From Algoriphagus antarcticus (lineage in GTDB: Bacteria > Bacteroidota > Bacteroidia > Cytophagales > Cyclobacteriaceae): a stretch of DNA of 64,000 bases. Positions within the stretch are counted from its first letter, which is position 1. Each line of letters starts with the position of its first letter. Shown piece after piece: positions 1 through 64,000 of this stretch. Both the position numbers and the translations under genes were made by a program. The notes beneath the pieces are model-generated. The model was not told where the DNA came from and made no database searches. It was given only the letters and a program-made list of their open reading frames with translations. The DNA lies in assembly GCF_002150685.1 (NCBI RefSeq), contig NZ_MSSW01000007.1, positions 62,001-126,000 of the forward strand, given 5' to 3'.

Positions 1-520
1 GATTGACGGTGATCATATAAGTAATCACCAAAGGAAAGAGGATCAGCAGGTTCAAGCCATACATAATAGCTGGTCCGAGATACATCCGGACACGGCTTAC
101 ATCTTCCGTAATCCTAGCCATCAAATCTCCCGTGCTATTCTTTCTATAGAAGCTCAACGGAAGTTTTTGGTAGTGATCATAGATCTCATTCTTCATGTCA
201 TATTCCACTCTTCTGGACATGATGATGAGTGTCTGCCGAATGAAAAACAAGAAAATTCCTCGTAGCAAAGCCATCACTAGGATCAAAACTCCGAAGACCA
301 GGACGAATTTTAGAAAAATATCCTGTGCCTGCTCACCCATTCCACCCTGCTCCAAAGGGCGATAAATGGACAAACTTTCAACCACATAATCTATTGCAAG
401 CCGGACTAGTTGCGCAGGGATAATTACGAAAATGTTAGAAATCACCGTAAAAACTATCCCCAAAAGGATCAAGCCCTTGTATTTGTACAAATACTTATTA
501 AGTCGCCAAAGTGGTTTCAC
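1..520 (-). CDS. ABC exporter, transmembrane domain (partial, 3' end off the window)
   Basis: The reading frame enters from the left edge and its 5' end is near 520. It encodes about 173 residues of the membrane domain of an ABC-type multidrug or lipid exporter (type IV fold, MdlB/MsbA-like). Visible are two hydrophobic helices (about residues 17-35 and 75-97) and the cytoplasmic coupling segment with the family signature FYRKNSTGDLMARITEDVSR. The nucleotide-binding domain lies outside the window. An in-frame TAA at 533-535 limits the start to TTG 523 or GTG 520; GTG is taken here, and an internal ATG cannot be excluded. The gene is divergent from the leucine dehydrogenase gene. The substrate cannot be read from this part. 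Confidence 0.85.
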   Translation of the reverse strand, partial: MKPLWRLNKYLYKYKGLILLGIVFTVISNIFVIIPAQLVRLAIDYVVESLSIYRPLEQGGMGEQAQDIFLKFVLVFGVLILVMALLRGIFLFFIRQTLIIMSRRVEYDMKNEIYDHYQKLPLSFYRKNSTGDLMARITEDVSRVRMYLGPAIMYGLNLLILFPLVITYMITVN

Positions 521-576
521 CAAATAAAAATTTTAAAATGAAGGAAATAGATTAGTAAAACTGGGTACATTAATCC

Positions 577-606
577 TTTGAAGGCCAATAAAAGTATTTA
601 ATTTTG
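577..606 (+). promoter_or_regulatory. Bacteroidota-type promoter of the leucine dehydrogenase gene
   Basis: A TTTG at 577-580 is followed after 18 nt by TAATTTTG at 599-606. This matches the Bacteroidota sigma-A pattern TTTG-N19-TAnnTTTG. Transcription would start about 7 nt further on, giving a leader of roughly 50 nt before ATG 667. Confidence 0.6.
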
Positions 607-666
607 TATCGGCTATTATTCGTCAGGATTACCCAAATATAACACATTCTAAAAAGCTAAGTTCAC

Positions 667-1767
667 ATGTTAGAGATTAAAGCAACCGAAACAGTACGTG
701 AAGGTTCAATCTTTGGCCAAATCACCACGATGGATCACGAGCAACTAGTGATCTGTCATGATGAAGCAACCGGCCTAAAGGCATTGATCGCAATTCACAA
801 CACCACCTTGGGGCCTGCATTGGGTGGGACCCGCATGTGGCCTTATGCTTCTGAAGAAGAAGCGATTACGGATGTTCTTCGGCTTTCCAGAGGAATGACA
901 TTCAAAAACGCTTTAGCCGGACTTAATCTCGGCGGTGGTAAAGCCGTGATTTTGGGTGATCCAAAATTAAAAAATGAAGCTTTCCTCAGACGTTTCGGGA
1001 GATTTGTTCAGAGTCTTGGCGGAAGATATGTCACAGCTGAAGACGTCAACATGAACACTTCTGACATGGAGCTGATTGGATTGGAAACGCGCCATGTGAC
1101 TGGACTTCCTGAGATCAAAGGCGGCGGTGGAGATCCTTCGCCAGTGACAGCCTATGGCGTGTATATGGGCATGAAGGCCGCTGCAAAGAAAGCATTTGGC
1201 TTAGAGTCTTTGGAAGGGAAAATAATCGGTGTCCAAGGGGTGGGCCAAGTAGGCAAATACTTGATAGAGCATTTGGTGAAAGAAGGTGCCAATGTGTTGG
1301 TGACTGATATTTTCGAAGACAAACTAAAGGCTGTCGCAAAAGCTACAGGCGCTCAGGTAGTCGATGCAAATGTGATCTATGATCTGGAAATGGACATCTT
1401 TTCTCCATGTGCGCTAGGTGCTACTATCAATGATCAGACCATAGACCGTTTGAAATGTGCTGTGATCGCTGGAGGTGCTAACAACCAATTGAAAGACGAA
1501 GCTAAGCATGGTAGAATATTGGTAAAAAAAGGAATCGTGTATGCACCAGACTTCCTGATCAATGCTGGTGGCGTCATCAATGTAGGTGCTGAGTACTTAG
1601 GCGGCTACAATAGAGAGACCGTTTACAAGCAAACAGAGAAAATCTACGACACCTGTTTGGGTATTTTGAATAAATCTGAAAAGGAAAATATCCCGGCTCA
1701 GCAAGCTGCTATCGAGACAGCAAAAGCTAGAATTGAAGCTATCGGAAGAGTGAAGCTTTCTTTCTAA
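667..1767 (+). CDS. Leucine dehydrogenase (Glu/Leu/Phe/Val dehydrogenase family)
   Basis: The 366-residue product matches the usual length of leucine dehydrogenases, which reversibly deaminate branched-chain amino acids to 2-oxo acids with NAD+. Substrate-side lysines are present with the family spacing: K80 (GMTFKNALAGL) and K92 (LGGGKAV). A Rossmann dinucleotide loop, GVQGVGQVG, lies near residues 188-196. In Bacteroidota this enzyme feeds leucine, isoleucine and valine into catabolism and branched-chain fatty acid primers; that is family knowledge, not read here. The gene is monocistronic, with its own promoter and a strong terminator. Leucine or valine preference over phenylalanine is inferred from length and motif similarity. 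Confidence 0.93.
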   Translation: MLEIKATETVREGSIFGQITTMDHEQLVICHDEATGLKALIAIHNTTLGPALGGTRMWPYASEEEAITDVLRLSRGMTFKNALAGLNLGGGKAVILGDPKLKNEAFLRRFGRFVQSLGGRYVTAEDVNMNTSDMELIGLETRHVTGLPEIKGGGGDPSPVTAYGVYMGMKAAAKKAFGLESLEGKIIGVQGVGQVGKYLIEHLVKEGANVLVTDIFEDKLKAVAKATGAQVVDANVIYDLEMDIFSPCALGATINDQTIDRLKCAVIAGGANNQLKDEAKHGRILVKKGIVYAPDFLINAGGVINVGAEYLGGYNRETVYKQTEKIYDTCLGILNKSEKENIPAQQAAIETAKARIEAIGRVKLSF

Positions 1768-1788
1768 TCAATCAAACATCCTCATCAA

Positions 1789-1820
1789 AACCACCGCGAA
1801 AGGCTTCCGGTGGTTTTTTT
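1789..1820 (+). terminator. Rho-independent terminator of the leucine dehydrogenase gene
   Basis: An 8-bp stem AACCACCG / CGGTGGTT encloses an 11-nt loop and runs into a tract of seven T. It sits 22 nt after the stop codon. Confidence 0.85.
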
Positions 1821-1857
1821 GTCTAACACCACTAGGTAATAGCCCCATCAAATTACC

Positions 1858-1865
1858 TATATTTG
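1858..1865 (+). promoter_or_regulatory. -7 promoter element upstream of nusB
   Basis: TATATTTG fits the Bacteroidota TAnnTTTG element and lies 17 nt before the nusB ATG. No TTTG is found at the expected -33 distance, so the call rests on the -7 box and position only. Confidence 0.4.
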
Positions 1866-1882
1866 CAACTCATTTCGAAGAC

Positions 1883-3067
1883 ATGCTAAACAGAAGAATA
1901 CTAAGAGTAAAGGCTTTTCAAAACCTATATGCATACGAGCAGTGCAAAGGGTCCAACCTCAACCTTTCGAAAGATTTTATCCGCGCGTCATTTTTACCGG
2001 ATTTGAATAGCATGGAGGTGCAAGATAAAACCGCACTTAACAAAGAAGCTGAGGAAGCAATTAAGCTTTTCAAACTTAATCTTACTTCCAGAGATCTACT
2101 CAAGTCGAGTGATGCAAGTCCTAAGGTGAAACAGGTGGTTTTGGATGCTTTGAAAAAATTTCATGAAGCAAACGAAAAGGATCACCAGTTTCTGCTAAAA
2201 AATATGGTGGTATCTGCCGAGCGCATTCCTCAGTTGTATTTATTAGCTATTGAGCTTTTACAGGCTTTTGCAAAGCATGTAGAAAAAGAGATTGAGAAGA
2301 AGAAGAGGTTTGCGGGTAATAATCCAGTTGGTTTTGGGAATGAACTGAATTTCCCAAACAATCAAGTACTGGCATCTCTCCGCGAATCCGATTATTATAG
2401 AGCAGCTATTGCTAGAAACAATGTGAATCTGGATGATGTAGAGCTGGAAATCAAAGAATGGTTTAGAGACTACGTGAAGCCCTCGGAGCAATATCAAGCT
2501 TACCTGCAATTGGAGAGTCCTACGATGGCGCAGGATTTTGACTTAGTGGATGATTTGCTGAAAAAAGTCCTTTTCAAGAATGAAGTGGTCTTGAATTTCT
2601 TCTCTGAAAAAGACTTGAACTGGACAGAGGACAAATCAGTGGTGAGAAGCTTAGCTTCCAAGGTTTTAAAAAATGCAGCCAATCTCAATGAGGAAAATGA
2701 AAGCGAAATGCCTGAGATTGCGATGAACTGGGAAGAGGATAAGGAGTTCTTTCAAAATATCTTTAACTTCACCATTGAAAATGATGCCAGCAGCAAGGCT
2801 CTTATCACTTCAAAAACTAAAAACTGGGATATTGACAGACTAGCTTTTACAGATAAAGTGATTATCTCCATGGCAGTTGCGGAAATGAAAAATTTCCCAA
2901 GCATCCCTGTTAAAGTAAGTATAAACGAGTATATAGATATCTCTAAAACCTACAGCACACCGAAAAGCAAGGAATTTGTCAACGGTTTGTTGGATGTAAT
3001 GGCAAAAGAGTTAACCGAAAACGGAGAAATCCGTAAGAGCGGTAGAGGCCTTTTGGACAATAAATAA
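1883..3067 (+). CDS. nusB: Transcription antitermination factor NusB, long Bacteroidota form
   Basis: The product has 394 residues, against about 140 for NusB of Escherichia coli. The C-terminal third (about residues 255-380) carries the NusB/RsmB fold, with the conserved segment KNWDIDRLAFTDKVIISMAV and the helix containing NEYIDISKTYSTPKSKEFVNG. The N-terminal 240 residues are helical and charged, with a short NusB-like opening (LRVKAFQNLYAYEQ), so the protein looks like an internally expanded NusB. NusB with NusE (S10) binds boxA RNA in rRNA antitermination. It is first in a tightly packed cluster; ytxH follows after 7 nt. Confidence 0.92.
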   Translation: MLNRRILRVKAFQNLYAYEQCKGSNLNLSKDFIRASFLPDLNSMEVQDKTALNKEAEEAIKLFKLNLTSRDLLKSSDASPKVKQVVLDALKKFHEANEKDHQFLLKNMVVSAERIPQLYLLAIELLQAFAKHVEKEIEKKKRFAGNNPVGFGNELNFPNNQVLASLRESDYYRAAIARNNVNLDDVELEIKEWFRDYVKPSEQYQAYLQLESPTMAQDFDLVDDLLKKVLFKNEVVLNFFSEKDLNWTEDKSVVRSLASKVLKNAANLNEENESEMPEIAMNWEEDKEFFQNIFNFTIENDASSKALITSKTKNWDIDRLAFTDKVIISMAVAEMKNFPSIPVKVSINEYIDISKTYSTPKSKEFVNGLLDVMAKELTENGEIRKSGRGLLDNK

Positions 3068-3074
3068 AATAACT

Positions 3075-3377
3075 ATGAGCAAGAGCAGTAACACACTCAT
3101 CGCATTCCTAATCGGTGCAAGCGCGGGCGCAGCACTTGGGGTACTTTTTGCACCTGATACCGGTACAAACACCCGCGATCGACTTACCTTCAAACTTTCC
3201 AAATATAAGAAAGAGCTGGAAGAGTTGATTGACGACCTAGTAGATGGAAAAGAGATGCACTTAAACGAGGCAAAGACCGAGGGTAAGCGAGTAATCTCCG
3301 AAGCAAAAAACAAAGCAGAAAACCTGCTTAGTGACGTTAATAAATTAATAGATCAAATCAATCAAGGAAATAATTAA
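3075..3377 (+). CDS. YtxH-domain membrane protein
   Basis: A 100-residue protein with one N-terminal membrane helix, a glycine/alanine-rich segment of the YtxH type (IGASAGAALGVLFAPDTG, about residues 13-30), then a charged amphipathic coiled-coil tail. YtxH proteins are small membrane-anchored proteins linked to general stress in Firmicutes; no biochemical role is established. Only 7 nt separate it from nusB and 3 nt from the next gene, so co-transcription is likely. Confidence 0.85.
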   Translation: MSKSSNTLIAFLIGASAGAALGVLFAPDTGTNTRDRLTFKLSKYKKELEELIDDLVDGKEMHLNEAKTEGKRVISEAKNKAENLLSDVNKLIDQINQGNN

Positions 3378-3380
3378 TCT

Positions 3381-3923
3381 ATGAAAATCAACGTAATGAA
3401 TATGACGGTCTGTGCTGTCATGCTTGCATTGGGAACTTCCTGTAACCAAAAAAGTGAACAGGATGCCAAGATTCAGGCTCTTGAAGATAAAATCGCTCAA
3501 TTAGAAACAAGTAACACTGCCGTAACCCCTGTCAATGCACAAGCTACTCAGGTGGCTGATGCGGCTACTTTGGGTTCATTTGAGTTTCCAGCGATTGAAC
3601 ATGATTTTGGGATTATCAAGGAAGGTGAAGTTATAGAGCATCTATTCAAATTCACTAATAATGGCCAAGCGCCATTAGTAATATCTAACATCACAGCTTC
3701 CTGTGGTTGTACCAGCCCTGATTGGACAAAAGCTCCGGTAAAACCAGGTGAAGAGGGATTTGTGAAAGTAGTATTTAATTCTTCCGCAAAGTCTGGCGCT
3801 CAAGCTCCTACTGTGAGTATTCAAGCTAATACTAATCCTAGCGTTACTAGACTGAGATTGAAAGGCACAGTAACTCCAAAAATTGCAGGCGCGGCCGCAT
3901 CAGTTGGCCCGGTTAAACGATAA
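3381..3923 (+). CDS. DUF1573 lipoprotein
   Basis: This 180-residue protein starts with a lipoprotein signal (ALGTSC, cysteine near residue 21) followed by a short coiled coil (residues 25-45). A DUF1573 domain (about residues 67-165) contains FEFPAIEHDFGIIKEGEVIEH and the ITASCGCTSPDW motif with its paired cysteines. DUF1573 is an Ig-like/ASH-type beta-sandwich common on Bacteroidota surfaces and has no assigned reaction. It lies 2 nt ahead of yajC. Confidence 0.88.
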   Translation: MKINVMNMTVCAVMLALGTSCNQKSEQDAKIQALEDKIAQLETSNTAVTPVNAQATQVADAATLGSFEFPAIEHDFGIIKEGEVIEHLFKFTNNGQAPLVISNITASCGCTSPDWTKAPVKPGEEGFVKVVFNSSAKSGAQAPTVSIQANTNPSVTRLRLKGTVTPKIAGAAASVGPVKR

Positions 3924-3925
3924 TT

Positions 3926-4243
3926 ATGATTTCTACAGTATTAGCTCAAGCTGCTGGAGGTGGTAGCGGAATTTTAGGACAAGTTTTCCTATTTGGTTCT
4001 ATCATTTTGATTATGTATTTCTTCATGATCAGACCTCAGCAAAAGAAACAAAAGGAAAGCAAGAAATTTATAGAAGAAATAAAAAAAGGAGATGAAGTAG
4101 TGACTATCGGTGGACTTCATGGCAAAGTAAGTTCTGTTGAGGGCGATGCCGTAATGCTAGAACTTGATAGAGGCCTTAAAGTTAAAGTGGAAAAATCTGC
4201 CATTTCTCTTGATTTCTCTAAGAAGACAGAAACAAAAAAATAA
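3926..4243 (+). CDS. yajC: Preprotein translocase subunit YajC
   Basis: A 105-residue protein with a single hydrophobic helix (about residues 16-36) ending in the YajC signature MYFFMIRPQQKKQKE, followed by the conserved small beta domain (KKGDEVVTIGGLHGKVSSVE). YajC associates with SecDF at the Sec translocon. The nusB-yajC-ybbR-coaE order is typical of Bacteroidota. Confidence 0.95.
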   Translation: MISTVLAQAAGGGSGILGQVFLFGSIILIMYFFMIRPQQKKQKESKKFIEEIKKGDEVVTIGGLHGKVSSVEGDAVMLELDRGLKVKVEKSAISLDFSKKTETKK

Positions 4244-4251
4244 ATTGAATT

Positions 4252-5217
4252 TTGCCGGAAACTAAAAAAGCCTCCAACAGGTTTTCTCCCAAAAAACTCT
4301 CTAATCTAAAAGTGGTAGTTCTCTGCATTGCAGCAGCTACCACTTTTTGGATTTTAAACGCCCTGAATAAGGACGATTACAACACTATTGTCGATTTCCC
4401 AGTAGAAATAATTTATGACCAAAATGAGTTCGTAGCGGTAGCCAGTCTACCAAAAACTCTGGAAATAGAAATCGCTGGAAATGGCTGGGATCTGCTGAGG
4501 AAGTACTTCAATTTCAACAACGATTCTTACCAAGTAGAACTCAACAATCCTGCCTCCACTAATTACATTCTTACTGCAGATCTGAAAAGATCTCTAGGAG
4601 ATTTCCTTTCTCCTACCCAGCTCGTTTCAGTGCTAAAAGACTCCCTAAAGTTTAACATTGATAAAATCACAACCGTCAAATTGAAACCAGTCCTGGACTC
4701 AATGAGCTTCTCTATGGCAAAGAACTTCAGGATTATTGATCAGATTTCTTTTAGCCCTGAGTCCATCACCCTGAGAGGCCCTAGTTCAATGCTAGACAGC
4801 CTCACCGGAAGCTTCCGAATCTTTCTTGACGAAAGCCGCATAAACAAATCGATTGACAAAGAAATCTCTCTTGCGGAACCTGAAGCCTGGGGTGAACTGG
4901 TACAAATAGAGGAGGAAGAAATAAATGTGAAATTTGAAGTAATTGAATTTCTTGAAGGAAATAAAAGGCTAAAGATCAAAAAAATAAATTTCCCGAAATC
5001 TGTCTCCTTAGCGAATGAAGATGTGACAATTATGATATCGTATCTAGTAGATCAGCGAAAATCATCTGAATTAAAGGAGTTAGAATTCGAAGCTGTTTTG
5101 GATTATTACAAAAGAAACAAGGAAGACAGTACGCTTACCGTACAAGTGAAGCCAAAGCCAGCTTACCTCGAAAAAGTGGTGGCCGTACCCGCAATTCTAA
5201 AGCTAAAATATGAGTAA
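4252..5217 (+). CDS. YbbR-like (CdaR-type) domain protein
   Basis: A 321-residue protein with one N-terminal membrane helix (about residues 18-37) and an extracytoplasmic part made of YbbR-like repeats (for example FRIIDQISFSPESITLRGP). In Firmicutes, CdaR proteins of this class regulate the diadenylate cyclase CdaA; no cdaA is seen here, so a regulatory role is only inference. The start is TTG at 4252: an in-frame TGA at 4246-4248 leaves no upstream ATG. The 3' end overlaps coaE by 8 nt. Confidence 0.85.
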   Translation: MPETKKASNRFSPKKLSNLKVVVLCIAAATTFWILNALNKDDYNTIVDFPVEIIYDQNEFVAVASLPKTLEIEIAGNGWDLLRKYFNFNNDSYQVELNNPASTNYILTADLKRSLGDFLSPTQLVSVLKDSLKFNIDKITTVKLKPVLDSMSFSMAKNFRIIDQISFSPESITLRGPSSMLDSLTGSFRIFLDESRINKSIDKEISLAEPEAWGELVQIEEEEINVKFEVIEFLEGNKRLKIKKINFPKSVSLANEDVTIMISYLVDQRKSSELKELEFEAVLDYYKRNKEDSTLTVQVKPKPAYLEKVVAVPAILKLKYE

Positions 5218-5815
5218 TCGCACTCCGGTTTTAGTGGGTATTACTGGGGGAATCGGATCGGGTAAATCCACTGTGGCAAAGATTTTTTCCATACTCGGTA
5301 TTCCCATCTATTTTGCCGATGACCGGGCAAAATGGCTAATGGTTAATGATGAAATCCTTAAAAAACAGCTTATAGAGGCATTTGGATCTGAGTCTTATGA
5401 TTCTGAGGGAAAATTGGACAGAAGCTTTCTGGCAAAGGAGGTCTTCTCCGATCCTGAGAAGGTCAAGACTGTTAACTCCCTTGTTCATCCTGCTGTTGGG
5501 AGGGATTTTTCTGATTGGGCATCTACCCAAAACACTCCCTATGTATTAAAAGAAGCGGCTTTGATCTTTGAGACAGGAAATAATAAAGCCCTTGATTTTG
5601 TAATCAATGTGAGTTCGCCTCTGAAAGTCCGCATCGCAAGAACGCTGATGAGAGATTCTTTTCGCTCTGAAGAGCAGGTGAATCAAATCATCAATCAGCA
5701 ACTTCCAGACGAGCAAAAAAACGAATTAGCAGATTTTGTAATTAAGAATACAGACAACAAACTTTTGATTCCGCAGGTTTTGAAAATTCATCAGCAACTA
5801 ATCTCTGATAAATAG
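5210..5815 (+). CDS. coaE: Dephospho-CoA kinase CoaE
   Basis: A 201-residue P-loop kinase that phosphorylates the 3'-hydroxyl of dephospho-CoA, the last step of coenzyme A synthesis. The Walker A motif GITGGIGSGKST is at residues 9-20, followed by the CoaE segment IPIYFADDRAKWLM and the lid/acceptor region VHPAVGRDF. It overlaps the preceding ybbR-like gene by 8 nt, indicating translational coupling at the end of the nusB cluster. Confidence 0.96.
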   Translation: MSNRTPVLVGITGGIGSGKSTVAKIFSILGIPIYFADDRAKWLMVNDEILKKQLIEAFGSESYDSEGKLDRSFLAKEVFSDPEKVKTVNSLVHPAVGRDFSDWASTQNTPYVLKEAALIFETGNNKALDFVINVSSPLKVRIARTLMRDSFRSEEQVNQIINQQLPDEQKNELADFVIKNTDNKLLIPQVLKIHQQLISDK

Positions 5816-5891
5816 GCTTTTCAAGCTTGTGATAAAAGCAGCGTAATTCTTATTTTCCTTCTTTCAGCAAAAAAACACTTTTCAATACTTT

Positions 5892-6773
5892 ATGAAAGGA
5901 TACAATCCCAAGGAATGGTTTAAGGTAATATTTTTGATCCAAAAATCTGACACGCTAATCAAGCTTGGCCCATTTATGCTCATTATTTTTATCTACTCCC
6001 TAGGTATTGCATGGCTGGAAATGGACTATCTAAAAATCGGAGAGAATAGCTGGGTGCAGAATATCCCTATCATGCACAGCTTATTGAGCTTTGTGATTTC
6101 ACTCTTATTGGTTTTTCGGACGAATACCGCTTACGACAGATGGTGGGAAGGACGAAAACTTTGGGGTCAATTGGTGAATACTAGCAGAAATCTCGCACTC
6201 AAACTAGCGGGAATTCTAGATAATTCAGATGAAGAATCAAGAAAATTTTTTAGAAGAACTATCCCCATTTATGCATTTGCACTGAAAGAGCATTTACAAT
6301 CCAAAGTGACCCTCTATATGCTGGATGATAAGGAAGATGAGGAGATAAAGCCAGAAATCGACCCAGAAAAACATGTTCCCAATCAAGTCGCTAAATTACT
6401 ATTTGCCAAGGTAAATGACCTATATAAAGCTAGGCAAATCACCGGCGACCAATTGATCGTACTGAATCAAGAGTTGATGTCTTTCACAGATATCTGTGGC
6501 GCTTGTGAACGGATAAAGAACACGCCGATTCCGTATTCCTACAGCTCATTTATAAAAAAATTTATTTTGGCTTATATTGCTACTTTGCCGCTAGGCTATG
6601 TGTTTTCATTGGGATATTATGCCGCTCCCATCGTGACTTTCATTTTTTACGTTTTGGCCAGTTTGGAATTGATTGCCGAAGAAATAGAAGAGCCCTTTGG
6701 CACAGATGAGAATGACTTGCCGATGGGGAAATTATCGGAAAACATCCAAAAGCACGTAGAAGAATTAATCTGA
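5892..6773 (+). CDS. Bestrophin-family anion channel
   Basis: A 293-residue membrane protein of the bestrophin/UPF0187 family. Diagnostic is RTNTAYDRWWEGRKLWGQLV (about residues 77-96) after the second helix. Further helices lie near residues 28-46, 60-76 and 222-265, and the acidic EEIEEPFG(T)DENDLP motif follows near the C-terminus. Bacterial homologues form pentameric chloride or cation channels. It stands alone on the plus strand with 76-nt and 119-nt flanking gaps in which no clear promoter was identified. Confidence 0.9.
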   Translation: MKGYNPKEWFKVIFLIQKSDTLIKLGPFMLIIFIYSLGIAWLEMDYLKIGENSWVQNIPIMHSLLSFVISLLLVFRTNTAYDRWWEGRKLWGQLVNTSRNLALKLAGILDNSDEESRKFFRRTIPIYAFALKEHLQSKVTLYMLDDKEDEEIKPEIDPEKHVPNQVAKLLFAKVNDLYKARQITGDQLIVLNQELMSFTDICGACERIKNTPIPYSYSSFIKKFILAYIATLPLGYVFSLGYYAAPIVTFIFYVLASLELIAEEIEEPFGTDENDLPMGKLSENIQKHVEELI

Positions 6774-6892
6774 ATACGCTAACAACCTCGCAACAATTTT
6801 GATAGCTGAGATATTGTTCGGTATTTCAGTCCGGAATCTTGTCGTTCAGACACTTTTTCTTTGCAGACCATCCCGTCTCAAATAGAAATCTA

Positions 6893-7687
6893 ATGGATGA
6901 AAAACTAAATCTACGCACGGTAAACGTGACCCGTTATATCTTACCTCTACGGGAAGGTGGCTCTTTGCCTGCTCTTGCAGACGCAGATGATGGGTTCAAA
7001 TATGTGCTGAAATTCCGCGGAGCTGGCCAGCGAGAAAAGGCACTTATCGCAGAACTGCTGGGAGGAGAAATCGCAAGAGCCTTGGGATTGAAAGTACCTG
7101 AATTAGTATTTGCGAATTTAGATCCTGCTTTTGGCAGATCTGAGGGAGACGAAGAAATCCAAGATCTACTGAAAGGAAGTCAAGGGCTAAATCTTGCATT
7201 GCATTTCTTATCCAGTGCCATGAATTACGATCCAGTTGCAATGAGCACAGATCCGCATATGGCTTCGAAAATTGTTTGGCTGGACATGTTTATTACGAAT
7301 GTGGATCGGACGTTTCGAAATACGAATATGCTTCTTTGGAATCGAGAGCTATGGTTGATCGATCATGGCGCTTCATTTTTATTTCAGCATGCTTGGGTCA
7401 ATTGGAAGAAAAATGCCGAAGGTCCATTTCCGATTATCAAAAACCATGTGCTGCTTCCCCTAGCTTCCGAGCTTGAAGTCGTGAATGAAGCCTTTAAAAA
7501 GATTTTGACACCAGAAAAAATCAAAGCAATCGTAAATACAATTCCCGAAGAGTGGCTATTAGCTGGCGGCGACTCCGAGGATGCAACCGAGATTCGGCAG
7601 GTTTATCAAAACTTCCTGGATCTCCGCCTTTCCTATTCAGATCAATTCATAAAAGACGCTCAAGATGCAAGAACAGCACTTATATGA
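6893..7687 (+). CDS. HipA-like kinase-fold protein (HipA_2 type)
   Basis: A 264-residue protein resembling the catalytic part of HipA-family kinases. A possible ATP-binding lysine is K40 (KYVLKFRG). The catalytic-loop-like segment is NVDRTFRNTN (residues 136-145) and the metal-binding DFG-equivalent is DHG (157-159). It lacks the N-terminal domain of classical HipA, and no HipB-type DNA-binding antitoxin is adjacent. ATG 6893 is chosen over an upstream TTG at 6839 because family homology begins at MDEKLNLRTVNVTRYI. It overlaps the DUF3037 gene by 23 nt. Kinase activity and a toxin role are unproven. Confidence 0.82.
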   Translation: MDEKLNLRTVNVTRYILPLREGGSLPALADADDGFKYVLKFRGAGQREKALIAELLGGEIARALGLKVPELVFANLDPAFGRSEGDEEIQDLLKGSQGLNLALHFLSSAMNYDPVAMSTDPHMASKIVWLDMFITNVDRTFRNTNMLLWNRELWLIDHGASFLFQHAWVNWKKNAEGPFPIIKNHVLLPLASELEVVNEAFKKILTPEKIKAIVNTIPEEWLLAGGDSEDATEIRQVYQNFLDLRLSYSDQFIKDAQDARTALI

Positions 7688-8048
7688 ATATGCGATCATT
7701 CGCGTAGTCCCGCGGGTGGAGCGAGAAGAATTCATCAATGTCGGGGTAGTAATTTGTCATTGGAAAAGAGACTTTCTTGCGTGCAAGCTTCATCTGGATT
7801 CCAGGAAATTACTCATGCTTGACCCACTTGCTGATGTGGAAATGATCCAGCTGAATCTGGCTTCTTTCCAAAAAATATGCACTGGCTCGGTCAATGGAGG
7901 CAATATCGCTTCTATGGATTTAGCTTCAAGGTTCAGATGGCTCACGGCAGTGCGAAGCTCCATTATCCAGACTTCCCGTCCACATTCAGGCTATGCAGAA
8001 GATCTGGAAAAAACCCTAGAAAGACTTTTTGAAGAAAATGTAGGATAG
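7665..8048 (+). CDS. DUF3037 protein, partner of the HipA-like kinase
   Basis: A 127-residue protein whose N-terminus (YEYAIIRVVPRVEREEFINVGVV) is the DUF3037 signature. No catalytic motif or membrane segment is visible. The start lies inside the 3' end of the HipA-like gene (overlap 7665-7687), so the two are translated from one mRNA. HipA-like/DUF3037 pairing recurs in bacteria, but the function of the pair is not established. A bidirectional terminator follows. Confidence 0.85.
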   Translation: MQEQHLYEYAIIRVVPRVEREEFINVGVVICHWKRDFLACKLHLDSRKLLMLDPLADVEMIQLNLASFQKICTGSVNGGNIASMDLASRFRWLTAVRSSIIQTSRPHSGYAEDLEKTLERLFEENVG

Positions 8049-8057
8049 CCTAAAAGC

Positions 8058-8093
8058 AAAAAAGCGTAAAGAATTTATCTTCACGCTTTTTTT
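8058..8093. terminator. Bidirectional terminator between the DUF3037 gene and serS
   Basis: A-rich AAAAAAGCGT at 8058-8067 pairs with ACGCTTTTTT at 8083-8092, with an additional inner AAGA/TCTT pairing. It has T tracts in both directions and lies between two convergent genes. Confidence 0.85.
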
Positions 8094-8106
8094 ATAGTCC
8101 TATTTC

Positions 8107-9381
8107 TTAAGAAATCATATCAAATCCCAAGTACCGATGAAGCACCTTCGGCATGTTGATACCATCAGGTGTCTGATTGTTTTCTAAGATAGCAGCAACT
8201 ATTCTAGGCAAAGCCAAAGCACTTCCGTTTAACGAATGTGCAAGTTGAATTTTCTTGTCCTCGCCTCTGAAACGCAACTTCAATCGATTAGACTGGTAAG
8301 TTTCAAAGTTGGAAACAGAACTCACTTCTAGCCACCTTTCTTGCCCAGCAGAAAATACTTCCATGTCGTAGGTCAGCGCAGAAGTAAAGCCCATATCACC
8401 TCCACACAGCCTTAGTACTCGATAAGGCAATTCAAGCTTTTGTAAAAGTCCTTGCACATAGCTGCTCATACTTTCCAAAGTTTCATAGGATTTATCAGGA
8501 TGGGTGATCTGTACTATCTCCACTTTGTCAAACTGATGAAGTCTGTTCAATCCTCTCACATGAGCGCCCCAGCTTCCAGCTTCCCTACGAAAACACGGTG
8601 AATGACCCACATTTTTGATTGGCAGATCACTTTCAGAAAGAATCACATCGCGGTAGATATTCGTAATTGGTACTTCCCCAGTTGGAATTAAGTACAACTT
8701 ATCAGCATCAGCAAAATACATTTGCCCTTCTTTATCCGGTAGTTGGCCAGTGCCATAGCCAGAATCTTCATTCACCAAAATTGGTGGCTGGATCTCATAG
8801 TAGCCTTGAGCCAGCGCTTCGTCCAAAAAGAAATTAATCAGTGCTCGCTGAAGCCTTGCCCCTTTTCCTTTGTACACCGGAAATCCAGCTCCGGTGATCT
8901 TGACTCCAAGGTCAAAATCGATTATATCATATTTCTTAATCAAGTCCCAGTGAGGAAGTTTGTCCGCATGTAGTGTAGGGATCACTCCATTTTCCAGCAC
9001 CACTTCATTATCATCGGCTGTTTTACCTGCTGGTACAGAAATATGAGGAACGTTTGGAATAGTATAAAGCAAGGCTTTCAAATCGGCCTCAGCCTTTATA
9101 TTATATTCTTCATACCTTTTTATGCGTTCCTTTATATCAGCTGACCTTACCTTTATGACATCGGATACTTCCTTTTTTCCTTCTTTCATTAGCTGTCCAA
9201 TTTCTCTTGAAATTGAGTTTCCTTCAGCCTTAAAATCATCCTTTTGGAATTGATAGTGTTTCCTTAAATCGTCTAAATCGATAACTGTTTTTAAAACCGT
9301 TTCAACATGTGGGAAATTTCTTTTTTGAAGTCCGGTAAGTACACCGGAGTAGTTTTCTCGAATCTGATTAACTAAAAGCAT
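8107..9381 (-). CDS. serS: Seryl-tRNA synthetase
   Basis: A 424-residue class II synthetase charging tRNA-Ser. The N-terminal antiparallel coiled-coil arm spans about residues 25-100. The catalytic core shows motif 2 (SPCFRREAGSWG) and the motif 3 region (HSLNGSALALPRIVAAILEN). The ATG at 9381 (MLLVNQIREN) is chosen because SerS proteins start this way; an in-frame ATG nine codons upstream at 9408 is possible. A TATCTTTG box on the minus strand at 9413-9406 could be its promoter. Confidence 0.96.
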   Translation of the reverse strand: MLLVNQIRENYSGVLTGLQKRNFPHVETVLKTVIDLDDLRKHYQFQKDDFKAEGNSISREIGQLMKEGKKEVSDVIKVRSADIKERIKRYEEYNIKAEADLKALLYTIPNVPHISVPAGKTADDNEVVLENGVIPTLHADKLPHWDLIKKYDIIDFDLGVKITGAGFPVYKGKGARLQRALINFFLDEALAQGYYEIQPPILVNEDSGYGTGQLPDKEGQMYFADADKLYLIPTGEVPITNIYRDVILSESDLPIKNVGHSPCFRREAGSWGAHVRGLNRLHQFDKVEIVQITHPDKSYETLESMSSYVQGLLQKLELPYRVLRLCGGDMGFTSALTYDMEVFSAGQERWLEVSSVSNFETYQSNRLKLRFRGEDKKIQLAHSLNGSALALPRIVAAILENNQTPDGINMPKVLHRYLGFDMIS

Positions 9382-9419
9382 CTTAAAATCTTTGAAATTG
9401 AAGTTCAAAGATAAGCATG

Positions 9420-10187
9420 TTAGCGAACAATGATGTCTTTACTCACAGTTGAAAATGGCCCATCCAGCTCCTGTCCATCTGAGCGAAGCAAGCTCACTTT
9501 CACTTGATAAGCGCCTGCAGGAAGATTTTCTATCCTGACTGGAGCCATGTGATCAATTTCATAACGCAGGTCATTCACCTCAATTGCCACTTTCAAACCA
9601 TCCAACTTCATATCACCTCCAACAACCAAAAAATCAATAATCACTTCGCTGCCAACCTCATAAAGCTGATCAGAACGAGGAAAATTTAACGCTAGATAAG
9701 GCTCTGCTGAATACGGAAAAGGACTAGAATTCCCAACCTGAAAATCTCTATCCACATAATTCCCGAAATTCTTCAATGCCAACCCTTCCTCGTCTACCAA
9801 GTATGCGACAACCCGGTAGCTTCCTACAGTAAGATCCCGTTGAAAAATTGGTGAATAAAAACCTGCCGGATCTCCTCCATTTAAAATATTGAAAAGCTTA
9901 AATTCCTTTGTTGCATTCAGGTCGAAGGGGAAATTCTTGACATTAAACTCAAAGGGCACCTTTCCGGGCTTGAAGATTTGATTTCCTAAGGGAGTGTATA
10001 ATTCAAGAATGGCGTCTGGATAGGAAGCTTGGTCCTCATACTGAAAGAATTTCACTTTTGGGGAAGCAGCCTCTTCAGCATCTTGGCTTGGAGGCATTAC
10101 TACTACTTCCTCGTTCACTCGCTGTTTTTCGGAAGAACAAGCTGAGAAAAGACAAATCAAAAGGAGTAAAGTCAGGATTTTATTCAT
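9420..10187 (-). CDS. Lipoprotein with two related beta-sandwich repeats
   Basis: A 255-residue protein with a lipoprotein signal (LFSACSS, cysteine at residue 17). The mature part appears to be internally duplicated. A first half (about residues 55-150) and a second half (about 160-250) share a pattern: a proline/glycine-containing opening strand (GNQIFKPGKVPFEF versus SDQLYEVGSEVIIDF), then GSYRVVAYLVDEEG versus GAYQVKVSLLRSDG. This suggests two Ig-like domains on the cell surface or in the periplasm. I do not recognise a named family. It is 38 nt upstream of serS, same strand. Confidence 0.75.
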   Translation of the reverse strand: MNKILTLLLLICLFSACSSEKQRVNEEVVVMPPSQDAEEAASPKVKFFQYEDQASYPDAILELYTPLGNQIFKPGKVPFEFNVKNFPFDLNATKEFKLFNILNGGDPAGFYSPIFQRDLTVGSYRVVAYLVDEEGLALKNFGNYVDRDFQVGNSSPFPYSAEPYLALNFPRSDQLYEVGSEVIIDFLVVGGDMKLDGLKVAIEVNDLRYEIDHMAPVRIENLPAGAYQVKVSLLRSDGQELDGPFSTVSKDIIVR

Positions 10188-10261
10188 ACAGCATGTAAAT
10201 TGAGATTAAAGATATTTAATTTTAAAGATAAATTAGACTTTAAACTATAATACATCCAGAT

Positions 10262-11239
10262 ATGGAAATTCTATTTGATGAGATCCCAAGTTTAGATTTA
10301 GCTCATTTCACTGCTGGTACCCCAGCACAAAAGGCAGCCTTTGTGCAGAAGCTTGGAGAAGCCTATCAGAACATTGGCTTTGTGGCCATCAAAAACCATG
10401 GCTTGTCCCAAGATCTCCAGGAAAGACTCTATGGATCTATCAAAGACTTCTTCGAGCTAACGGATGATATCAAGTCCAACTACGAGAAACCAGAGATCGG
10501 ATTTCAACGGGGCTACACAGGAAAGGGAAAAGAACATGCCAAAGGCAGAAACACCGGTGATTTAAAGGAATTCTATCATGTAGGACAAGAACTCAGCCGA
10601 ATTCCGGATACTGATCCAATCAAGTCAGAATATCCTCCAAACATCTGGCCCTCGGAGCTGCCTGAATTTCAAAACGATGCAAACGAAGCTTATCGAACTC
10701 TGGAGAGTGCAGGCAAATCCATGCTTCAAGCTATCGCGCTTTCATTGGATTTGGAGGAAGATTATTTCGAAGATAAAGTCGCTCATGGAAATTCCATATT
10801 AAGACAAATTCATTATTTCCCAATCGAAAATCCAGATGAAGTGCCTGCTGATGCAGTAAGAGCAGCTGAGCATGGAGACATTAATTTGATCACTTTACTA
10901 ATGGGCGCAAGTGCAGATGGACTTCAAGTATTGAGAAGAGATGGAAAATGGATACCAATTACCGCATTGCCAGATCAACTGGTAGTGAATGTAGGTGACA
11001 TGCTGGAGCGATTGACGAATAAAAAATTGAAGTCCACCATTCATCGTGTGGTGAATCCACCTCGAGAGAAGATGCATACCAGCAGATATTCTATTCCTTT
11101 CTTTATGCATCCCCGCTCCAAAATGGATCTCACTTGCCTTGAAAGCTGCGTAGATTCTGATCATCCAAAACAATTTGAAGATACTACTGCGGGTGAATTC
11201 CTAGAAGAACGCCTTCGCGAACTTGGACTGAGAAAATAG
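10262..11239 (+). CDS. 2-oxoglutarate/Fe(II)-dependent oxygenase (isopenicillin-N-synthase-like)
   Basis: A 325-residue enzyme of the plant/IPNS-type oxygenase family. The iron triad is H204 and D206 (EHGDINLITLL) and H261 (STIHRVVNP). The 2-oxoglutarate anchor is R275-x-S277 (RYSIPFF). The N-terminal DIOX_N region is evident (IGFVAIKNHGL). The substrate cannot be told from sequence; relatives hydroxylate or desaturate small molecules. chrA starts 3 nt after its stop, so the two are probably one transcript, with no obvious metabolic link. Confidence 0.88.
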   Translation: MEILFDEIPSLDLAHFTAGTPAQKAAFVQKLGEAYQNIGFVAIKNHGLSQDLQERLYGSIKDFFELTDDIKSNYEKPEIGFQRGYTGKGKEHAKGRNTGDLKEFYHVGQELSRIPDTDPIKSEYPPNIWPSELPEFQNDANEAYRTLESAGKSMLQAIALSLDLEEDYFEDKVAHGNSILRQIHYFPIENPDEVPADAVRAAEHGDINLITLLMGASADGLQVLRRDGKWIPITALPDQLVVNVGDMLERLTNKKLKSTIHRVVNPPREKMHTSRYSIPFFMHPRSKMDLTCLESCVDSDHPKQFEDTTAGEFLEERLRELGLRK

Positions 11240-11242
11240 GGG

Positions 11243-12442
11243 ATGTCGGTAAAGCAGGTCCGATACTATCTTTTTTTGAAAGACATTTTTACTCTTTCTC
11301 TTACCGCATTTGGCGGCCCGCAAGCATTTCTTGCGATGCTACTGGAGCGAATGGTAAACAGGAGAGCCTATATTCTGGAGGATGAGCTATGGGAGCTTAA
11401 TGCACTTTGCAATATGCTGCCTGGCCCATCTTCTACTCAACTTATATGCGCGATTGCCTACCGGGTTGGCGGCCCAAACTTGGCCTATCTTGCGCTAATA
11501 GTCTGGATTTTGCCAGCTACGCTTCTCATGATTTTCGCGGCAATGCTGATTTATTTTCTTCAGGAAAATACGCCTGGGGCATTGGATTTCGCACGATTTA
11601 TCCAACCCATGGCGATTGGATTTATCATTTTTGCTGCGCAAAAAATAATCGGCAAAACGATCAAAACTACCGAAGCAATGGTTCTAGTCTTGATTTCAGC
11701 CTTCGTTTCATTCTTCTACAGTTCACCCTATATCTTCCCGGTTCTATTGATTATAGGAGGATTAAGCACCTCTATCAAATACAAGCAGCAACCTAAGCTG
11801 GAAAAAGATGCGCCACTAAAAATCGAATGGGCCAACTTCTACCTCTGGGGTGGAGTGCTAATAACGGCAGCGGTGTTGGGTGCTGTCACTAAATATCAAC
11901 CTATCATCCTTTTCGAGAACTTCTACAGAAACGGATCCTTGATTTTCGGTGGTGGTCAAGTGCTTGTTCCTTATTTATATACTGAATTTGTTGACTTCAA
12001 ACACTTCCTGAGCTCAGAGGAGTTCCTTACCGGATACGCGATTTCTCAAGGTATCCCTGGCCCTACATTCAGTATTTCATCTTATGTGGGAGCTCTTTCT
12101 ATGAAAGAATTCGGAACAGCAGGCTTTTTCATTGGAGGGTTTATAGCTGCTGCAGGAATTTTTCTTCCAGGAATATTCCTCATTTTCTTCGTAATCAGGT
12201 TTTGGGATCAATTGAAAAAATATCGACCGGTGCGAGCTGCTTTGGAAGGAATTAATGCAGTTTCATGCGGCATGCTAATCGCTGCAGCCTACTTGCTTTT
12301 TGAGCCCCTTGAGGCAAATGGCTTGAATATTTTGTTTATTCTCGCTACTTATGTACTGCTTCAGTTCACTAAAATCTCATCGCCGGTTATCATCGCCGGT
12401 GGCGTAATATTGGGGATTATTTACAATAATTTCTTTCTGTAA
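11243..12442 (+). CDS. chrA: Chromate transporter ChrA (two-domain, long form)
   Basis: A 399-residue inner-membrane protein made of two CHR domains. The first opens with TLSLTAFGGPQAFLAMLLERMV and LCNMLPGPSSTQL. The second carries the matching FGGGQVLVPYLYTEF and ISQGIPGPTFSISSYVG motifs. About ten hydrophobic helices are visible. Family members export chromate or act on related oxyanions; whether this one gives chromate resistance is unknown. It is co-directional and nearly contiguous with the upstream oxygenase gene. Confidence 0.92.
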   Translation: MSVKQVRYYLFLKDIFTLSLTAFGGPQAFLAMLLERMVNRRAYILEDELWELNALCNMLPGPSSTQLICAIAYRVGGPNLAYLALIVWILPATLLMIFAAMLIYFLQENTPGALDFARFIQPMAIGFIIFAAQKIIGKTIKTTEAMVLVLISAFVSFFYSSPYIFPVLLIIGGLSTSIKYKQQPKLEKDAPLKIEWANFYLWGGVLITAAVLGAVTKYQPIILFENFYRNGSLIFGGGQVLVPYLYTEFVDFKHFLSSEEFLTGYAISQGIPGPTFSISSYVGALSMKEFGTAGFFIGGFIAAAGIFLPGIFLIFFVIRFWDQLKKYRPVRAALEGINAVSCGMLIAAAYLLFEPLEANGLNILFILATYVLLQFTKISSPVIIAGGVILGIIYNNFFL

Positions 12443-12534
12443 AACTGAAGAGCACCCTTTTAATTTCGCCCAAAAGGAACAAGATTAGGGACTGCGACGT
12501 TTTTAAATCTAAATTCATTCCCTATCTTACTTCT

Positions 12535-13200
12535 ATGCACGCCTACGAATACATCAACAATCTGATCCCACCTTTGAAGCTTTCTGATAAAACGGGAATG
12601 GCTTTGGCATGGATGGAAGAAATCAGAACTGACGTACTCCCAGTTATTGATAAGGGTATTTTTCTGGGATTTATAAAAGAGGAAAGAATATTTGAGATCA
12701 ATAATCCTGATACTTTAATTGGTGAAATAGAGCCTGAAAACCAAAACTGCTGGGTATTTTCTGACAAGCATATTTATGATGTGCTGCGCGTCAGTTCGGA
12801 GCAACATTCCAATATTGTGGCCGTGTTGGACAGAGAATTAAACTACTTGGGCATCGTGACGATGGAGGATTCTATCGCTGCATTTGCAGACAGTCTCTCT
12901 ATAAAATCGCAGGGCAGTGTGTTGATATTATCTATTAGCATGACTGATTATAGTTTGGCAGAGATCGCCAGAATCATCGAATCGGAAAACACCAAAGTCC
13001 TGAGCTCATTCATTACAACTGATCCGTTGGATGACAGTAAAATCAAACTCACTTTAAAACTCGATCAACCTGAACTTCGACACATCAAAGCAACACTGGA
13101 ACGATTCGGCTACAAAATCATAGATCATTATCAGGAAGAAAGTGGTGTCAGTAGCGAAGAGGACAGAATCGGTAACTTGCTTAGATTTTTAGATATTTAG
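12535..13200 (+). CDS. CBS-domain protein next to NAD kinase
   Basis: A 221-residue cytosolic protein with a CBS-domain pair (about residues 8-120; for example DVLPVIDKGIFLGFIKEERIF and HSNIVAVLDRELNYLGIVTM), followed by an ACT-like segment (SILILSISMTDYSLAEIARIIES-like, about residues 128-200). CBS pairs bind adenine nucleotides and usually regulate a partner. nadK starts 3 nt later, an arrangement common in Bacteroidota, so a link to nucleotide sensing is plausible but inferred. Confidence 0.85.
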   Translation: MHAYEYINNLIPPLKLSDKTGMALAWMEEIRTDVLPVIDKGIFLGFIKEERIFEINNPDTLIGEIEPENQNCWVFSDKHIYDVLRVSSEQHSNIVAVLDRELNYLGIVTMEDSIAAFADSLSIKSQGSVLILSISMTDYSLAEIARIIESENTKVLSSFITTDPLDDSKIKLTLKLDQPELRHIKATLERFGYKIIDHYQEESGVSSEEDRIGNLLRFLDI

Positions 13201-13203
13201 GAC

Positions 13204-14079
13204 ATGAAAGTCGCCCTTCATGGCTTAGCGCTGAAAGCAGAATTGTTCTCGGACGTTCAGTCACTTTTCGCCGAACTTATCAAGCATCAATTCGAAATAT
13301 TTGCCACCGAGCAATTTGATCGGCAATTGCGTATGCATGGCAATAAATCTTTGAATTATTGGGTACTGGAAAATCGAGAAGACATGGCCTCTATGGATTT
13401 TGTGATTTCTATAGGAGGAGATGGTACGTTACTTGATGCAGTGTGTCTTGTCGGCGAGCTCGAAATCCCGATTTTGGGACTCAATACCGGCAGGCTTGGC
13501 TTTTTGGCCACGGTAGCAACAGAAAAGATTTCGGATTCCATAGCAGATTTGGCAAATAACAATTATCAAATAGAATCAAGGACTTTGATTTCTCTTCAAA
13601 GTCATCGAAAGTTATTCAATGGCTTGAATTTCGGATTAAACGAATTCACCATTCATAAACGCGACACCTCGTCTATGATCACGGTTCATACCTATATTGA
13701 CGGGAAATATCTCAACAGTTATTGGGCGGATGGGTTAATAGTCTCTACTCCTACTGGCTCTACAGGCTATTCGCTAAGTTGCGGAGGTCCATTAATTTCT
13801 CCAGAGGCTAAAAATTTGGTAATCACACCAGTAAGTCCGCACAATCTAAACGTGCGACCTATCATCGTTTCTGATGAAAGTGAGATCAGTTTTGAAATAG
13901 AGGGAAGGACAGAGAAATTCTTAATATCTTTGGATTCACGATCTACGTCAATTTCCTCGGAAGTGAAGCTAAGTGTGAAAAAGGAGAACTTTTCAGCAAA
14001 ATTGGTAAAGTTGCCTCATTATCATTTCTTTGATACACTAAGACAAAAGCTAAATTGGGGTCTTGACATGAGAAACTGA
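13204..14079 (+). CDS. nadK: NAD kinase
   Basis: A 291-residue enzyme that phosphorylates NAD to NADP. The family motif GGDGT lies at residues 71-75. The LGLNTGRLGFLA loop, the NEFTIHKRDTSSM segment (NE box), and the glycine-rich TPTGSTGYSLSCGGP stretch binding NAD are all present. Length is typical. It follows the CBS-domain gene by 3 nt. Confidence 0.96.
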   Translation: MKVALHGLALKAELFSDVQSLFAELIKHQFEIFATEQFDRQLRMHGNKSLNYWVLENREDMASMDFVISIGGDGTLLDAVCLVGELEIPILGLNTGRLGFLATVATEKISDSIADLANNNYQIESRTLISLQSHRKLFNGLNFGLNEFTIHKRDTSSMITVHTYIDGKYLNSYWADGLIVSTPTGSTGYSLSCGGPLISPEAKNLVITPVSPHNLNVRPIIVSDESEISFEIEGRTEKFLISLDSRSTSISSEVKLSVKKENFSAKLVKLPHYHFFDTLRQKLNWGLDMRN

Positions 14080-14144
14080 ATCAAAGTCCAATAATAGACT
14101 TAGCCAATTTGAGCTTAACAATTATTAACCCGCTAAATACTGAG

Positions 14145-14936
14145 ATGCGTTTTTTAAACGTTAGGTACTTCATATCTTGCATCGTCTTGAAAAAGGTCAA
14201 TTTTCAGATTTTCAATTACTTACTCGCATTTTCCATGCTTTTTCTGGGGTATTCCTCAGAAATACAAGCACAGAAATTCGATATCGGTGGAGGCATCGGA
14301 GTCGCTGCCTATTCAGGTGATATAATCAGAAAAATTGACCCGGGCCAATTAGGACCCCAAGTCACGTTGTTTGGCAGGAGAAATTTTGACAATGTGTGGG
14401 CACTGCGTGTCGGCATATCTGGAGGCATGCTCAATGGAGCAGATAGCATCAAACCTATTGATCAACTGGCAAAAGTCAGAGATGGTAGATTTAGAGCTGG
14501 AATAATGGAAGCTTCGGCGGTGATGGAATTTAATTTCCTGGATTACCTTTCTAGCAATTCCCAGTTCCGATTCTCACCTTATGCTTTCTTTGGTATTGGC
14601 TATACACTAGCTTTTGCAAAGGGCAACACCTTTGCTTATAACGTATCAACTAAATACAATTTGGGCACGGTAGTCATCCCCTTCGGCGGAGGCATCAAGT
14701 ACCAGCTCGATGAACGCTGGACATTAGCAGCGGAATTAGGCTTTCGGCCAACCTTTACAGATTATTTAGACAAAATAGACAGTACTGAGCCATCAATTCC
14801 AAGGTTTCAGGATCCCAATAATCCTAATCAGCCTTTTGGAATTAACTTTGGTAATGCCTATGACAAGGATTGGTACCACTTCTTTGGAGTTACGATCAGC
14901 TATACACTCATGACTACCAAATGCTACGCATATTAA
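14145..14936 (+). CDS. DUF6089-type outer-membrane beta-barrel protein
   Basis: A 263-residue protein with a long positively charged n-region and a signal peptide ending around SSEIQAQKFDIG. The mature part has alternating amphipathic strands with glycine and aromatic girdle residues, as in small outer-membrane barrels (FDIGGGIGVAAYSGD near the start of the mature chain). DUF6089 proteins sit upstream of uppS-bamA in many Bacteroidota, suggesting a role in envelope assembly, though none is proven. ATG 14145 is preferred over TTG 14109. The 84-nt gap to uppS has no terminator. Confidence 0.8.
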   Translation: MRFLNVRYFISCIVLKKVNFQIFNYLLAFSMLFLGYSSEIQAQKFDIGGGIGVAAYSGDIIRKIDPGQLGPQVTLFGRRNFDNVWALRVGISGGMLNGADSIKPIDQLAKVRDGRFRAGIMEASAVMEFNFLDYLSSNSQFRFSPYAFFGIGYTLAFAKGNTFAYNVSTKYNLGTVVIPFGGGIKYQLDERWTLAAELGFRPTFTDYLDKIDSTEPSIPRFQDPNNPNQPFGINFGNAYDKDWYHFFGVTISYTLMTTKCYAY

Positions 14937-15019
14937 TAAATCGGGCTCTAGGGCTAATATTTGGAAAAGAAATGGCATTTTTGTACCTCAAAAAAAGTAA
15001 GGGACCGGAGACGGCTGGA

Positions 15020-15751
15020 ATGAAGGAAGTATCTGACAATAACAACATCCCAAAGCATATTGCGATTATCATGGACGGCAATGGACGCTGGGCCACGAAA
15101 AAGGGTGCTATGCGGATATTTGGTCATAAAAATGCCACTAAGGCAGTTAGAGAAGCCATAGAAGGTGCAGACAGTCTTGGAGTTAAATACCTGACTTTAT
15201 TCTCGTTTTCTACGGAGAATTGGTCAAGACCGAAAGCCGAAGTTGACGGATTAATGGAACTTCTGGTGAAGACCATGTCTGACGAGGTCCCAATGCTAAT
15301 GAATGGCAATTTCAAATTAGAAAGTATTGGAGATGTAGAAAGCTTACCAAAGTCAGCTTACAATACGCTGATGAAGGTAAAGGAAATAACCTCTAAAAAT
15401 ACCGGACTCAAAGTGATCTTGGCGCTAAGCTACAGCGGTCACTGGGAGCTCACTCATGCAGCTAAACACATTGCTCAAAAAGTCTCCGAAGGAAAATTGA
15501 ATGTTGCCGATATTACAGAAAAAGTAATGGCTGAGCATCTGGCAACAGCCGACTATCCTGATCCTGAATTAATGATCAGAACTAGCGGTGAATATCGAAT
15601 TAGCAATTTTCTCCTTTGGCAACTGGCCTACACAGAGTTGTATTTCACTCCTGTATTATGGCCGGATTTTAGAAGAGAGCACCTCTTTGCTGCAGTTTCT
15701 GACTACCATTCTCGGGAAAGGAGATTTGGCAAAACGGGTGAGCAAGTTTAA
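15020..15751 (+). CDS. uppS: Isoprenyl transferase (undecaprenyl diphosphate synthase)
   Basis: A 243-residue cis-prenyltransferase making the C55 lipid carrier for peptidoglycan and O-antigen. The catalytic aspartate D19 lies in IAIIMDGNGRWA. STENWSRP and the C-terminal RTSGEYRISNFLLWQ (RTSGE-xRxSNFL) signatures are intact. ATG 15020 is chosen because homology starts just after it; the frame stays open upstream into the preceding gene. bamA follows after 13 nt, so lipid-carrier supply and outer-membrane assembly are co-expressed. Confidence 0.95.
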   Translation: MKEVSDNNNIPKHIAIIMDGNGRWATKKGAMRIFGHKNATKAVREAIEGADSLGVKYLTLFSFSTENWSRPKAEVDGLMELLVKTMSDEVPMLMNGNFKLESIGDVESLPKSAYNTLMKVKEITSKNTGLKVILALSYSGHWELTHAAKHIAQKVSEGKLNVADITEKVMAEHLATADYPDPELMIRTSGEYRISNFLLWQLAYTELYFTPVLWPDFRREHLFAAVSDYHSRERRFGKTGEQV

Positions 15752-15764
15752 TCTTAAGTAATTA

Positions 15765-18461
15765 ATGAAAAAAAGTTTACTGATTCTGTTTTGTCTGGTT
15801 TGGGCAAGTTCAGCAATGGCGCAAATACGTTTGGGCCAAAGTCGCTATGCCTCAAGCAAGCCAATCGATATTTTGGAGCTGAATTACGCTAAGCCCCAAA
15901 CCTATAGAATCGCAGAAATAAAAGCTGTGGGTCTTACTACCTTGGATGAAATCGCCATACTGTCCTTATCAGGATTGAAAGTGGATGATAAAATCGAGGT
16001 ACCGGGAGACGCTATCTCCAATGCTTTGAAAAAGCTATGGGGACAAGGGATCATCGGAGATGTGAAAATCTTGGTGACAAAAATAGAAGGTGAAGACATT
16101 TCGCTACTTCTTGATTTGACCGAGAGACCAAGATTCTCCCGTGTTGAGTTCACCGGAATGAACAAAACTCAGGAAACTGAACTCAAAGAAAAAGTAAATA
16201 TCAGAGGACGTGTAGTAAGGGACGATGTACTGAATAACGGCAAGAGGACTATTGAGAAATATTACTTGGATAAAGGCTTCATGAATGCTGATGTAAAAAT
16301 CAGGCAGGAAAGAGATACTACACTACCCAATTCGGTGAAATTGATTTTCGACGTAGTGCAAAATTCTAAAGTTAGAATCAATGCCATCGAATTCTATGGC
16401 AACGAGGAGGTCACTGATTCCAAGCTGAAAAAGAAGCTTAAGAAGACTAAGGAACATGCACGAGTAAGCGTTTTTAAAGATGGATATTCCCGATTGACAG
16501 ACGCATCAGCTACGGACATTAAGAATACCATACTGTACACGGACTCTGCTTCCAATGAAGATGTAAAAGATTACATCAATAAGAATTTTAAACTGAACTT
16601 CTTCAGCGGCTCTAAGTACATCCCTAGTGAATATAGAAATGACAAGGATAACGTAATTAACTTTTACCAGAGTAAAGGTTATCGCGATGCTAAAATCACA
16701 GCTGATTCGGTATATAACTACGGGAAGGATAAAATCAACATTGATATTGCGCTACAAGAAGGACAAAAATATTACTATAGAAACATCACTTTCAACGGTA
16801 ACTATATCCACCCAGACCAAGTACTTCAAGCTAGGCTAGGTATTCAAAGAGGTGACGTTTACGATAAAGAAAAACTTGACAAACGTCTTAATTACGATCC
16901 TACTAAGGGAGATGACGTAAGCTCGCTCTATCAAAATGATGGCTACCTCTTTTTTGATATCGATCCTGTGGAAGTAAATGTTGCCGGAGATTCTATTGAT
17001 CTGGAAATGAGGGTTTTTGAAGGCCCGCAAGTGACGGTAAACTCTGTCAATATCAAAGGAAATGATAGAACATCTGATCACGTAGTAATGCGTGAAATAC
17101 GTATTCTACCAGGTCAAAAATTCAACAGAGAACTTCTAGTTCGTACCATTCGCGAACTTTCCACGTTGGGTTACTTTGACCCTGAAAAAATCAATCCTGA
17201 TCTAAGACCGAATTTCGAAGCAGCAACAGTAGATATTACTTTTGAGCTAGAAGAAAGACCAAATGATCAGATTGAACTCTCTGGTGGTTGGGGAGGATTA
17301 TTCGGTTTCGTAGGTACGGTGGGTCTTTCATTCAATAATTTCTCCATTAAGAATATCAAGGATTTCTCTAAGTGGGATCCACTTCCTGTAGGCGATGGAC
17401 AGAAACTTTCACTAAGAGTACAGGCAAACGGTCAATCTTTCCAGAACTACTCTGTATCCTTGACAGAACCATGGTTTGGCGGCAAAAAGCCTAATGCATT
17501 GAGCTTTTCATTCAATCACTCAGTACAGCGTCAGCTTGATTTCCAAAATCAAAATAACTTTGGAAACGAGTTAGGATCCTTTAAGATCACGGGGGTGACC
17601 TTAGGTCTTGCTAAGAGAGTTACTTGGCCGGATGACAACTTCAGCATCAGTAACTCCTTGCAGTTCCAGGTTTATGATTTTGACCGTTTCGGTACTTCAT
17701 TTGGCCTGAGCTATCCTACGGGAAAATCCAACAGTATCACCTGGAATACAACTATCGCCCGATACAACATTGACAATCCTACCTTCCCAAGATTTGGATC
17801 CAACATTATCCTATCCACAGCATTTACTCCTCCCTATTCTTCACTAAACAAGAATATAAATGAGGAATCAAGTGATGAGGAGAAATATAAGTGGTTAGAA
17901 TACCACAAGTGGATGTTTGATGCATCGATATATACTCCCTTATTTGGCTCAACCAAATTGGTGGCTAGTGCACGAGCTCACATGGGATACTTAGGCTCTT
18001 ATAGCCAAAAGAACGGAATCATTCCACTGGAAAGATTCGTAATGGGTGGTGATGGTATGAACATGAACAACTTTGCGTTGGGTCAGGAGATCATTGGTTT
18101 ACGTGGCTACGAAAATCAGTCTATTACTCCAGGCGCCATTGGAAGAGGCCAACCTGGCTCAGATCCATTCGGAGGTGTTGTCTATAATAAATATGTGATG
18201 GAAGTGAGATACCTAATCTCTCCAAATCCTTCTGCAACGATCTTTGTACTTGGTTTTGCAGAGGCAGGAAACAACTGGGGGTCCTACAAGGATTTCAATC
18301 CATATGACCTAAAGAAATCTGCAGGTTTGGGCGCAAGAATCTTTATGCCGGCATTTGGTCTATTGGGTATTGATTGGGGCTATGGATTTGACAAAGCTCC
18401 TGGTGCGCTTCAGCGAGCTGGCTCACAATTCCACTTTACTATAGGCCAACAAATAAGATAA
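15765..18461 (+). CDS. bamA: Outer-membrane assembly factor BamA
   Basis: An 898-residue Omp85 protein that inserts beta-barrels into the outer membrane. It has a signal peptide (about residues 1-19, cleaved after AMA), a string of POTRA domains (about residues 45-480; for example RFSRVEFTGMNKTQETELKEK), then a 16-strand barrel with the Omp85 signature around ERFVMGGDGMNMNNFALGQEIIGLRGY (L6 loop VRGF-like, here LRGY). The final strand FHFTIGQQIR ends in arginine rather than an aromatic residue. Two Skp-like chaperone genes follow, which supports the assignment. Confidence 0.96.
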   Translation: MKKSLLILFCLVWASSAMAQIRLGQSRYASSKPIDILELNYAKPQTYRIAEIKAVGLTTLDEIAILSLSGLKVDDKIEVPGDAISNALKKLWGQGIIGDVKILVTKIEGEDISLLLDLTERPRFSRVEFTGMNKTQETELKEKVNIRGRVVRDDVLNNGKRTIEKYYLDKGFMNADVKIRQERDTTLPNSVKLIFDVVQNSKVRINAIEFYGNEEVTDSKLKKKLKKTKEHARVSVFKDGYSRLTDASATDIKNTILYTDSASNEDVKDYINKNFKLNFFSGSKYIPSEYRNDKDNVINFYQSKGYRDAKITADSVYNYGKDKINIDIALQEGQKYYYRNITFNGNYIHPDQVLQARLGIQRGDVYDKEKLDKRLNYDPTKGDDVSSLYQNDGYLFFDIDPVEVNVAGDSIDLEMRVFEGPQVTVNSVNIKGNDRTSDHVVMREIRILPGQKFNRELLVRTIRELSTLGYFDPEKINPDLRPNFEAATVDITFELEERPNDQIELSGGWGGLFGFVGTVGLSFNNFSIKNIKDFSKWDPLPVGDGQKLSLRVQANGQSFQNYSVSLTEPWFGGKKPNALSFSFNHSVQRQLDFQNQNNFGNELGSFKITGVTLGLAKRVTWPDDNFSISNSLQFQVYDFDRFGTSFGLSYPTGKSNSITWNTTIARYNIDNPTFPRFGSNIILSTAFTPPYSSLNKNINEESSDEEKYKWLEYHKWMFDASIYTPLFGSTKLVASARAHMGYLGSYSQKNGIIPLERFVMGGDGMNMNNFALGQEIIGLRGYENQSITPGAIGRGQPGSDPFGGVVYNKYVMEVRYLISPNPSATIFVLGFAEAGNNWGSYKDFNPYDLKKSAGLGARIFMPAFGLLGIDWGYGFDKAPGALQRAGSQFHFTIGQQIR

Positions 18462-18553
18462 GTGTGGGTTTAGGATTGGGAATAGTTAATTTATGCAAAA
18501 AATGACGTTCTAAGAATGTTAAGAAATCAGGTCAATGTTAACTTCTAAGACTC

Positions 18554-19084
18554 ATGAATAAATCACTGAAAATCGTATTTTTGTTGCTCTTTGTGCTCCA
18601 AACGGCACCTTTGGCAGCCCAGAAGATCGGATACATTGATTCGGAATATATTCTAAACAAGCATCCGGACTACAAAGTAATCCAGCAAGAGCTAGAGAAC
18701 ATAAGTTCCGAATGGAAGAAAGAGGCACAAAATTTGGACAAAGAGATTAAAGATCTTTCTGTCCAGCTAAAAGCAGAGGAAGTGCTCCTCACAGAAGAAA
18801 TGTACCAGCAACGGCTGGAGGAAATTAAATTGAAACAAAAAGAATCCCAGGAATTCAATAGTAGGATTTTCGGAATCGACGGGCAGTATTTCCAAAAACA
18901 AGCGGAACTGATGCAGCCTTTACAATCCAAAATCTATGACGCTATTGAGCGAGTAACTCGAAGAAACAATCTAGGAATACTGTTTGATAAGGCAGCCGAA
19001 CCATCGGCAATTATCTATACAGATCCCAGACACGACTATTCGGAGTTCGTCTTGGTGGAATTGGGAATTGAAGAAAACAAATAA
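18554..19084 (+). CDS. OmpH/Skp-family periplasmic chaperone, first copy
   Basis: A 176-residue protein with a signal peptide (cleavage after APLAAQ) and the OmpH/Skp pattern. A short beta segment (KIGYIDSEYILNKHPDY) is followed by a long charged coiled coil (about residues 40-110) and a C-terminal beta return (LGILFDKA). Skp-like proteins hold unfolded outer-membrane proteins in the periplasm for BamA. The second copy follows after 15 nt. Confidence 0.9.
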   Translation: MNKSLKIVFLLLFVLQTAPLAAQKIGYIDSEYILNKHPDYKVIQQELENISSEWKKEAQNLDKEIKDLSVQLKAEEVLLTEEMYQQRLEEIKLKQKESQEFNSRIFGIDGQYFQKQAELMQPLQSKIYDAIERVTRRNNLGILFDKAAEPSAIIYTDPRHDYSEFVLVELGIEENK

Positions 19085-19099
19085 AAAAGAAACACAGAA

Positions 19100-19648
19100 A
19101 TGATGAAAGTAAAAGTTATCCTTTCCGCAGTAGCCTTGCTTTGCGTAGGATTCGCGGCTCAGGCTCAAGATGTCAAAATTGGTTATACCAATGTAGAATT
19201 TATCATGGATTTGATGCCAGAAATGGAGCAAATAGCTGCTGATGTTAAAGATTACGAAACTCAGCTTCAGACTACTTTGCAACTAAAAGCTGAAGATTTT
19301 CAGCGTCAGGTACAGGCTTATCAGCAAGCTGCTCAGACTATGACTGAAGAAGCTAGAGCTGCTAAGGAGAAAGAATTGACTGCCCTACAAGGCACCATGC
19401 AAAAAATGGAGTCTGATACTCAAGTCAGTTATCAGAGAAAACTAGGTGAGCTTCTTTCACCTGTTCAGACTAAGGTGATTAATGCAATTAATGCAGTGGC
19501 CGCTGAAAACAGCTACACGCATATCTTTGCTGAGTCAGCAGGACAGGCTCCTATCCTTCTTTATACTAAAGAAGAAGATAAATTCACTGAGCTAGTTTTA
19601 GCGAAGTTGGGTCTTGAGATGCCAGCTGCTCCAGCACCAACAAACTAA
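19100..19648 (+). CDS. OmpH/Skp-family periplasmic chaperone, second copy
   Basis: A 182-residue paralogue of the preceding gene with the same layout: signal peptide (AAQAQDVKIGY), opening strand VKIGYTNVEFIMDLMPE, glutamine- and alanine-rich coiled coil (about residues 45-120), closing beta segment, and a Pro/Ala tail. Two adjacent ATG codons (19100 and 19103) are possible starts. It is the last gene of the uppS-bamA-skp cluster and is followed by a strong terminator. Confidence 0.92.
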   Translation: MMKVKVILSAVALLCVGFAAQAQDVKIGYTNVEFIMDLMPEMEQIAADVKDYETQLQTTLQLKAEDFQRQVQAYQQAAQTMTEEARAAKEKELTALQGTMQKMESDTQVSYQRKLGELLSPVQTKVINAINAVAAENSYTHIFAESAGQAPILLYTKEEDKFTELVLAKLGLEMPAAPAPTN

Positions 19649-19667
19649 TTAACTTATAGTAACTAAG

Positions 19668-19705
19668 AAGCCGCTAACTCGATATCGAATTAGCGGCTTT
19701 TTTTT
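19668..19705 (+). terminator. Terminator of the bamA-skp cluster
   Basis: A 10-bp stem AAGCCGCTAA / TTAGCGGCTT encloses a 12-nt loop and ends in eight or more T, 20 nt after the second skp stop codon. Confidence 0.9.
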
Positions 19706-19718
19706 GCGAAGGTCTTTT

Positions 19719-19756
19719 TTAACCGTGGAGACCACAGAGTTATTCACAGAGAGCGC
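19719..19756 (+). repeat. Interspersed repeat, copy A (inverted with respect to copy B)
   Basis: A 38-bp stretch beginning TTAACCGTGGAG and ending GAGAGCGC. The reverse complement of 20258-20295 begins TTAACCGCTGTG and also ends GAGAGCGC, with shared interior AGGTT/AGTT-type and TTCAC words. The two copies flank the thioredoxin gene in opposite orientation. Confidence 0.6.
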
Positions 19757-19913
19757 AGGTCTTTAGCAGTATTTGCCATGTCAGACTAACGCTTACCTCC
19801 TGAAAGGAAGGGATTCTAAGTCCTAATACATAGCCCCCTGCAGCAACTATCTCCTACCATTGAAAACTCCTTACTTAAAACTTTCTACCTCGCTCCTAGT
19901 CTTATTTCAAAGC

Positions 19914-20219
19914 ATGCCAAAAAAGAACCCAAAAGACATAATCAGTAAAAGCCAGGATGCTATACTCGTAGATTTCTATGCAGAATGGTGCGGTCCATGT
20001 CAGACGATGGATCCTATCATCGATGAAGTACTGACAGAATTAGGTGGGAAAATAAAACTGCTTAAAATCAACATTGATAAAAGTCCTCAGATGGCTCAAC
20101 AATTTGCAGTGCGGTCTATCCCCAATTACATCCTCTTCAAGAAAGGTAAAATCCTCTGGAGAAAAGGCGGCTTGATTACGAAGCGGGATTTACATCAGGC
20201 GTTGAAAGGGTTTGTTTGA
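19914..20219 (+). CDS. Thioredoxin
   Basis: A 101-residue cytosolic thioredoxin with active site WCGPC at residues 25-29, the cis-proline loop SIPNYILF, and the C-terminal helix. It reduces protein disulfides. ATG 19914 gives a canonical thioredoxin; a TTG at 19860 would add 18 residues with a weak hydrophobic stretch and is considered less likely. The gene is isolated and bracketed by the inverted repeat copies at 19719 and 20258. Confidence 0.9.
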   Translation: MPKKNPKDIISKSQDAILVDFYAEWCGPCQTMDPIIDEVLTELGGKIKLLKINIDKSPQMAQQFAVRSIPNYILFKKGKILWRKGGLITKRDLHQALKGFV

Positions 20220-20257
20220 AAAATACTCAGTCCAGCTTCCGGAGAAGCAAGACAACC

Positions 20258-20295
20258 GCGCTCTCCGCGTGAACCTTTGCGCTCACAGCGGTTAA
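20258..20295 (-). repeat. Interspersed repeat, copy B
   Basis: The inverted counterpart of the 19719-19756 copy. It reads GCGCTCTCC at its left end and GGTTAA at its right end on the plus strand. Similarity is partial but covers both ends with the same 38-bp length. Confidence 0.6.
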
Positions 20296-20301
20296 CCCTT
20301 A

Positions 20302-20340
20302 AATTAAAAAAGCTCCCGATTTGGGAGCTTTTAATTTTTA
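20302..20340. terminator. Bidirectional terminator between thioredoxin and rluB-like gene
   Basis: AAAAGCTCCC pairs with GGGAGCTTTT around a 5-nt loop, with A and T tracts on both sides. It lies between convergent genes. Confidence 0.85.
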
Positions 20341-21663
20341 TATAAAGAACTTCAAACGAATCACTTCCTGCTCTGAGAGGAAGCGATAATGCCCCCGTTT
20401 CAAATCCTTTTTGTCTAACCCTGCATAGACCACGCGATCAAGTGCTGTCACATCATAACCCAGATGAGCAAAGATTCTACGCACAATTCTGTTTCTTCCC
20501 ACGTGAATCTCCAAACCTAGGATAGTTCTGTCCAAAGACAATACCTGCATATCATCTACACTAACCTTTCCATCTTCCAAAGTCAAGCCCTCGATAATAG
20601 CCTCTTCGTCTTTCTTCGTAAGCGGCTTATCCAACGTCACCTGATAGATTTTCTTGATTTCATTGGAAGGGTGAGAAAGCTTTGCGGCCAACTCACCGTC
20701 ATTGGTAAACAACAATAGCCCGGTGGTATTTCTATCCAATCGACCAACTGGGAAAATTCGCTCTTCGCAAGCGTTACCAACTAGGTTCATCACCGTTTTA
20801 CGATCCATAGGATCATCAGTAGTTGTGATGAAATCTTTAGGCTTATTTAGCAACACATAAGTAGGCTTTTCAGGATTGATTTTTCTGCCCTGATAGACCA
20901 CACGGTCAGTTTTCTTAACTTTACGTCCAAGCTCAGTGCAAATCTCTCCATTCAGCGTCACCAAACCTTTGCTGATCAGTGAATCTGCCTCTCTTCTGCT
21001 GCAAATACCAGAATTGGCGATGTATTTATTCAGGCGAATAAGATTCTCATCATTCTCCATTTTTTTCTTCTTTTGAGGAAGCGCGTCGAAGTTATAATCA
21101 GGTCTCTCTACGTTAGTATCCTGATCCACAAAACGTTTTTTACCAAATCCCTTCGTGTCCTTCTTTTCAGACTTGTACGTCGGTTTGCCTTCTGCAAACA
21201 CTGGCTTTTGATCCTTGCCTCGTCCCTTGTAAATAAGTCCGCCTGGCTTTTCTGAGAATTCCGGCTTGCCTGGTTTAGCATCTCTTTTGTATGGCTTAGG
21301 ACCTTCCACTTCTTCTTTTTTGGAGAAAAATTGTTTCTTACCTGTGCCAAAATCCTTCTTTTCAGATACGTCCGTACCTTGTTCTTTATTACTTCCAAAA
21401 GGAGATTTAGAACCAAATTTCTTTTCTCCCAGATTCTTAAATCCATCTTTCTTAGTTCTTGGCTTTTTCTTAAAGTCAGAGAAATCATCTTCACTTTTGC
21501 CTAATTGCTTCTTTGCTGGGCCAGATTTGGAGAACCCAGAATCTTTGGATTTATTAAATCCTTCTGATTTCCCCTTGTAACTTCCTCTTTGTCCTGAATT
21601 TGAAGAGTTGGAATCTTTTTTTCCTTCGCCGAAAAACGGCTTTTTTGAATTGTTATCTTTCAT
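20338..21663 (-). CDS. RluB/RsuA-family rRNA pseudouridine synthase with basic low-complexity N-terminus
   Basis: A 441-residue protein. Residues 1-205 are a low-complexity region rich in K, G, S, F, D and E (repeated KKDFG/GFKK-like words), probably disordered and RNA-binding. An S4 domain follows (about 208-255, LIRLNKYIANSGICSRREAD), then the catalytic domain with D310 in FPVGRLDRNTTGLLLFTNDG. Family members convert uridine to pseudouridine in 23S or 16S rRNA; RluB-type is the best guess. The canonical enzyme is about 240-290 residues, so nearly half is extension. A TACCTTTG box on the minus strand (21744-21737) may be its promoter. Confidence 0.9.
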   Translation of the reverse strand: MKDNNSKKPFFGEGKKDSNSSNSGQRGSYKGKSEGFNKSKDSGFSKSGPAKKQLGKSEDDFSDFKKKPRTKKDGFKNLGEKKFGSKSPFGSNKEQGTDVSEKKDFGTGKKQFFSKKEEVEGPKPYKRDAKPGKPEFSEKPGGLIYKGRGKDQKPVFAEGKPTYKSEKKDTKGFGKKRFVDQDTNVERPDYNFDALPQKKKKMENDENLIRLNKYIANSGICSRREADSLISKGLVTLNGEICTELGRKVKKTDRVVYQGRKINPEKPTYVLLNKPKDFITTTDDPMDRKTVMNLVGNACEERIFPVGRLDRNTTGLLLFTNDGELAAKLSHPSNEIKKIYQVTLDKPLTKKDEEAIIEGLTLEDGKVSVDDMQVLSLDRTILGLEIHVGRNRIVRRIFAHLGYDVTALDRVVYAGLDKKDLKRGHYRFLSEQEVIRLKFFI

Positions 21664-21736
21664 AGATTTGCAGCATCACTGCTGGATTGATTGTAAATAA
21701 AATAAGCACTTGGTTTTCAACCGCTTAATCGGGCTG

Positions 21737-21744
21737 CAAAGGTA
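21737..21744 (-). promoter_or_regulatory. -7 promoter element upstream of the pseudouridine synthase gene
   Basis: TACCTTTG on the minus strand, about 73 nt before the ATG. No TTTG occurs at the usual distance; instead a perfect 6-bp hairpin (GGAGAT / ATCTCC, 21755-21774) occupies the upstream region. Confidence 0.35.
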
Positions 21745-21795
21745 CAGTCTATCTGGAGATTTTTAATCATCTCCTCCAAAAATAATCTAGACTAG

Positions 21796-21874
21796 AAAAC
21801 CTGCCAGGTTTTAATAAAAATCGCGCAAAGGGAAATTTTATTAAAGCCCCAGGCTGGAAACCTGGCAGGTTTTG
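21796..21874. repeat. Inverted-repeat intergenic element (AACCTGCCAGGTT family)
   Basis: AAAACCTGCCAGGTTTTAAT at about 21797-21816 is inverted with respect to TTTTATTAAA plus ACCTGGCAGGTTTT at 21836-21874. Each half is itself near-palindromic (AACCTG.CAGGTT). On the minus strand it lies just downstream of murQ and could act as its terminator, but it is longer and more structured than the other terminators here. AT-rich sequence between the arms may form the loop. Confidence 0.65.
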
Positions 21875-21886
21875 ATTTGCACAACA

Positions 21887-22699
21887 CTAGTTCAAATTTT
21901 TGTAATAATAATCTGTTGCCTTACGAACAGAACCCTCACTGATCAAGAGTCCCTTGGCAGTCGCCTCATCGAGCCCAGTAGCTTCCATGATCATATTGAT
22001 CCCTCGCTGCATCAGCTTCGCATTAGAAAGCTGCATATCCACCATCTTATTGCCTTTCACCTTTCCAAGCTTGATCATTACTGTTGTGGAGATCATGTTG
22101 AGAATAAGTTTCTGAGCTGTACCAGATTTCATACGTGTACTTCCCGTGATAAACTCTGGACCTACCACTGCCTCTATGGGATGATCCACTTCTTTAGAAA
22201 GTGGGGAATCTGGATTACAGGTGATGCTTCCTGTTAAGAGCCCTTTTTCACGAGCCGCTTTCACGCCACCGATCACATAAGGAGTTGTCCCTGATGCAGC
22301 AATTCCAATCACGGTGTCATTTGCATTGAACCCATATTCCAAAATATCATTCCACGCCTGCTCAGGATCGTCTTCAGCATTTTCCACGGCTTTCCTGATC
22401 GCTGTATCCCCTCCTGCAATTAGTCCCAAAACCATATCGAACGGTACACCATATGTCGGCGGACATTCAGACGCATCCAGCACGCCAAGTCTTCCACTGG
22501 TGCCAGCTCCGATGTAAATCAACCTTCCGCCTTTTTGCATTCTAAGTACAATTTCCTCTACCAATCCACTGATATTAGGAATCACCTTCTCTACGGCTAA
22601 CGGCACTTTTTTATCCTCGGTATTGATATTATGAAGCAAATCCAACAAATCCATTTGCTCCAAATTATCATAGTGGGAGGTACTTTCGGTTACTTTCAT
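21887..22699 (-). CDS. murQ: N-acetylmuramic acid 6-phosphate etherase MurQ
   Basis: A 270-residue SIS-domain lyase that cleaves the lactyl ether of MurNAc-6-phosphate to give GlcNAc-6-phosphate, a step of peptidoglycan recycling. The SIS core GAGTSGRLGVLDASECPPTYG carries E78. The second catalytic glutamate is E109 (ENAEDDPEQAW), with the same 31-residue spacing as E83/E114 of E. coli. The sugar kinase gene upstream on the same strand supports the recycling role. A 67-bp repeat element ends 24 nt before the start codon. Confidence 0.94.
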   Translation of the reverse strand: MKVTESTSHYDNLEQMDLLDLLHNINTEDKKVPLAVEKVIPNISGLVEEIVLRMQKGGRLIYIGAGTSGRLGVLDASECPPTYGVPFDMVLGLIAGGDTAIRKAVENAEDDPEQAWNDILEYGFNANDTVIGIAASGTTPYVIGGVKAAREKGLLTGSITCNPDSPLSKEVDHPIEAVVGPEFITGSTRMKSGTAQKLILNMISTTVMIKLGKVKGNKMVDMQLSNAKLMQRGINMIMEATGLDEATAKGLLISEGSVRKATDYYYKNLN

Positions 22700-22722
22700 C
22701 TGTTTTTAATTTTTTTTAATTG

Positions 22723-22789
22723 GTCATATGGAATCTCGCATTACGGATAATCATCCCTCCGAGCGTTGCCTTAGACATGCTCGATTTCA
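22723..22789 (-). repeat. 67-bp interspersed element, copy 1 (murQ leader)
   Basis: On the minus strand it starts TGAAATCGAGCATG and ends ATGCGAGATTCCATATGAC. The two ends are imperfect inverted repeats of about 12 bp. The first three bases TGA are the stop codon of the upstream kinase gene, and the element ends 24 nt before the murQ ATG. Same length and ends as copies at 23877 and 30464; the middle is variable. Confidence 0.8.
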
Positions 22790-23629
22790 CAGGGTCTCTT
22801 GGTGGTAAAGTGTCAAACCTGCTATTGGGCTTTCAATTATTAGATTTACGTTAATATGCACATCTGAGGCAGCTTTACGAAGAATATCACTGTTATAATA
22901 AGCAATAGATCCTACAAAATTCACCGGCTTCTCCCTATACTCTTTATACTTCATCACATGCTGCTTGAAGAATTCCTGAAAGGAATTGTAGTAGAGCAGG
23001 TAGCAATAAGGATTGGATTTGTGCTCTGTGATAAATCTACAAAAACTAGCCATGTATCTATTGGGAAACGGCTTTTGATACACATGCTCCTGAATTAATA
23101 TATTGGTCAAATGAAAATTGTTAGTGAGCTCCCTTTTAATTTCTGAAGGCATTTCATCATTGATAAAATCTTTCAAAAGCTTCCTGCCAACATAGCCTCC
23201 GCCGCCTTCATCTCCAAAAATATAACCTGGAGCAGGGCGAGTATCCACGATCTGCTTTCCATCGTAATCACAGCTATTCGATCCTGTCCCCAAAATACAT
23301 GCTATTCCAGGCTGGTGACCGCAGGTTGACTTTGCGGCCGCAGTGAGGTCGTGATCTATAGTTATTTTAGCTTTTGGAAAAACAGTTTTCAATGCTGACG
23401 AAACCTCATTCTTTCGATCAGGTGTAGAGCATCCTGCGCCATAGAAAAATATCTCTTCTATTTCACTCTCCAGATTTACCAGGAATTCGCTCTGCATTTG
23501 AATCGCCATTTCTTCCGACGTTTGATAATAGGGGTTAAACCCAATACCTCGGTGCTGACTAATTCTTCGATCTGAATGAATTACTCTCCAGTCCGTTTTG
23601 CTGGAACCACTATCTGCGATTAATATCAT
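22787..23629 (-). CDS. BadF/BadG-type sugar kinase (N-acetylglucosamine or MurNAc kinase)
   Basis: A 280-residue ASKHA-fold kinase of the BadF/BadG/BcrA family. The phosphate-1 motif is at the N-terminus (LIADSGSSKTDWRV). ILGTGSNSCDYDG and the GDEGGGGYVGRKLL loop are the nucleotide-binding and sugar-kinase signatures. In Bacteroidota these kinases phosphorylate amino sugars from peptidoglycan turnover, which fits the murQ gene 87 nt downstream. Exact substrate (GlcNAc or MurNAc) is inference. Its ATG directly abuts the stop of the upstream b5-like gene. Confidence 0.88.
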   Translation of the reverse strand: MILIADSGSSKTDWRVIHSDRRISQHRGIGFNPYYQTSEEMAIQMQSEFLVNLESEIEEIFFYGAGCSTPDRKNEVSSALKTVFPKAKITIDHDLTAAAKSTCGHQPGIACILGTGSNSCDYDGKQIVDTRPAPGYIFGDEGGGGYVGRKLLKDFINDEMPSEIKRELTNNFHLTNILIQEHVYQKPFPNRYMASFCRFITEHKSNPYCYLLYYNSFQEFFKQHVMKYKEYREKPVNFVGSIAYYNSDILRKAASDVHINVNLIIESPIAGLTLYHQETL

Positions 23630-23857
23630 CTATGCTAATTGCCCAATGGCTTGAAATTTCTCAAATACCTTTTCTGTGTGAGGAGCATCTGGCAGCTCTT
23701 CTGTAAGATCCTGACCAGCCCAATGTTCGTAATGCATACCCCTTTTCCATAGCCTAGAACCGCTCACATCATAAATTACTCCTTGAAAAGCTACCCATAT
23801 TTCGGGTTTATCCTGGCCATTTCGAAGTGCTAGCTGTTGCTTTGTATAGATTTTCAT
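23630..23857 (-). CDS. Small cytochrome-b5-like heme/steroid-binding domain protein
   Basis: A 75-residue single-domain protein with the prokaryotic cytochrome b5-like pattern YTKQQLALRNG, VAFQGVIYDVSGSRLWKRG, and then MHYEHWAGQDLTEEL, with histidines as candidate heme ligands. There is no signal peptide or membrane helix. ATG 23857 (MKIYTKQQ) is chosen; a frame extends upstream to 23974 but that part runs through a repeat element and the previous gene. It is translationally contiguous with the sugar kinase. Partner and ligand unknown. Confidence 0.82.
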   Translation of the reverse strand: MKIYTKQQLALRNGQDKPEIWVAFQGVIYDVSGSRLWKRGMHYEHWAGQDLTEELPDAPHTEKVFEKFQAIGQLA

Positions 23858-23876
23858 GAGTTTATTTTTTTTTACG

Positions 23877-23943
23877 GCCACATGGAATCTCGCATTTACA
23901 ATGATCATCCCTCCGCGTGACTTTATGGACATGCGCGATTTCA
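23877..23943 (-). repeat. 67-bp interspersed element, copy 2 (leader of the b5-like gene)
   Basis: On the minus strand it starts TGAAATCGCGCATGTCC and ends ATGCGAGATTCCATGTGGC. It begins directly after the stop codon (TGA, 23946-23944) of the arginase-fold gene and ends 20 nt before the b5-like ATG. It shares the CGGAGGGATGAT core word with copy 1 except for small changes. Confidence 0.8.
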
Positions 23944-25095
23944 TCAAAGCAACTTGATTTGAGCATTGATCCAACGCTCAGGAATCTCCCCTTTTTGAGC
24001 CATCTGATAGTCAGCATAGCTACATGGCACGGTACTCACTCGGTCAAATTTCTCAGTTTCATTATGCGGAATTTCCATCCACCATTTCCCACTTCTTTTG
24101 CTTTTATAGAAAACCAGCATGTTTGGCTTTGCATCCAGTGAAACTGTGTATTTGGTATAGTCACTGCTTTTGAAAGAGAGGCTGTCCTTTCGGGAATAAA
24201 ATCCCTCGAGAAAATACCAAATCATCACCGAAACCACTTTCGCAGTCTTATTTACTGTATCGTCAAAGTATGGCTCATAGCCATAGATCCCGATAGAACT
24301 CAGCTTCTCATTGGTACCGGCAAACCAGCAAATCTGGCAAGCTTCTTCTGCTGTCAATCCAAAAGGCTCAGCATTTACCGCCCCAGGAGCATCCGCAGAC
24401 TGAATAGCGCATAAGTCAAAGCTCAGCAAATCCGCATTTCGTATTAACGGCTCCACTTCCTTGAACTCACTTCTCAATTCGCCCAAACGCACATGCTCAA
24501 AATATAGCTTTTCCACCACGTTGATCAAAGAAGGGTCAACCAGAAAACTCTGATATGCTAAATGTGCTGAGGAGAAGAGAAAATTAGGCTGATGAAGAAT
24601 GATTTCCTGTGTATGCTGATCAGCAAGAGGGCCGTCCTCTTCCATATCCAACTTGGCATCTACTGTCAGCAGACTGACCAGCTTTTTCATTTTCTGGTAG
24701 GACAAATATTGGCCATAGTCCAGATCGTGCGATCCTCCAAAATAGATCGGTAGAATCTGCTGCTTCATCAGATACTCTCCCACTTCCTGCATTCTTTGGT
24801 AGGTATCACTCAGCTTCTCTCCGGAAATCATATCTCCCAAATCTGCTACTCTATAAGGCCCAAAACCTTTTTTGAGATCGTAGAGCTTCTCGCGAATTTC
24901 GCTACTTCCTCTATCTGCACTTTCCACTTTAGCCAGACCCCGGTTTTCTTTGATTCCGACAAGAGCGATTTGCACTCCTTTAAGATCGGGAAATTCCTCT
25001 CCGAAAAAGTGAATTTGCTTGAAGAATGAATTGAGTGGGTATTTTTTCTGCCAAAGGTACTCGGCTACAGGATCAAAGTAGGATTGGATATTCAT
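23944..25095 (-). CDS. Arginase/formimidoylglutamase-fold protein with altered metal site
   Basis: A 383-residue ureohydrolase-fold protein. The fold motifs are recognisable: FGGSHDLDYG (H123), TVDAKLDMEE (D146, D150) and LLSFDLCAI (D227). Two of the six manganese ligands expected from arginase are changed: the DAHxD histidine is K148 and the second aspartate of SFDxD is C229. A binuclear Mn site is therefore unlikely, and activity as arginase or formimidoylglutamase is doubtful. ATG 25095 (MNIQSYFDPV) is preferred to 25140. It lies 84 nt downstream of nqrF on the same strand, after a terminator. Confidence 0.8.
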   Translation of the reverse strand: MNIQSYFDPVAEYLWQKKYPLNSFFKQIHFFGEEFPDLKGVQIALVGIKENRGLAKVESADRGSSEIREKLYDLKKGFGPYRVADLGDMISGEKLSDTYQRMQEVGEYLMKQQILPIYFGGSHDLDYGQYLSYQKMKKLVSLLTVDAKLDMEEDGPLADQHTQEIILHQPNFLFSSAHLAYQSFLVDPSLINVVEKLYFEHVRLGELRSEFKEVEPLIRNADLLSFDLCAIQSADAPGAVNAEPFGLTAEEACQICWFAGTNEKLSSIGIYGYEPYFDDTVNKTAKVVSVMIWYFLEGFYSRKDSLSFKSSDYTKYTVSLDAKPNMLVFYKSKRSGKWWMEIPHNETEKFDRVSTVPCSYADYQMAQKGEIPERWINAQIKLL

Positions 25096-25142
25096 AAGGG
25101 ATGGTAGTCTTAGGTAAAAATAATCAAAATAGCCTCTCAAAT

Positions 25143-25170
25143 AAAAAATCCCGCTTGAGCGGGATCTTTT
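25143..25170 (-). terminator. Terminator of nqrF
   Basis: On the minus strand ATCCCGC / GCGGGAT with a tetraloop is followed by six T. It sits between nqrF and the arginase-fold gene and overlaps the region just upstream of the latter's start. Confidence 0.85.
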
Positions 25171-25179
25171 GTTTATTTA

Positions 25180-26484
25180 TTAACCTCCGAAGTCATCAAA
25201 TCGGATATTTTCCTCAGGAATTCCCATGTCATCCAGCAACTTCAGAACTGCTGAATTCATCAAAGGTGGTCCACATAGGTAGTATTCTACTTCGTCTGGC
25301 TCAGGATGATTTTTCAAATAATTATCATAAAGCACTTGGTGAATGAATCCAACGTATCCGTCACCTTCTTTATCCTCTTCTGATTTCTTGATCTTCCAAT
25401 TATCTTCTGGAAGAGGCTCGGACAAACCAATATTAAACTGGAAGTTCGGGAAGTCTTTTTCAATATCTCGGAATTGCGGAACATAGAAAAGCTCCTTCTT
25501 AGATCTACCGCCATACCAGTAAGATACTTTTCTACCGGTCTTCTCTGTATGGAAAAGGTGGAAAATCTGTGCTCTCAATGGAGCCATACCTGCGCCACCA
25601 CCGATGTAAACCATCTCACGCTGTGTAGGATTAATATGGAATTCACCGTAAGGGCCAGAAATAGTCACCTTATCACCAGGAACTCTACCGAACACATACG
25701 AAGAACAAACCCCTGGATTCACATCCATCCATTTGTTATTTGCTCTATCCCAAGGTGGTGTGGCGATACGAATTGTAAGCATTACGATGTTACCTTCTGC
25801 GGGGTGATTAGCCATCGAGTAAGCTCTGAACAGCTCCTCATCATTCTTCATGGTCAAGTCCCAAAGACCGAATTTATCCCAATCACTTTGATATACGTCA
25901 TCAGGGTGACCCAGATCTGGATGGGGAGTGATGTCTATGCCTTTGAAGTTCACCGTAATAATGGGAACATCAATTTGAATGTATCCACCAGCCTCGAAGT
26001 CAAGAGTTTCACCTTCAGGAAGTTTTACTTTGAATTCTTTGATGAAAGTAGACACGTTGTAGTTGGAGATAACCTCACACTCCCACTTCTTAATACCGAA
26101 GATCTCTTCCGGAACCCGGATCTTCATGTCATTTTTCACTTTCACCTGACATGCTAGACGTACGTTACTTTGCTGCTCTGCTCTGCTTAAGTGGCCAACT
26201 TCCGTAGGAAGGACTTCTCCTCCACCTTCTTCGACCACGCATTTACACATTGCACAAGTACCGCCACCACCGCAAGCGGATGGAAGAAAGATTTTTTGGC
26301 CTCCTAGTGTAGAAAGCAGGGTAGTTCCAGCTGCTGTCACAATTGGAGAACTCTCGTCACCATTGATGATAATGTTGACATCTCCCGAGTTGACCAGCTT
26401 AGACTGGGCAAAAAGGAGAATAAATACCAGTAGCAATATGATAACTGTAAAAGCTACAATGGAAGTAATAATTACTGAACCCAT
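25180..26484 (-). CDS. nqrF: Na+-translocating NADH:quinone reductase subunit F
   Basis: A 434-residue protein with an N-terminal membrane helix (about residues 4-26), a 2Fe-2S ferredoxin domain with C71, C77, C80 and C112, an FAD domain (RAYS at 220-223) and an NADH domain ([10 protein letters not shown] and [10 protein letters not shown]). NqrF takes electrons from NADH into the sodium-pumping Nqr complex. Length and the membrane anchor favour NqrF over soluble oxygenase reductases. nqrA-E are not next to it: accD is upstream and an arginase-fold gene downstream. A TATATTTG box (26539-26532) lies 47 nt before the ATG. Confidence 0.93.
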
Positions 26485-26531
26485 GAAATTTTGGTTTAAT
26501 TTTTCTTATGGATTGGCCCAATACGGGAGCA

Positions 26532-26539
26532 CAAATATA
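26532..26539 (-). promoter_or_regulatory. -7 promoter element upstream of nqrF
   Basis: TATATTTG on the minus strand, matching TAnnTTTG, 47 nt before the nqrF ATG. No good -33 partner was found. Confidence 0.4.
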
Positions 26540-26616
26540 TTTATTAATCACTAAAAGAGACTAGATCACGACCCAAATTTGAGCCGAATATTCAAATCCT
26601 TTTAGTAGTAACTCGA

Positions 26617-27459
26617 TTAATTATTCAAAAGTTTGAGTAAGGTGGTCAATCTGCCTTTTAATTGACGACGATCGACGATAAAATCTAGGAATCCATGCTC
26701 GAGTACAAACTCTGAACTTTGAAAACCCTTAGGTAAGTCCTTACCTATCGTCTCACGAATCACTCTAGGTCCAGCGAAACCAATCAATGCTTCTGGCTCT
26801 GCAATATTGAAATCACCCAGCATCGCGTAAGAAGCAGTCACTCCACCTGTAGTAGGATCTGTGAGCATCGAGATGTAAGGGACACCAGCTTGATCCAGCA
26901 AAGCAAGCTTAGCAGAAGTCTTTGCCATTTGCATCAAAGAAAATCCAGCTTCCATCATACGAGCACCACCTGATTTAGAGATCATCAGGAATGGGATTTT
27001 ATTTTTCAGAGAATGGTCAATAGCTCTGGCGATTTTCTCACCCACTACAGAACCCATAGATCCACCGATAAAATTAAAGTCCATACAGGCTATCACGATG
27101 TCCAATCCGTTCATTTTACCTACGGCCGATCTCACAGCGTCATTCAACTCTGTTTTCTGGATTGTAGCTTCTATTCGGGAAACATAAGGTTTGGTATCCG
27201 TGAATTTCAGAGGATCTGCCGATGTCATCTTGGCATCAAGCTCTTTGAATTTGTTGTTGTCAAAAAGAATTTCGAAATATTCCTTTGAACCGATTTTCAC
27301 ATGAAAATCATCGTCCGGGCATACGTAAGCATTATTCTTGAGCTCTCTTGTATGGATGATATTTCCATTTGGGGTCTTAAACCAAAGGCCATCAGGTGCA
27401 TCTTTCTTCTCAGCTGTAGATGTTTTGATGCCTTTGTCAGTTCTTTTAAACCAAGCCAT
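26617..27459 (-). CDS. accD: Acetyl-CoA carboxylase carboxyltransferase subunit beta (zinc-ribbon-less)
   Basis: A 280-residue carboxyltransferase beta subunit that transfers the carboxyl group from biotin to acetyl-CoA in fatty acid synthesis. The crotonase core is intact ([63 protein letters not shown]). The N-terminal four-cysteine zinc ribbon is degenerate: the first CxxC is TPNG (residues 29-32) and the second is CPDD (47-50), leaving one cysteine. I recall the same loss in other Bacteroidota AccD sequences, so it is probably a lineage trait. Confidence 0.95.
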
Positions 27460-27498
27460 ATTGAGTGTTTAGGTTGTCTTTTGACGAGTCAAAGGTTA

Positions 27499-27506
27499 CA
27501 AATTTA
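27499..27506 (-). promoter_or_regulatory. -7 promoter element upstream of accD
   Basis: TAAATTTG on the minus strand, 39 nt before the accD ATG. It fits TAnnTTTG; no -33 TTTG at the usual spacing. Confidence 0.4.
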
Positions 27507-27685
27507 GTCGTTAAATCCCGTAAATAAAACCCCCTTGGAAATAGGACGGGAATTCAATTACGTAAAGGAATTCGACACTTTATCGAAAATCTCTTTTTCA
27601 GTGATTATTATTTACCTTATTTTGATATCAATCAATTAGAAAAGATTTTTCACCGGAGAATCTATCAATATCCAAATAACTATTC

Positions 27686-29320
27686 ATGAACTTAGCCGTT
27701 CTACTCCTCATTTCAGCTGTAATTTTATTTTTAGCCTACACCATTTACGGCAAATTTGTGTATAAAAAATTTGGCTTAAACGATAAAAATCCAGCTCCAT
27801 CTCATACGCACAGAGATGGTATAGATTATGAGCCAAGTAAGCCCATAGTGGTTTTGGGACATCATTTCGCTTCAATTGCCGGAGCTGGGCCGATTGTGGG
27901 GCCGATCATTGCAGTAACTTTTGGATGGATTCCCGCGGTCATTTGGATTTTAGTAGGAGGGATATTCTTTGGAGCTGTACATGATTTGGGAAGTATGGCT
28001 ACTTCGCTCAAAACTGATGGGAAATCTATAGGTGTGATCATCCGAAATCAAATCGGAATGAAAGGAAAGCAGCTCTTTGTTATCTTCAGTTTTTCTACGC
28101 TAATCCTTGTTATTGGTGTATTTGCAGATATTATTGCCAAGACTTTTGTCACAAATCCGGGCGTGGGCTCAGCATCCATTCTATTTATTTTGCTAGCGAT
28201 TGTTTTCGGAATAGTGAATAAATTAATAGGTGATAAAAAGGCTGCATTCATTTTCATCACCATAATTGGTGTGATATTGATGTACTTCTTTGTGTATTTG
28301 GGTATGAAAATTCCTTTTGTGCTTGATTATAATATCTGGGTTTTGGCACTTTTGGCATACGCATTCATTGCATCAGTGACTCCAGTAGCTACGCTGCTTC
28401 AGCCGAGAGATTACCTCAATAGTTTTTTGCTATATGGATTAATTATAGCTGCGGTATTAGGCGTTTTCATTGCTAATCCTGAAATTCAGATGAGCAATGA
28501 AATTCATGTCTCGGATGAAAATCTTGGATATATTTTCCCTGTACTGTTTGTCACTATTGCCTGCGGAGCCATCAGCGGATTTCACTCCTTAGTTGCTTCA
28601 GGCACTACTTCCAAGCAATTGAATAAGGAATCTGATGCTAAATTGGTAGGTTTTGGAGGAATGTTAATTGAGTCATTTCTAGCAATTATTTCTGTAGGAG
28701 CAGTGGTTATTTTATCCCGATCTGAATATATTGAACGTCTTTCGGGAGAGGGCCCAGTTGCACTTTTCTCCACAGGATTGGGAGGTATGATTGCTACGTT
28801 GGGAATTTCAGAAGAGTTTGCTGTGGGCTTTGTAGCACTCACCGTTTCAGCTTTCGCACTTACGACATTAGACACATGCACTCGATTGGCCAGGTTCACC
28901 TTACAAGAATACTTTGAAGATGTTCCTCAAGCTGCTGGTCAGTATCTCGCTAAAAACAGATATGTTTCCACAGGAATTGTGGTTGTCTTTTCTATACTCC
29001 TGTTGCTTTCGGGAGAATTCACCACGCTCTGGCCAATTTTTGGCTCAGCAAATCAATTGCTCGCAGCTCTTGCGCTTTTGACCATTGCAGTTTGGCTCAT
29101 CAAGAAAAACATCAATGCGCTTTTCGTGACGATTCCCATGTTCTTCATGTTCACGGTAACGCTTTCATCTTTAGGCCTTTTTGCCTGGAAAAACTTCAAA
29201 GACGAAGTTTATGTCCTTGCCATCATAGCAGCACTGCTTTTTATATTAGCGATAGCCTTAATGGTTTTGGCCACCAAAAGCTTGAAAAAAGAAGTCAAAG
29301 AACCCGCAAAGGTTCTTTGA
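27686..29320 (+). CDS. Carbon starvation protein CstA family transporter
   Basis: A 544-residue polytopic membrane protein with about 15 hydrophobic segments. The CstA signature is near the N-terminus: HRDGIDYEPSKPIVVLGHHF, then ASIAGAGPIVGP and GAVHDLGSMATSLK. The C-terminal part contains ALTTLDTCTRLARFTLQEY. CstA/BtsT proteins take up pyruvate or peptides; this shorter CstA form is common in Bacteroidota. The last codons lie in a 13-bp hairpin (29292-29323) shared with the convergent pseudogene. Confidence 0.92.
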   Translation: MNLAVLLLISAVILFLAYTIYGKFVYKKFGLNDKNPAPSHTHRDGIDYEPSKPIVVLGHHFASIAGAGPIVGPIIAVTFGWIPAVIWILVGGIFFGAVHDLGSMATSLKTDGKSIGVIIRNQIGMKGKQLFVIFSFSTLILVIGVFADIIAKTFVTNPGVGSASILFILLAIVFGIVNKLIGDKKAAFIFITIIGVILMYFFVYLGMKIPFVLDYNIWVLALLAYAFIASVTPVATLLQPRDYLNSFLLYGLIIAAVLGVFIANPEIQMSNEIHVSDENLGYIFPVLFVTIACGAISGFHSLVASGTTSKQLNKESDAKLVGFGGMLIESFLAIISVGAVVILSRSEYIERLSGEGPVALFSTGLGGMIATLGISEEFAVGFVALTVSAFALTTLDTCTRLARFTLQEYFEDVPQAAGQYLAKNRYVSTGIVVVFSILLLLSGEFTTLWPIFGSANQLLAALALLTIAVWLIKKNINALFVTIPMFFMFTVTLSSLGLFAWKNFKDEVYVLAIIAALLFILAIALMVLATKSLKKEVKEPAKVL

Positions 29321-29323
29321 CTT
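29292..29323. terminator. Hairpin terminator overlapping the 3' end of cstA
   Basis: A perfect 13-bp stem AAGTCAAAGAACC / GGTTCTTTGACTT has a 6-nt loop and includes the cstA stop codon. On the minus strand it is followed by TTCTTTTTTC, so it can end transcription of the convergent gene; on the plus strand the tail is only weakly T-rich. Confidence 0.75.
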
Positions 29324-29331
29324 TCTGACAA

Positions 29332-30440
29332 CTATAATGAGTTAAATACTTCCTGTACTTTTTTAGGGATTCTCACAGCAACTGTGAAATTGATCAGATA
29401 ATCCGCAAAAGCCGCATCTCCTTGAACCACATTGCCGGGAGTGGATTTTTCGATGTCTGTTACACTTTGTGTTCTATTTCTGAATAAAGCAAGCGGCACA
29501 TTCAAAGTCCCTGTCACAAACCCCCCGCATATATCTCACTCCTGGCTCCAAAGAGATAATATAACCAAGTCTTCTAAACCTTCGCTACCCGAGAAAGCAT
29601 TGTGCACTGGAATCCCTTCAATCCTTACGCCGAGGGAGGCTCCCAATCCATGTACTTTTTCAAATGATTTGAATACACCAGTTCTCACTGCGAATTGATC
29701 TGGCACACTCATAATGGCTTCATTTGGTCGGCTTCTATTGGTGGGAGTTCCATTTGCTTCCTTCGGATTAAACATATAAAATCCATCGTAATACCAGAAG
29801 AATGCACTACCCCTGTTCCATAGACCTTGAAAATCAATGATCAAGCCTGTGCCTCCATCTCCCAATTGAATAGATTGATCGACGGTTTTGTCTTGCTCGA
29901 TCCCTCAGCTCCTTGATTATAGAAAGTGCTTTTGGCAGCGTAATCTCCAGTAGGAAATTTGATCCCTAGACCAATCGCTGTATTTCCTTTTTTGGCTTTT
30001 TCTCCAGAAAGCAACCAGTAGCCAACTCCTATGCGCATATCCCCTAATCCTTGGGAATAGGAAGTATGCCGCTCCGTGCGACCATGTTCGTACAGCGAAC
30101 TTCTTTCGTTGTATTGCAAAGGCAGAGAGAGAATACCGTAAAATCGCTCAGTAAAAGCATAACTGACATTGAAATCCAGACCATGCTGTTTATTGATCAC
30201 CTCAGTGTGATCGGTCAAGCGCTCGTGTTCTTGTTCAGTACCTCGAAAATGTCTGAATGACTTAAAATAGCGATAATTGGCACTGACGTTCCATTCACCT
30301 TCATTGAGCATATTTCCTTGGCCAACAGCATTGCCAAGCCCTGAAAACTGGCGTATAGCAACACAGCCTTGAGGATAAGCATGAAAATATGCTAAAGTCA
30401 ATACGACAGTAGCAAACAGTATTTTGGTATATTTTTTCAT
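29332..30440 (-). pseudogene. Outer-membrane beta-barrel protein gene broken by frameshifts
   Basis: The gene starts at ATG 30440 with a signal peptide (MKKYTKILFATVVLTLAYFH, cleavage near AYPQG) and codes for barrel-like strands down to about 29885. There the frame jumps, and homologous-looking coding continues as VDQSIQLGDGGTGLIIDF in another frame to about 29547. A third frame carries EPGVRYMRG. Then, after a run of six G, it returns to VTGTLNVPLALFRNRTQSV and the natural stop at 29332. At least three indels are needed. The intact protein would be about 365 residues. Neighbouring genes are intact, so decay is more likely than poor sequence. Confidence 0.75.
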
Positions 30441-30463
30441 GTGTTTATAATTTGATTGTATAA

Positions 30464-30530
30464 GTCACATGGAATCTCGCATGGTCAATATTCCTTCTTC
30501 TATGTGCCTCTCGCATCATGCTCGATTTCA
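30464..30530 (-). repeat. 67-bp interspersed element, copy 3 (leader of the pseudogene)
   Basis: On the minus strand it starts TGAAATCGAGCATG and ends ATGCGAGATTCCATGTGAC, with the same total length as the two other copies. The centre differs and contains an extra ATGCGAGAGG word. It ends 24 nt before the ATG of the frameshifted gene and lies 20 nt after the stop of the haloperoxidase gene. Confidence 0.8.
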
Positions 30531-30549
30531 TGAGATACTTATCTAATAA

Positions 30550-32091
30550 TTAATCATCAGCGCCATCTGTTTTGGCTACATCAATAGTGTATTGGGCTAC
30601 ATCCCGGCCCTGGGTGGTGCCAACTGTAGCATCAAAAGTCCAGTGAATCCCACCGTAAATCCTAGATAGAGCTGCTTCTTCCGCCCACTCTCGGAAAATA
30701 CTGCCCTCCTGAGGAAACAGATAGGTTAACACTTCTGCAGCCGCTGCTGAGAATACAGAATGCCCAGAAGTATAGGCTGGAAAGTTAGGTGTACCTGCAA
30801 TAGTCTCGAAATCCTTGATCAGCTGAATTGGCCTAGGATAGTAATAATAGTACTTCGTATCCCAGCAGCTAATCCCTCCATCCATTATAGCCATATTCAT
30901 ATAGGCAAACGCACGGGCTGTACGAATTGAATTCATCTTGTATTTCAGAATATATTCTCCTGCGATGTCATTCCAATGACCTGGAGGCGTATATGTACCT
31001 AGACCATCTTGCCAAAAATTAGCAATTCTCCTTCGCTCTTGTGTGACATTATCAGCATAATCCTGCAAAATCTTAACATCCTTCTGGAATGCTTCAGAAC
31101 CTGGTGCGGGAGGCATTCCAGGTCTTGTGGATTCCACATTTTGGACACTCCACATTTTCACTTTCCCAAAAAGAGGTGTTAATCCAACTGGTCGAACAGG
31201 GCTCTCTAAATTTACCCATTGCCATCCAAATCGATCAAATGCTACTTTTCGTAAGGAATCAGAAACTGCTTTTGGAGACTGAGAATATTTCATGCCATCA
31301 TTAGAAGCTCTGGCTAGAGCAATTGCAGCTATTTCTTCTCCTATTTTCTTTCCAGCTGCTAGATCGCTGGGCACATTTTCCCCTGACAAAATCAAGCTTT
31401 CCAAATGATGCTCTTCTAGTTCCTTCAGGTAATCAGCTTCCAAGGGAAACATCGCGGTTAAGATTTCTCTGGAAACAGTAGCCAATACCGCCCCTTCCGA
31501 TGGATAGGAAGGCAAATTATTGGAAACATAAGCATGTGAAATTTCCGAATCCACCCGATAAGGAGCTGGCCTATTGAATTGGAATTTGTAATGCCAAGCC
31601 GAAATCATCCCGTCATATTGCGCCACAGATAGATATGCCAAAGCTCTACTCGCATAAGGAGGGTGGGCAAAAGGGAATACCGGAGGTCCAGCTGGATTAG
31701 CCGGATCAGGTAATGAATAAGATTCATCTACATTTGGCCCTGGAATCAAGTTATACTTAGCAATCAGCCCCAGCGCGACTTCATTCCATCGTAACACAGC
31801 ATTATTGGTCCAGTGATCCACATTTTTCTTTTGATCATTGGACATAGATGAGATCCTTGATTTTACCGCTTCTAGTTCTGCCAAAAACACCGGAGAATTT
31901 TGGGCTGTGGGTTCATCAACAGAAATATCACTTCCTGCGGAAATTAAAATAGGTTTCCAACTTCCAGCGTCTGAATCTATTCCGGAAAACGCATAGCTCT
32001 CGTATTCTAATTCTGTTGCTAAGTCCATATTGCATCTAGTCATCGTGACCACAGCAATAATTACTGCTAGTAGTAAGTAAAGTGTTTTCAT
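30550..32091 (-). CDS. Vanadium-dependent haloperoxidase / PAP2-superfamily lipoprotein
   Basis: A 513-residue protein of the PAP2/vanadium haloperoxidase superfamily. The three-part active-site motif is present: K-x6-RP (KYYYYYPRP), SGH at 443-445 (YTSGHSVFSAA) and SR-x5-H (R477, H483). Relatives either bind vanadate and oxidise halides or act as acid phosphatases; sequence alone does not settle this. ATG 32091 gives a lipoprotein signal (VVTMTRCNMD). The outer-membrane protein gene upstream ends 4 nt before it, so the two form an operon. Confidence 0.88.
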   Translation of the reverse strand: MKTLYLLLAVIIAVVTMTRCNMDLATELEYESYAFSGIDSDAGSWKPILISAGSDISVDEPTAQNSPVFLAELEAVKSRISSMSNDQKKNVDHWTNNAVLRWNEVALGLIAKYNLIPGPNVDESYSLPDPANPAGPPVFPFAHPPYASRALAYLSVAQYDGMISAWHYKFQFNRPAPYRVDSEISHAYVSNNLPSYPSEGAVLATVSREILTAMFPLEADYLKELEEHHLESLILSGENVPSDLAAGKKIGEEIAAIALARASNDGMKYSQSPKAVSDSLRKVAFDRFGWQWVNLESPVRPVGLTPLFGKVKMWSVQNVESTRPGMPPAPGSEAFQKDVKILQDYADNVTQERRRIANFWQDGLGTYTPPGHWNDIAGEYILKYKMNSIRTARAFAYMNMAIMDGGISCWDTKYYYYYPRPIQLIKDFETIAGTPNFPAYTSGHSVFSAAAAEVLTYLFPQEGSIFREWAEEAALSRIYGGIHWTFDATVGTTQGRDVAQYTIDVAKTDGADD

Positions 32092-32095
32092 GGAA

Positions 32096-33037
32096 TTAAT
32101 TTGTAGGATGGAACAAACCAAACTGATAGGTTACACCAGCATTTACAGAAGACATTTCTGGTGCATTTCTGCCATCAATGACCCGACTATAAGATGCAAC
32201 CAAACCCAGTCCTTTTGGCTTTTTGAAGAAATATTGAGCAAATACACCAACGCAATCCATATTTACTTTATTGGTTGGCTGAGGAGCATTATATGCCCGG
32301 ATATCATCGCCAGAAGTAGATATGGAAGAGTTGTAATTCAATTCTACTCTTAATGATTTATCCATAAACCATTTCCCAACTACGGCTTCGTAAATCCAGG
32401 CGCTCGGTACATCCATCCAAGAAGTAAAGTAACTTCCATCATTGTAGTAATAATCGCGCTCAGCTTCTGTGTAACCTTTCCAGATATATCCTCCATTTCC
32501 TCTCAGATAGAATCCATTATTCCACTCATATTCTATCAAGCCTCTCCAAGCAAGCTGTGGAGCGCCAATTCCCAAACTGTAGGGCTGGTAGTCAGATAGG
32601 TAGTTTGAAACTGGAGTGGAAAATGTCACAGAGCCGAATGCGGTCCACTCGCCTTTTTCACCTTGGTACCTAAATGCCTCATACTTGAGGCCTAGAGTCA
32701 AATCCTGAATTCCGGTAGTCCCAGCAAATTTGCCACCGTTCGGAGTGGTGGAATTTGTACTCACAAAGGGAAGTCCCACGTAAGCATTCAAGCGATTTGT
32801 AATTCCATAAGCAGCCATTACCAATGACGTTCTTCGCTGCACTTTGGCTATCGTTCCATTTTTCCGAAGGGTCTCTCCCTCCCAATAGTGATCAAATTGC
32901 CCATACTCATAGTTAAGCAAAAAGCATATATCACCTTTTGGCATCATTAAACCATCCGTAGGAGTTTGTGCCATAGTTATATAGGACAGACCTAATCCTC
33001 CCATTAGGAGGATCAGCGTCCAGAAGTATTTTTTCAT
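32096..33037 (-). CDS. Outer-membrane beta-barrel protein paired with the haloperoxidase
   Basis: A 313-residue protein with a clear signal peptide (cleavage after ITMAQ) and a mature part made of alternating amphipathic strands. It starts at LMMPKGDICFLLNYEYGQFDH-like sequence and ends in the terminal strand VNAGVTYQFGLFHPTN. It resembles the transporter-like barrel family also represented by the broken gene at 29332. Ligand unknown. Only 4 nt separate it from the haloperoxidase ATG, so the pair probably acts together at the outer membrane. Confidence 0.8.
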   Translation of the reverse strand: MKKYFWTLILLMGGLGLSYITMAQTPTDGLMMPKGDICFLLNYEYGQFDHYWEGETLRKNGTIAKVQRRTSLVMAAYGITNRLNAYVGLPFVSTNSTTPNGGKFAGTTGIQDLTLGLKYEAFRYQGEKGEWTAFGSVTFSTPVSNYLSDYQPYSLGIGAPQLAWRGLIEYEWNNGFYLRGNGGYIWKGYTEAERDYYYNDGSYFTSWMDVPSAWIYEAVVGKWFMDKSLRVELNYNSSISTSGDDIRAYNAPQPTNKVNMDCVGVFAQYFFKKPKGLGLVASYSRVIDGRNAPEMSSVNAGVTYQFGLFHPTN

Positions 33038-33171
33038 AAAAAGATTTTTTTGATTCTGTAGTAGATTGGATTTAATACTCCCGAGCCTTTCTGACTGGAA
33101 ATAGAAAACAACTCATTCTTACTCTCTTTGCAGGTGAGCCTAGAGAAAAGATGAGATCAGTTAAAATAGAA

Positions 33172-33756
33172 TCAAGAAAATAATGGAGGAGGAGATTCGA
33201 TCCCATGAACAGGATCTAAATAGAAATTAATAACTAATTCAATTTTGGAATTCAAATTTGTATTAGCAAAAACTTCAAAGAAAAAAGGGACTGGCTGAAG
33301 ATAATCTTTGACTAGAAGTTTAATGACCGTTTTTCCATTTTGGTCTAGTGGAATGTCATCCTCTGTCAGGAAAGATATCCACTTTTTTACCGTACTGTCC
33401 AGAACTCCTCTAGCGGTATCGGGTACCACAATAATTTGTAGTGTATCATTTTGATAACGCTGCTTGATCGCACGAAAGAATTGACCATCCTTCTCAAAAG
33501 AGGTATTGGTAGGTTGAAAAAGCTCTTGATTTGCCATGTAAGGAGCTAAAAGCGGAATCTCAATTAGTGTCTCCTGAGCAGGAATTGAATTTTCACTATA
33601 AATAATATCCACCCACTTACGCTCCAGGTGCTGGTCGTAAGAAAAATAGAATGCGTAGTAGCCAAAATGGTACAGGACAAAGCATCCTAAAAGAAATATG
33701 GAAAGGGCTTTCTTCAATTCTGGGATTATTACAATTCGAAAAATATCAAAATTCAA
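33172..33756 (-). CDS. Hypothetical membrane-anchored protein
   Basis: A 194-residue protein with one hydrophobic helix near the N-terminus (about residues 15-37, KALSIFLLGCFVLYHFGYYAF) and an extracytoplasmic, strand-rich remainder with no cysteines in conserved pairs and no recognisable catalytic motif. The C-terminus is proline-rich (GIESPPPLFS). It is upstream of the barrel/haloperoxidase pair with a 134-nt gap, so it may or may not share their transcript. Family not recognised. Confidence 0.65.
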   Translation of the reverse strand: MNFDIFRIVIIPELKKALSIFLLGCFVLYHFGYYAFYFSYDQHLERKWVDIIYSENSIPAQETLIEIPLLAPYMANQELFQPTNTSFEKDGQFFRAIKQRYQNDTLQIIVVPDTARGVLDSTVKKWISFLTEDDIPLDQNGKTVIKLLVKDYLQPVPFFFEVFANTNLNSKIELVINFYLDPVHGIESPPPLFS

Positions 33757-33843
33757 TTTGTAAAACCAACCTCAGCCAAAAATATATGATCTAATATTTT
33801 ATTATTTAATACTAAATCAAAATGATATTCTACCATTTCAAAA

Positions 33844-34041
33844 CTATCGAAATAATATTTTTAGGATAAACAAAATAATAAAAAGTAAAACTGAAGATAG
33901 CCCATAGATCTTTAGGACTTTGAGACGATTCATCCTGTCCATAAACCAAAGTACAAACACCGGGCGGATCATTCCAGCAACCAGGCTAACCAGAGAAAAA
34001 TAGAAAAGAAACCAAAGCAGGATTAGAATTGCAGACATCAT
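33844..34041 (-). CDS. Small two-helix membrane protein
   Basis: A 65-residue protein with two hydrophobic helices (about residues 3-30 and 46-63) joined by a short basic loop (MDRMNRLKVLK). There is no recognised family. The composition, the hydrophobic pattern and the tidy placement between infB's terminator and the next gene favour a real gene, but its small size keeps confidence moderate. Confidence 0.55.
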   Translation of the reverse strand: MMSAILILLWFLFYFSLVSLVAGMIRPVFVLWFMDRMNRLKVLKIYGLSSVLLFIILFILKILFR

Positions 34042-34052
34042 GAGGTAAAACT

Positions 34053-34078
34053 AAAAAAGGAACAGCAATGCTGTTCCT
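34053..34078 (-). terminator. Terminator of the rimP-nusA-infB operon
   Basis: On the minus strand GGAACAGC / GCTGTTCC with a 3-nt loop runs into TTTTTT, about 26 nt after the infB stop. Confidence 0.88.
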
Positions 34079-34103
34079 CTTCATTTCTATATCTAAGCGA
34101 AAA

Positions 34104-37016
34104 TTATTTCTTACGCTTGATCTCCTTCATTTCATAACCTTCGATTGTATCCTCAATTTCAATGTTATTGAAATTCTTGATTGAAATACCACATTCGTAA
34201 CCAGCTTTCACTTCAGCTACATCGTCTTTGAATCGCTTCAATTGATCTATCTCTCCTTCATGAATTACGATACCGTCTCTGATTACACGGATCTTGTTTT
34301 TTCTGGTAATGAAACCATCCGTAACGTACGAACCTGCAACAGTTCCGATCTTCGTGATTTTGAAGACTTCTCTTACTTGGATATTACCAGTAATTATTTC
34401 TTCAAATGTAGGCTCAAGCATACCCTCGATTGCATCTTTGATCTGGTTGATCGCATCGTAAATGATCGAGTAATGTCTGATTTCGATCTCTTCCTGCTCT
34501 GCTAGTTTCTTCGCGTTGGAAGAAGGTCTCACTTGGAATCCCAGGATAATCGCATCAGAAGCAGAAGCTAGCAATACATCAGATTCAGAGATCTGGCCAA
34601 CGCCTTTATGGATAATACTCACCTTCACTTCATCTTTAGAAAGTTTCAATAGTGAATCGGAAAGTGCTTCTACTGATCCATCCACGTCACCTTTGATGAT
34701 GATATTCAATTCCTTGAAGCTACCGATAGCCAAACGACGACCGATCTCATCCAACGTAATATGCTTCTTAGTTCGTAAACTTTGCTCTCTCTGGATTTGC
34801 TCTCTTGAGTTAGCTATATCTCTAGCTTCACGCTCTGTGCCGTAAACTTTAATGATATCGCCTGCTTGTGGAGCTCCACCAAGACCTAGTACCTGAACAG
34901 GTGTAGATGGTCCAGCTTCTTTCAACTTTTTACCTTTATGATCAAACATCGCTTTCACACGACCGTAATGCTGACCTGCAAGGATTATATCTCCAACTCT
35001 CAACGTACCCGCCTGAACCATAATAGTAGAGACATACCCACGTCCTTTATCTAAGGAAGCTTCGATAACTGTACCAGCGGCATTTTTATCAGGATTGGCA
35101 GTAAGTTCCAATACTTCCGCTTCAAGAAGTACTTTTTCTAGAAGGTCATCGATACCTTCACCTGTTTTTGCAGAGATATCTTGGGATTGGTATTTTCCGC
35201 CCCACTCTTCAATCAAGAGATTCATATTAGCAAGCTCTTCTTTGATCTTGGCGGGATTGGCGTTTGGTCTGTCTATTTTATTAATCGCAAAGATCATAGG
35301 AACACCTGCCACTTGCGCGTGGTTGATGGCTTCCTTAGTCTGAGGCATGATGTTATCATCAGCTGCAATTACAATAATTGCGATATCGGTTATTTTAGCT
35401 CCACGGGCACGCATCGCAGTAAAGGCTTCGTGACCTGGAGTATCTAGGAAAGCAATCTTGTTGCCTGTCTTAGTCATTACATCGTAAGCACCGATGTGCT
35501 GAGTAATTCCACCTGCTTCATCAGCAGTCACTTTGGACTTACGGATGAAATCTAGCAAAGAAGTCTTACCGTGATCGACGTGACCCATGATGGTCACGAT
35601 TGGTGCTCTTTCTAATAGTTGTTCTGGCAAATCAGCTTCGTCAACCTCAATTTCATCTTCAATTGATTTGGTGAATTCTACTTCATAGCCGAACTCGTCC
35701 GCAATAATTGTAATTGCTTCTGCATCTAATCGCTGGTTAATAGAAACGAACATGCCCAAAGACATACAAGCGGAAATTACCTGATTTACAGAAAGATCCA
35801 TCAATGAAGCAAGATCATTTGCTGAGATAAATTCAGTAACCTTTAAGATTTTAACCTCATCTGTTTCAAAATCTACATCTCTATCTCTTTCGGCTTTCTT
35901 ATCTCTACGACTTTTACCTTTTCCTCCGCCGGCACTTTTGCCTTGAAGACGAGCTAAAGTTTGCTTGATCTGATCTTGGATTTCCTTCTGAGTAGGTTCA
36001 GCTTTTTGAACTCTGACCGGAGGACCGCTTCTTTGTTGATTTCCACCCGGACGATTTCCGGCAGGATGAGGACGGTTGCCCGGGCCTCCCGCAGGACGAT
36101 TTCCTTGTCCTGGTCCTCCTGGCTTATCTATGCGCTTACGTGGTCGCTTTTTATCTCTTCCTCTTTCATCAGAAGAAGCTACTGGACCACCTTTTTTCTT
36201 AGGTCGATCTGCTGGGAGTTCTATTTTACCTAATACAGTAAGTCCTTTGAGAGACTCTGCTTTAGCAGAAATTAACTGATCCTTTGCAGCTGGAGCCGCA
36301 GGGGCAGTAGGAGTAGGTTGTTGTGGAGCTGGCTTAGGCTGTTCCTTTCTAACCTGCGGTGCTGGAGGAACATTCGGCTTTCTCGCTTCCTGAGCTGGTT
36401 TTGGCTGAGGTCTGGACTGTTGAGCAGGATGCGGCTTTCTAGTGTCTCCATGCTTTTGACCATACTTGTTTTGACCTTGCTGCTGCTTATGCCTCGGCAC
36501 TGGAGCAGTGTTTTTACTCAGGTCAATTTTACCCAAAACTTTAATACCCTCTAATTTAGGAGTTTCGGCAGAAACTTTCTCCGGCTCGGCAGGCGGAGTA
36601 GGTGTAGAAGACGGCGCTGACTTAGTCTCCTCAGCTGCTTTATTGGCAGGAGCTGGAGTTGGTGTCGAGGCTGCTGGCTTTGGCTCCTCGACTGCTTTGG
36701 GAGCAGGCGCTGGAGTTGGAGCTGGCGCAGGCGCTGGTGGCGCTGGCTTAGGCTTTGGCTCCTCTTTTGGAGTTTCAGGCTCTATTGAAATAGGCTCATG
36801 GCGTTTCCCTATAGAGAGGTGTGAAGCCTCCTCTTTATCCAGGGCAGAAGATTTGAATTCCTTATTCAGCATCTCAACTTGATTCATGTTGATTTTTGAA
36901 TTAGGATTATTCTCCACCTCATAGCCCTTTTTAGCCAAGGACTCAACTATGGTTGCCGTACCCACGTTGAGTTTTCTGGCTATTTGGCCTAAACGCATCA
37001 TTTTTTCTTCTGACAT
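34104..37016 (-). CDS. infB: Translation initiation factor IF-2
   Basis: A 970-residue GTPase that places initiator tRNA on the 30S subunit. An N-terminal IF2N helix bundle ([20 protein letters not shown]) is followed by about 300 residues of low-complexity Pro/Ala/Lys/Gly linker. A second IF2N-like segment ([20 protein letters not shown]) precedes the G domain ([24 protein letters not shown]), and then come domains II to IV. ATG 37016 ([10 protein letters not shown]) is preferred to a TTG two codons upstream. It is last in the rimP-nusA-infB operon and is followed by a terminator. Confidence 0.96.
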
Positions 37017-37078
37017 AAGCAAAAACTTCTTTCGAAATCTTAAATAATTAGGGTATTATACGGGGATTATTTCCCGCT

Positions 37079-38323
37079 TTATTGATCAAATTCTTGTCCG
37101 AGAATCCTGAATATCTCATCAACAGTTTCTTCTTCAAGTTCTGTTCTTCGAGTCAGGTCCTCTTTAGTCAAGCTCAATACGCTTTTTGCAGTATCTAAGC
37201 CTGTCTTTTTTAATTCGTCGATGATCCAGCTGTCGATTTCATCGACAAACTCTCTCAAATCAACATCTTCTTCTTCGCTCTCATTCAACTCACGGAATAC
37301 ATCGATCTCATAACCAATCAATCTACTCGCAAGTTTGATATTATATCCACCTTTACCGATAGCAAGTGATACTTGGTCTGGCTTAAGGAATACTGATATT
37401 CTCTTTGTCTCCTCATTCGCAGTGATGGAAGAAACCTTGGCAGGACTCAATGCTCGAGTGACATAAAGATCCAAGTTTTCTGTGAAATTGATCACATCAA
37501 TATTTTCATTCTGCAGTTCTCTTACCACAGCATGAATTCTTGATCCTTTCATTCCCACACAAGCTCCAACTGGATCAATACGATCATCGTAAGATTCCAC
37601 CGCAACTTTGGCTCTTTCTCCTGGCTCTCTTACAATTTTGATAATTGTAATCAATCCATCATATACCTCTGGCACTTCATTCTCAAACAAGCGTTCTAAG
37701 AAAATCGGAGAAGTTCTAGAAAGTATGATCTTTGGATTACCATTAGACATATCCACTCTGTGGACTATTGCCTTCACGGTATCCCCTTTCCTGAAGCGAT
37801 CCTTAGAGATCTGCTCTGCCTTTGGCAAAATCAGTTCGTTGCCATCACCATCCATCAGAAGTATCTCTCTTCCCAGAATCTGGTAAACCTCAGCACTTAC
37901 GATCTCTCCTACCAGCTCTTCATACTTACTATAAAGAATATCTTTTTCGAGGTCTTTGATTCTCTGGATCAATGTCTGACGAGCCATCTGCACAGCACGT
38001 CTTCCGAAAGCCTCCAGCTCAATTTTCTCGTAAACCTCTTCACCTATTTCAAAATCCGGTTCGATTTTACGGGCTTCCGCAAAGCTGATTTTGTCTAAAT
38101 CCCAAATATCCTCAGAATCGTCGTCGACAATTTCGCGGATACGGAATATCTCAAGGTCACCTTGATCAGCGTTAATGGTCACATCGAAGTTTTCATCTGT
38201 TTCAAACTTCTTGCGAATCATCGCTCTGAACACATCTTCCAAGATACGGATCATCGTAGGTCGATCCACATTTTTAGATCTCGCAAATTCAGCGAAGGAT
38301 TCTATTAAGACTTTGGCATCCAT
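37079..38323 (-). CDS. nusA: Transcription termination/antitermination protein NusA
   Basis: A 414-residue protein with an N-terminal RNA-polymerase-binding domain, an S1 domain (about residues 130-200, LVGEIVSAEVYQILGREILL), and two KH domains (GACVGMKGSRIHAVVRELQ and VSLAIGKGGYNIKLASRLIG). A short C-terminal helical domain ends in TGLDTAKSVLSLTKEDL and what follows it. It modulates pausing and termination. The gene is 5 nt downstream of rimP and 62 nt upstream of infB, the classical operon order. Confidence 0.96.
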   Translation of the reverse strand: MDAKVLIESFAEFARSKNVDRPTMIRILEDVFRAMIRKKFETDENFDVTINADQGDLEIFRIREIVDDDSEDIWDLDKISFAEARKIEPDFEIGEEVYEKIELEAFGRRAVQMARQTLIQRIKDLEKDILYSKYEELVGEIVSAEVYQILGREILLMDGDGNELILPKAEQISKDRFRKGDTVKAIVHRVDMSNGNPKIILSRTSPIFLERLFENEVPEVYDGLITIIKIVREPGERAKVAVESYDDRIDPVGACVGMKGSRIHAVVRELQNENIDVINFTENLDLYVTRALSPAKVSSITANEETKRISVFLKPDQVSLAIGKGGYNIKLASRLIGYEIDVFRELNESEEEDVDLREFVDEIDSWIIDELKKTGLDTAKSVLSLTKEDLTRRTELEEETVDEIFRILGQEFDQ

Positions 38324-38328
38324 TTGAT

Positions 38329-38805
38329 TTATTTAAAAGATACTTGTACAATTGATTTCTTCATCTCTTCAAAAGGAAGAGAAACTTCCTCCTCTGTGGC
38401 TTTTTTGCCCTTTTCCTTTTTCTTTTTCACCAGTACTTTTACGCCGATTTCAGATACCTCCAGTAGTTTGCCTTGAATTTCTTCTCCCGAAGTCAAAGAA
38501 ATCTTTAGCTCCCTGTTGATATTTTTCTGAAATTGTCTCCTACTACTCAAAGGAAAGTCTAGCCCTGGGGAAGAAACCTCCAGAATATAAGCCTCAGGCA
38601 TCATATCTTTTGCCTCCAGCTCTTCCGAAACCGCCCTGCTTAGCTTAGCGCAAGCTTGGATAGTCACACCTACATCAGCGTCCAGAAGGATGTTGAGAAG
38701 CTTTTTACCCGATTTCTCAGACATCTTCACCTCTACGATGAAATGATTCTCATCGGGAAGATGCTTCTCTACAATCTCTTCGATAGCTTGCTTCAATTCA
38801 GTCAT
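38329..38805 (-). CDS. rimP: Ribosome maturation factor RimP
   Basis: A 158-residue protein of the RimP/YhbC family needed for 30S maturation. It has the N-terminal alpha/beta domain (KLLNILLDADVGVTIQACAK, then MMPEAYILEVSSPGLDFPL) and a C-terminal SH3-like domain with a lysine-rich loop. ATG 38805 (MTELKQAIEE) is chosen; the frame continues upstream to 38832 through a leader hairpin. It is first in the rimP-nusA-infB operon. Confidence 0.93.
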   Translation of the reverse strand: MTELKQAIEEIVEKHLPDENHFIVEVKMSEKSGKKLLNILLDADVGVTIQACAKLSRAVSEELEAKDMMPEAYILEVSSPGLDFPLSSRRQFQKNINRELKISLTSGEEIQGKLLEVSEIGVKVLVKKKKEKGKKATEEEVSLPFEEMKKSIVQVSFK

Positions 38806-38821
38806 AGTATGTATAATGAAA

Positions 38822-38843
38822 GAGGGGACCATATGGTGTCCCC
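38822..38843 (-). promoter_or_regulatory. Leader hairpin upstream of rimP
   Basis: AGGGGAC and GTCCCCT pair around an 8-nt loop containing CATATG. It lies between the predicted promoter (38867-38898) and the rimP start, so it would be transcribed. It could be an attenuator or mRNA-stabilising structure; no long T tract follows. Confidence 0.5.
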
Positions 38844-38866
38844 TCCAGAAACTTTCGAATACGACG

Positions 38867-38898
38867 CAAAGGTAAAATAATTTTGCAGTAAAAACAAA
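38867..38898 (-). promoter_or_regulatory. Bacteroidota-type promoter of the rimP-nusA-infB operon
   Basis: On the minus strand TTTG (38898-38895) is followed after 20 nt by TACCTTTG (38874-38867), matching both elements of the consensus. The resulting leader is about 55 nt. Confidence 0.6.
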
Positions 38899-39020
38899 GC
38901 ACCTCCTAAATCAAGAGATAGAGATAATTAGGTTTTTTTTCTGTTAAAAAACTTCGCCAAACTAAAGCCCCTTTTAAGTCATTTGATTTTGTTACCAAAA
39001 TATATCCCGATTCTATCAAA

Positions 39021-39046
39021 TTTGTCCCATTAAGATAATAATTTTG
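39021..39046 (+). promoter_or_regulatory. Candidate promoter of the mre operon
   Basis: TTTG at 39021-39024 and TAATTTTG at 39039-39046 lie upstream of mreB. The 14-nt spacing is shorter than usual, so the -7 box is the stronger part. The rest of the 318-nt region between rimP and mreB (38806-39123) shows only AT-rich sequence and the rimP promoter and leader. Confidence 0.4.
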
Positions 39047-39123
39047 CCGACCCTCGTTTAATATGAATGCTTAGCATAGTATATTAAACTCTCAACTCCA
39101 GTAAATACAATCAATACCTAAAA

Positions 39124-40152
39124 ATGGGATTATTTGACTTTTTCTCTAGTGATATTGCAATTGACCTCGGTACCGCAAATACCCTGATCATTCATAAAGA
39201 TAAAATTGTAGTAGACGAACCTTCCATCATCGCAATTGACAAAACTACCAATCGAGTATTGGCCGTGGGTCGTGAAGCAATGAACATGCATGAGAAAACG
39301 CATGAAAACATAAAAACCATCCGTCCACTGAAAGATGGGGTAATCGCCGATTTCTACGCCGCAGAGCAAATGATCAGAGGATTGATCAAAATGATCCCTG
39401 GTCAGAAGAAAGGCTTATTCCCACAGTCTCACCGCATGGTGATCTGTATTCCTTCTGGAATTACCGAGGTGGAAAAAAGAGCAGTGCGTGACTCTGCCGA
39501 GCACGCTGGCGCAAAAGAAGTTTATATGATTTACGAACCGATCGCTGCGGCTATCGGTATCGGGATCGACATAGAGAAACCAATGGGATCCATGATTGTG
39601 GATATCGGAGGTGGTACTACTGAGATCGCATTGATCGCTCTTTCTGGTATCGTAGCCGATCAGTCTATCAGAGTTGCAGGTGACACATTCACCAAAGACA
39701 TTTTGGACTACATGCGTCGTCAGCACAACTTGCTAATCGGTGAGCGATCTGCTGAAAAAGTAAAAATAGCAATTGGTTCGGCCTTGACAGAGCTCGACGA
39801 TCCACCGGAAGATTACGAGATCAGAGGTCGTGACTTGATGACTGGTATTCCTAAGGTGATCAAAGTTTCTTATTCTGAAATTGCTTTCTCTCTGGACAAA
39901 TCAGTTTCGAAAATAGAAGAAGCTGTACTGAAAGCATTGGAGATTTCTCCACCTGAACTTTCTGCTGATATCTATGACAATGGTATTCACCTTACTGGCG
40001 GTGGCGCTTTGCTGAAAGGCCTTGACAAAAGGCTTCATCAGAAGACCAAACTTCCAATTCATATCGCAGAAGATCCACTGAGAGCTGTGGTGAGAGGAAC
40101 AGGCACAGCCTTGAAAAACGTACAGAATTTCCGAACAGTATTGATGACTTAA
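39124..40152 (+). CDS. mreB: Rod-shape-determining protein MreB
   Basis: A 342-residue bacterial actin that forms filaments guiding lateral wall synthesis. The ATPase signatures are present: IDLGTANTLI (phosphate 1), VDIGGGTTEIALI (phosphate 2) and the adenosine motif LTGGGALLKGLDKRL. Length is typical. First gene of mreB-mreC-mreD-mrdA-rodA, with intergenic gaps of 7 nt or overlaps throughout. Confidence 0.97.
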   Translation: MGLFDFFSSDIAIDLGTANTLIIHKDKIVVDEPSIIAIDKTTNRVLAVGREAMNMHEKTHENIKTIRPLKDGVIADFYAAEQMIRGLIKMIPGQKKGLFPQSHRMVICIPSGITEVEKRAVRDSAEHAGAKEVYMIYEPIAAAIGIGIDIEKPMGSMIVDIGGGTTEIALIALSGIVADQSIRVAGDTFTKDILDYMRRQHNLLIGERSAEKVKIAIGSALTELDDPPEDYEIRGRDLMTGIPKVIKVSYSEIAFSLDKSVSKIEEAVLKALEISPPELSADIYDNGIHLTGGGALLKGLDKRLHQKTKLPIHIAEDPLRAVVRGTGTALKNVQNFRTVLMT

Positions 40153-40159
40153 ACCCCGA

Positions 40160-40996
40160 ATGCTACGCATCCTTCAATTCCTTTATAGTCTAAGGTCTTT
40201 TCTCTTGTTTGTTTTGCTTGAAGTATTGGCGATAGGATTAATTGTCTCCAATAATTCACCTCAGGGTGCAGCTTTCTATAATAGTTCCAATGCAGTAACC
40301 GGATCTGTTCTCAAGACCCGCTCAGACGTCGTGGATTTCTTTTCCCTTGCAGAGGCAAATGAAGCGCTACTCAGCGAAAATGCCGGATTGCTTGAGGAGC
40401 TTAAAACCATGAATGCAATTCCTGATAGTGCAACTATCAAGTTGGATTCTGCATTTGAAGCACAATTCAATTTCAAAGGAGCCAGGATTATTAGTAACTC
40501 CCTGCGTTTTGCACAAAATCATATTACCCTAAACAAAGGGTCTTACGATGGTGTAAAGCCGGGAATGGGAGTATTCAATGAGCAAGGTGTAATAGGAAGA
40601 GTGAAGTCAGTTTCTGAAAATTACTCAGTAGCCATTTCACTGCTGAACACAGAAATGAACCTTTCCTCCAAAATCAAAACCAATGATTCTTTTGGTACCG
40701 CAAAATGGGATGGAAAAGACTCCAACAAAACCAAACTACTGTATGTTCCTCGGCACGTGACTGCGAACCCTGGGGATACGGTCGTCACAACTGGATACAG
40801 TGCAGTATTCCCAGAAGGAATTCTAGTTGGCATCATTGAAAGCGTAAATCAAAGCGAAGACCCAAACTACTTGGATGTAGTAATACATCTTAGCGTAGAT
40901 TTTAGCAAAGCTCATTATGTCTATTTGGTAGAAAATACTCAATTGGCTGAGCTTGATACGCTTTACAAGCAATCAGAAATAGAAAATGAATTTTAG
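40160..40996 (+). CDS. mreC: Rod-shape-determining protein MreC
   Basis: A 278-residue protein with an N-terminal membrane helix (about residues 13-32), a coiled coil (about 60-90) and a periplasmic beta-barrel pair (NHITLNKGSYDGVKPGMGVF and NPGDTVVTTGYSAVFPEGILVG). It links MreB to PBP2 in the elongasome. The 3' end overlaps mreD by 11 nt. Confidence 0.94.
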   Translation: MLRILQFLYSLRSFLLFVLLEVLAIGLIVSNNSPQGAAFYNSSNAVTGSVLKTRSDVVDFFSLAEANEALLSENAGLLEELKTMNAIPDSATIKLDSAFEAQFNFKGARIISNSLRFAQNHITLNKGSYDGVKPGMGVFNEQGVIGRVKSVSENYSVAISLLNTEMNLSSKIKTNDSFGTAKWDGKDSNKTKLLYVPRHVTANPGDTVVTTGYSAVFPEGILVGIIESVNQSEDPNYLDVVIHLSVDFSKAHYVYLVENTQLAELDTLYKQSEIENEF

Positions 40997-41507
40997 AAAT
41001 CTGATCACTCACGTCTTCCTGGTGATTTGCCTGTGCTTGGTACAGATACTCCTGCTGAAAAACCTTGCGCTTTTTGGTGTAGCCTTCTGTTTCATATACC
41101 TATTGGCTATACTGAGTTTTCCTATCAACATGCGAAGCTTTCCCTTGATCTTAATCAGCTTCGGACTAGGCCTACTTATCGACGTGTTCTACGACACACT
41201 TGGACTTCATGCTGCTGCGGCCACACTCTTGGCGTTCCTGCGAACCTACTGGCTCAAAGCTATCAGTCCCAATGGCGGCTATGATGACGCTAACAATCCT
41301 ACCTTCCCTGCAATGGGAATTGGTTGGTACATTAGCTATTCATTGCCTTTGGTTTTTGTCTTTTCACTGATGTTTTTCATTGCCGATCAGTGGGGAACCG
41401 GAGGATTGTTTGGCGTGTTAAACAAAAGTCTTTTCTCCTCGATATTCACAGTCATTTTGGCTATAATTGTACAACTACTGTTCTTCAAACGCAGGAGAGG
41501 AATCTGA
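40986..41507 (+). CDS. mreD: Rod-shape-determining protein MreD
   Basis: A 173-residue protein with five or six hydrophobic helices and few polar loops, the usual MreD pattern (RSFPLILISFGLGLLIDVFY is the most recognisable part). It starts within mreC, and its TGA shares one base with the ATG of the next gene, so the cluster is translationally coupled. Confidence 0.9.
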   Translation: MNFRNLITHVFLVICLCLVQILLLKNLALFGVAFCFIYLLAILSFPINMRSFPLILISFGLGLLIDVFYDTLGLHAAAATLLAFLRTYWLKAISPNGGYDDANNPTFPAMGIGWYISYSLPLVFVFSLMFFIADQWGTGGLFGVLNKSLFSSIFTVILAIIVQLLFFKRRRGI

Positions 41508-43309
41508 TGAACGACCAAAGGCCCGTAGTAATAATCATCTTTGTTTTCTTAATAGCTGTGGTTCTTTTGACCAAGCTTTTTATGATACAAGTGATGGACG
41601 ACAGCTTTCTCAAAAGAGCTGAGCGAAACGCTATTCAACGAGTAGTAGATCACCCCTATCGTGGATTAGTCTATGACCGCAATGGAAAATTGTTGGTTTA
41701 TAACAATCCTATTTTTGATTTAATGATCGTTCCGAAAGAATTTGAAATGGGAGATACTACCCGTTTCTTAGAGCTTTTTGGGATTACTAAAGAGCACTTG
41801 ATCGAATCATATCAGGCTGCGCGAAAATATTCCTACGTCAAACCATCCACTTTCATCAAGCAGATCTCCACCAATGAATTTGCCAGAATTCAGGATTTTC
41901 TGATCGATTACCCAGGCTTATTTATCATGACTCGGTCTGTCCGCTCCTATCCAGAGCCAGTGGCTGCTCATGCCTTAGGATACATAGGTGAGATCAGCGG
42001 CAGACAGCTGGAACGTGACAGCTCAGGCTACTATGTGCAAGGGGACTATGTAGGTCTGAGTGGAATGGAACGCTTCTACGAGGATGAGATGCGAGGCAAA
42101 AAAGGAGTGAAATACAAAATGGTCAACGTACGTGGAGTAGATAAAGGCCCCTTCAAAGATGGGGAGTATGACACCGCATCTGTTGCAGGTCATAATATCA
42201 ACTCTTCCATAGATATGGAGCTCCAGAAGTATGGCGAATTGCTTATGATGGGAAAGACAGGATCTGTTGTGGCTATTGAGCCTAAAACAGGAGAAATCCT
42301 CTCCATGATTTCCGCTCCTTTCTATGACCCAAATACGCTTACTGGCTCAGAGTTTAGCAAAAGCTATACAGCACTAAATGCGCTGGAGACAAAGCCACTA
42401 TTCAATCGTCCCATAATGGCGACCTATCCTCCCGGTTCTATTTTCAAGATTGTTCAGAGTTTAATTGGTCTTCAGGAAGGTGTTTTGACTCCTGAAACTA
42501 CTTTCGCTTGCAATAAGTCCTTGGTAGCTTGTCACAATCACCCATCTCCTTTAAATCTATTCGGCGCGATCCGAAATTCTTGTAATCCTTACTATCATCA
42601 GGCTTTCCGCCAAATCATCAATCAGGAAGTTTCCAGTAATACCTATAAGGACACTGAGATTGGATTAAATGCCTGGCGTGATAATGTGCTGAAATTTGGA
42701 CTAGGCGGCACTTTAGGAATAGATATGCCAAATGAAAAAGGCGGAGATGTTCCTTCCAGTAAGTATTACGACCATTTCTATGGCAATGGTCGCTGGAAAT
42801 ATTCCACTATTTATTCACTTTCAATTGGTCAAGGAGAATTACTAGTCACTCCAATTCAGATGGCCAATTTGGCAGCGATCTTCGCAAACAAGGGCTATTA
42901 CTACACTCCTCACTTGATAAGAGCAATAGACGGTGACAAAAGTCAAATCCCTCAGCAATACCTTACCAAACACGAAGTGGGCGTGGATGCACATCATTTT
43001 GACATGGTGCAGGATGCTATGGTTCAAGCGTTATACGGCACTGCCCAGCGAGCTATCATGAAGGACATACAGATCGCAGGTAAAACTGGAACGGCACAAA
43101 ACCCACACGGTGAAGATCACTCTGTATTCATTGCTTTTGCCCCAAAAGAAAACCCGCAAATAGCAATTGCTGTCTATGTGGAAAATGCTGGCTGGGGAGG
43201 TAGAGCCGCAGCAAGTACGGCTTCTCTGATGATAGAAAAATACCTCAGAGACAGTATCTCCAGACCTGATTTGGAGAAATATGTCATAGCGGGAAATTTC
43301 ATTTATTAA
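41507..43309 (+). CDS. mrdA: Penicillin-binding protein 2 (peptidoglycan transpeptidase)
   Basis: A 600-residue class B PBP: N-terminal membrane helix (about residues 5-25), pedestal domain (VYDRNGKLLVYN onward), and transpeptidase domain with SxxK in PPGSIFKIVQSL, SxN in IRNSCNPYY, and KTG in AGKTGTAQNPHG. It cross-links lateral wall peptidoglycan together with RodA. ATG 41507 overlaps the mreD stop by one base and is preferred to an upstream in-frame start at 41390 inside mreD. rodA follows with a one-base overlap. Confidence 0.96.
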   Translation: MNDQRPVVIIIFVFLIAVVLLTKLFMIQVMDDSFLKRAERNAIQRVVDHPYRGLVYDRNGKLLVYNNPIFDLMIVPKEFEMGDTTRFLELFGITKEHLIESYQAARKYSYVKPSTFIKQISTNEFARIQDFLIDYPGLFIMTRSVRSYPEPVAAHALGYIGEISGRQLERDSSGYYVQGDYVGLSGMERFYEDEMRGKKGVKYKMVNVRGVDKGPFKDGEYDTASVAGHNINSSIDMELQKYGELLMMGKTGSVVAIEPKTGEILSMISAPFYDPNTLTGSEFSKSYTALNALETKPLFNRPIMATYPPGSIFKIVQSLIGLQEGVLTPETTFACNKSLVACHNHPSPLNLFGAIRNSCNPYYHQAFRQIINQEVSSNTYKDTEIGLNAWRDNVLKFGLGGTLGIDMPNEKGGDVPSSKYYDHFYGNGRWKYSTIYSLSIGQGELLVTPIQMANLAAIFANKGYYYTPHLIRAIDGDKSQIPQQYLTKHEVGVDAHHFDMVQDAMVQALYGTAQRAIMKDIQIAGKTGTAQNPHGEDHSVFIAFAPKENPQIAIAVYVENAGWGGRAAASTASLMIEKYLRDSISRPDLEKYVIAGNFIY

Positions 43310-44583
43310 TGCGCGAGACGGATATCAACATAAATCGGGTGGATTGGATCACCGTTATGATCTATTTCGCATTGGTGATGGTAGGCTGGTTTAATATCTA
43401 TGCTGCTGTCTATGATGGCCAGGTAGATAAAAGCATTTTTGATTTCTCCATCAATTCCGGAAAGCAGCTTGTCTGGATAGGAACTGCCATGGCAATCATC
43501 ATCGTGATCATGGCTGCCGATTACAGGCTGTTTGAAAATCTAGCTATCCCTATTTATCTGGTATTCCTAGTGTTATTACTGCTGACGCCGATTTTGGGGA
43601 AAGCAGTAAATGGGCAGGTACTTGCCATTGGAGTTGGTTCTTTCCGGATCCAAGCTGGGGAGTTTGCAAAATTTGCAACGGCTTTGGCTCTCGCCAAATT
43701 CATGGAAAGACCGACCTTTGATCTTTCCAAAACCCAATATCAACTTCGGGCATTTGCGGTGCTATTAGTCCCGGTAATTTTGATTATCCTCCAGCCAGAT
43801 ACAGGTACGGCCATGGTGTATTTTTCCATGCTCATCATGTTCTATCGAGAGGGGCTGCCGCAAAAATACTTCGTGCTTGGCATTAGCTTAATTGCACTGG
43901 TTTTACTCGCGTTAGGAATAGAAAACAATCTTTATTTAGCTGGTGCGATTGTGGTAATAGTCGTCATCCTAATCCTGATGGGGAAAAAGACACCCCAGCA
44001 GATAATTGCTTTCAGTGTAATAGGAATAGCAGTAATAGCATTTACGTATAGTCTTGATTTTGTAGTATCCAAGCTTCCCGAGCACCAGCAAAACAGAATC
44101 ATGGTACTCTTCAATCCAGACCTTGATCCGCTTGGAGCCGGCTGGAATGTTACTCAATCCAAAATCGCTATTGGCTCTGGCGGACTTGCTGGGAAAGGCT
44201 ATCTGCAGGGCACTCAAACCAAGTTTGATTTTGTTCCGGAGCAACATACCGATTTCATCTTTTGCACTTTGGGCGAAGAATTTGGCTGGCTTGGTAGCTT
44301 CATAGTCATTGCTTTGTTTGTGACTTTGCTTACTAGGCTGGTAATTATGGCTGAGCGCCAAAAGAATAGATTTAGCAGGATATATGGGTACTGCGTGATA
44401 TCTATTTTGATGTTTCACTTCATGATCAATATCGCCATGACAATCGGATTATTTCCTGTGGTAGGAATCCCGTTGCCATTCTTCAGTTATGGGGGATCGT
44501 CACTTTGGTCATTCACAATTTTACTGTTCATTTTCATCAAAATGGATAGCTCAAGAGCACTTCAGCTAGGACGAATGGGTTAA
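43309..44583 (+). CDS. rodA: Peptidoglycan glycosyltransferase RodA
   Basis: A 424-residue SEDS polymerase with about ten helices. LQPDTGTAMVYFSML carries the catalytic aspartate region. IAIGSGGLAGKGYLQGTQTK, then FVPEQHTDFIF, and the PLPFFSYGGSS motif are the family signatures. It polymerises lipid II for elongation with PBP2. Its stop codon overlaps the stop of the convergent HD gene in the tetranucleotide TTAA at 44580-44583, so no terminator separates them. Confidence 0.96.
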   Translation: MRETDININRVDWITVMIYFALVMVGWFNIYAAVYDGQVDKSIFDFSINSGKQLVWIGTAMAIIIVIMAADYRLFENLAIPIYLVFLVLLLLTPILGKAVNGQVLAIGVGSFRIQAGEFAKFATALALAKFMERPTFDLSKTQYQLRAFAVLLVPVILIILQPDTGTAMVYFSMLIMFYREGLPQKYFVLGISLIALVLLALGIENNLYLAGAIVVIVVILILMGKKTPQQIIAFSVIGIAVIAFTYSLDFVVSKLPEHQQNRIMVLFNPDLDPLGAGWNVTQSKIAIGSGGLAGKGYLQGTQTKFDFVPEQHTDFIFCTLGEEFGWLGSFIVIALFVTLLTRLVIMAERQKNRFSRIYGYCVISILMFHFMINIAMTIGLFPVVGIPLPFFSYGGSSLWSFTILLFIFIKMDSSRALQLGRMG

Positions 44584-45155
44584 GAAGCTAGCAGTTTATT
44601 GAGCCAGACTTGCTTCTGAGGTTCTCTATTTTTAATTGCAAACGGGGTGTGATATTGATGCGCTTTTAAAAAATTAATCTGAAGATCCTTCCACTGCTGA
44701 GCGCTAGAGATCACATTCATATTCTTTAGTTCCTCGAATAATTTCTGACTAATCTCCGGATAATCTTGCCTTCCTAAGTAATCCAAATCCGCATCACAGA
44801 TGATTCGCTGTAGATGATTTTTTGGGTTTTGGGGGATTTTAGTAGCCATCACTAGCCCCTTTACTTTCTCTATATCTTTTTGATCCACCCTCAAATCCTT
44901 CAAGATAATCTCAGCCATGTTCGCCCCCACTTCTTCATGATTTGCGGAGCCTTTGAGAAAACCCATATCATGTACAATCGCCCCAGCTCTGAGCAAGTAT
45001 CTTTCTTCTTCGGGAAGCTTTTCTCTCTTTATGTATTGATTGCATACATTAAGCACATCCAGCGTGTGATCAAGGGCATGGTAGGTCAAAGTCTTGGGTA
45101 AATTTGCCGCAAGATTGGATAGAACTTGTTTTCGAAGACTACGATATCCTTTCAT
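44580..45155 (-). CDS. HD-domain phosphohydrolase
   Basis: A 191-residue HD-superfamily protein with candidate metal ligands H30, H62-D63, H73 and an aspartate in CDADLDYLG (D121-D125). This is the order H...HD...D of nucleotide phosphodiesterases. In Bacteroidota this domain is often fused to, or next to, a Pycsar-effector-like membrane domain, and such a gene lies 21 nt upstream here on the same strand. Cyclic-nucleotide or (p)ppGpp hydrolysis is possible but cannot be told apart from sequence. Confidence 0.85.
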   Translation of the reverse strand: MKGYRSLRKQVLSNLAANLPKTLTYHALDHTLDVLNVCNQYIKREKLPEEERYLLRAGAIVHDMGFLKGSANHEEVGANMAEIILKDLRVDQKDIEKVKGLVMATKIPQNPKNHLQRIICDADLDYLGRQDYPEISQKLFEELKNMNVISSAQQWKDLQINFLKAHQYHTPFAIKNREPQKQVWLNKLLAS

Positions 45156-45176
45156 TGGTTGATACAGGGCTATAGG

Positions 45177-45737
45177 CTAAAAGGCCGTCTTTAGTGCATA
45201 ATACAATATAAAGACAAACACTAAGCCAATGTTAAATGATAAGTATCGGACGGAAAGGTTGACATTTCTGAATTTTGTTGCCGTGATCTTGGCATTAATG
45301 AAAACCTGCTCACCCAGTTGATCAAAAAGCGGTTTCCTGCTTGTACTTACTTTCTCCAACTCCTTGACGTAGTCTTTGATAGGGCCGTAGGAAGAAATAA
45401 TGTTTCCGAAGAAAAATACGCTTTTGTCATAATTGGACTCAATCTGCGGCATAAAGCATCTGAAACTGTAGTAAATAGAAATGACGCTGAAAACGAACCA
45501 TAGTCCCATGAATCCATAAGTCACAAAGTCAGCAGATGCCAGCTCGATCAAATGCTCATAAAACTGGAAAAAGACATTCATCAGTAAACCATAAAAAGAC
45601 AGCACCAGGCCAGCTTTGATCTCAGAAGCTTTGATCAAATCACGTAAATACATGATTAGATACCAATAATTATCCACGGCATCTATGCCTGGTTCTAACG
45701 GAGGAAGGTCTTTCAGGTCTTGGAGTTTCTTACGCAT
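45177..45737 (-). CDS. Pycsar-effector-like membrane protein (DUF5706)
   Basis: A 186-residue protein with three membrane helices: about residues 37-58 (SEIKAGLVLSFYGLLMNVFF), 70-90, and a C-terminal helix (NIGLVFVFILYYALKTAF). The (D/S)xKAGLLL-type opening helix is the hallmark of DUF5706/PycTM proteins. Some of these kill phage-infected cells on sensing cCMP or cUMP made by a PycC cyclase. No nucleotide cyclase is encoded nearby, so a defence role is not established. It is upstream of and co-directional with the HD gene. Confidence 0.8.
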   Translation of the reverse strand: MRKKLQDLKDLPPLEPGIDAVDNYWYLIMYLRDLIKASEIKAGLVLSFYGLLMNVFFQFYEHLIELASADFVTYGFMGLWFVFSVISIYYSFRCFMPQIESNYDKSVFFFGNIISSYGPIKDYVKELEKVSTSRKPLFDQLGEQVFINAKITATKFRNVNLSVRYLSFNIGLVFVFILYYALKTAF

Positions 45738-45834
45738 TGATCAAAAAAGGCTTGCAGAAAAATATCAACATGTAAAAACAAGATAATCTGAGAATTAAGC
45801 AATTCCTATAAATTAAGGAGTTTTGATTTACAAA

Positions 45835-45863
45835 AAGAAAAAAGAGCTTTAAACCTGCTCTTT
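45835..45863 (-). terminator. Terminator of the 45887 gene
   Basis: On the minus strand AAAGAGC / GCTCTTT with a 9-nt loop is followed by a T-rich stretch, just after the stop of the unknown protein gene. Confidence 0.75.
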
Positions 45864-45886
45864 ATACTCTTATACTTTGTAAGTGA

Positions 45887-46993
45887 CTAAACTTCGAACT
45901 TTCTGTAAACAAGCAACAGAAACTCCTGTACCGGTTCTGCTTCTGCTTTCCATCCCAATTCACTTGCATAGCGAGAATTGACCAAAGCAATGGCCTCATC
46001 AAATGAATTACATTTGTCTAAGGATTTCAGCGCATGTTTGAGTAGATCTGCATTGCCGTCAAAAAGCTCTTTGGTAAACATAAAGCGCTGATTGATGGCG
46101 AGGCTTTCAGCAAGTTCACCCATTATCCCTTTCATCCCTTTATAAGAGAGCGTTTCAAATTTCGCTTTCAAATTATGTGAATCCAAACCATTAGAATAGG
46201 AATGCTGAGCTACTTTCAGTGGTTCTGGTTCCGCTGCTTTCACATACTCAGGAGTAACATTCCTACTTTCTGAGGCTTCTATTTCCACTTGATCGAAAAA
46301 TGAGCTTTTGGTTTCCTGTTCCCTGGTCGGCTCCGGAGTTGGATTATTAGGAGGAGTTGGTTCCACTGATTCCTGAACCAAATAAAAATCCAAATCAAAT
46401 GGCTTTACGTCTCCCAGAGTTGCCAGAAGCAAATTCACGGATTCCAAAGAATCCTGTATTGCCTGATAATTAGCTGCAACCGCTCTTAGGTAAGCACTTT
46501 CATCATGACCGAACCCCGTCTTATCTACTAAAAAAGTGACTGCCTGTGAATGCCATTTATAATACTTTCTATTTTCCTTCAGGAATTCATTGATTTGTCC
46601 AGACGGTGCTTTAGAAATCTCATTTTGGTAAAAGGTAACCGGATCTGTAGCAACTTGGATTGCCTGTTGCACAGATGTTTCCAACAACGGCTGTAACTGC
46701 TCCTTTTCTATTTTGATTCTTCTGGAAAGCACATTCATAAACTCAGTCAACGCCTCATGAACCGTGATATCCCGGTAATCAAAATAAGGATTGCTTTTGA
46801 GCTTGGCAAGCTCCTCTTGCCACAGTTCGAAGAGTCTTTTGATAATGAAGAAATTCACCTGGGCACTGTTGGTCAGCTGCACGATGTCCTGACCCGTCAT
46901 GTATTGTTTGGAAGAGAAAAAATGCCCGCAAACAATTGCGGCATAGTCTTCGGCGTATTTTTCTAAATAATTGCTGTTAATTTGAGTTATCAT
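45887..46993 (-). CDS. Conserved-looking protein of unknown function
   Basis: A 368-residue, mainly helical soluble protein with no signal peptide. The N-terminal half (about residues 1-205) is a continuous helical domain. A proline/glutamate-rich linker (PTPPNNPTPEPTREQE) follows, and a second helical domain (about 285-365) contains AESLAINQRFMFTKELFDGN and ends in LLLVYRKFEV. The C-terminal segment resembles the tail of a Bacteroidota family whose members I cannot name. ATG 46993 is preferred to 47035. It is divergent from the ferredoxin gene with 33 nt between starts. Confidence 0.75.
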   Translation of the reverse strand: MITQINSNYLEKYAEDYAAIVCGHFFSSKQYMTGQDIVQLTNSAQVNFFIIKRLFELWQEELAKLKSNPYFDYRDITVHEALTEFMNVLSRRIKIEKEQLQPLLETSVQQAIQVATDPVTFYQNEISKAPSGQINEFLKENRKYYKWHSQAVTFLVDKTGFGHDESAYLRAVAANYQAIQDSLESVNLLLATLGDVKPFDLDFYLVQESVEPTPPNNPTPEPTREQETKSSFFDQVEIEASESRNVTPEYVKAAEPEPLKVAQHSYSNGLDSHNLKAKFETLSYKGMKGIMGELAESLAINQRFMFTKELFDGNADLLKHALKSLDKCNSFDEAIALVNSRYASELGWKAEAEPVQEFLLLVYRKFEV

Positions 46994-47026
46994 TGAAGAG
47001 TGGTGTTTACAAAAGTCAACGAACAA

Positions 47027-47353
47027 ATGCCTCAAATCGTCATAGAAAATCTATTTAATCTGAGGATTAATTCCAGTAGCGTTCATCGTAAAGTTATCGA
47101 AATTATTCATGAAAATGGTATCGACTGGATGCATGCCTGCGGGAAAAAAGGCCGATGTACCACTTGCAAAATCATACTGAAGACCGGAGAGGAAAACCTT
47201 TCCCCCCCTACCAAACCAGAACTTGATTTCCTCAAGCAGGGTAGATTGAGGCGTGGAGAAAGGCTGGCCTGCCAAGCTTACCTTCCTACTGGTGAGATAG
47301 TTGTCCGAGTAGGCGAAATAAATAAATTTCCACATATAGACTATAGCGAATAG
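47027..47353 (+). CDS. 2Fe-2S ferredoxin
   Basis: A 108-residue plant-type ferredoxin with the cluster-binding pattern C-x5-C-x2-C...[11 protein letters not shown] near residues 38-47 and LACQ near residue 82. ATG 47027 (MPQIVIENL) is preferred over an upstream TTG at 47000. It would carry electrons for an unidentified partner. tdk starts 8 nt after its stop. Confidence 0.88.
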
Positions 47354-47361
47354 TTTCAGGC

Positions 47362-47946
47362 ATGTTTATAGAACCTTCAATTGGTAGGCTGAAGTCCTCA
47401 GGAAATAAAGGTCAGATCGAAGTGATTTGTGGCTCCATGTTTTCTGGAAAGACTGAAGAATTGATTCGGCGTCTGAATCGTGCCAGAATAGCAAAGCAAA
47501 AAGTAGAGATTTTCAAGCCATCAATTGATAAACGTTACGACGAAAACGATGTAGTTTCTCACAATGAGAACTCGATCCGATCAACTCCTGTAAATTTCGC
47601 AGATGATATCCTTTTACTCAGTGGAGACTGCGACGTAGTGGGAATCGATGAGGTTCAGTTTTTCGATGAGCAAATAGTAACTGTTGCACAAAAGCTAGCC
47701 GGACAAGGCAAGCGTGTAATACTCGCTGGGCTGGATATGGATTTTGAAGGAAAACCATTTGAGCCAATGCCCAAGCTGATGGCAATTGCGGAATATGTCA
47801 CTAAAGTAAATGCCATTTGCATGAAATGTGGTGACTTGGCAGCATTTTCATTTCGACTCTCAGATGCGAAAGAGAAAGTGGTACTTGGAGAAAAGGAAAG
47901 CTATGAAGCCCGATGCAGAAAGTGTTTTTATGAAGATCGAAAATAG
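47362..47946 (+). CDS. tdk: Thymidine kinase
   Basis: A 194-residue type II thymidine kinase that phosphorylates thymidine for DNA synthesis. The Walker A motif is [26 protein letters not shown] carries the catalytic glutamate. The lasso and zinc-binding cysteines are [12 protein letters not shown] and ARCRKCFYE, all four present. The 275-nt region behind it (47947-48221) has no gene and holds short direct repeats. Confidence 0.95.
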
Positions 47947-47959
47947 TAGGGTGTTGGAT

Positions 47960-47980
47960 GTCGGATGACCGATGTTGGAT
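47960..47980 (+). repeat. 21-bp repeat behind tdk (shared with rho 3' flank)
   Basis: GTCGGATGACCGATGTTGGAT differs by one base from 51190-51210, which lies in the same position behind rho. It is itself built of imperfect 10-bp units (GATGTTGGAT-like) starting at 47951. Confidence 0.65.
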
Positions 47981-48123
47981 TGCGATTTTGTCAGTTTAAG
48001 CGTCCTATTTGCCAAAGGCATGAAAGTCGAGGGCAATAATGTCACTTACAATTGAGAGTGCATTCGATTCCTCTGAGACGGACATAATGGACAGCGAAGT
48101 CTGACAGCAATAAAATAACAATT

Positions 48124-48162
48124 GAATAATGAATGTCGAATGATGAATAGCGAATGATGAAG
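48124..48162 (+). repeat. Degenerate short tandem repeat
   Basis: Words of the form AATGATGAAT and GTCGAATGATG recur in this stretch between tdk and recO. Nothing else recognisable was found in 47981-48221. Confidence 0.5.
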
Positions 48163-48221
48163 TCACCACCGCCAATCATCACCCCCAACCCAAAAACGCA
48201 GTAGATAGACTACTTCAAAAT

Positions 48222-48911
48222 ATGCTCAAAAAGACTCAAGGGATAGTTCTAGGTGCCATTCGATACAAGGAAACGAGCATCATAGTGAAGATCTTTACCC
48301 GGGAGCTAGGTCTTAAATCCTATTTAGTAAACGGCGTTCGAACGCAAGGCAACAAGTCAAAAATAGCTTTATATCAACCATTGACATTATTGGATCTTGT
48401 GGTATATGATAAAGACAACGGTGGACTGCAACGGATTTCCGAAGCGCAACTATATAGAGCACATCAACTTATACCTTTTGATTTTACCCGGACGGGGATT
48501 GCGCTTTTCCTTACAGAAGTAATCAGTAAGTCTATCTATGAGAATTATCAGAACGAATCCCTGTTTGATTTTCTGCAAGATTGCATCATCCAACTAGACA
48601 GCAAAGATGTACATCTCGGACAATTTCCGCTGGTTTTTCTGATCGAGAAAGCCAGCTTTCTGGGCTTTGCTCCCCAAGAAGCACTGGGTTTTTTGACAGA
48701 AAGTCGATCACAGCCATTTTCTCCAAACGAGCTCGTTCAAGCTGAAAATTACCTGACAGCACTTATGACGGACTCATTTGCCAATGAAGCCAAGATAGGC
48801 AAGTTGCTCCGCCAAAAGCTTTTGGATCACCTACTCGACTTTTATAGTCAGCACTTGGACAATCCGGGAAACTGGAAATCTTTGGTGATTCTTAGGCAGA
48901 TTAATGAATAG
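48222..48911 (+). CDS. recO: DNA repair protein RecO
   Basis: A 229-residue protein with the N-terminal OB fold (TQGIVLGAIRYKETSIIVKI, then LGLKSYLVNGVRTQ) and a helical C-terminal domain. It helps RecR load RecA on SSB-coated DNA. The zinc-finger cysteines seen in some RecO proteins are absent, as in other Bacteroidota. There is no operon partner; the flanking gaps hold only repeats. Confidence 0.93.
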   Translation: MLKKTQGIVLGAIRYKETSIIVKIFTRELGLKSYLVNGVRTQGNKSKIALYQPLTLLDLVVYDKDNGGLQRISEAQLYRAHQLIPFDFTRTGIALFLTEVISKSIYENYQNESLFDFLQDCIIQLDSKDVHLGQFPLVFLIEKASFLGFAPQEALGFLTESRSQPFSPNELVQAENYLTALMTDSFANEAKIGKLLRQKLLDHLLDFYSQHLDNPGNWKSLVILRQINE

Positions 48912-49383
48912 ATCTCCCGTCAAGGCGCAGGTTTCTCGCGGCGGCGTAGCGGCGTGGCGAATTTAATCTTTGAGGTTTCCAGTAAAGCCATCGGGATTGA
49001 ACCTCGAAGGTTTTGTAGTTATACCTCCCGCTAAGGAGCTAAGGCGAAATCATTCTCTCTAAATCTTTTCTCCACATCTCTGTGTACCTCCTTAAATACT
49101 CGGTGCATCTCTATGCCATATACCCAACCTCTCATTCTCCAATCTTCTTATTCTCTTTTCTCTAAATCTAAATTCTCGTCTCTCTTTTTTCTCTATATCA
49201 CACAATTACAAAACAAATATTTGTTTAATACAAACTCATGGGTTAATATTGTGCCATCACCGTGTATGAGCAAGTCAGCCCGCTTTGACTTGAGTTGTTT
49301 CCTGCAGATCTTTTTTGCTCAGAAAATCATCCACGTTCTCAAATACCGCATTTACCACATTTTATTTATTTCATACCCTCTTT
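48912..49383. other. 472-nt gene-free region between recO and rho (rho leader)
   Basis: No plausible coding frame. The first 190 nt contain GC-rich and CTCC/CTCTGTG-rich words resembling the repeat family around the thioredoxin gene. The second part holds a perfect 16-bp palindrome AAACAAATATTTGTTT (49211-49226) and a hairpin CAAGTCA / TGACTTG with an 8-nt loop (49271-49292), both upstream of rho. Confidence 0.55.
49211..49226. promoter_or_regulatory. Perfect palindrome in the rho leader
   Basis: AAACAAATATTTGTTT is a perfect 16-bp inverted repeat, 158 nt before the rho ATG. It could be an operator; it also contains TATTTG, part of a -7 element. Confidence 0.4.
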
Positions 49384-51186
49384 ATGTACAACATAGAAGA
49401 ACTCAGAGTCAGATTACTGTCTGAACTGAAGGAAATCGCAGAGGAGCTTGGTGTCAAAAACCACAAATCTCTTAAGAAAGACGAACTCGTCTATGCTATC
49501 CTCGACCAGCAGGCCATCACCCCAGAGCAAGCCTTGCCAAAAAAGAAACCTTCAGCAGCCACAGAGCCACCAAAAGCACCTGAAAAACCTGCAGAATCCG
49601 ACAAACCTGTAGAATCCCCAAAACCTGCAGCTGCCAAACCAAATGAAGAGCCGGAATACAAGCCTAAATTCAAAAGACAAAACGTAACGGCAATCCCTAA
49701 AGCAGAAGAAACTCCAGCAGAAGAGCCTAAAAACACAGCAGAACCAAGAGCTAAAGAAGCTAAGCCGGATTGGAAAGCAAAAAAAGAAGCTCAGCCAGAA
49801 CGCCCTGAAAGAAAACCTCAGCCACAAGCTGAAGCAAATGCTGAAGAACCTAAAACTTTCAGACCAAGACGTAAAGCCGTTGAAGAAGTAGAAACAACAA
49901 CAGAGACTAAAGAAGAAAAGCCTGCTAATATTCCTACTCAAGCTAGGCCTGAGCAGGAAGTAGAGCTTCCCAAAAGAAGAAACTTCAAGTCGCCCGATGA
50001 GGTGATGGCTCCCGCAGCCGAAACAGTTCCTCATTCTAATCGCAGACGTCCAGGCGTGAATCCACGGGAATTCGACGGAGTCATCGACAATGAAGGCGTA
50101 TTGGAAATGATGCAAGAAGGCTACGGCTTCCTTCGCTCATTGGATTACAACTACCTAGCTTCACCGGATGACATCTACGTCTCTCCAAGCCAAGTGAAAC
50201 TTTTCGGCTTGAAAACCGGCGATCATATCAAAGGTTCTATACGCCCTCCCAAAGAAGGTGAAAAGTATTTCGCTCTTTTGAAGATCGCCACCGTAAACGG
50301 CAAGACTACAGATGAAATCAGAGACCGGGTTCCTTTCGAATACCTAACTCCACTTTTCCCTGAAGAAAGATTAAATCTATCTACCACAGGAGACAAATAC
50401 TCCACGAGAGTTGTAGATCTTTTTGCTCCTATCGGAAAAGGCCAAAGAGGTATGATCGTGGCTCAGCCAAAAACCGGTAAAACGGTATTGCTACAGCAGA
50501 TTGCAAATGCTATTACGATAAATCACCCTGAGGTTCATTTGATGATCTTGCTGATCGACGAGCGACCTGAAGAGGTGACGGATATGGCTCGTTCGGTGAG
50601 AGCAGAGGTGATTTCCTCCACATTTGATGAGACTGCCGACAGACATGTGAAAGTGTCAAATATCGTTTTGGAAAAAGCCAAGCGTATGGTGGAAGTAGGT
50701 CATGATGTAGTGATTCTTTTGGATTCTATCACCAGACTTGCCCGAGCTCACAACACTGTGGTTCCAAGTTCTGGAAAAATCCTTTCCGGTGGTGTGGATG
50801 CGAATGCATTGCACAAACCAAAGCGTTTCTTCGGTGCAGCACGTAACGTGGAAAATGGCGGTTCATTGACCATCATTGCTACAGCTCTTGTAGAAACAGG
50901 ATCTAAAATGGATGAGGTGATCTTTGAAGAATTCAAAGGAACCGGTAACATGGAACTTGCACTTGACCGTAAGCTTTCCAACAGAAGAATCTATCCTGCC
51001 ATCGATGTGCTTAATTCAGGCACTCGTCGTGAGGATCTCTTGATGGACAAAGAAGAGATGCAGCGTGTATGGATCCTTCGCAAACTGATGAGCGATATGA
51101 ACTCTCAGGAGTCTATGGAATTCCTCTTGAACAGAATGAAAGGAACGCGCGACAATGCGGAGTTCTTGATCAGTATGAATGGGTAG
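49384..51186 (+). CDS. rho: Transcription termination factor Rho
   Basis: A 600-residue hexameric RNA helicase that ends transcription. An N-terminal SAP-like helix segment ([20 protein letters not shown]) is followed by about 160 residues of low-complexity Lys/Pro/Glu/Ala insertion (about 45-215). Then come the cold-shock RNA-binding domain ([20 protein letters not shown]) and the ATPase core with Walker A ([12 protein letters not shown]), Walker B ([13 protein letters not shown]) and the Q/R loops. ATG 49384 is chosen; an upstream TTG would add 23 unrelated residues. A relic of its last 37 codons lies 260 nt further on. Confidence 0.97.
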
Positions 51187-51189
51187 AAA

Positions 51190-51210
51190 GTCGGGTGACC
51201 GATGTTGGAT
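51190..51210 (+). repeat. 21-bp repeat behind rho (shared with tdk 3' flank)
   Basis: GTCGGGTGACCGATGTTGGAT, one mismatch to 47960-47980. Starts 4 nt after the rho stop codon. Confidence 0.65.
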
Positions 51211-51260
51211 GTCCGATGCTGAGAGACGGAAATAATCGTTTCCAACAATAATATAATGAG

Positions 51261-51290
51261 AAACCGGCTTGAGAAAGTCGGTTTTTTTCT
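51261..51290 (+). terminator. First terminator behind rho
   Basis: AACCGGCTT pairs with AAGTCGGTT (one G-U pair) and runs into a run of seven or eight T. Confidence 0.85.
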
Positions 51291-51308
51291 TTGCTACGCC
51301 AGCAAAAT

Positions 51309-51345
51309 AGCTTTTCCAAAAGTTTGAAAACATTGGAAAAGCTTT
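51309..51345 (+). terminator. Second terminator-like hairpin behind rho
   Basis: AGCTTTTCCAA pairs with TTGGAAAAGCT around a 13-nt loop, followed by TTTT. Confidence 0.7.
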
Positions 51346-51356
51346 TAACTATAAAT

Positions 51357-51391
51357 GGTCCTTGATTCGCGAGAGTCAGGGACTTTTTTTA
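51357..51391 (+). terminator. Third terminator-like hairpin behind rho
   Basis: GTCCTTGATTC pairs with GAGTCAGGGAC (with two G-U pairs) around GCGA, followed by seven T. Confidence 0.75.
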
Positions 51392-51445
51392 TTCGGATTG
51401 CAAATCCTAGGTTAGGGTTTCACGATTACAAATCCCGAAACGCAG

Positions 51446-51559
51446 ATTCTGAGAAAATTGATGAGGGATATGAACTCTCAGAAATCGATAGAATTCCATC
51501 TCAACCGAATGAAAGGAACCCGGGACAATGCTGAGTTCTTGATCAGTATGAACGGGTAG
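51446..51559 (+). pseudogene. Relic copy of the rho 3' end
   Basis: The 38 codons here, including TAG, translate to ILRKLMRDMNSQKSIEFHLN then [17 protein letters not shown]. They match the last 37 residues of Rho except for four substitutions (S to R, E to K, M to I, L to H). Most other differences are synonymous (at least ten codons), so the copy was under protein-level selection for some time or was acquired as a diverged rho gene. Upstream homology stops abruptly near 51441. It has its own terminator at 51581. Confidence 0.9.
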
Positions 51560-51580
51560 CACTCCAATTCAATTAACACT

Positions 51581-51616
51581 TAAAGGCTCTTGATTTAAAC
51601 AAATCAAGAGCCTTTT
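51581..51616 (+). terminator. Terminator behind the rho relic
   Basis: AAAGGCTCTTGATTT pairs with AAATCAAGAGCCTTT around a short loop and runs into five T. Confidence 0.88.
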
Positions 51617-51712
51617 TGTTTTTATGCTGAATCGAATCGGAAGTATATAATTCATGGAAATTCAACAGTTATATTCAAAATATGAAGCGCGTTTTAACCT
51701 ATACTAACAACA

Positions 51713-51744
51713 TTTATTTAAATGAATTTATACGTTTAAATAAA
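51713..51744. promoter_or_regulatory. AT-rich inverted repeat (operator-like) upstream of the glycine-rich gene
   Basis: TTTATTTAAA (51713-51722) and TTTAAATAAA (51735-51744) are perfect inverted repeats with 12 nt between them. They cover the region where the -33 element would be expected for the TATCTTTG box at 51753. Confidence 0.5.
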
Positions 51745-51752
51745 AGTCTAAC

Positions 51753-51760
51753 TATCTTTG
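51753..51760 (+). promoter_or_regulatory. -7 promoter element of the glycine-rich gene
   Basis: TATCTTTG fits TAnnTTTG and lies 70 nt before ATG 51831. No TTTG occurs at -33; the inverted repeat is there instead. Confidence 0.4.
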
Positions 51761-51830
51761 AAATACCCCTATTTGATTAATTAGTAATCCTATTAGCTCA
51801 CCCAAGCCCTCTTTACCAAGCAATTCTTTA

Positions 51831-53255
51831 ATGAGTAGTAAATTTTTTGTGTCTCTTATTGTGTTTTCCTAAGCATTACTTTCTTGTAATGAGGCTTGTG
51901 CCCAATATTTAAGGTCTGTAACTGCGACCAAGACCTATACATCAAACGGATCTTTTACGATTACGGACCTTTCAGACATTCTTGGATTTGACCCCAATAA
52001 TGAGATTTTTGCTGTAGCAGAAGTTGAGGTGGTGATAGTGGGAGGTGGGGGAGGTGCCGGACGCGGGCGTGCAGCCGGAGGAGGTGGAGGTGGTCAAGTT
52101 AAAATTGAAACAATTACTTTAAACTTAGGAGCAAGTTTGGTGATAACAATCGGACAAGGGGGAAAGGGAGCACAGCAATCAGGTAATAATACCGATAATG
52201 GATTAACGGGTGAAAATACTGTTGTCAGTTTAAATTCCGGATCCTTTTCTCAAGCATACACTTCAAGTGGTGGTCAGGGTGGATCCGGAAGTGGAAATGG
52301 GGGTTCAAATGGAAATGGAAATGCGGGAGGTTTGGTCAATGGACCTGGACAGAATGCTAAAGGTGGTGGCGGTGGAGGTGCAGTTGGACCTGGTACTAAT
52401 GGAAGCGGAAATGGATCTTCCTCTACTGGCGGACAAGGTGGTAATGGAGTATTTATAGCTTCCACCGGTAATTCATATGGTGCAGGAGGCGGCGGAAATG
52501 GGAGGAATGGAGGATCTGGTGGATCTGGTGATGGAGGAAATTCAAATCCATCTGGACCAGGAGAAAATGCAGCTTCCAATTCAGGATCTGGGGGTGGCGC
52601 AGGAAGTTCTTCCACCTCAGGAGGTAATGGTTCAAACGGAAAAGTTATCGTCCAAATTGTTTATCGAATTTTGCCTGTAGAATTCCTTTATTTCAATGCA
52701 AAATATTCTGAATCTAATAGAACCGGAGAACTAAGTTGGATTACTGCCAAAGAATGGGAAAATGCGCATTTCAATATCGAACGATCTGTAAATACAGTCA
52801 CTTCTTGGGAAAAGATCGGGGAGTTAGCTGGACAAGGGTACTCAGATGCTCCGGTAGAATATGATTTTAGAGATTCTAACCTCCCAATCGCCGGAGGGAA
52901 TATCTTCTACCGATTAAAGCAAGTCGATTTCGAGGGAAATTCTGCCTACAGTGAAACCCGAGCGATCAAGGTGGAACCTCTGCCTGGCATTACCTATTGG
53001 AGAGTATTCCCTAATCCTACCACAGGATCTCCTTTTAACATAGAAATCATGGATCCATCTGCCTATCGTGATGAGCCGATCAGCCTACGAGTTATCGCTC
53101 CGACCGGTCAATATGAGCTATTTCAGGTAGATCAAATACGAGAAATGGGGGCTTTGGTGAGTAGCTATTTTGAATCAAAAGCCGCTGGAGTTTATACTAT
53201 CGAGATCGCTTGGGGGGCAAAGGGAGAATACCATAAAGTCATACTGAGACGGTAA
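51831..53255 (+). pseudogene. Glycine-rich T9SS cargo protein with an in-frame stop in its signal peptide
   Basis: From ATG 51831 the frame reads MSSKFFVSLIVFS, stop (TAA 51870-51872), then ALLSCNEACAQ, which together form a normal signal peptide ending in an AQ cleavage site. The same frame then runs unbroken to 53255. The mature part has a glycine-rich domain of the VEVVIVGGGGGAGRGR type (about 200 residues), a beta domain (PVEFLYFNAKYSESNRTGEL onward), and a type IX secretion sorting domain (WRVFPNPTTGSPFNIEI to the end). After the stop, the first usable start in this frame is a GTG around 52026-52029, which would lack export. A real nonsense mutation, read-through, or a base-call error are possible. 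Confidence 0.7.
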
Positions 53256-53385
53256 GAAAGCTTTTTTTTTAGCTTCTGATTCTCAGCTTTTTAAACTATC
53301 ATTCACGCTTAAAATTATCTGAAAACCATTTTAATGTATTTGAAAAAAATAAAGTTAGTTTTAAAATAGAATTAATTACTTTACT

Positions 53386-53397
53386 GGCAAATTTGCC
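53386..53397. promoter_or_regulatory. Perfect 12-bp palindrome before the giant gene
   Basis: GGCAAATTTGCC ends 6 nt before ATG 53404. It could pair in the mRNA and mask the start region, or be a protein-binding site. Confidence 0.35.
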
Positions 53398-53403
53398 TTA
53401 GTA

Positions 53404-56400
53404 ATGCCCTTTAAGGAAACTCCTAACTTCCATTTTTCCCTTTTTTTTACCCGTTTTTTAGCCATTAGAAGGTTGGGGATGATTCTATTTTTGATTTTTG
53501 GATGGGGAGTGAGTGAGGGATTTGGGCAGATAGCTTTTAGGGGATCCTCCACCAACACAAGTAATGGGGGTTCAATAATCATTACTGCGCCTGCAACCTT
53601 ACAAGTTGGTGATTTGATGATCGTTAATATTGCTGAAAGTGATAATGATGGAGCCACTTTAGGTCAAGGAGGTTACTTGGCTGGATGGACAACTATTGCT
53701 TCTGGTGTGTTTGCCTCGGCTGGAAATGATAGATGGGCTGTAGCTTGGCTGTACAAGATTGCAGATGCCGGTGATGTGGCCAACCGTAATTTTGGTTTTG
53801 ATGCAGATAATCAGGCGGAGAGCATTGTCGGAGGTATTGCTACCTTCTCGGGAGTTGATTCTTCTAATCCTTTCGACGTAATTGGAAATCCCTATGTAGG
53901 TACCGGAGATGATGTTATTTCAGATGAGATTTCTCCGACTGTAGCTGGAAATGCTTTAGTAATGCTGGCTGCCATAGCAGACAATACTACCTATGCGGAT
54001 GATGGATGGAATACAAATACTCCTGGTCCTGGCGTACTACAATTAACAGAAATTTTTGAACAAACATCCACAACAAGTGCTAACTTATCCGTCGGAGCTG
54101 CTTGGGTTCTAAATCCTAACACCGGTAATACCGGAGATGGAGACGCGGAAATGAATGGTAGTCAAAATGATACCTATGCTTCAATCCTTTTAGCCCTTCG
54201 GCCTTGTAATACGACAACCGGAATGTTGAGTGGCGCACAAACAATCTGCGCTGGGGGAACTACTACTTTTACTTCCACTTTATCAGGTGGTTCTTGGTCA
54301 ACTAGTAGCGCTGCAATTGCCACAATCAATTCTTCAACAGGAGTTATTACCGGAGTTTCTGCGGGTACAGCTTCGATGACTTATACTGTCACAGGAACAG
54401 GTGGATGTGCAAATGGTACAACTACTCGGACAGTGACAGTAACTGCCCCCCCATCCAGCTTAAGCTATACTATCAATAGTCCAACCTACTGTGCAGGTCA
54501 GACAATTACCGCTAATAGTGCAACCAGCGGAGGCGGTGCAGCAACCAGTTTTTCAGTATCCCCAGCTTTACCTGCGGGTTTAACATTTAATACTACTACG
54601 GGACAAATAACCGGTACACCAACCACAACTGTCGGTTTACCAGCAGCTAACTATACCGTTAGAGCAACCAATTCATGCGGATTTACCGAAAGGGTCTTGA
54701 ATATTACAATTACCCCGGCAGCCCCAACCGGCTTAAGCTATACTGCTAATGGACCTTTAACCTATTGTGCAAGTCAGCCAATAACACCTAATAACGCAAG
54801 TACTAGCGGAGGGGGTGCTGCAACAAGCTTTTCAGTATCGCCAGCTCTCCCCGCCGGTTTGACACTAAATACAACTACCGGACAGATAACCGGCACACCA
54901 ACCACAGTAGCGGGTGTAGCAACAGCTAACTATGTCGTAAGAGCAACCAATTCATGCGGATTTAACGAAAGGACGTTGAATATTAGAATTACGCCTGCAG
55001 CCCCCACCGGCTTAAGCTATACCTCAAACGGCCCTCTAGCCTATTGTGTGGGTCAGGCTATAACCCCTAATAGCACAAGTACAAGCGGAGGCGGTGCAGC
55101 AACCAGTTTTTCAGTATCCCCAGCTTTACCTGCGGGTTTAACATTTAATACTACTACAGGACAAATAACCGGTACCCCAACCACAACTGGCGGTGTACCA
55201 GCAGCTAATTATACAGTAACCGCATCCAATTCATGTGGAAGTACCACAAGGGTCTTAAATATTAGAATTTCTACAAACACCCTCACCCTAACTTCGGCTC
55301 CTGCAACTACAGCGCAGATAGTATGTATCAATACACCGATCACTCCGATCACTTATGCTACCACCAATGCCACAGGGGCAACCTTTGCTAATCTTCCGCT
55401 AGGTGTCACAGGATCTTGGGCTGGGAATGTAGTAACCATCAGTGGTACTCCAACGGAAGCTAAACCAGCGCTTGCCTATACCGTCATATTGACTGGCGGT
55501 TGCGAAACAATCACCACCGTAGGAACGATAGCGGTTAATCCAGATAATACCATCACGCGAACCTCTGCCGCGGCTACAACTGCACAGACCGTATGTATCG
55601 ATACCCCGATCACACCCATCACCTATTCGACTACCGATGCCACAGGGGCTATATTTACCAACCTTCCAACAGGTGTCACAGGATCTTGGGCTGGGAATGT
55701 AGTAACCATTAGCGGTACACCTACAGTAGCCGGAGCTGCATTGACCTATACCGTCACATTGACAGGAGGTTGTGGAGCAATCATCACCACAGGTTCCATT
55801 GCCGTTACTCCAAATAATACCCTTACCCTAACTTCTGCTGCTGCGACCTCCACCCAGGCAGTATGTATCAATACAGCAATTGTTCCTATCACGTATATGA
55901 CAACCGGAGCAACCAATGCGGCGGTTACCAACTTACCCGCAGGTGTCACTGGAACTTGGGCAGGCGATGTGGTAACCATAAGTGGTACGCCTACAGTAGC
56001 GGGAGCAGCACGTACTTATACCGTTACATTGACCGGTGGTTGCAGTACAAGCACCACTACTGGTACTATAGCCGTTAATCCAGATCCAACAATCAATGTA
56101 GGAGGTGCTTTAGCAGCTATCTGTCAAGGAGCAACATCAGCACAGATGGGAGGTAGTGTGGGTGGAAGTGCTACAGGTGGCACGTGGAGTGGCGGGGCAG
56201 GCACCTGGACGAATGCAAATAACCCTGCAACGGCAACTTACACCGCAGGTGCTGGTGAGTCGGGTTCAATCACCTTGACTTTAACAAGCAGCGGTGGTTC
56301 TTGCGGAACAACTTTTGTAACTAAGACTGTTACAGTCAATCAAACTCCAACTGCCAATGAAGGAGCAGCTTTAGCAGCTATCTGTCAAGCAGCAACATCA

Positions 56401-59400
56401 GCAGCCATGGGCGGTAACGTGGGCGGTGGAGCCACAGGCGGTACTTGGAGTGGCGGAGCAGGTACTTGGACAAATCCCACCAACCCTGCAACGGCAACTT
56501 ACACCGCAGGTGCTACTGAGTCGGGTTCCATCACCTTGACCTTAACCACAAGCGGAGGTTCTTGCGGAACAACTTTTATAACTAAGACTATCGCAGTCAA
56601 TCAAAACCCGACTGCCACTGTAGGGCCCGCTTTAGCAGCGATTTGTCAAGGGGATACATCAGCAGCCATGGGTGGTAGTATAGGTGGAGGAACATCAGGC
56701 GGCACCTGGAGTGGTGGAACAGGTACCTGGACAAATCCAACCAACCCTTCATCTGCAACTTACACTGCAGGTGCTTCTGAGTCGGGTTCGATCACATTGA
56801 CCTTAACCACAAGCGGTGGTTCTTGCGGAACAGTTAATACAACCAAGACTATTACAGTAAATCCTAACCCAACCGCTAATGCTGGAGGCGATTTAGCAGC
56901 TATCTGTCAAAGTGCAACATCTGCAGCCATGGGCGGTAGCGTTGGTGGAGGAGCTACGGGCGGTACTTGGAGTGGCGGAGCAGGTACCTGGATAAATGCT
57001 ACGAATCCAGCTACAGCAACATACACCGCAGGGGCTACTGAGTCGGGTTCAATCACCTTGACTTTAACAAGCAGCGGTGGTTCTTGCGGAACAGTTACTG
57101 CAATCAAAACTATTAGAGTAAATCCTAACCCAACTGCCAATGCAGGAGCAGCTTTAGCAGCTATCTGCCAAGGGGGAACATCATCAGCCATGGGCGGTAG
57201 TATTGGTGGAGGAGCTACGGGCGGCACATGGAGTGGCGGAGCAGGTATCTGGACAAATGCTACTAATCCAGCTACAGCAACGTACACCGCTGGTATCTCT
57301 GAGTCAGGTCCCATTACATTGACCTTAACCACTAGCGGTGGTTCTTGCGGAACAACTTTTGTAACTAAGACTATTACAGTCAATCAAACTCCAACTGCCA
57401 ATGCAGGACCCGATTTAGCAGCGATTTGTCAAGGAGCTGCATCAGCAGCCATGGGCGGTAGTGTCGGTGGTGGAGCTACAAGTGGTACATGGAGTGGCGG
57501 AGCAGGTATATGGACAAATGCCAACAATCCTTCAACGGCAACTTACACCGCAGGTGCTACTGAGTCGGGTTCCATCACCCTGACCTTAACCACAAGCGGA
57601 GGTTCTTGCGGAACAACTACTGCGACTAAAACAATTATCGTCAATCCAACCCCAGCAATTAGTAACATGATCACCTCGGTTTGTACCGATGGCACTTTTA
57701 CAATTATACCAGTTAACGGCACTGATGGAAATGTTCCAGCAGGGACAACTTATTCCTGGTCTGCACCTGTTGTCACAGGTGGAATGACAGGTGGAGCAGC
57801 AGGCAGCTCAGCAACTAGTATTTCTGGCACCCTAAGAAATACAAACAATGGAGCGCAAACAGCTACCTATACCGTTACGCCTACGACTGGAAGTTGCACA
57901 GGTACTCCTTTTACAGTAATCATAACGGTAAATGTAGCAACCGCAATAAATTTTCCTCCCGATAACACCAATCGATTCAAATGCTTTGGAGATGGTTTTC
58001 CTCCTTTATCAGTGGGTGCGATTGGAGGAGATTTAACCTATCAATGGTTTAGTAATACCACTCAATCAAATATAGGGGGGACTTTGATAGCAGGAGCAGA
58101 ATCTGTAAGCTATGCACCTCCTTCTGCTATAGAAGGTATTACTTATTATTACGTGGTAGTTACCGGCTCCTGTGGAACCCAGACTTCTGCTCCCTCAGGA
58201 GAATATACAGTCAATCCATCAAAGACTTTAATTACTGTGGATCCTTCTGATGTTGATCAAACTGTATGTCTGGGAGATACTTTTACTACTATTTCGGCTT
58301 TAGCATCCGGTGAGGGCACGATAAATTACCAATGGTATAGCAATTCAAATCCGACCAATAGTGGGGGCATTTTAATTCCTGGGGAAATCAATGAAGATTA
58401 TACCCCACTAGCTTCATCGGTAGGAACTAGCTACTATTATGTACTAGCCTCAAGTGATTGCGGAACCGTTTCAACAGCAGTTTCAGGAGCTTTTACTGTT
58501 GATCCCAAACCACAAATAAATGATATGACCGATGCAGTCTGTAGCGAGGCAGGGTTTACAGTTTCCCCAGTTGATGGCACAAATGGCGTGGTTCCAGCGG
58601 GAACTACCTATTCATGGGCAATACCTGCTGTATCCGGTGGGCTAAGTGGTGGAGCATCAGGCAGTGGAAATAGCATTACAGGTACTTTAACCAATTCAAC
58701 TAATACTACTCAAACAGCTACTTACACTGTTACACCTATAACCGGAACTTGTCCGGGAGCTACTTTTACAGTTACTGTTACTGTTGATCCAAAAGCGGCG
58801 ATAAGTAACATGACTGATATGATATGTAGCGGTGAAGGGTTTGCCTCTACACCAGGTAATGGGACAAATGGTTTGATACCTGCCGGAACAACTTATTCAT
58901 GGCCAGCTCCAGTGGTAACTGGGGGACTTACCGGTAGAGCTTCTGGAAGTGGAGAAAGCAGCATTACGGGGATTTTGTCCAACCCAACTAACATCGCTCA
59001 AACGGCTACTTATACAATTACACCTCTATCAGGAAGTTGTGCAGGACCTACTTTCACTTTAACTGTCACAGTTAGTCCAAAACCAGCAATAACGGCATCA
59101 ACCAGTTCCGTATGTGGTGATGCAGCTTTTACAGCTACACCAGCTAACGGCACGAATGGGGTGGTTCCTGCTGGAACTACCTATGCTTGGTTGGCACCAA
59201 CTGTAACAGGAGGACTTATTGGAGGAACAGCTAGTATTGGCTCCCCAACCAGCATCACAGGGACTCTTTCCAATCCAACAAATACCGCTCAAACTGCTAC
59301 CTATACGGTGATACCTACGTCAGGAAGTTGTAAAGGGCCTGCTTTCACAGTAACTGTGACAGTCAGTCCAAGACCAGCAGTGACAAACATGGTCAATGCA

Positions 59401-62400
59401 GTATGTAGTGGTTCAGGTTTTACAACAACACCGATAAATAGTACTAATGGAATTGTGCCAGCGGGTACGACCTATTCTTGGCCTGCTCCGGTTGTGACTG
59501 GAAGTTTGACCGGAGGCGCAGCAAGCAGTAGCTCGCCAACCAGCATTACAGGTACTTTAACCAATCCAACTACTTCTCCTCAAACTGCCACATATACAGT
59601 CACTCCGATAACCAGTTCTTGTGCGGGCACTACTTTTACGGTGACAGTGACAGTAAACCCAACACCGGTATTGAATAGTACATTAACTCCTGCGGCGATC
59701 TGTAGCAATTCTGCATTCAACTATACTCCGACTAGCCTTACGAGCGGTACGGCCTTCACTTGGACAAGGGCAGCGGTAACAGGTATCAGCAATGCAGCAG
59801 TGACTGTTGCGCAGTCTTCAAATCCAAATGAGACTTTAATAAACACCACCGCCAGCCCAGTTGATGTGGTATATGCTTATACCATCACAGCAAACGGTTG
59901 TAGTAATACACAGAATGTAACGGTAAGGGTAAACCCAATACCTACGCTCAATAGTACATTAACACCTGTTGCGATCTGTAGCAATTCTGCGTTTACCTAT
60001 ACTCCGTCTAGCCTTACGAGTGGTGCGACCTTTACATGGACTAGAGCAGCGGTAACTGGTATAAGCAATGCCGCGGTTACCACCGCTCAGTCAACCAATC
60101 CAAATGAAATCTTAATCAACACTACTGCTAACCCAGTTAGTGTGGTGTATTCTTATACTACCACTGCAAACGGCTGCAGCAACACACAGAACGTAACGGT
60201 ATCTGTAAGCCCTAGACCAGTGGTCTCCAATCGGACAGCAGCAATTTGCAGCGGCTCAGAATTTACCATTTCGCCAGCTAACGGTTCGCCAACTTCAGCC
60301 ACTATCGTCCCTACGGGTACAACTTATACTTGGACAGTGGTAGATAATCCTAACGTAACAGGTGACTTGGCTCGGGGAACGCCACCAACGAATATTTCTC
60401 AGACTTTGGTTAATACTTCGGCTGTAATTCAAACGGTAACCTACACAATTACTCCCTCTGTAGGAGGTTGTACAGGGCCTTCATTTACAGCAACTGTAAC
60501 GGTCAACCCGACTCCGATATTGAGCAGCGCAACTGCTGTGACCCGATGTACCAATCTATCAACTAGCTATACAGCGATAAGCACAACGCCAAGCACAACT
60601 TTCTCATGGACTCGTGCGGTGGCTGCTGGAATCAGCAATGGTGCTGGCAGTGGGGCGAGTGCAACAGCAAACGAGAACCTGATAAACACAACAGCAAATC
60701 CTGTTAATGTTGTTTATGTCTATACATTGACGGCAAACGGTTGCAGCAATACCCAGAATGTAACTGTTACTGTGAACCCTAGACCGGCAATTACTCCAAT
60801 TACACAAGCGATTTGTAGCGGCGAAACCTTTACAGTTTCGCCTGTTAACGGCGCGAATGATATAGTTCCGGCTGGTACAACTTTCACTTGGACAGTCGCA
60901 CCTAATGGCAGCGTTACGGGTGAGACTAATCAAGCAACACCACAAGCAAATATTTCTCAATTATTAACTAATAGTACTACTTCAGTTCAGACAGTAGTTT
61001 ATACCGTCACACCAACCTCAGGAAGTTGCGCAGGAACTCCTTTTACGGTAACCATAACCGTAAAACCAACCCCTACAGTAAATGCAGTAAGCAACCAAAC
61101 TCTATGTAATGGGTTAAACACTAATGCTGTTAATTTCACAGGCAATGCGGTGGCGGGCAAGGTTTATACTTGGACAAATGACACCCCTTCAATTGGATTA
61201 GCGGCTTCAGGCACAGGAAATATCCCTTCTTTTACTTCAACCAATACTGGTGCAGCACCAGTTACTGCAACAATTACAGTTACGCCAGTTGCAAATGGCT
61301 GTCCTGGAACTCCAAGAAATTTTACCATTACTGTTAACCCTTCACCTGTAGTGACATTATTGGCAGATTATTGTGCCGTAGGTGGAAGAGTAAGATTAAT
61401 AGCAAGTTCAAACATACCAGTAACCTGGGCATGGAGCACATCCCCTTCAACTAGCTCAACTATTGACGTGGATCTTGCCGGATCATTTACTGTGACAGCA
61501 ACTTCTACTGCCGGATGTGTTACAACAGCTACCATCAGTGTAGCTCAGGAATTGGTAATCGATGGATCCTTTACAAACTTTGATCCGAATAATATAAGTT
61601 TCACTACTGGTAACATTTATGTAGCTAATAATCCACTTGTCACTAACGAATTAACTCCAGAAGGCCTTTATGGAGTTGGTCAAAGTGCACGAGATTATCA
61701 TCCAAATTTTTGGGGGATTGATCACACCAACAATGCTGTGGGACCAAGAAATCTAATGATTTTCAACACATTGTTGCCTTCAACAACAGTTTGGCAACAA
61801 GAGGTTAACGTTCAACCTAATACTGAATATTATTTTTCTGGATGGGCCATGAGTATAAATAATGCTAGCCCTTTTGCAGAACTGATCTTTGCCGTGAATG
61901 GAGATGAGCTAGGTATCTCAGCAGCTTTACCGACTGGACCAACTAATGCAACTGAAGTCAATAATAACATCTATTGGAGACGTTTTTATGGTTCATGGAA
62001 TTCAGGTGCTATCAGTGGCAATATTAATATTAGTATTGTAAACTTACAAGGATCATTAAGTGGAAATGACTTCGCTCTAGATGACATCTCTTTTGGTACT
62101 CTATCGACATTTTTAAGATTGACCTCTGCTGTTGGTACAGATAGTCAAACTGTTTGTCAAAATTCTCCATTAACCGATATTACTTACACAGCAGGTAGTG
62201 GAATCGCAGGCCCAACAGTTATTGGTTTGCCACCAGGAATTACTACCTCATGGAACGGAGTAACCTTAAGATTTAATGGTTCACCAACAACAGCAGCTAT
62301 AGGGACATATAACTATACAGTTTCTACCACTGGAAATTGTGTACCCGCCATTGCTACTGGTACAATTACAGTTATTCCAATCCATACCATCACTGCAGGA

Positions 62401-64000
62401 AGCAACCAAACGGTTTGCCAAAATGCCTCAATAGCAAATATTACCATGACTTTGGGCGGTGGAGCTACGGGTGCAACAGTGACAGGCTTGCCGACAGGTT
62501 TGACATCTAGTGCATCAGGTAATACACTGACAATAAGCGGCACTCCTACAGTTTCAGGTCCGTTCAATTACACAGTAACTACCACAGGAAATACTTGTGC
62601 TACAGCGACTGCAACAGGAACAATCACAGTCAGTCCAATCCATACCATCACTGTAGGAAGCAACCAAACGGTTTGTCAAAATGCAGCGATGGGAAATATC
62701 ACAATGACGTTGGGTGGTGGAGCTACAGGCGCTACCGTTACAGGTTTGCCAACAGGCGTTAACTCTAGCGTATCAGGGACAACCCTGACAATAAGTGGCA
62801 CTCCAACAGTTTCAGGTCCTTTTAACTACACAGTAACTACCACCGGTAATGCTTGTACCATAGCTACTACAAATGGTACAATTACAGTAACTCCATTGAA
62901 TACAGTCGTCGCAGGAACAAACCAAACCGTTTGTATCAATAGCGCTATTACAACTGTCACCTTGGCTACAACTGGTGCAACCGGCGCAATAGTAACTGGT
63001 TTGCCAGCAGGTGTGACAGGCACTTGGGCAGGTAACGTTGTGACAATTAGTGGTATTCCAACCGCTTCAGGATCATTTAACTATACAGTAACCACAACAG
63101 GCGGTTGTTTGCCAGCTACCACAACAGGCACAATAATAGTTACCCCAAACAATACAGTTACAGCATCAACTCAGCAAGCGGTTTGTATTAACACATCTTT
63201 GTCTCCAACTATAACCCATACTACAACAGGAGCTACCGGAATTGTGCCGCAAGGAGGCGGTGTAAGCTACAATTTGCCTAATGGCGTTACAGCAAGCTGG
63301 AATGCAGGTGTCCTTACCATTTCCGGAACACCAACCGAAGAAGGAATTTTCAATTACAGTATCCCCTTGACCGGAGGATGCGGGTCAGTAAGCGCAACCG
63401 GAACCATCACGATTTCAAACCCTAGCTATCCTATCTCAAGCATCAGTGTGGTAAATCCACCCTTTGGAACTCCGCCTTACACCTCCACATTTACTGTCTT
63501 TAGTCCAGGATTCACACTGGGAACTTATACACTTATATATAGCACTTCTGGAATTAACCAAGTAGCAAATCAGACTCTTACCGCTACTGTCACCACGGCG
63601 GGTCAGCTTACCTTCTCATCTCTCCCGTATACTACCGAGGGGACAACTCTTTTAACAATCCTTTCAATACAAAAAAGTACGGATCTCTGCCCTTATTTCC
63701 CTTCAAATAATACTGCTACTTATGGAATAAACTGTAGCTCAGAATATTTTAAGGTGAATGGAGAAGCTACTTTCTATGTGCCTACTAATGTATCCGAAGT
63801 CACTATTCAGGTATTTGGAGATGGATTGGGAGGCAACACAGACTCCGAAACCATGAACGTATTGCCTGCTGGAATTATTTTTATTGTATTCGACGGAACT
63901 GATGTCTTTGCAACCGAGGTTTCTCCAACTGAGCCAATTGCAGTTAGACTAGCCCAAGCAATCGTAAGCACAACAGGACCTAATGGAAGAATAGTAATCA
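53404..64000 (+). CDS. Giant secreted Ig-repeat protein (partial, 3' end off the window)
   Basis: One frame is open from ATG 53404 to the right edge: at least 3,532 residues with no stop. A signal peptide (RRLGMILFLIFGWGVSEGFG, cleaved near residue 41) is followed by modules. Residues 42-268: lectin-like opening domain (LQVGDLMIVNIAES). 269-349: BIG2-like. 350-622: three He_PIG-like repeats of 91-93 residues. 626-895: three 90-residue repeats. 895-1416: six 87-residue repeats. 1417-2650: PKD-like repeats with paired cysteines. 2717-2902: galactose-binding-like domain (ELVIDGSFTNFDPNN to DDISFG). 2905-3340: further Ig repeats. At the end a degraded glycine-rich-type module (YVPTNVSEVTIQVFGDGLGG). 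Probably a surface adhesin or gliding-related protein. A type IX sorting domain beyond the edge is expected but not seen. Confidence 0.88.
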   Translation, partial: MPFKETPNFHFSLFFTRFLAIRRLGMILFLIFGWGVSEGFGQIAFRGSSTNTSNGGSIIITAPATLQVGDLMIVNIAESDNDGATLGQGGYLAGWTTIASGVFASAGNDRWAVAWLYKIADAGDVANRNFGFDADNQAESIVGGIATFSGVDSSNPFDVIGNPYVGTGDDVISDEISPTVAGNALVMLAAIADNTTYADDGWNTNTPGPGVLQLTEIFEQTSTTSANLSVGAAWVLNPNTGNTGDGDAEMNGSQNDTYASILLALRPCNTTTGMLSGAQTICAGGTTTFTSTLSGGSWSTSSAAIATINSSTGVITGVSAGTASMTYTVTGTGGCANGTTTRTVTVTAPPSSLSYTINSPTYCAGQTITANSATSGGGAATSFSVSPALPAGLTFNTTTGQITGTPTTTVGLPAANYTVRATNSCGFTERVLNITITPAAPTGLSYTANGPLTYCASQPITPNNASTSGGGAATSFSVSPALPAGLTLNTTTGQITGTPTTVAGVATANYVVRATNSCGFNERTLNIRITPAAPTGLSYTSNGPLAYCVGQAITPNSTSTSGGGAATSFSVSPALPAGLTFNTTTGQITGTPTTTGGVPAANYTVTASNSCGSTTRVLNIRISTNTLTLTSAPATTAQIVCINTPITPITYATTNATGATFANLPLGVTGSWAGNVVTISGTPTEAKPALAYTVILTGGCETITTVGTIAVNPDNTITRTSAAATTAQTVCIDTPITPITYSTTDATGAIFTNLPTGVTGSWAGNVVTISGTPTVAGAALTYTVTLTGGCGAIITTGSIAVTPNNTLTLTSAAATSTQAVCINTAIVPITYMTTGATNAAVTNLPAGVTGTWAGDVVTISGTPTVAGAARTYTVTLTGGCSTSTTTGTIAVNPDPTINVGGALAAICQGATSAQMGGSVGGSATGGTWSGGAGTWTNANNPATATYTAGAGESGSITLTLTSSGGSCGTTFVTKTVTVNQTPTANEGAALAAICQAATSAAMGGNVGGGATGGTWSGGAGTWTNPTNPATATYTAGATESGSITLTLTTSGGSCGTTFITKTIAVNQNPTATVGPALAAICQGDTSAAMGGSIGGGTSGGTWSGGTGTWTNPTNPSSATYTAGASESGSITLTLTTSGGSCGTVNTTKTITVNPNPTANAGGDLAAICQSATSAAMGGSVGGGATGGTWSGGAGTWINATNPATATYTAGATESGSITLTLTSSGGSCGTVTAIKTIRVNPNPTANAGAALAAICQGGTSSAMGGSIGGGATGGTWSGGAGIWTNATNPATATYTAGISESGPITLTLTTSGGSCGTTFVTKTITVNQTPTANAGPDLAAICQGAASAAMGGSVGGGATSGTWSGGAGIWTNANNPSTATYTAGATESGSITLTLTTSGGSCGTTTATKTIIVNPTPAISNMITSVCTDGTFTIIPVNGTDGNVPAGTTYSWSAPVVTGGMTGGAAGSSATSISGTLRNTNNGAQTATYTVTPTTGSCTGTPFTVIITVNVATAINFPPDNTNRFKCFGDGFPPLSVGAIGGDLTYQWFSNTTQSNIGGTLIAGAESVSYAPPSAIEGITYYYVVVTGSCGTQTSAPSGEYTVNPSKTLITVDPSDVDQTVCLGDTFTTISALASGEGTINYQWYSNSNPTNSGGILIPGEINEDYTPLASSVGTSYYYVLASSDCGTVSTAVSGAFTVDPKPQINDMTDAVCSEAGFTVSPVDGTNGVVPAGTTYSWAIPAVSGGLSGGASGSGNSITGTLTNSTNTTQTATYTVTPITGTCPGATFTVTVTVDPKAAISNMTDMICSGEGFASTPGNGTNGLIPAGTTYSWPAPVVTGGLTGRASGSGESSITGILSNPTNIAQTATYTITPLSGSCAGPTFTLTVTVSPKPAITASTSSVCGDAAFTATPANGTNGVVPAGTTYAWLAPTVTGGLIGGTASIGSPTSITGTLSNPTNTAQTATYTVIPTSGSCKGPAFTVTVTVSPRPAVTNMVNAVCSGSGFTTTPINSTNGIVPAGTTYSWPAPVVTGSLTGGAASSSSPTSITGTLTNPTTSPQTATYTVTPITSSCAGTTFTVTVTVNPTPVLNSTLTPAAICSNSAFNYTPTSLTSGTAFTWTRAAVTGISNAAVTVAQSSNPNETLINTTASPVDVVYAYTITANGCSNTQNVTVRVNPIPTLNSTLTPVAICSNSAFTYTPSSLTSGATFTWTRAAVTGISNAAVTTAQSTNPNEILINTTANPVSVVYSYTTTANGCSNTQNVTVSVSPRPVVSNRTAAICSGSEFTISPANGSPTSATIVPTGTTYTWTVVDNPNVTGDLARGTPPTNISQTLVNTSAVIQTVTYTITPSVGGCTGPSFTATVTVNPTPILSSATAVTRCTNLSTSYTAISTTPSTTFSWTRAVAAGISNGAGSGASATANENLINTTANPVNVVYVYTLTANGCSNTQNVTVTVNPRPAITPITQAICSGETFTVSPVNGANDIVPAGTTFTWTVAPNGSVTGETNQATPQANISQLLTNSTTSVQTVVYTVTPTSGSCAGTPFTVTITVKPTPTVNAVSNQTLCNGLNTNAVNFTGNAVAGKVYTWTNDTPSIGLAASGTGNIPSFTSTNTGAAPVTATITVTPVANGCPGTPRNFTITVNPSPVVTLLADYCAVGGRVRLIASSNIPVTWAWSTSPSTSSTIDVDLAGSFTVTATSTAGCVTTATISVAQELVIDGSFTNFDPNNISFTTGNIYVANNPLVTNELTPEGLYGVGQSARDYHPNFWGIDHTNNAVGPRNLMIFNTLLPSTTVWQQEVNVQPNTEYYFSGWAMSINNASPFAELIFAVNGDELGISAALPTGPTNATEVNNNIYWRRFYGSWNSGAISGNINISIVNLQGSLSGNDFALDDISFGTLSTFLRLTSAVGTDSQTVCQNSPLTDITYTAGSGIAGPTVIGLPPGITTSWNGVTLRFNGSPTTAAIGTYNYTVSTTGNCVPAIATGTITVIPIHTITAGSNQTVCQNASIANITMTLGGGATGATVTGLPTGLTSSASGNTLTISGTPTVSGPFNYTVTTTGNTCATATATGTITVSPIHTITVGSNQTVCQNAAMGNITMTLGGGATGATVTGLPTGVNSSVSGTTLTISGTPTVSGPFNYTVTTTGNACTIATTNGTITVTPLNTVVAGTNQTVCINSAITTVTLATTGATGAIVTGLPAGVTGTWAGNVVTISGIPTASGSFNYTVTTTGGCLPATTTGTIIVTPNNTVTASTQQAVCINTSLSPTITHTTTGATGIVPQGGGVSYNLPNGVTASWNAGVLTISGTPTEEGIFNYSIPLTGGCGSVSATGTITISNPSYPISSISVVNPPFGTPPYTSTFTVFSPGFTLGTYTLIYSTSGINQVANQTLTATVTTAGQLTFSSLPYTTEGTTLLTILSIQKSTDLCPYFPSNNTATYGINCSSEYFKVNGEATFYVPTNVSEVTIQVFGDGLGGNTDSETMNVLPAGIIFIVFDGTDVFATEVSPTEPIAVRLAQAIVSTTGPNGRIVI
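54451..55278 (+). repeat. Three tandem He_PIG-like repeats (91-93 aa)
   Basis: The word LSY at 54460, 54733 and 55012 marks the unit starts (273 and 279 bp apart). Each unit contains GGGAATSFSVSPALPAGLT and ends with a (R)ATNSCG-type strand. Part of the giant gene. Confidence 0.9.
55279..56085 (+). repeat. Three tandem 90-aa (270-bp) repeats
   Basis: Units start at 55279, 55549 and 55819. Each has TVCINTPITPITY-like and GVTGSWAGNVVTISGTPT words. The same module family recurs at about 62900-63130 with VTGTWAGNVVTISGIPT. Confidence 0.88.
56086..57651 (+). repeat. Six tandem 87-aa (261-bp) repeats
   Basis: The repeat period is exactly 261 bp across six units (56086, 56347, 56608, 56869, 57130, 57391). 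Each unit contains LAAICQ, AMGGS.GGG, TWSGGAG.W, NPATATYTAG and SGGSCGT. The units have no indels relative to each other, which indicates recent expansion or conversion. Part of the giant gene. Confidence 0.95.
57652..61360 (+). repeat. Series of PKD-like domains of about 90 aa with paired cysteines
   Basis: About a dozen units of the ICSGSGFT ... VPAGTTYSW ... ITGTL(T/S)N ... TATYTVTP ... GSCAGTTFTVTVTVNP type, interleaved with a second subtype (ICSNSAFTYTPSSLTSG ... NGCSNTQNVTVTV) at 59690, 59950 and 60530. Each has one early and one late cysteine, suggesting one disulfide per domain. Part of the giant gene. Confidence 0.85.

Follow-up and report, generated by a model that had tools for sequence, protein, structure and literature searches.

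Repeated elements at the start of three genes

The window, a 64,000-nt stretch of the Algoriphagus antarcticus genome, contains three minus-strand genes (murQ, a cytochrome-b5-like gene and a barrel-like gene) that are each preceded by a copy of the same repeated element. An earlier note on this DNA had reported these copies as 67-bp stretches with conserved ends. All three are indeed present at the coordinates and with the ends described there, and the similarity is far beyond chance (the genome has 11 exact occurrences of both ends at the element spacing, against 0 of the reversed pattern). The reported stretches are the conserved front part of a larger mobile unit of 91 bp (87 bp for copy 2), as listed here:

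22700..22790, minus strand: copy 1, entire mobile unit of 91 bp, with murQ on one side and the end of a kinase-like gene on the other
22723..22789, minus strand: copy 1, structured part (outer arms and middle), the stretch first reported
23858..23944, minus strand: copy 2, entire mobile unit of 87 bp, flanked by an arginase-family gene and the cytochrome-b5-like gene
23877..23943, minus strand: copy 2, structured part, the stretch first reported
30441..30531, minus strand: copy 3, entire mobile unit of 91 bp, flanked by a PAP2-family gene and the barrel-like gene (start 30440)
30464..30530, minus strand: copy 3, structured part, the stretch first reported
30445..30531, minus strand: copy 3, frame of 28 codons that opens at the displaced start codon, read from the sequence
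30438..30469, minus strand: copy 3, right-end helix P4, in which CATGTG (30469-30464) pairs with CACATG (30443-30438)

Read 5' to 3', the family unit of about 91 bases follows an ATGA and consists of AAT, a stem, a variable middle, ATTCCATNTG, an A/T-rich leader of about 25 nt and CAN, after which come a second ATGA and the gene. The unit measures 87-91 bp and not 67 because the downstream leader moves along with it; for instance, two Lunatibacter units are found in both array orders, each with its own leader (L126, L139). The constancy of length that had been claimed holds only roughly, as the distance between the left ATG and the end of the 3' arm is 66 in 127 of the 225 copies measured, 63 in 29 and 67 in 24, with values between 47 and 99 in the other copies. 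The middle is the least conserved part of the unit. The imperfect 12-bp inverted repeat does exist, and covariation between subfamilies was seen in its inner part. The 3' arm sits about 25 nt inside the outer right end, and the two outer ends, AATCGAG.. on the left and ..TTATAAACAN on the right, show no inverted-repeat relation.

In copy 1 the left GTGA is the source of the stop codon of the upstream gene (TGA, 22789-22787) and the right ATGA is the murQ start, at 22699. The upstream gene was named kinase-like by eye, and no Pfam family was found for it. Copy 2 is flanked by the stop codon of the arginase-family gene (TGA, 23946-23944) and the start of the cytochrome-b5-like gene (23857), and since its length is a multiple of three, the displaced start codon and the latter gene share one reading frame. 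Copy 3 has kept the native 5' leader of its gene (TTATTAGATAAGTATCTC) upstream of the left ATGA.

Empty sites and the insertion target

The search for empty sites in relatives that the earlier note had suggested yielded clean ones for each of the three copies in the window, located precisely on the start codon. In the case of copy 3, for instance, a relative (G028) has TTATTAGATAAGAAACTT immediately 5' of ATGAAAAAATATACC. At occupied sites the original leader and its ATGA remain upstream and the element adds a second ATGA, giving one ATGA in empty and two in occupied sites. The second ATGA could be a 4-bp target duplication or an element end that is identical to the target. For genes that start with ATGAAT or ATGAGA the sequence common to both sides is only ATGA (or ATGAA), and the target was found to be the tetranucleotide ATGA (usually ATGAAA), mostly as the start codon of a gene, rather than the intergenic junction that had been proposed. 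Empty and occupied sites together display insertion beside a fixed short target that recurs at the other end of the element, as expected of palindrome-associated elements (PATEs) of the IS200/IS605 family.

An ORF of at least 60 codons follows 113 of the 137 non-tandem copies that have a right ATG, against 334 of 1164 other ATGAAA sites; the ATGAAA sites outside other ORFs comprise 121 starts and 234 non-starts under a crude ORF model. Copies are also found at the stop/start overlaps of operons, and some insertions are located away from start codons (L256, L105). In 14 of 30 murQ loci the stop codon of the preceding gene directly overlaps the start of murQ (e.g. ..TATGAAAGTAAC..), and the same murQ start was occupied repeatedly, by two units in G024, two in G014 and one degraded unit in G031. 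Copy 2 is missing from all 27 other genomes shown and copies 1 and 3 are missing from close relatives, so that a conserved gene-specific leader at these three genes, one form of the structured leader RNA suggested before, does not apply. The alternative suggestion of a mobile element is borne out by the empty sites. A classical MITE was rejected, since no inverted repeat links the two outer ends.

Copy number and distribution

Further copies, for which the earlier note had proposed a motif search, were found in this genome (about 52) and in related ones. A relaxed right-end pattern gave 53 places in the genome, 52 of them genuine-looking by reading, with 0 for the control, and the 17-nt 3' end gave 99 matches with at most 3 mismatches (24 exact; 5 for the reversed control), some of the 99 being antisense matches to the 5' end. 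A BLAST search with copy 1 returned 57 places at E <= 10. Across the genus Algoriphagus the number of exact 3'-arm matches varies from 0 to 64 per genome; one genome (G014) has 41, and the 30 copies listed for it are mostly diverged. Another (G031) has units at different loci that differ by one base; 20 regions of this genome, mostly of the common type, were taken by eye from 40 listed places.

The family is found mainly in Cyclobacteriaceae. Members of the superfamily also occur in another family of the same order (G089, G116), from which four copies were chosen for their genuine-looking right ends. No match to one 98-nt unit was found in sequenced phages and plasmids. Viral contigs had 0 exact matches for the CGAG type and 7 for the relaxed right end, one of which looked genuine (L441) and six chance by reading. 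None of the loci fetched contained an autonomous version in which a gene lies between the same ends.

One copy, upstream of sucC, is common to at least five species, so some copies are long-lived; its leader is absent from the other loci examined at <=3 mismatches. In G009 and G017 the right arm of this copy is interrupted by another palindrome, indicating that the arms are dispensable there, and in G000 and G019 the copy has apparently been lost precisely. One set of loci was picked by intact arms and is biased with respect to arm conservation between species, which was judged instead from the sucC series, identified through the protein.

RNA structure and leader frame

The right-end helix P4 consists of CATNTG paired with the CAN directly before the start codon, together with that codon. 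Structure was tested by counting pairs, and the counts are not independent because the copies are related. The variable pair of P4 is Watson-Crick in 191 of 225 copies (expected 74) and, with later loci included, complementary in 231 of 278 (expected 92), whereas the control of the P4 base against the left flank gave 49 of 171 (expected 49.8). In a scan of 112 units this was also the top covarying column pair. Similarly, the sequence of the outer stem P1 varies between subfamilies while its complementarity is kept. The base-pairing part of the leader-RNA suggestion is thus supported by covariation. In predicted RNA folds the start codon is paired, with a mean unpaired probability of 0.13 (80 units sampled from 163).

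Among the window copies, copy 3 is predicted to form both P1 and P4, the P4 partner CACATG including the start codon of the barrel-like gene, copy 2 (partner CTCATG) P1 and part of P4, and copy 1 neither. In copy 1 the variable base of P4 is mismatched (CATATG/CAGATG), and P4 is broken at the same base in 13 of the 24 G031 units read. The G031 units are very similar to each other.

The short ORF that begins at the displaced start codon is usually open. Its first stop is located at -7 or +1 of the new start in 118 of 203 copies and elsewhere in 85; in copy 3 the stop is TAA (30447-30445), with its first base at -7 relative to the ATG of the gene, and in copy 1 a stop lies 19 nt upstream of the gene. 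A stop within the leader frame was found in 14 of 121 copies, compared to 20.8 after resampling of columns and 30.5 after permutation of positions, and the other open frame has no comparable deficit. A stricter test of stop avoidance was borderline (12 of 300 equally low), and the bias of substitutions over codon positions is weak (48/66/81 when lengths 66 and 63 are combined, and 4/1/5 at length 67).

Alternative explanations

Chance similarity or convergence of spacers, for which the earlier note had looked to a lack of further copies, of compensatory changes and of a consistent position, is contradicted on all three counts. With exact copies against zero controls, empty sites in relatives and nothing found in its favour, its probability is practically nil. 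It also seems unlikely that the element is a cis-regulatory leader RNA (riboswitch-like or protein-binding) carried by many genes, with a P1/P4 switch hiding the start codon in a host-controlled regulon. The covariation of P4, its covering of the start codon in predicted folds and the persistence of the sucC copy would fit such a role, yet copies 1-3 are missing at the same genes in close relatives, the downstream genes seem functionally unrelated (murQ, b5-like and barrel-like, as well as argG and sucC, both identified by eye), conservation is lowest in the middle, the expected location of a ligand pocket, and two sucC copies have a broken right arm. Furthermore, no Rfam family reached its gathering threshold in the window, two matches around copy 1 being at chance level (scores of 15.5 and 12.7 bits, with cut-offs at 44 and 38). 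A riboswitch regulon was rejected as the main reading, the copies being private insertions.

An ends-only PATE derived from IS200/IS605 and driven by a Y1 transposase (RAYTs included) is a possible but rather doubtful explanation. It would account for the lack of terminal inverted repeats (TIRs), the hairpins, the fixed tetranucleotide at insertion, the guide-like complementarity of the boundaries and the apparent precise loss of the sucC copy in G000 and G019, and Y1 matches are present in 34 of 36 genomes of the genus. However, the draft genome G014 is without any Y1 match, and G031 (a draft, 100% complete by table) has only a stop-bearing Y1 frame and a fragment, despite its units that differ by one base. 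When element ends were sought in 30 fetched Y1 loci (up to 1.5 kb on either side), an element was found within 1.5 kb in only one of them, at or beyond the gene end and not flanking it like a REP pair, and in none did element ends flank the Y1 gene; a Y1/RAYT driver was not adopted. Quite unlikely, too, is an RNA-mediated element, in which a transcribed unit would be inserted through pairing of RNA with the target and reverse transcription. The elaborate covarying structure, the sense orientation to the gene and an enrichment at starts seemingly above that from avoidance of gene disruption alone (by the crude ORF model) point in that direction, but the sense orientation follows from the asymmetry of the target and insertions away from starts exist.

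A mobile family at translation starts

From the sequence comparisons we consider it very probable that the elements constitute a non-autonomous mobile family of 87-92 bp, mainly of Cyclobacteriaceae, that inserts at ATGA, mostly at gene starts; coupling of translation across the insert and movement via single strands are proposed along with it. The genes on both sides of an inserted element are still intact in reading. Ribosomes initiating at the displaced original start codon would translate the leader frame of about 30 codons, melt the helix that covers the new start codon and terminate on or just before the new start (TAA at -7, or TGA within ATGA), by which expression of the gene would remain tied to its own initiation site. 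With such coupling an insertion would be nearly neutral, which would explain the pile-up at start codons and at the stop/start overlaps of operons.

Mobility would proceed via single strands, as in IS200/IS605 transposition, with one putative internal guide, TTCCAT(NTG), that apart from one A-C mismatch is the complement of the ATGAAA found at either boundary and in the target. Every new end would offer another insertion site, and the arrays could be explained in this way; for tandem targets, pairing of the guide with the base preceding ATG did not fit in a few arrays read by eye. Tentatively, and somewhat short of probable, these elements represent a new class of selfish element with a translation-start niche, defined by an internal guide for ATGA(AA), a start codon at each end, a leader frame plus helix, and host initiation that drives translation through the insert. 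Movement may depend on a single-strand or RNA-dependent system that is as yet undescribed.

Relation to known systems and implications

Ends-only PATEs of IS200/IS605 are, like the present element, small and without TIRs, with hairpins and a fixed short target at the insertion point. Unlike them, the present unit has a single internal guide that faces both boundaries, carries a start-codon leader and an open frame, and occurs in two host genomes in which the Y1 transposase is absent or broken. A guide-like internal complement is shared with these Y1/TnpA-driven PATEs (PMC7290912). RAYT-associated REPs are also short, palindromic, high-copy repeats that often form composite arrays, most of the tabulated examples consulted having GTAG/GTGG-type heads and a length of about 20-40 nt (PMC2817692), in contrast to a unit of about 91 nt with another head that sits on start codons and was absent from 29 of the 30 Y1 loci fetched. 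Correia/NEMIS, ERIC, RUP and RPE repeats are likewise non-autonomous and below 200 bp, with a structured transcript and some open frames; they mostly have TIRs and TA termini, and the consulted part of PMC2229807 describes the open frames of MITE-like repeats as in-frame fusions to other genes and not as placed at start codons. Stop/start overlap with termination-reinitiation is known from translationally coupled ATGA gene pairs (PMC6728339), but in the present case the overlap of leader frame and gene would be brought about by a mobile element. As in Rfam riboswitch and leader families there is a structured 5' leader near the start codon, unlike these without a family match and without a conserved position at the three window genes; the copy at sucC is an exception as regards conservation. 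In the literature searched, which included few subscription papers, no paper apparently describes such an element; we do not claim its absence from print.

If this reading of a start-codon element is correct, a mobile element can live in dense operons without breaking genes, by means of start-codon insertion, a second start and coupling. The family also points to an enzyme that mobilises it. For the Bacteroidota, in which Shine-Dalgarno sequences are naturally missing (PMC6847099), it would be a natural test case of termination-reinitiation. In many Algoriphagus genes the 5' untranslated region is rewritten by the element, and the annotation of start sites may be misled by it: copy 2 adds 29 in-frame codons to the cytochrome-b5-like gene.

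Insertion at start codons

The three minus-strand copies that an earlier note had placed at 22723-22789, 23877-23943 and 30464-30530 proved genuine at these coordinates when read in the window sequence, and the units to which they belong occupy the following positions.

22700..22790, minus strand: copy 1, before murQ
23858..23944, minus strand: copy 2, before a cytochrome-b5-like gene
30441..30531, minus strand: copy 3, before a barrel-like gene

Empty sites in relatives, which the same note had proposed looking for, were seen for all three. In 14 of the 30 murQ loci compared (the start was not located in three) the upstream gene has a stop codon overlapping the start of murQ (e.g. ..TATGAAAGTAAC.., six of the 14 beginning with a slightly longer ATGAANAA..), and in A. 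antarcticus 91 bp is inserted exactly at this overlap. The murQ start is also occupied in three comparison genomes, G024 (two units), G014 (two) and G031 (one, degraded). Copy 2 is absent from all 27 other genomes shown, in 26 of which the stop and start of both genes lie together; in G010 a different insertion occupies the same ATGA (locus L235, upstream of the b5-like gene). For copy 3, a homologous leader directly adjoins ATGAAAAAATATACC in G028, and in A. antarcticus ATGA and the unit stand between this leader and ATGAAAAAATATACC; among 16 other loci of this gene (15 genomes, several loci being non-syntenic upstream) only G014 has an element, which is decayed. At genes starting with ATGAAT or ATGAGA the two sides have only ATGA in common (or ATGAA by accident), and the target is therefore ATGA. 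The family is thus shown to be mobile and to insert precisely at start codons.

Other inserts were found at the same places. Upstream of murQ, loci L219 and L221 (G021 and G019) carry a bigger insertion at this start codon; it shows several inverted repeats by eye, ends near GGATTC(C).. and is possibly a larger relative. Locus L222 (G009, upstream of murQ) and L235 hold other, dissimilar inserts with ATGA on both sides, one of them ending in AATTATAGACAAATGAAA like the present family; inserting at start codons may extend beyond this family. The barrel-like gene behind copy 3 (window 29536-30440) has a frame of 199 aa, shorter than the open frames of about 370-408 aa in most relatives, and is therefore interrupted downstream.

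Anatomy, copy number and position

Aligned copies consist, in order, of ATGAAATCGAGCATG, a middle, ATGCGAGATTCCATNTG, an A/T-rich leader of about 25 nt, CAN and the ATGAAA of the gene. The leader is part of the unit: two units of Lunatibacter salilacus, both with leaders of their own, stand in one order at locus L126 and have changed places at L139, and in G031 near-identical units with near-identical leaders precede different genes. Counting the leader, the mobile unit therefore spans 87 bp (copy 2) or 91 bp (copies 1 and 3).

A whole-genome search, also proposed in the earlier note, found both exact ends at element spacing in 11 places, against none for the reversed pattern. Copy 1 as BLAST query matched 57 places (E up to 10), and a relaxed right-end pattern 53 (zero for the control), 52 of which we judge to be genuine elements.

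Among 206 distinct copies with enough flank, the next thing downstream was another unit in 61, an ORF of at least 60 codons in 113 and a shorter frame in 24, with no ATG 15-36 nt downstream in eight. ATGAAA sites away from elements (115 loci) precede such ORFs in 334 of 1164 cases; on a crude ORF model, 809 of these sites lie within ORFs, 121 are the first ATG of an ORF of at least 80 codons and 234 are neither. The start bias seems to exceed that predicted from avoided gene disruption alone, selection and targeting not being separable here. Some insertions lie away from starts (loci L256 and L105); in L256 (G009) the element sits at a non-start ATGA, antisense, at or beyond the end of a Y1 (IS200/IS605-type) transposase gene.

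RNA structure

Three helices are supported: the outer stem P1, the hairpin P2 and the right-end helix P4, in which CATNTG pairs with CAN and the start codon. The variable bases of P4 form a Watson-Crick pair in 191 of 225 copies (74 expected) and a G-U pair in six more, 12 of 237 copies being left out for want of the right ATGA; an enlarged locus set gave 231 of 278 (92 expected) plus eight G-U. As a control, the CATNTG base matched against the left flank paired in 49 of 171 (49.8 expected). In a mutual-information scan of 112 units the P4 pair was the strongest column pair, and pair 15-24 of P2 came third, behind an adjacent pair. Against P4, A stands opposite G in 13 of the 24 G031 units and likewise in copy 1.

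In the common type of P1 the arms pair by AAAUC...GAUU and GCAUG...CAUGC, with GA/AG opposed between them. AAAT...ATTCC is retained in other subfamilies, whose inner stem is instead TGCCC/GGGCA, TACCC/GGGTA or CGATTAAAAT/ATTTTAATCG (18 of 30 listed rows being elements by our reading), and, in a different family of the order, three of the four copies fetched show yet other complementary stems (GGCTTG/CAAGCC, CCCTGAT/ATCAGGG and self-complementary GGCC). When 80 of 163 units were folded, the probability exceeded 0.5 for P1 in 55 and for P4 in 64, the start codon was mostly paired (mean unpaired probability 0.13) and the energy z-score was modest (mean -1.1); the best predicted fold of copy 1 has neither P1 nor P4.

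A second palindromic repeat, of CCCGA...TCGGGACAGG type, is nested repeatedly in the element (loci L041, L014, L104, L149, L402, L404 and others), its position being past GATTC in the 3' arm or in the latter half of the middle. Two families of small repeats share this place.

Leader frame and proposed translational coupling

When read from the displaced, original start codon, 185 of 225 copies have a structured part free of stops (shuffling the middle predicts about half), and the first stop falls at -7 from the new ATG in 57 and at +1 in 61 of 203 copies. Among 121 copies of one length, 14 leader frames contain a stop, where column resampling predicts 20.8 (12 of 300 resamplings as low) and permutation of the changes 30.5 (0 of 300); the other frame able to be open shows no deficit (44 versus 46.0 and 43.6). 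Substitutions by codon position (48, 66 and 81 for lengths 66 and 63; 4, 1 and 5 for length 67) give a weak bias. Flavobacterium johnsoniae initiates without Shine-Dalgarno pairing; A residues at -3 and -6 promote the process, and structure modulates it (PMC6847099). In the element the base at -3 is C and a helix covers the new start codon, an arrangement that would favour coupled ribosomes over fresh initiation. Translational coupling is a good candidate explanation of the harmlessness of the element.

Mobilisation

The element has no inverted repeats at its outer ends. IS200/IS605 ends-only elements have the same kind of target rule as the present element, and Y1 transposase matches (PF01797) occur in 34 of 36 genus genomes. 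However, G014 (a draft assembly with 41 exact 3'-arm hits) has no PF01797 match, the only Y1 matches of G031 (also a draft) are a frame that contains a stop, plus a fragment, and an element lies within 1.5 kb of the Y1 gene at one of 30 Y1 loci fetched; the target rule is thus IS200/IS605-like, and membership in that class is not supported. In G031 units at different loci differ by a single base (five of 24 units read, in regions picked by eye).

Distribution

The exact right arm occurs in 24 of 36 genomes of the genus, Algoriphagus (0-64 hits each), and is absent from 22 genomes belonging to other genera in the same order. A wider contig scan found at least 115 stretches with the element; the genera among the matches listed were Algoriphagus, Cyclobacterium, Lunatibacter, Lunatimonas, Pararhodonellum, Pleomorphovibrio and Aquiflexum (Cyclobacteriaceae in the NCBI taxonomy) and Anditalea (placed there in Cytophagaceae), together with two records titled only Cytophagales bacterium and Cyclobacteriaceae bacterium. 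Over 390 genomes of the order, the relaxed pattern matched, by our count, all 24 from the genus and 41 of the 50 from the family's other genera, as well as 111 of the remaining 316. Matches outside the genus were mostly 1-3 per genome and the reversed control also gave 1-2 in many genomes, so much of this signal may be chance; four places in G089 and G116, selected for their genuine appearance, have the anatomy of the element.

Phage and plasmid collections gave no element match. One viral contig (L441, match at 2280-2320) has a genuine-looking superfamily copy with a new complementary stem, on the ATGA before an N-acetylmuramoyl-L-alanine-amidase-like gene (named by eye), and such a contig is a possible vehicle.

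Persistence and loss at sucC

At sucC (series found by protein, gene named by eye) nine of 35 genomes have an element (G034, G010, G014, G016, G023, G021, G009, G017 and G028), as does A. aquimarinus. The pair in G016 and G023 belongs to another subfamily; the copies of G009, G017, G021, G028 and A. aquimarinus have a common hairpin and leader type, found only at sucC among the loci collected, with G014 as a more distant match. This long-lived copy before a housekeeping gene is a candidate for domestication. At loci L100, L374 and relatives, upstream of sucC, the middles differ and the arms and leader are similar across several species.

In the murQ tree (built with three genomes skipped) G017, G000, G028, G021 and G019 form a clade (support 100/98; G021 with G019, 97/96), inside which G000 and G019 have a clean sucC site (..GGATGAATATTC and ..GAATGAATATTC). 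We favour two precise losses; the alternatives are replacement of the gene and recurrent gain of this one rare unit. Against a simple history, presence of the element at sucC takes seven changes on the murQ tree and is unclustered (500 of 500 shuffles as low); it takes four on the sucC tree (19 of 500 as low), and G001, which lacks the element, has a different position in each tree. In the sucC copies of G009 and G017 the right arm is broken by another palindrome, and the arms are therefore not essential there.
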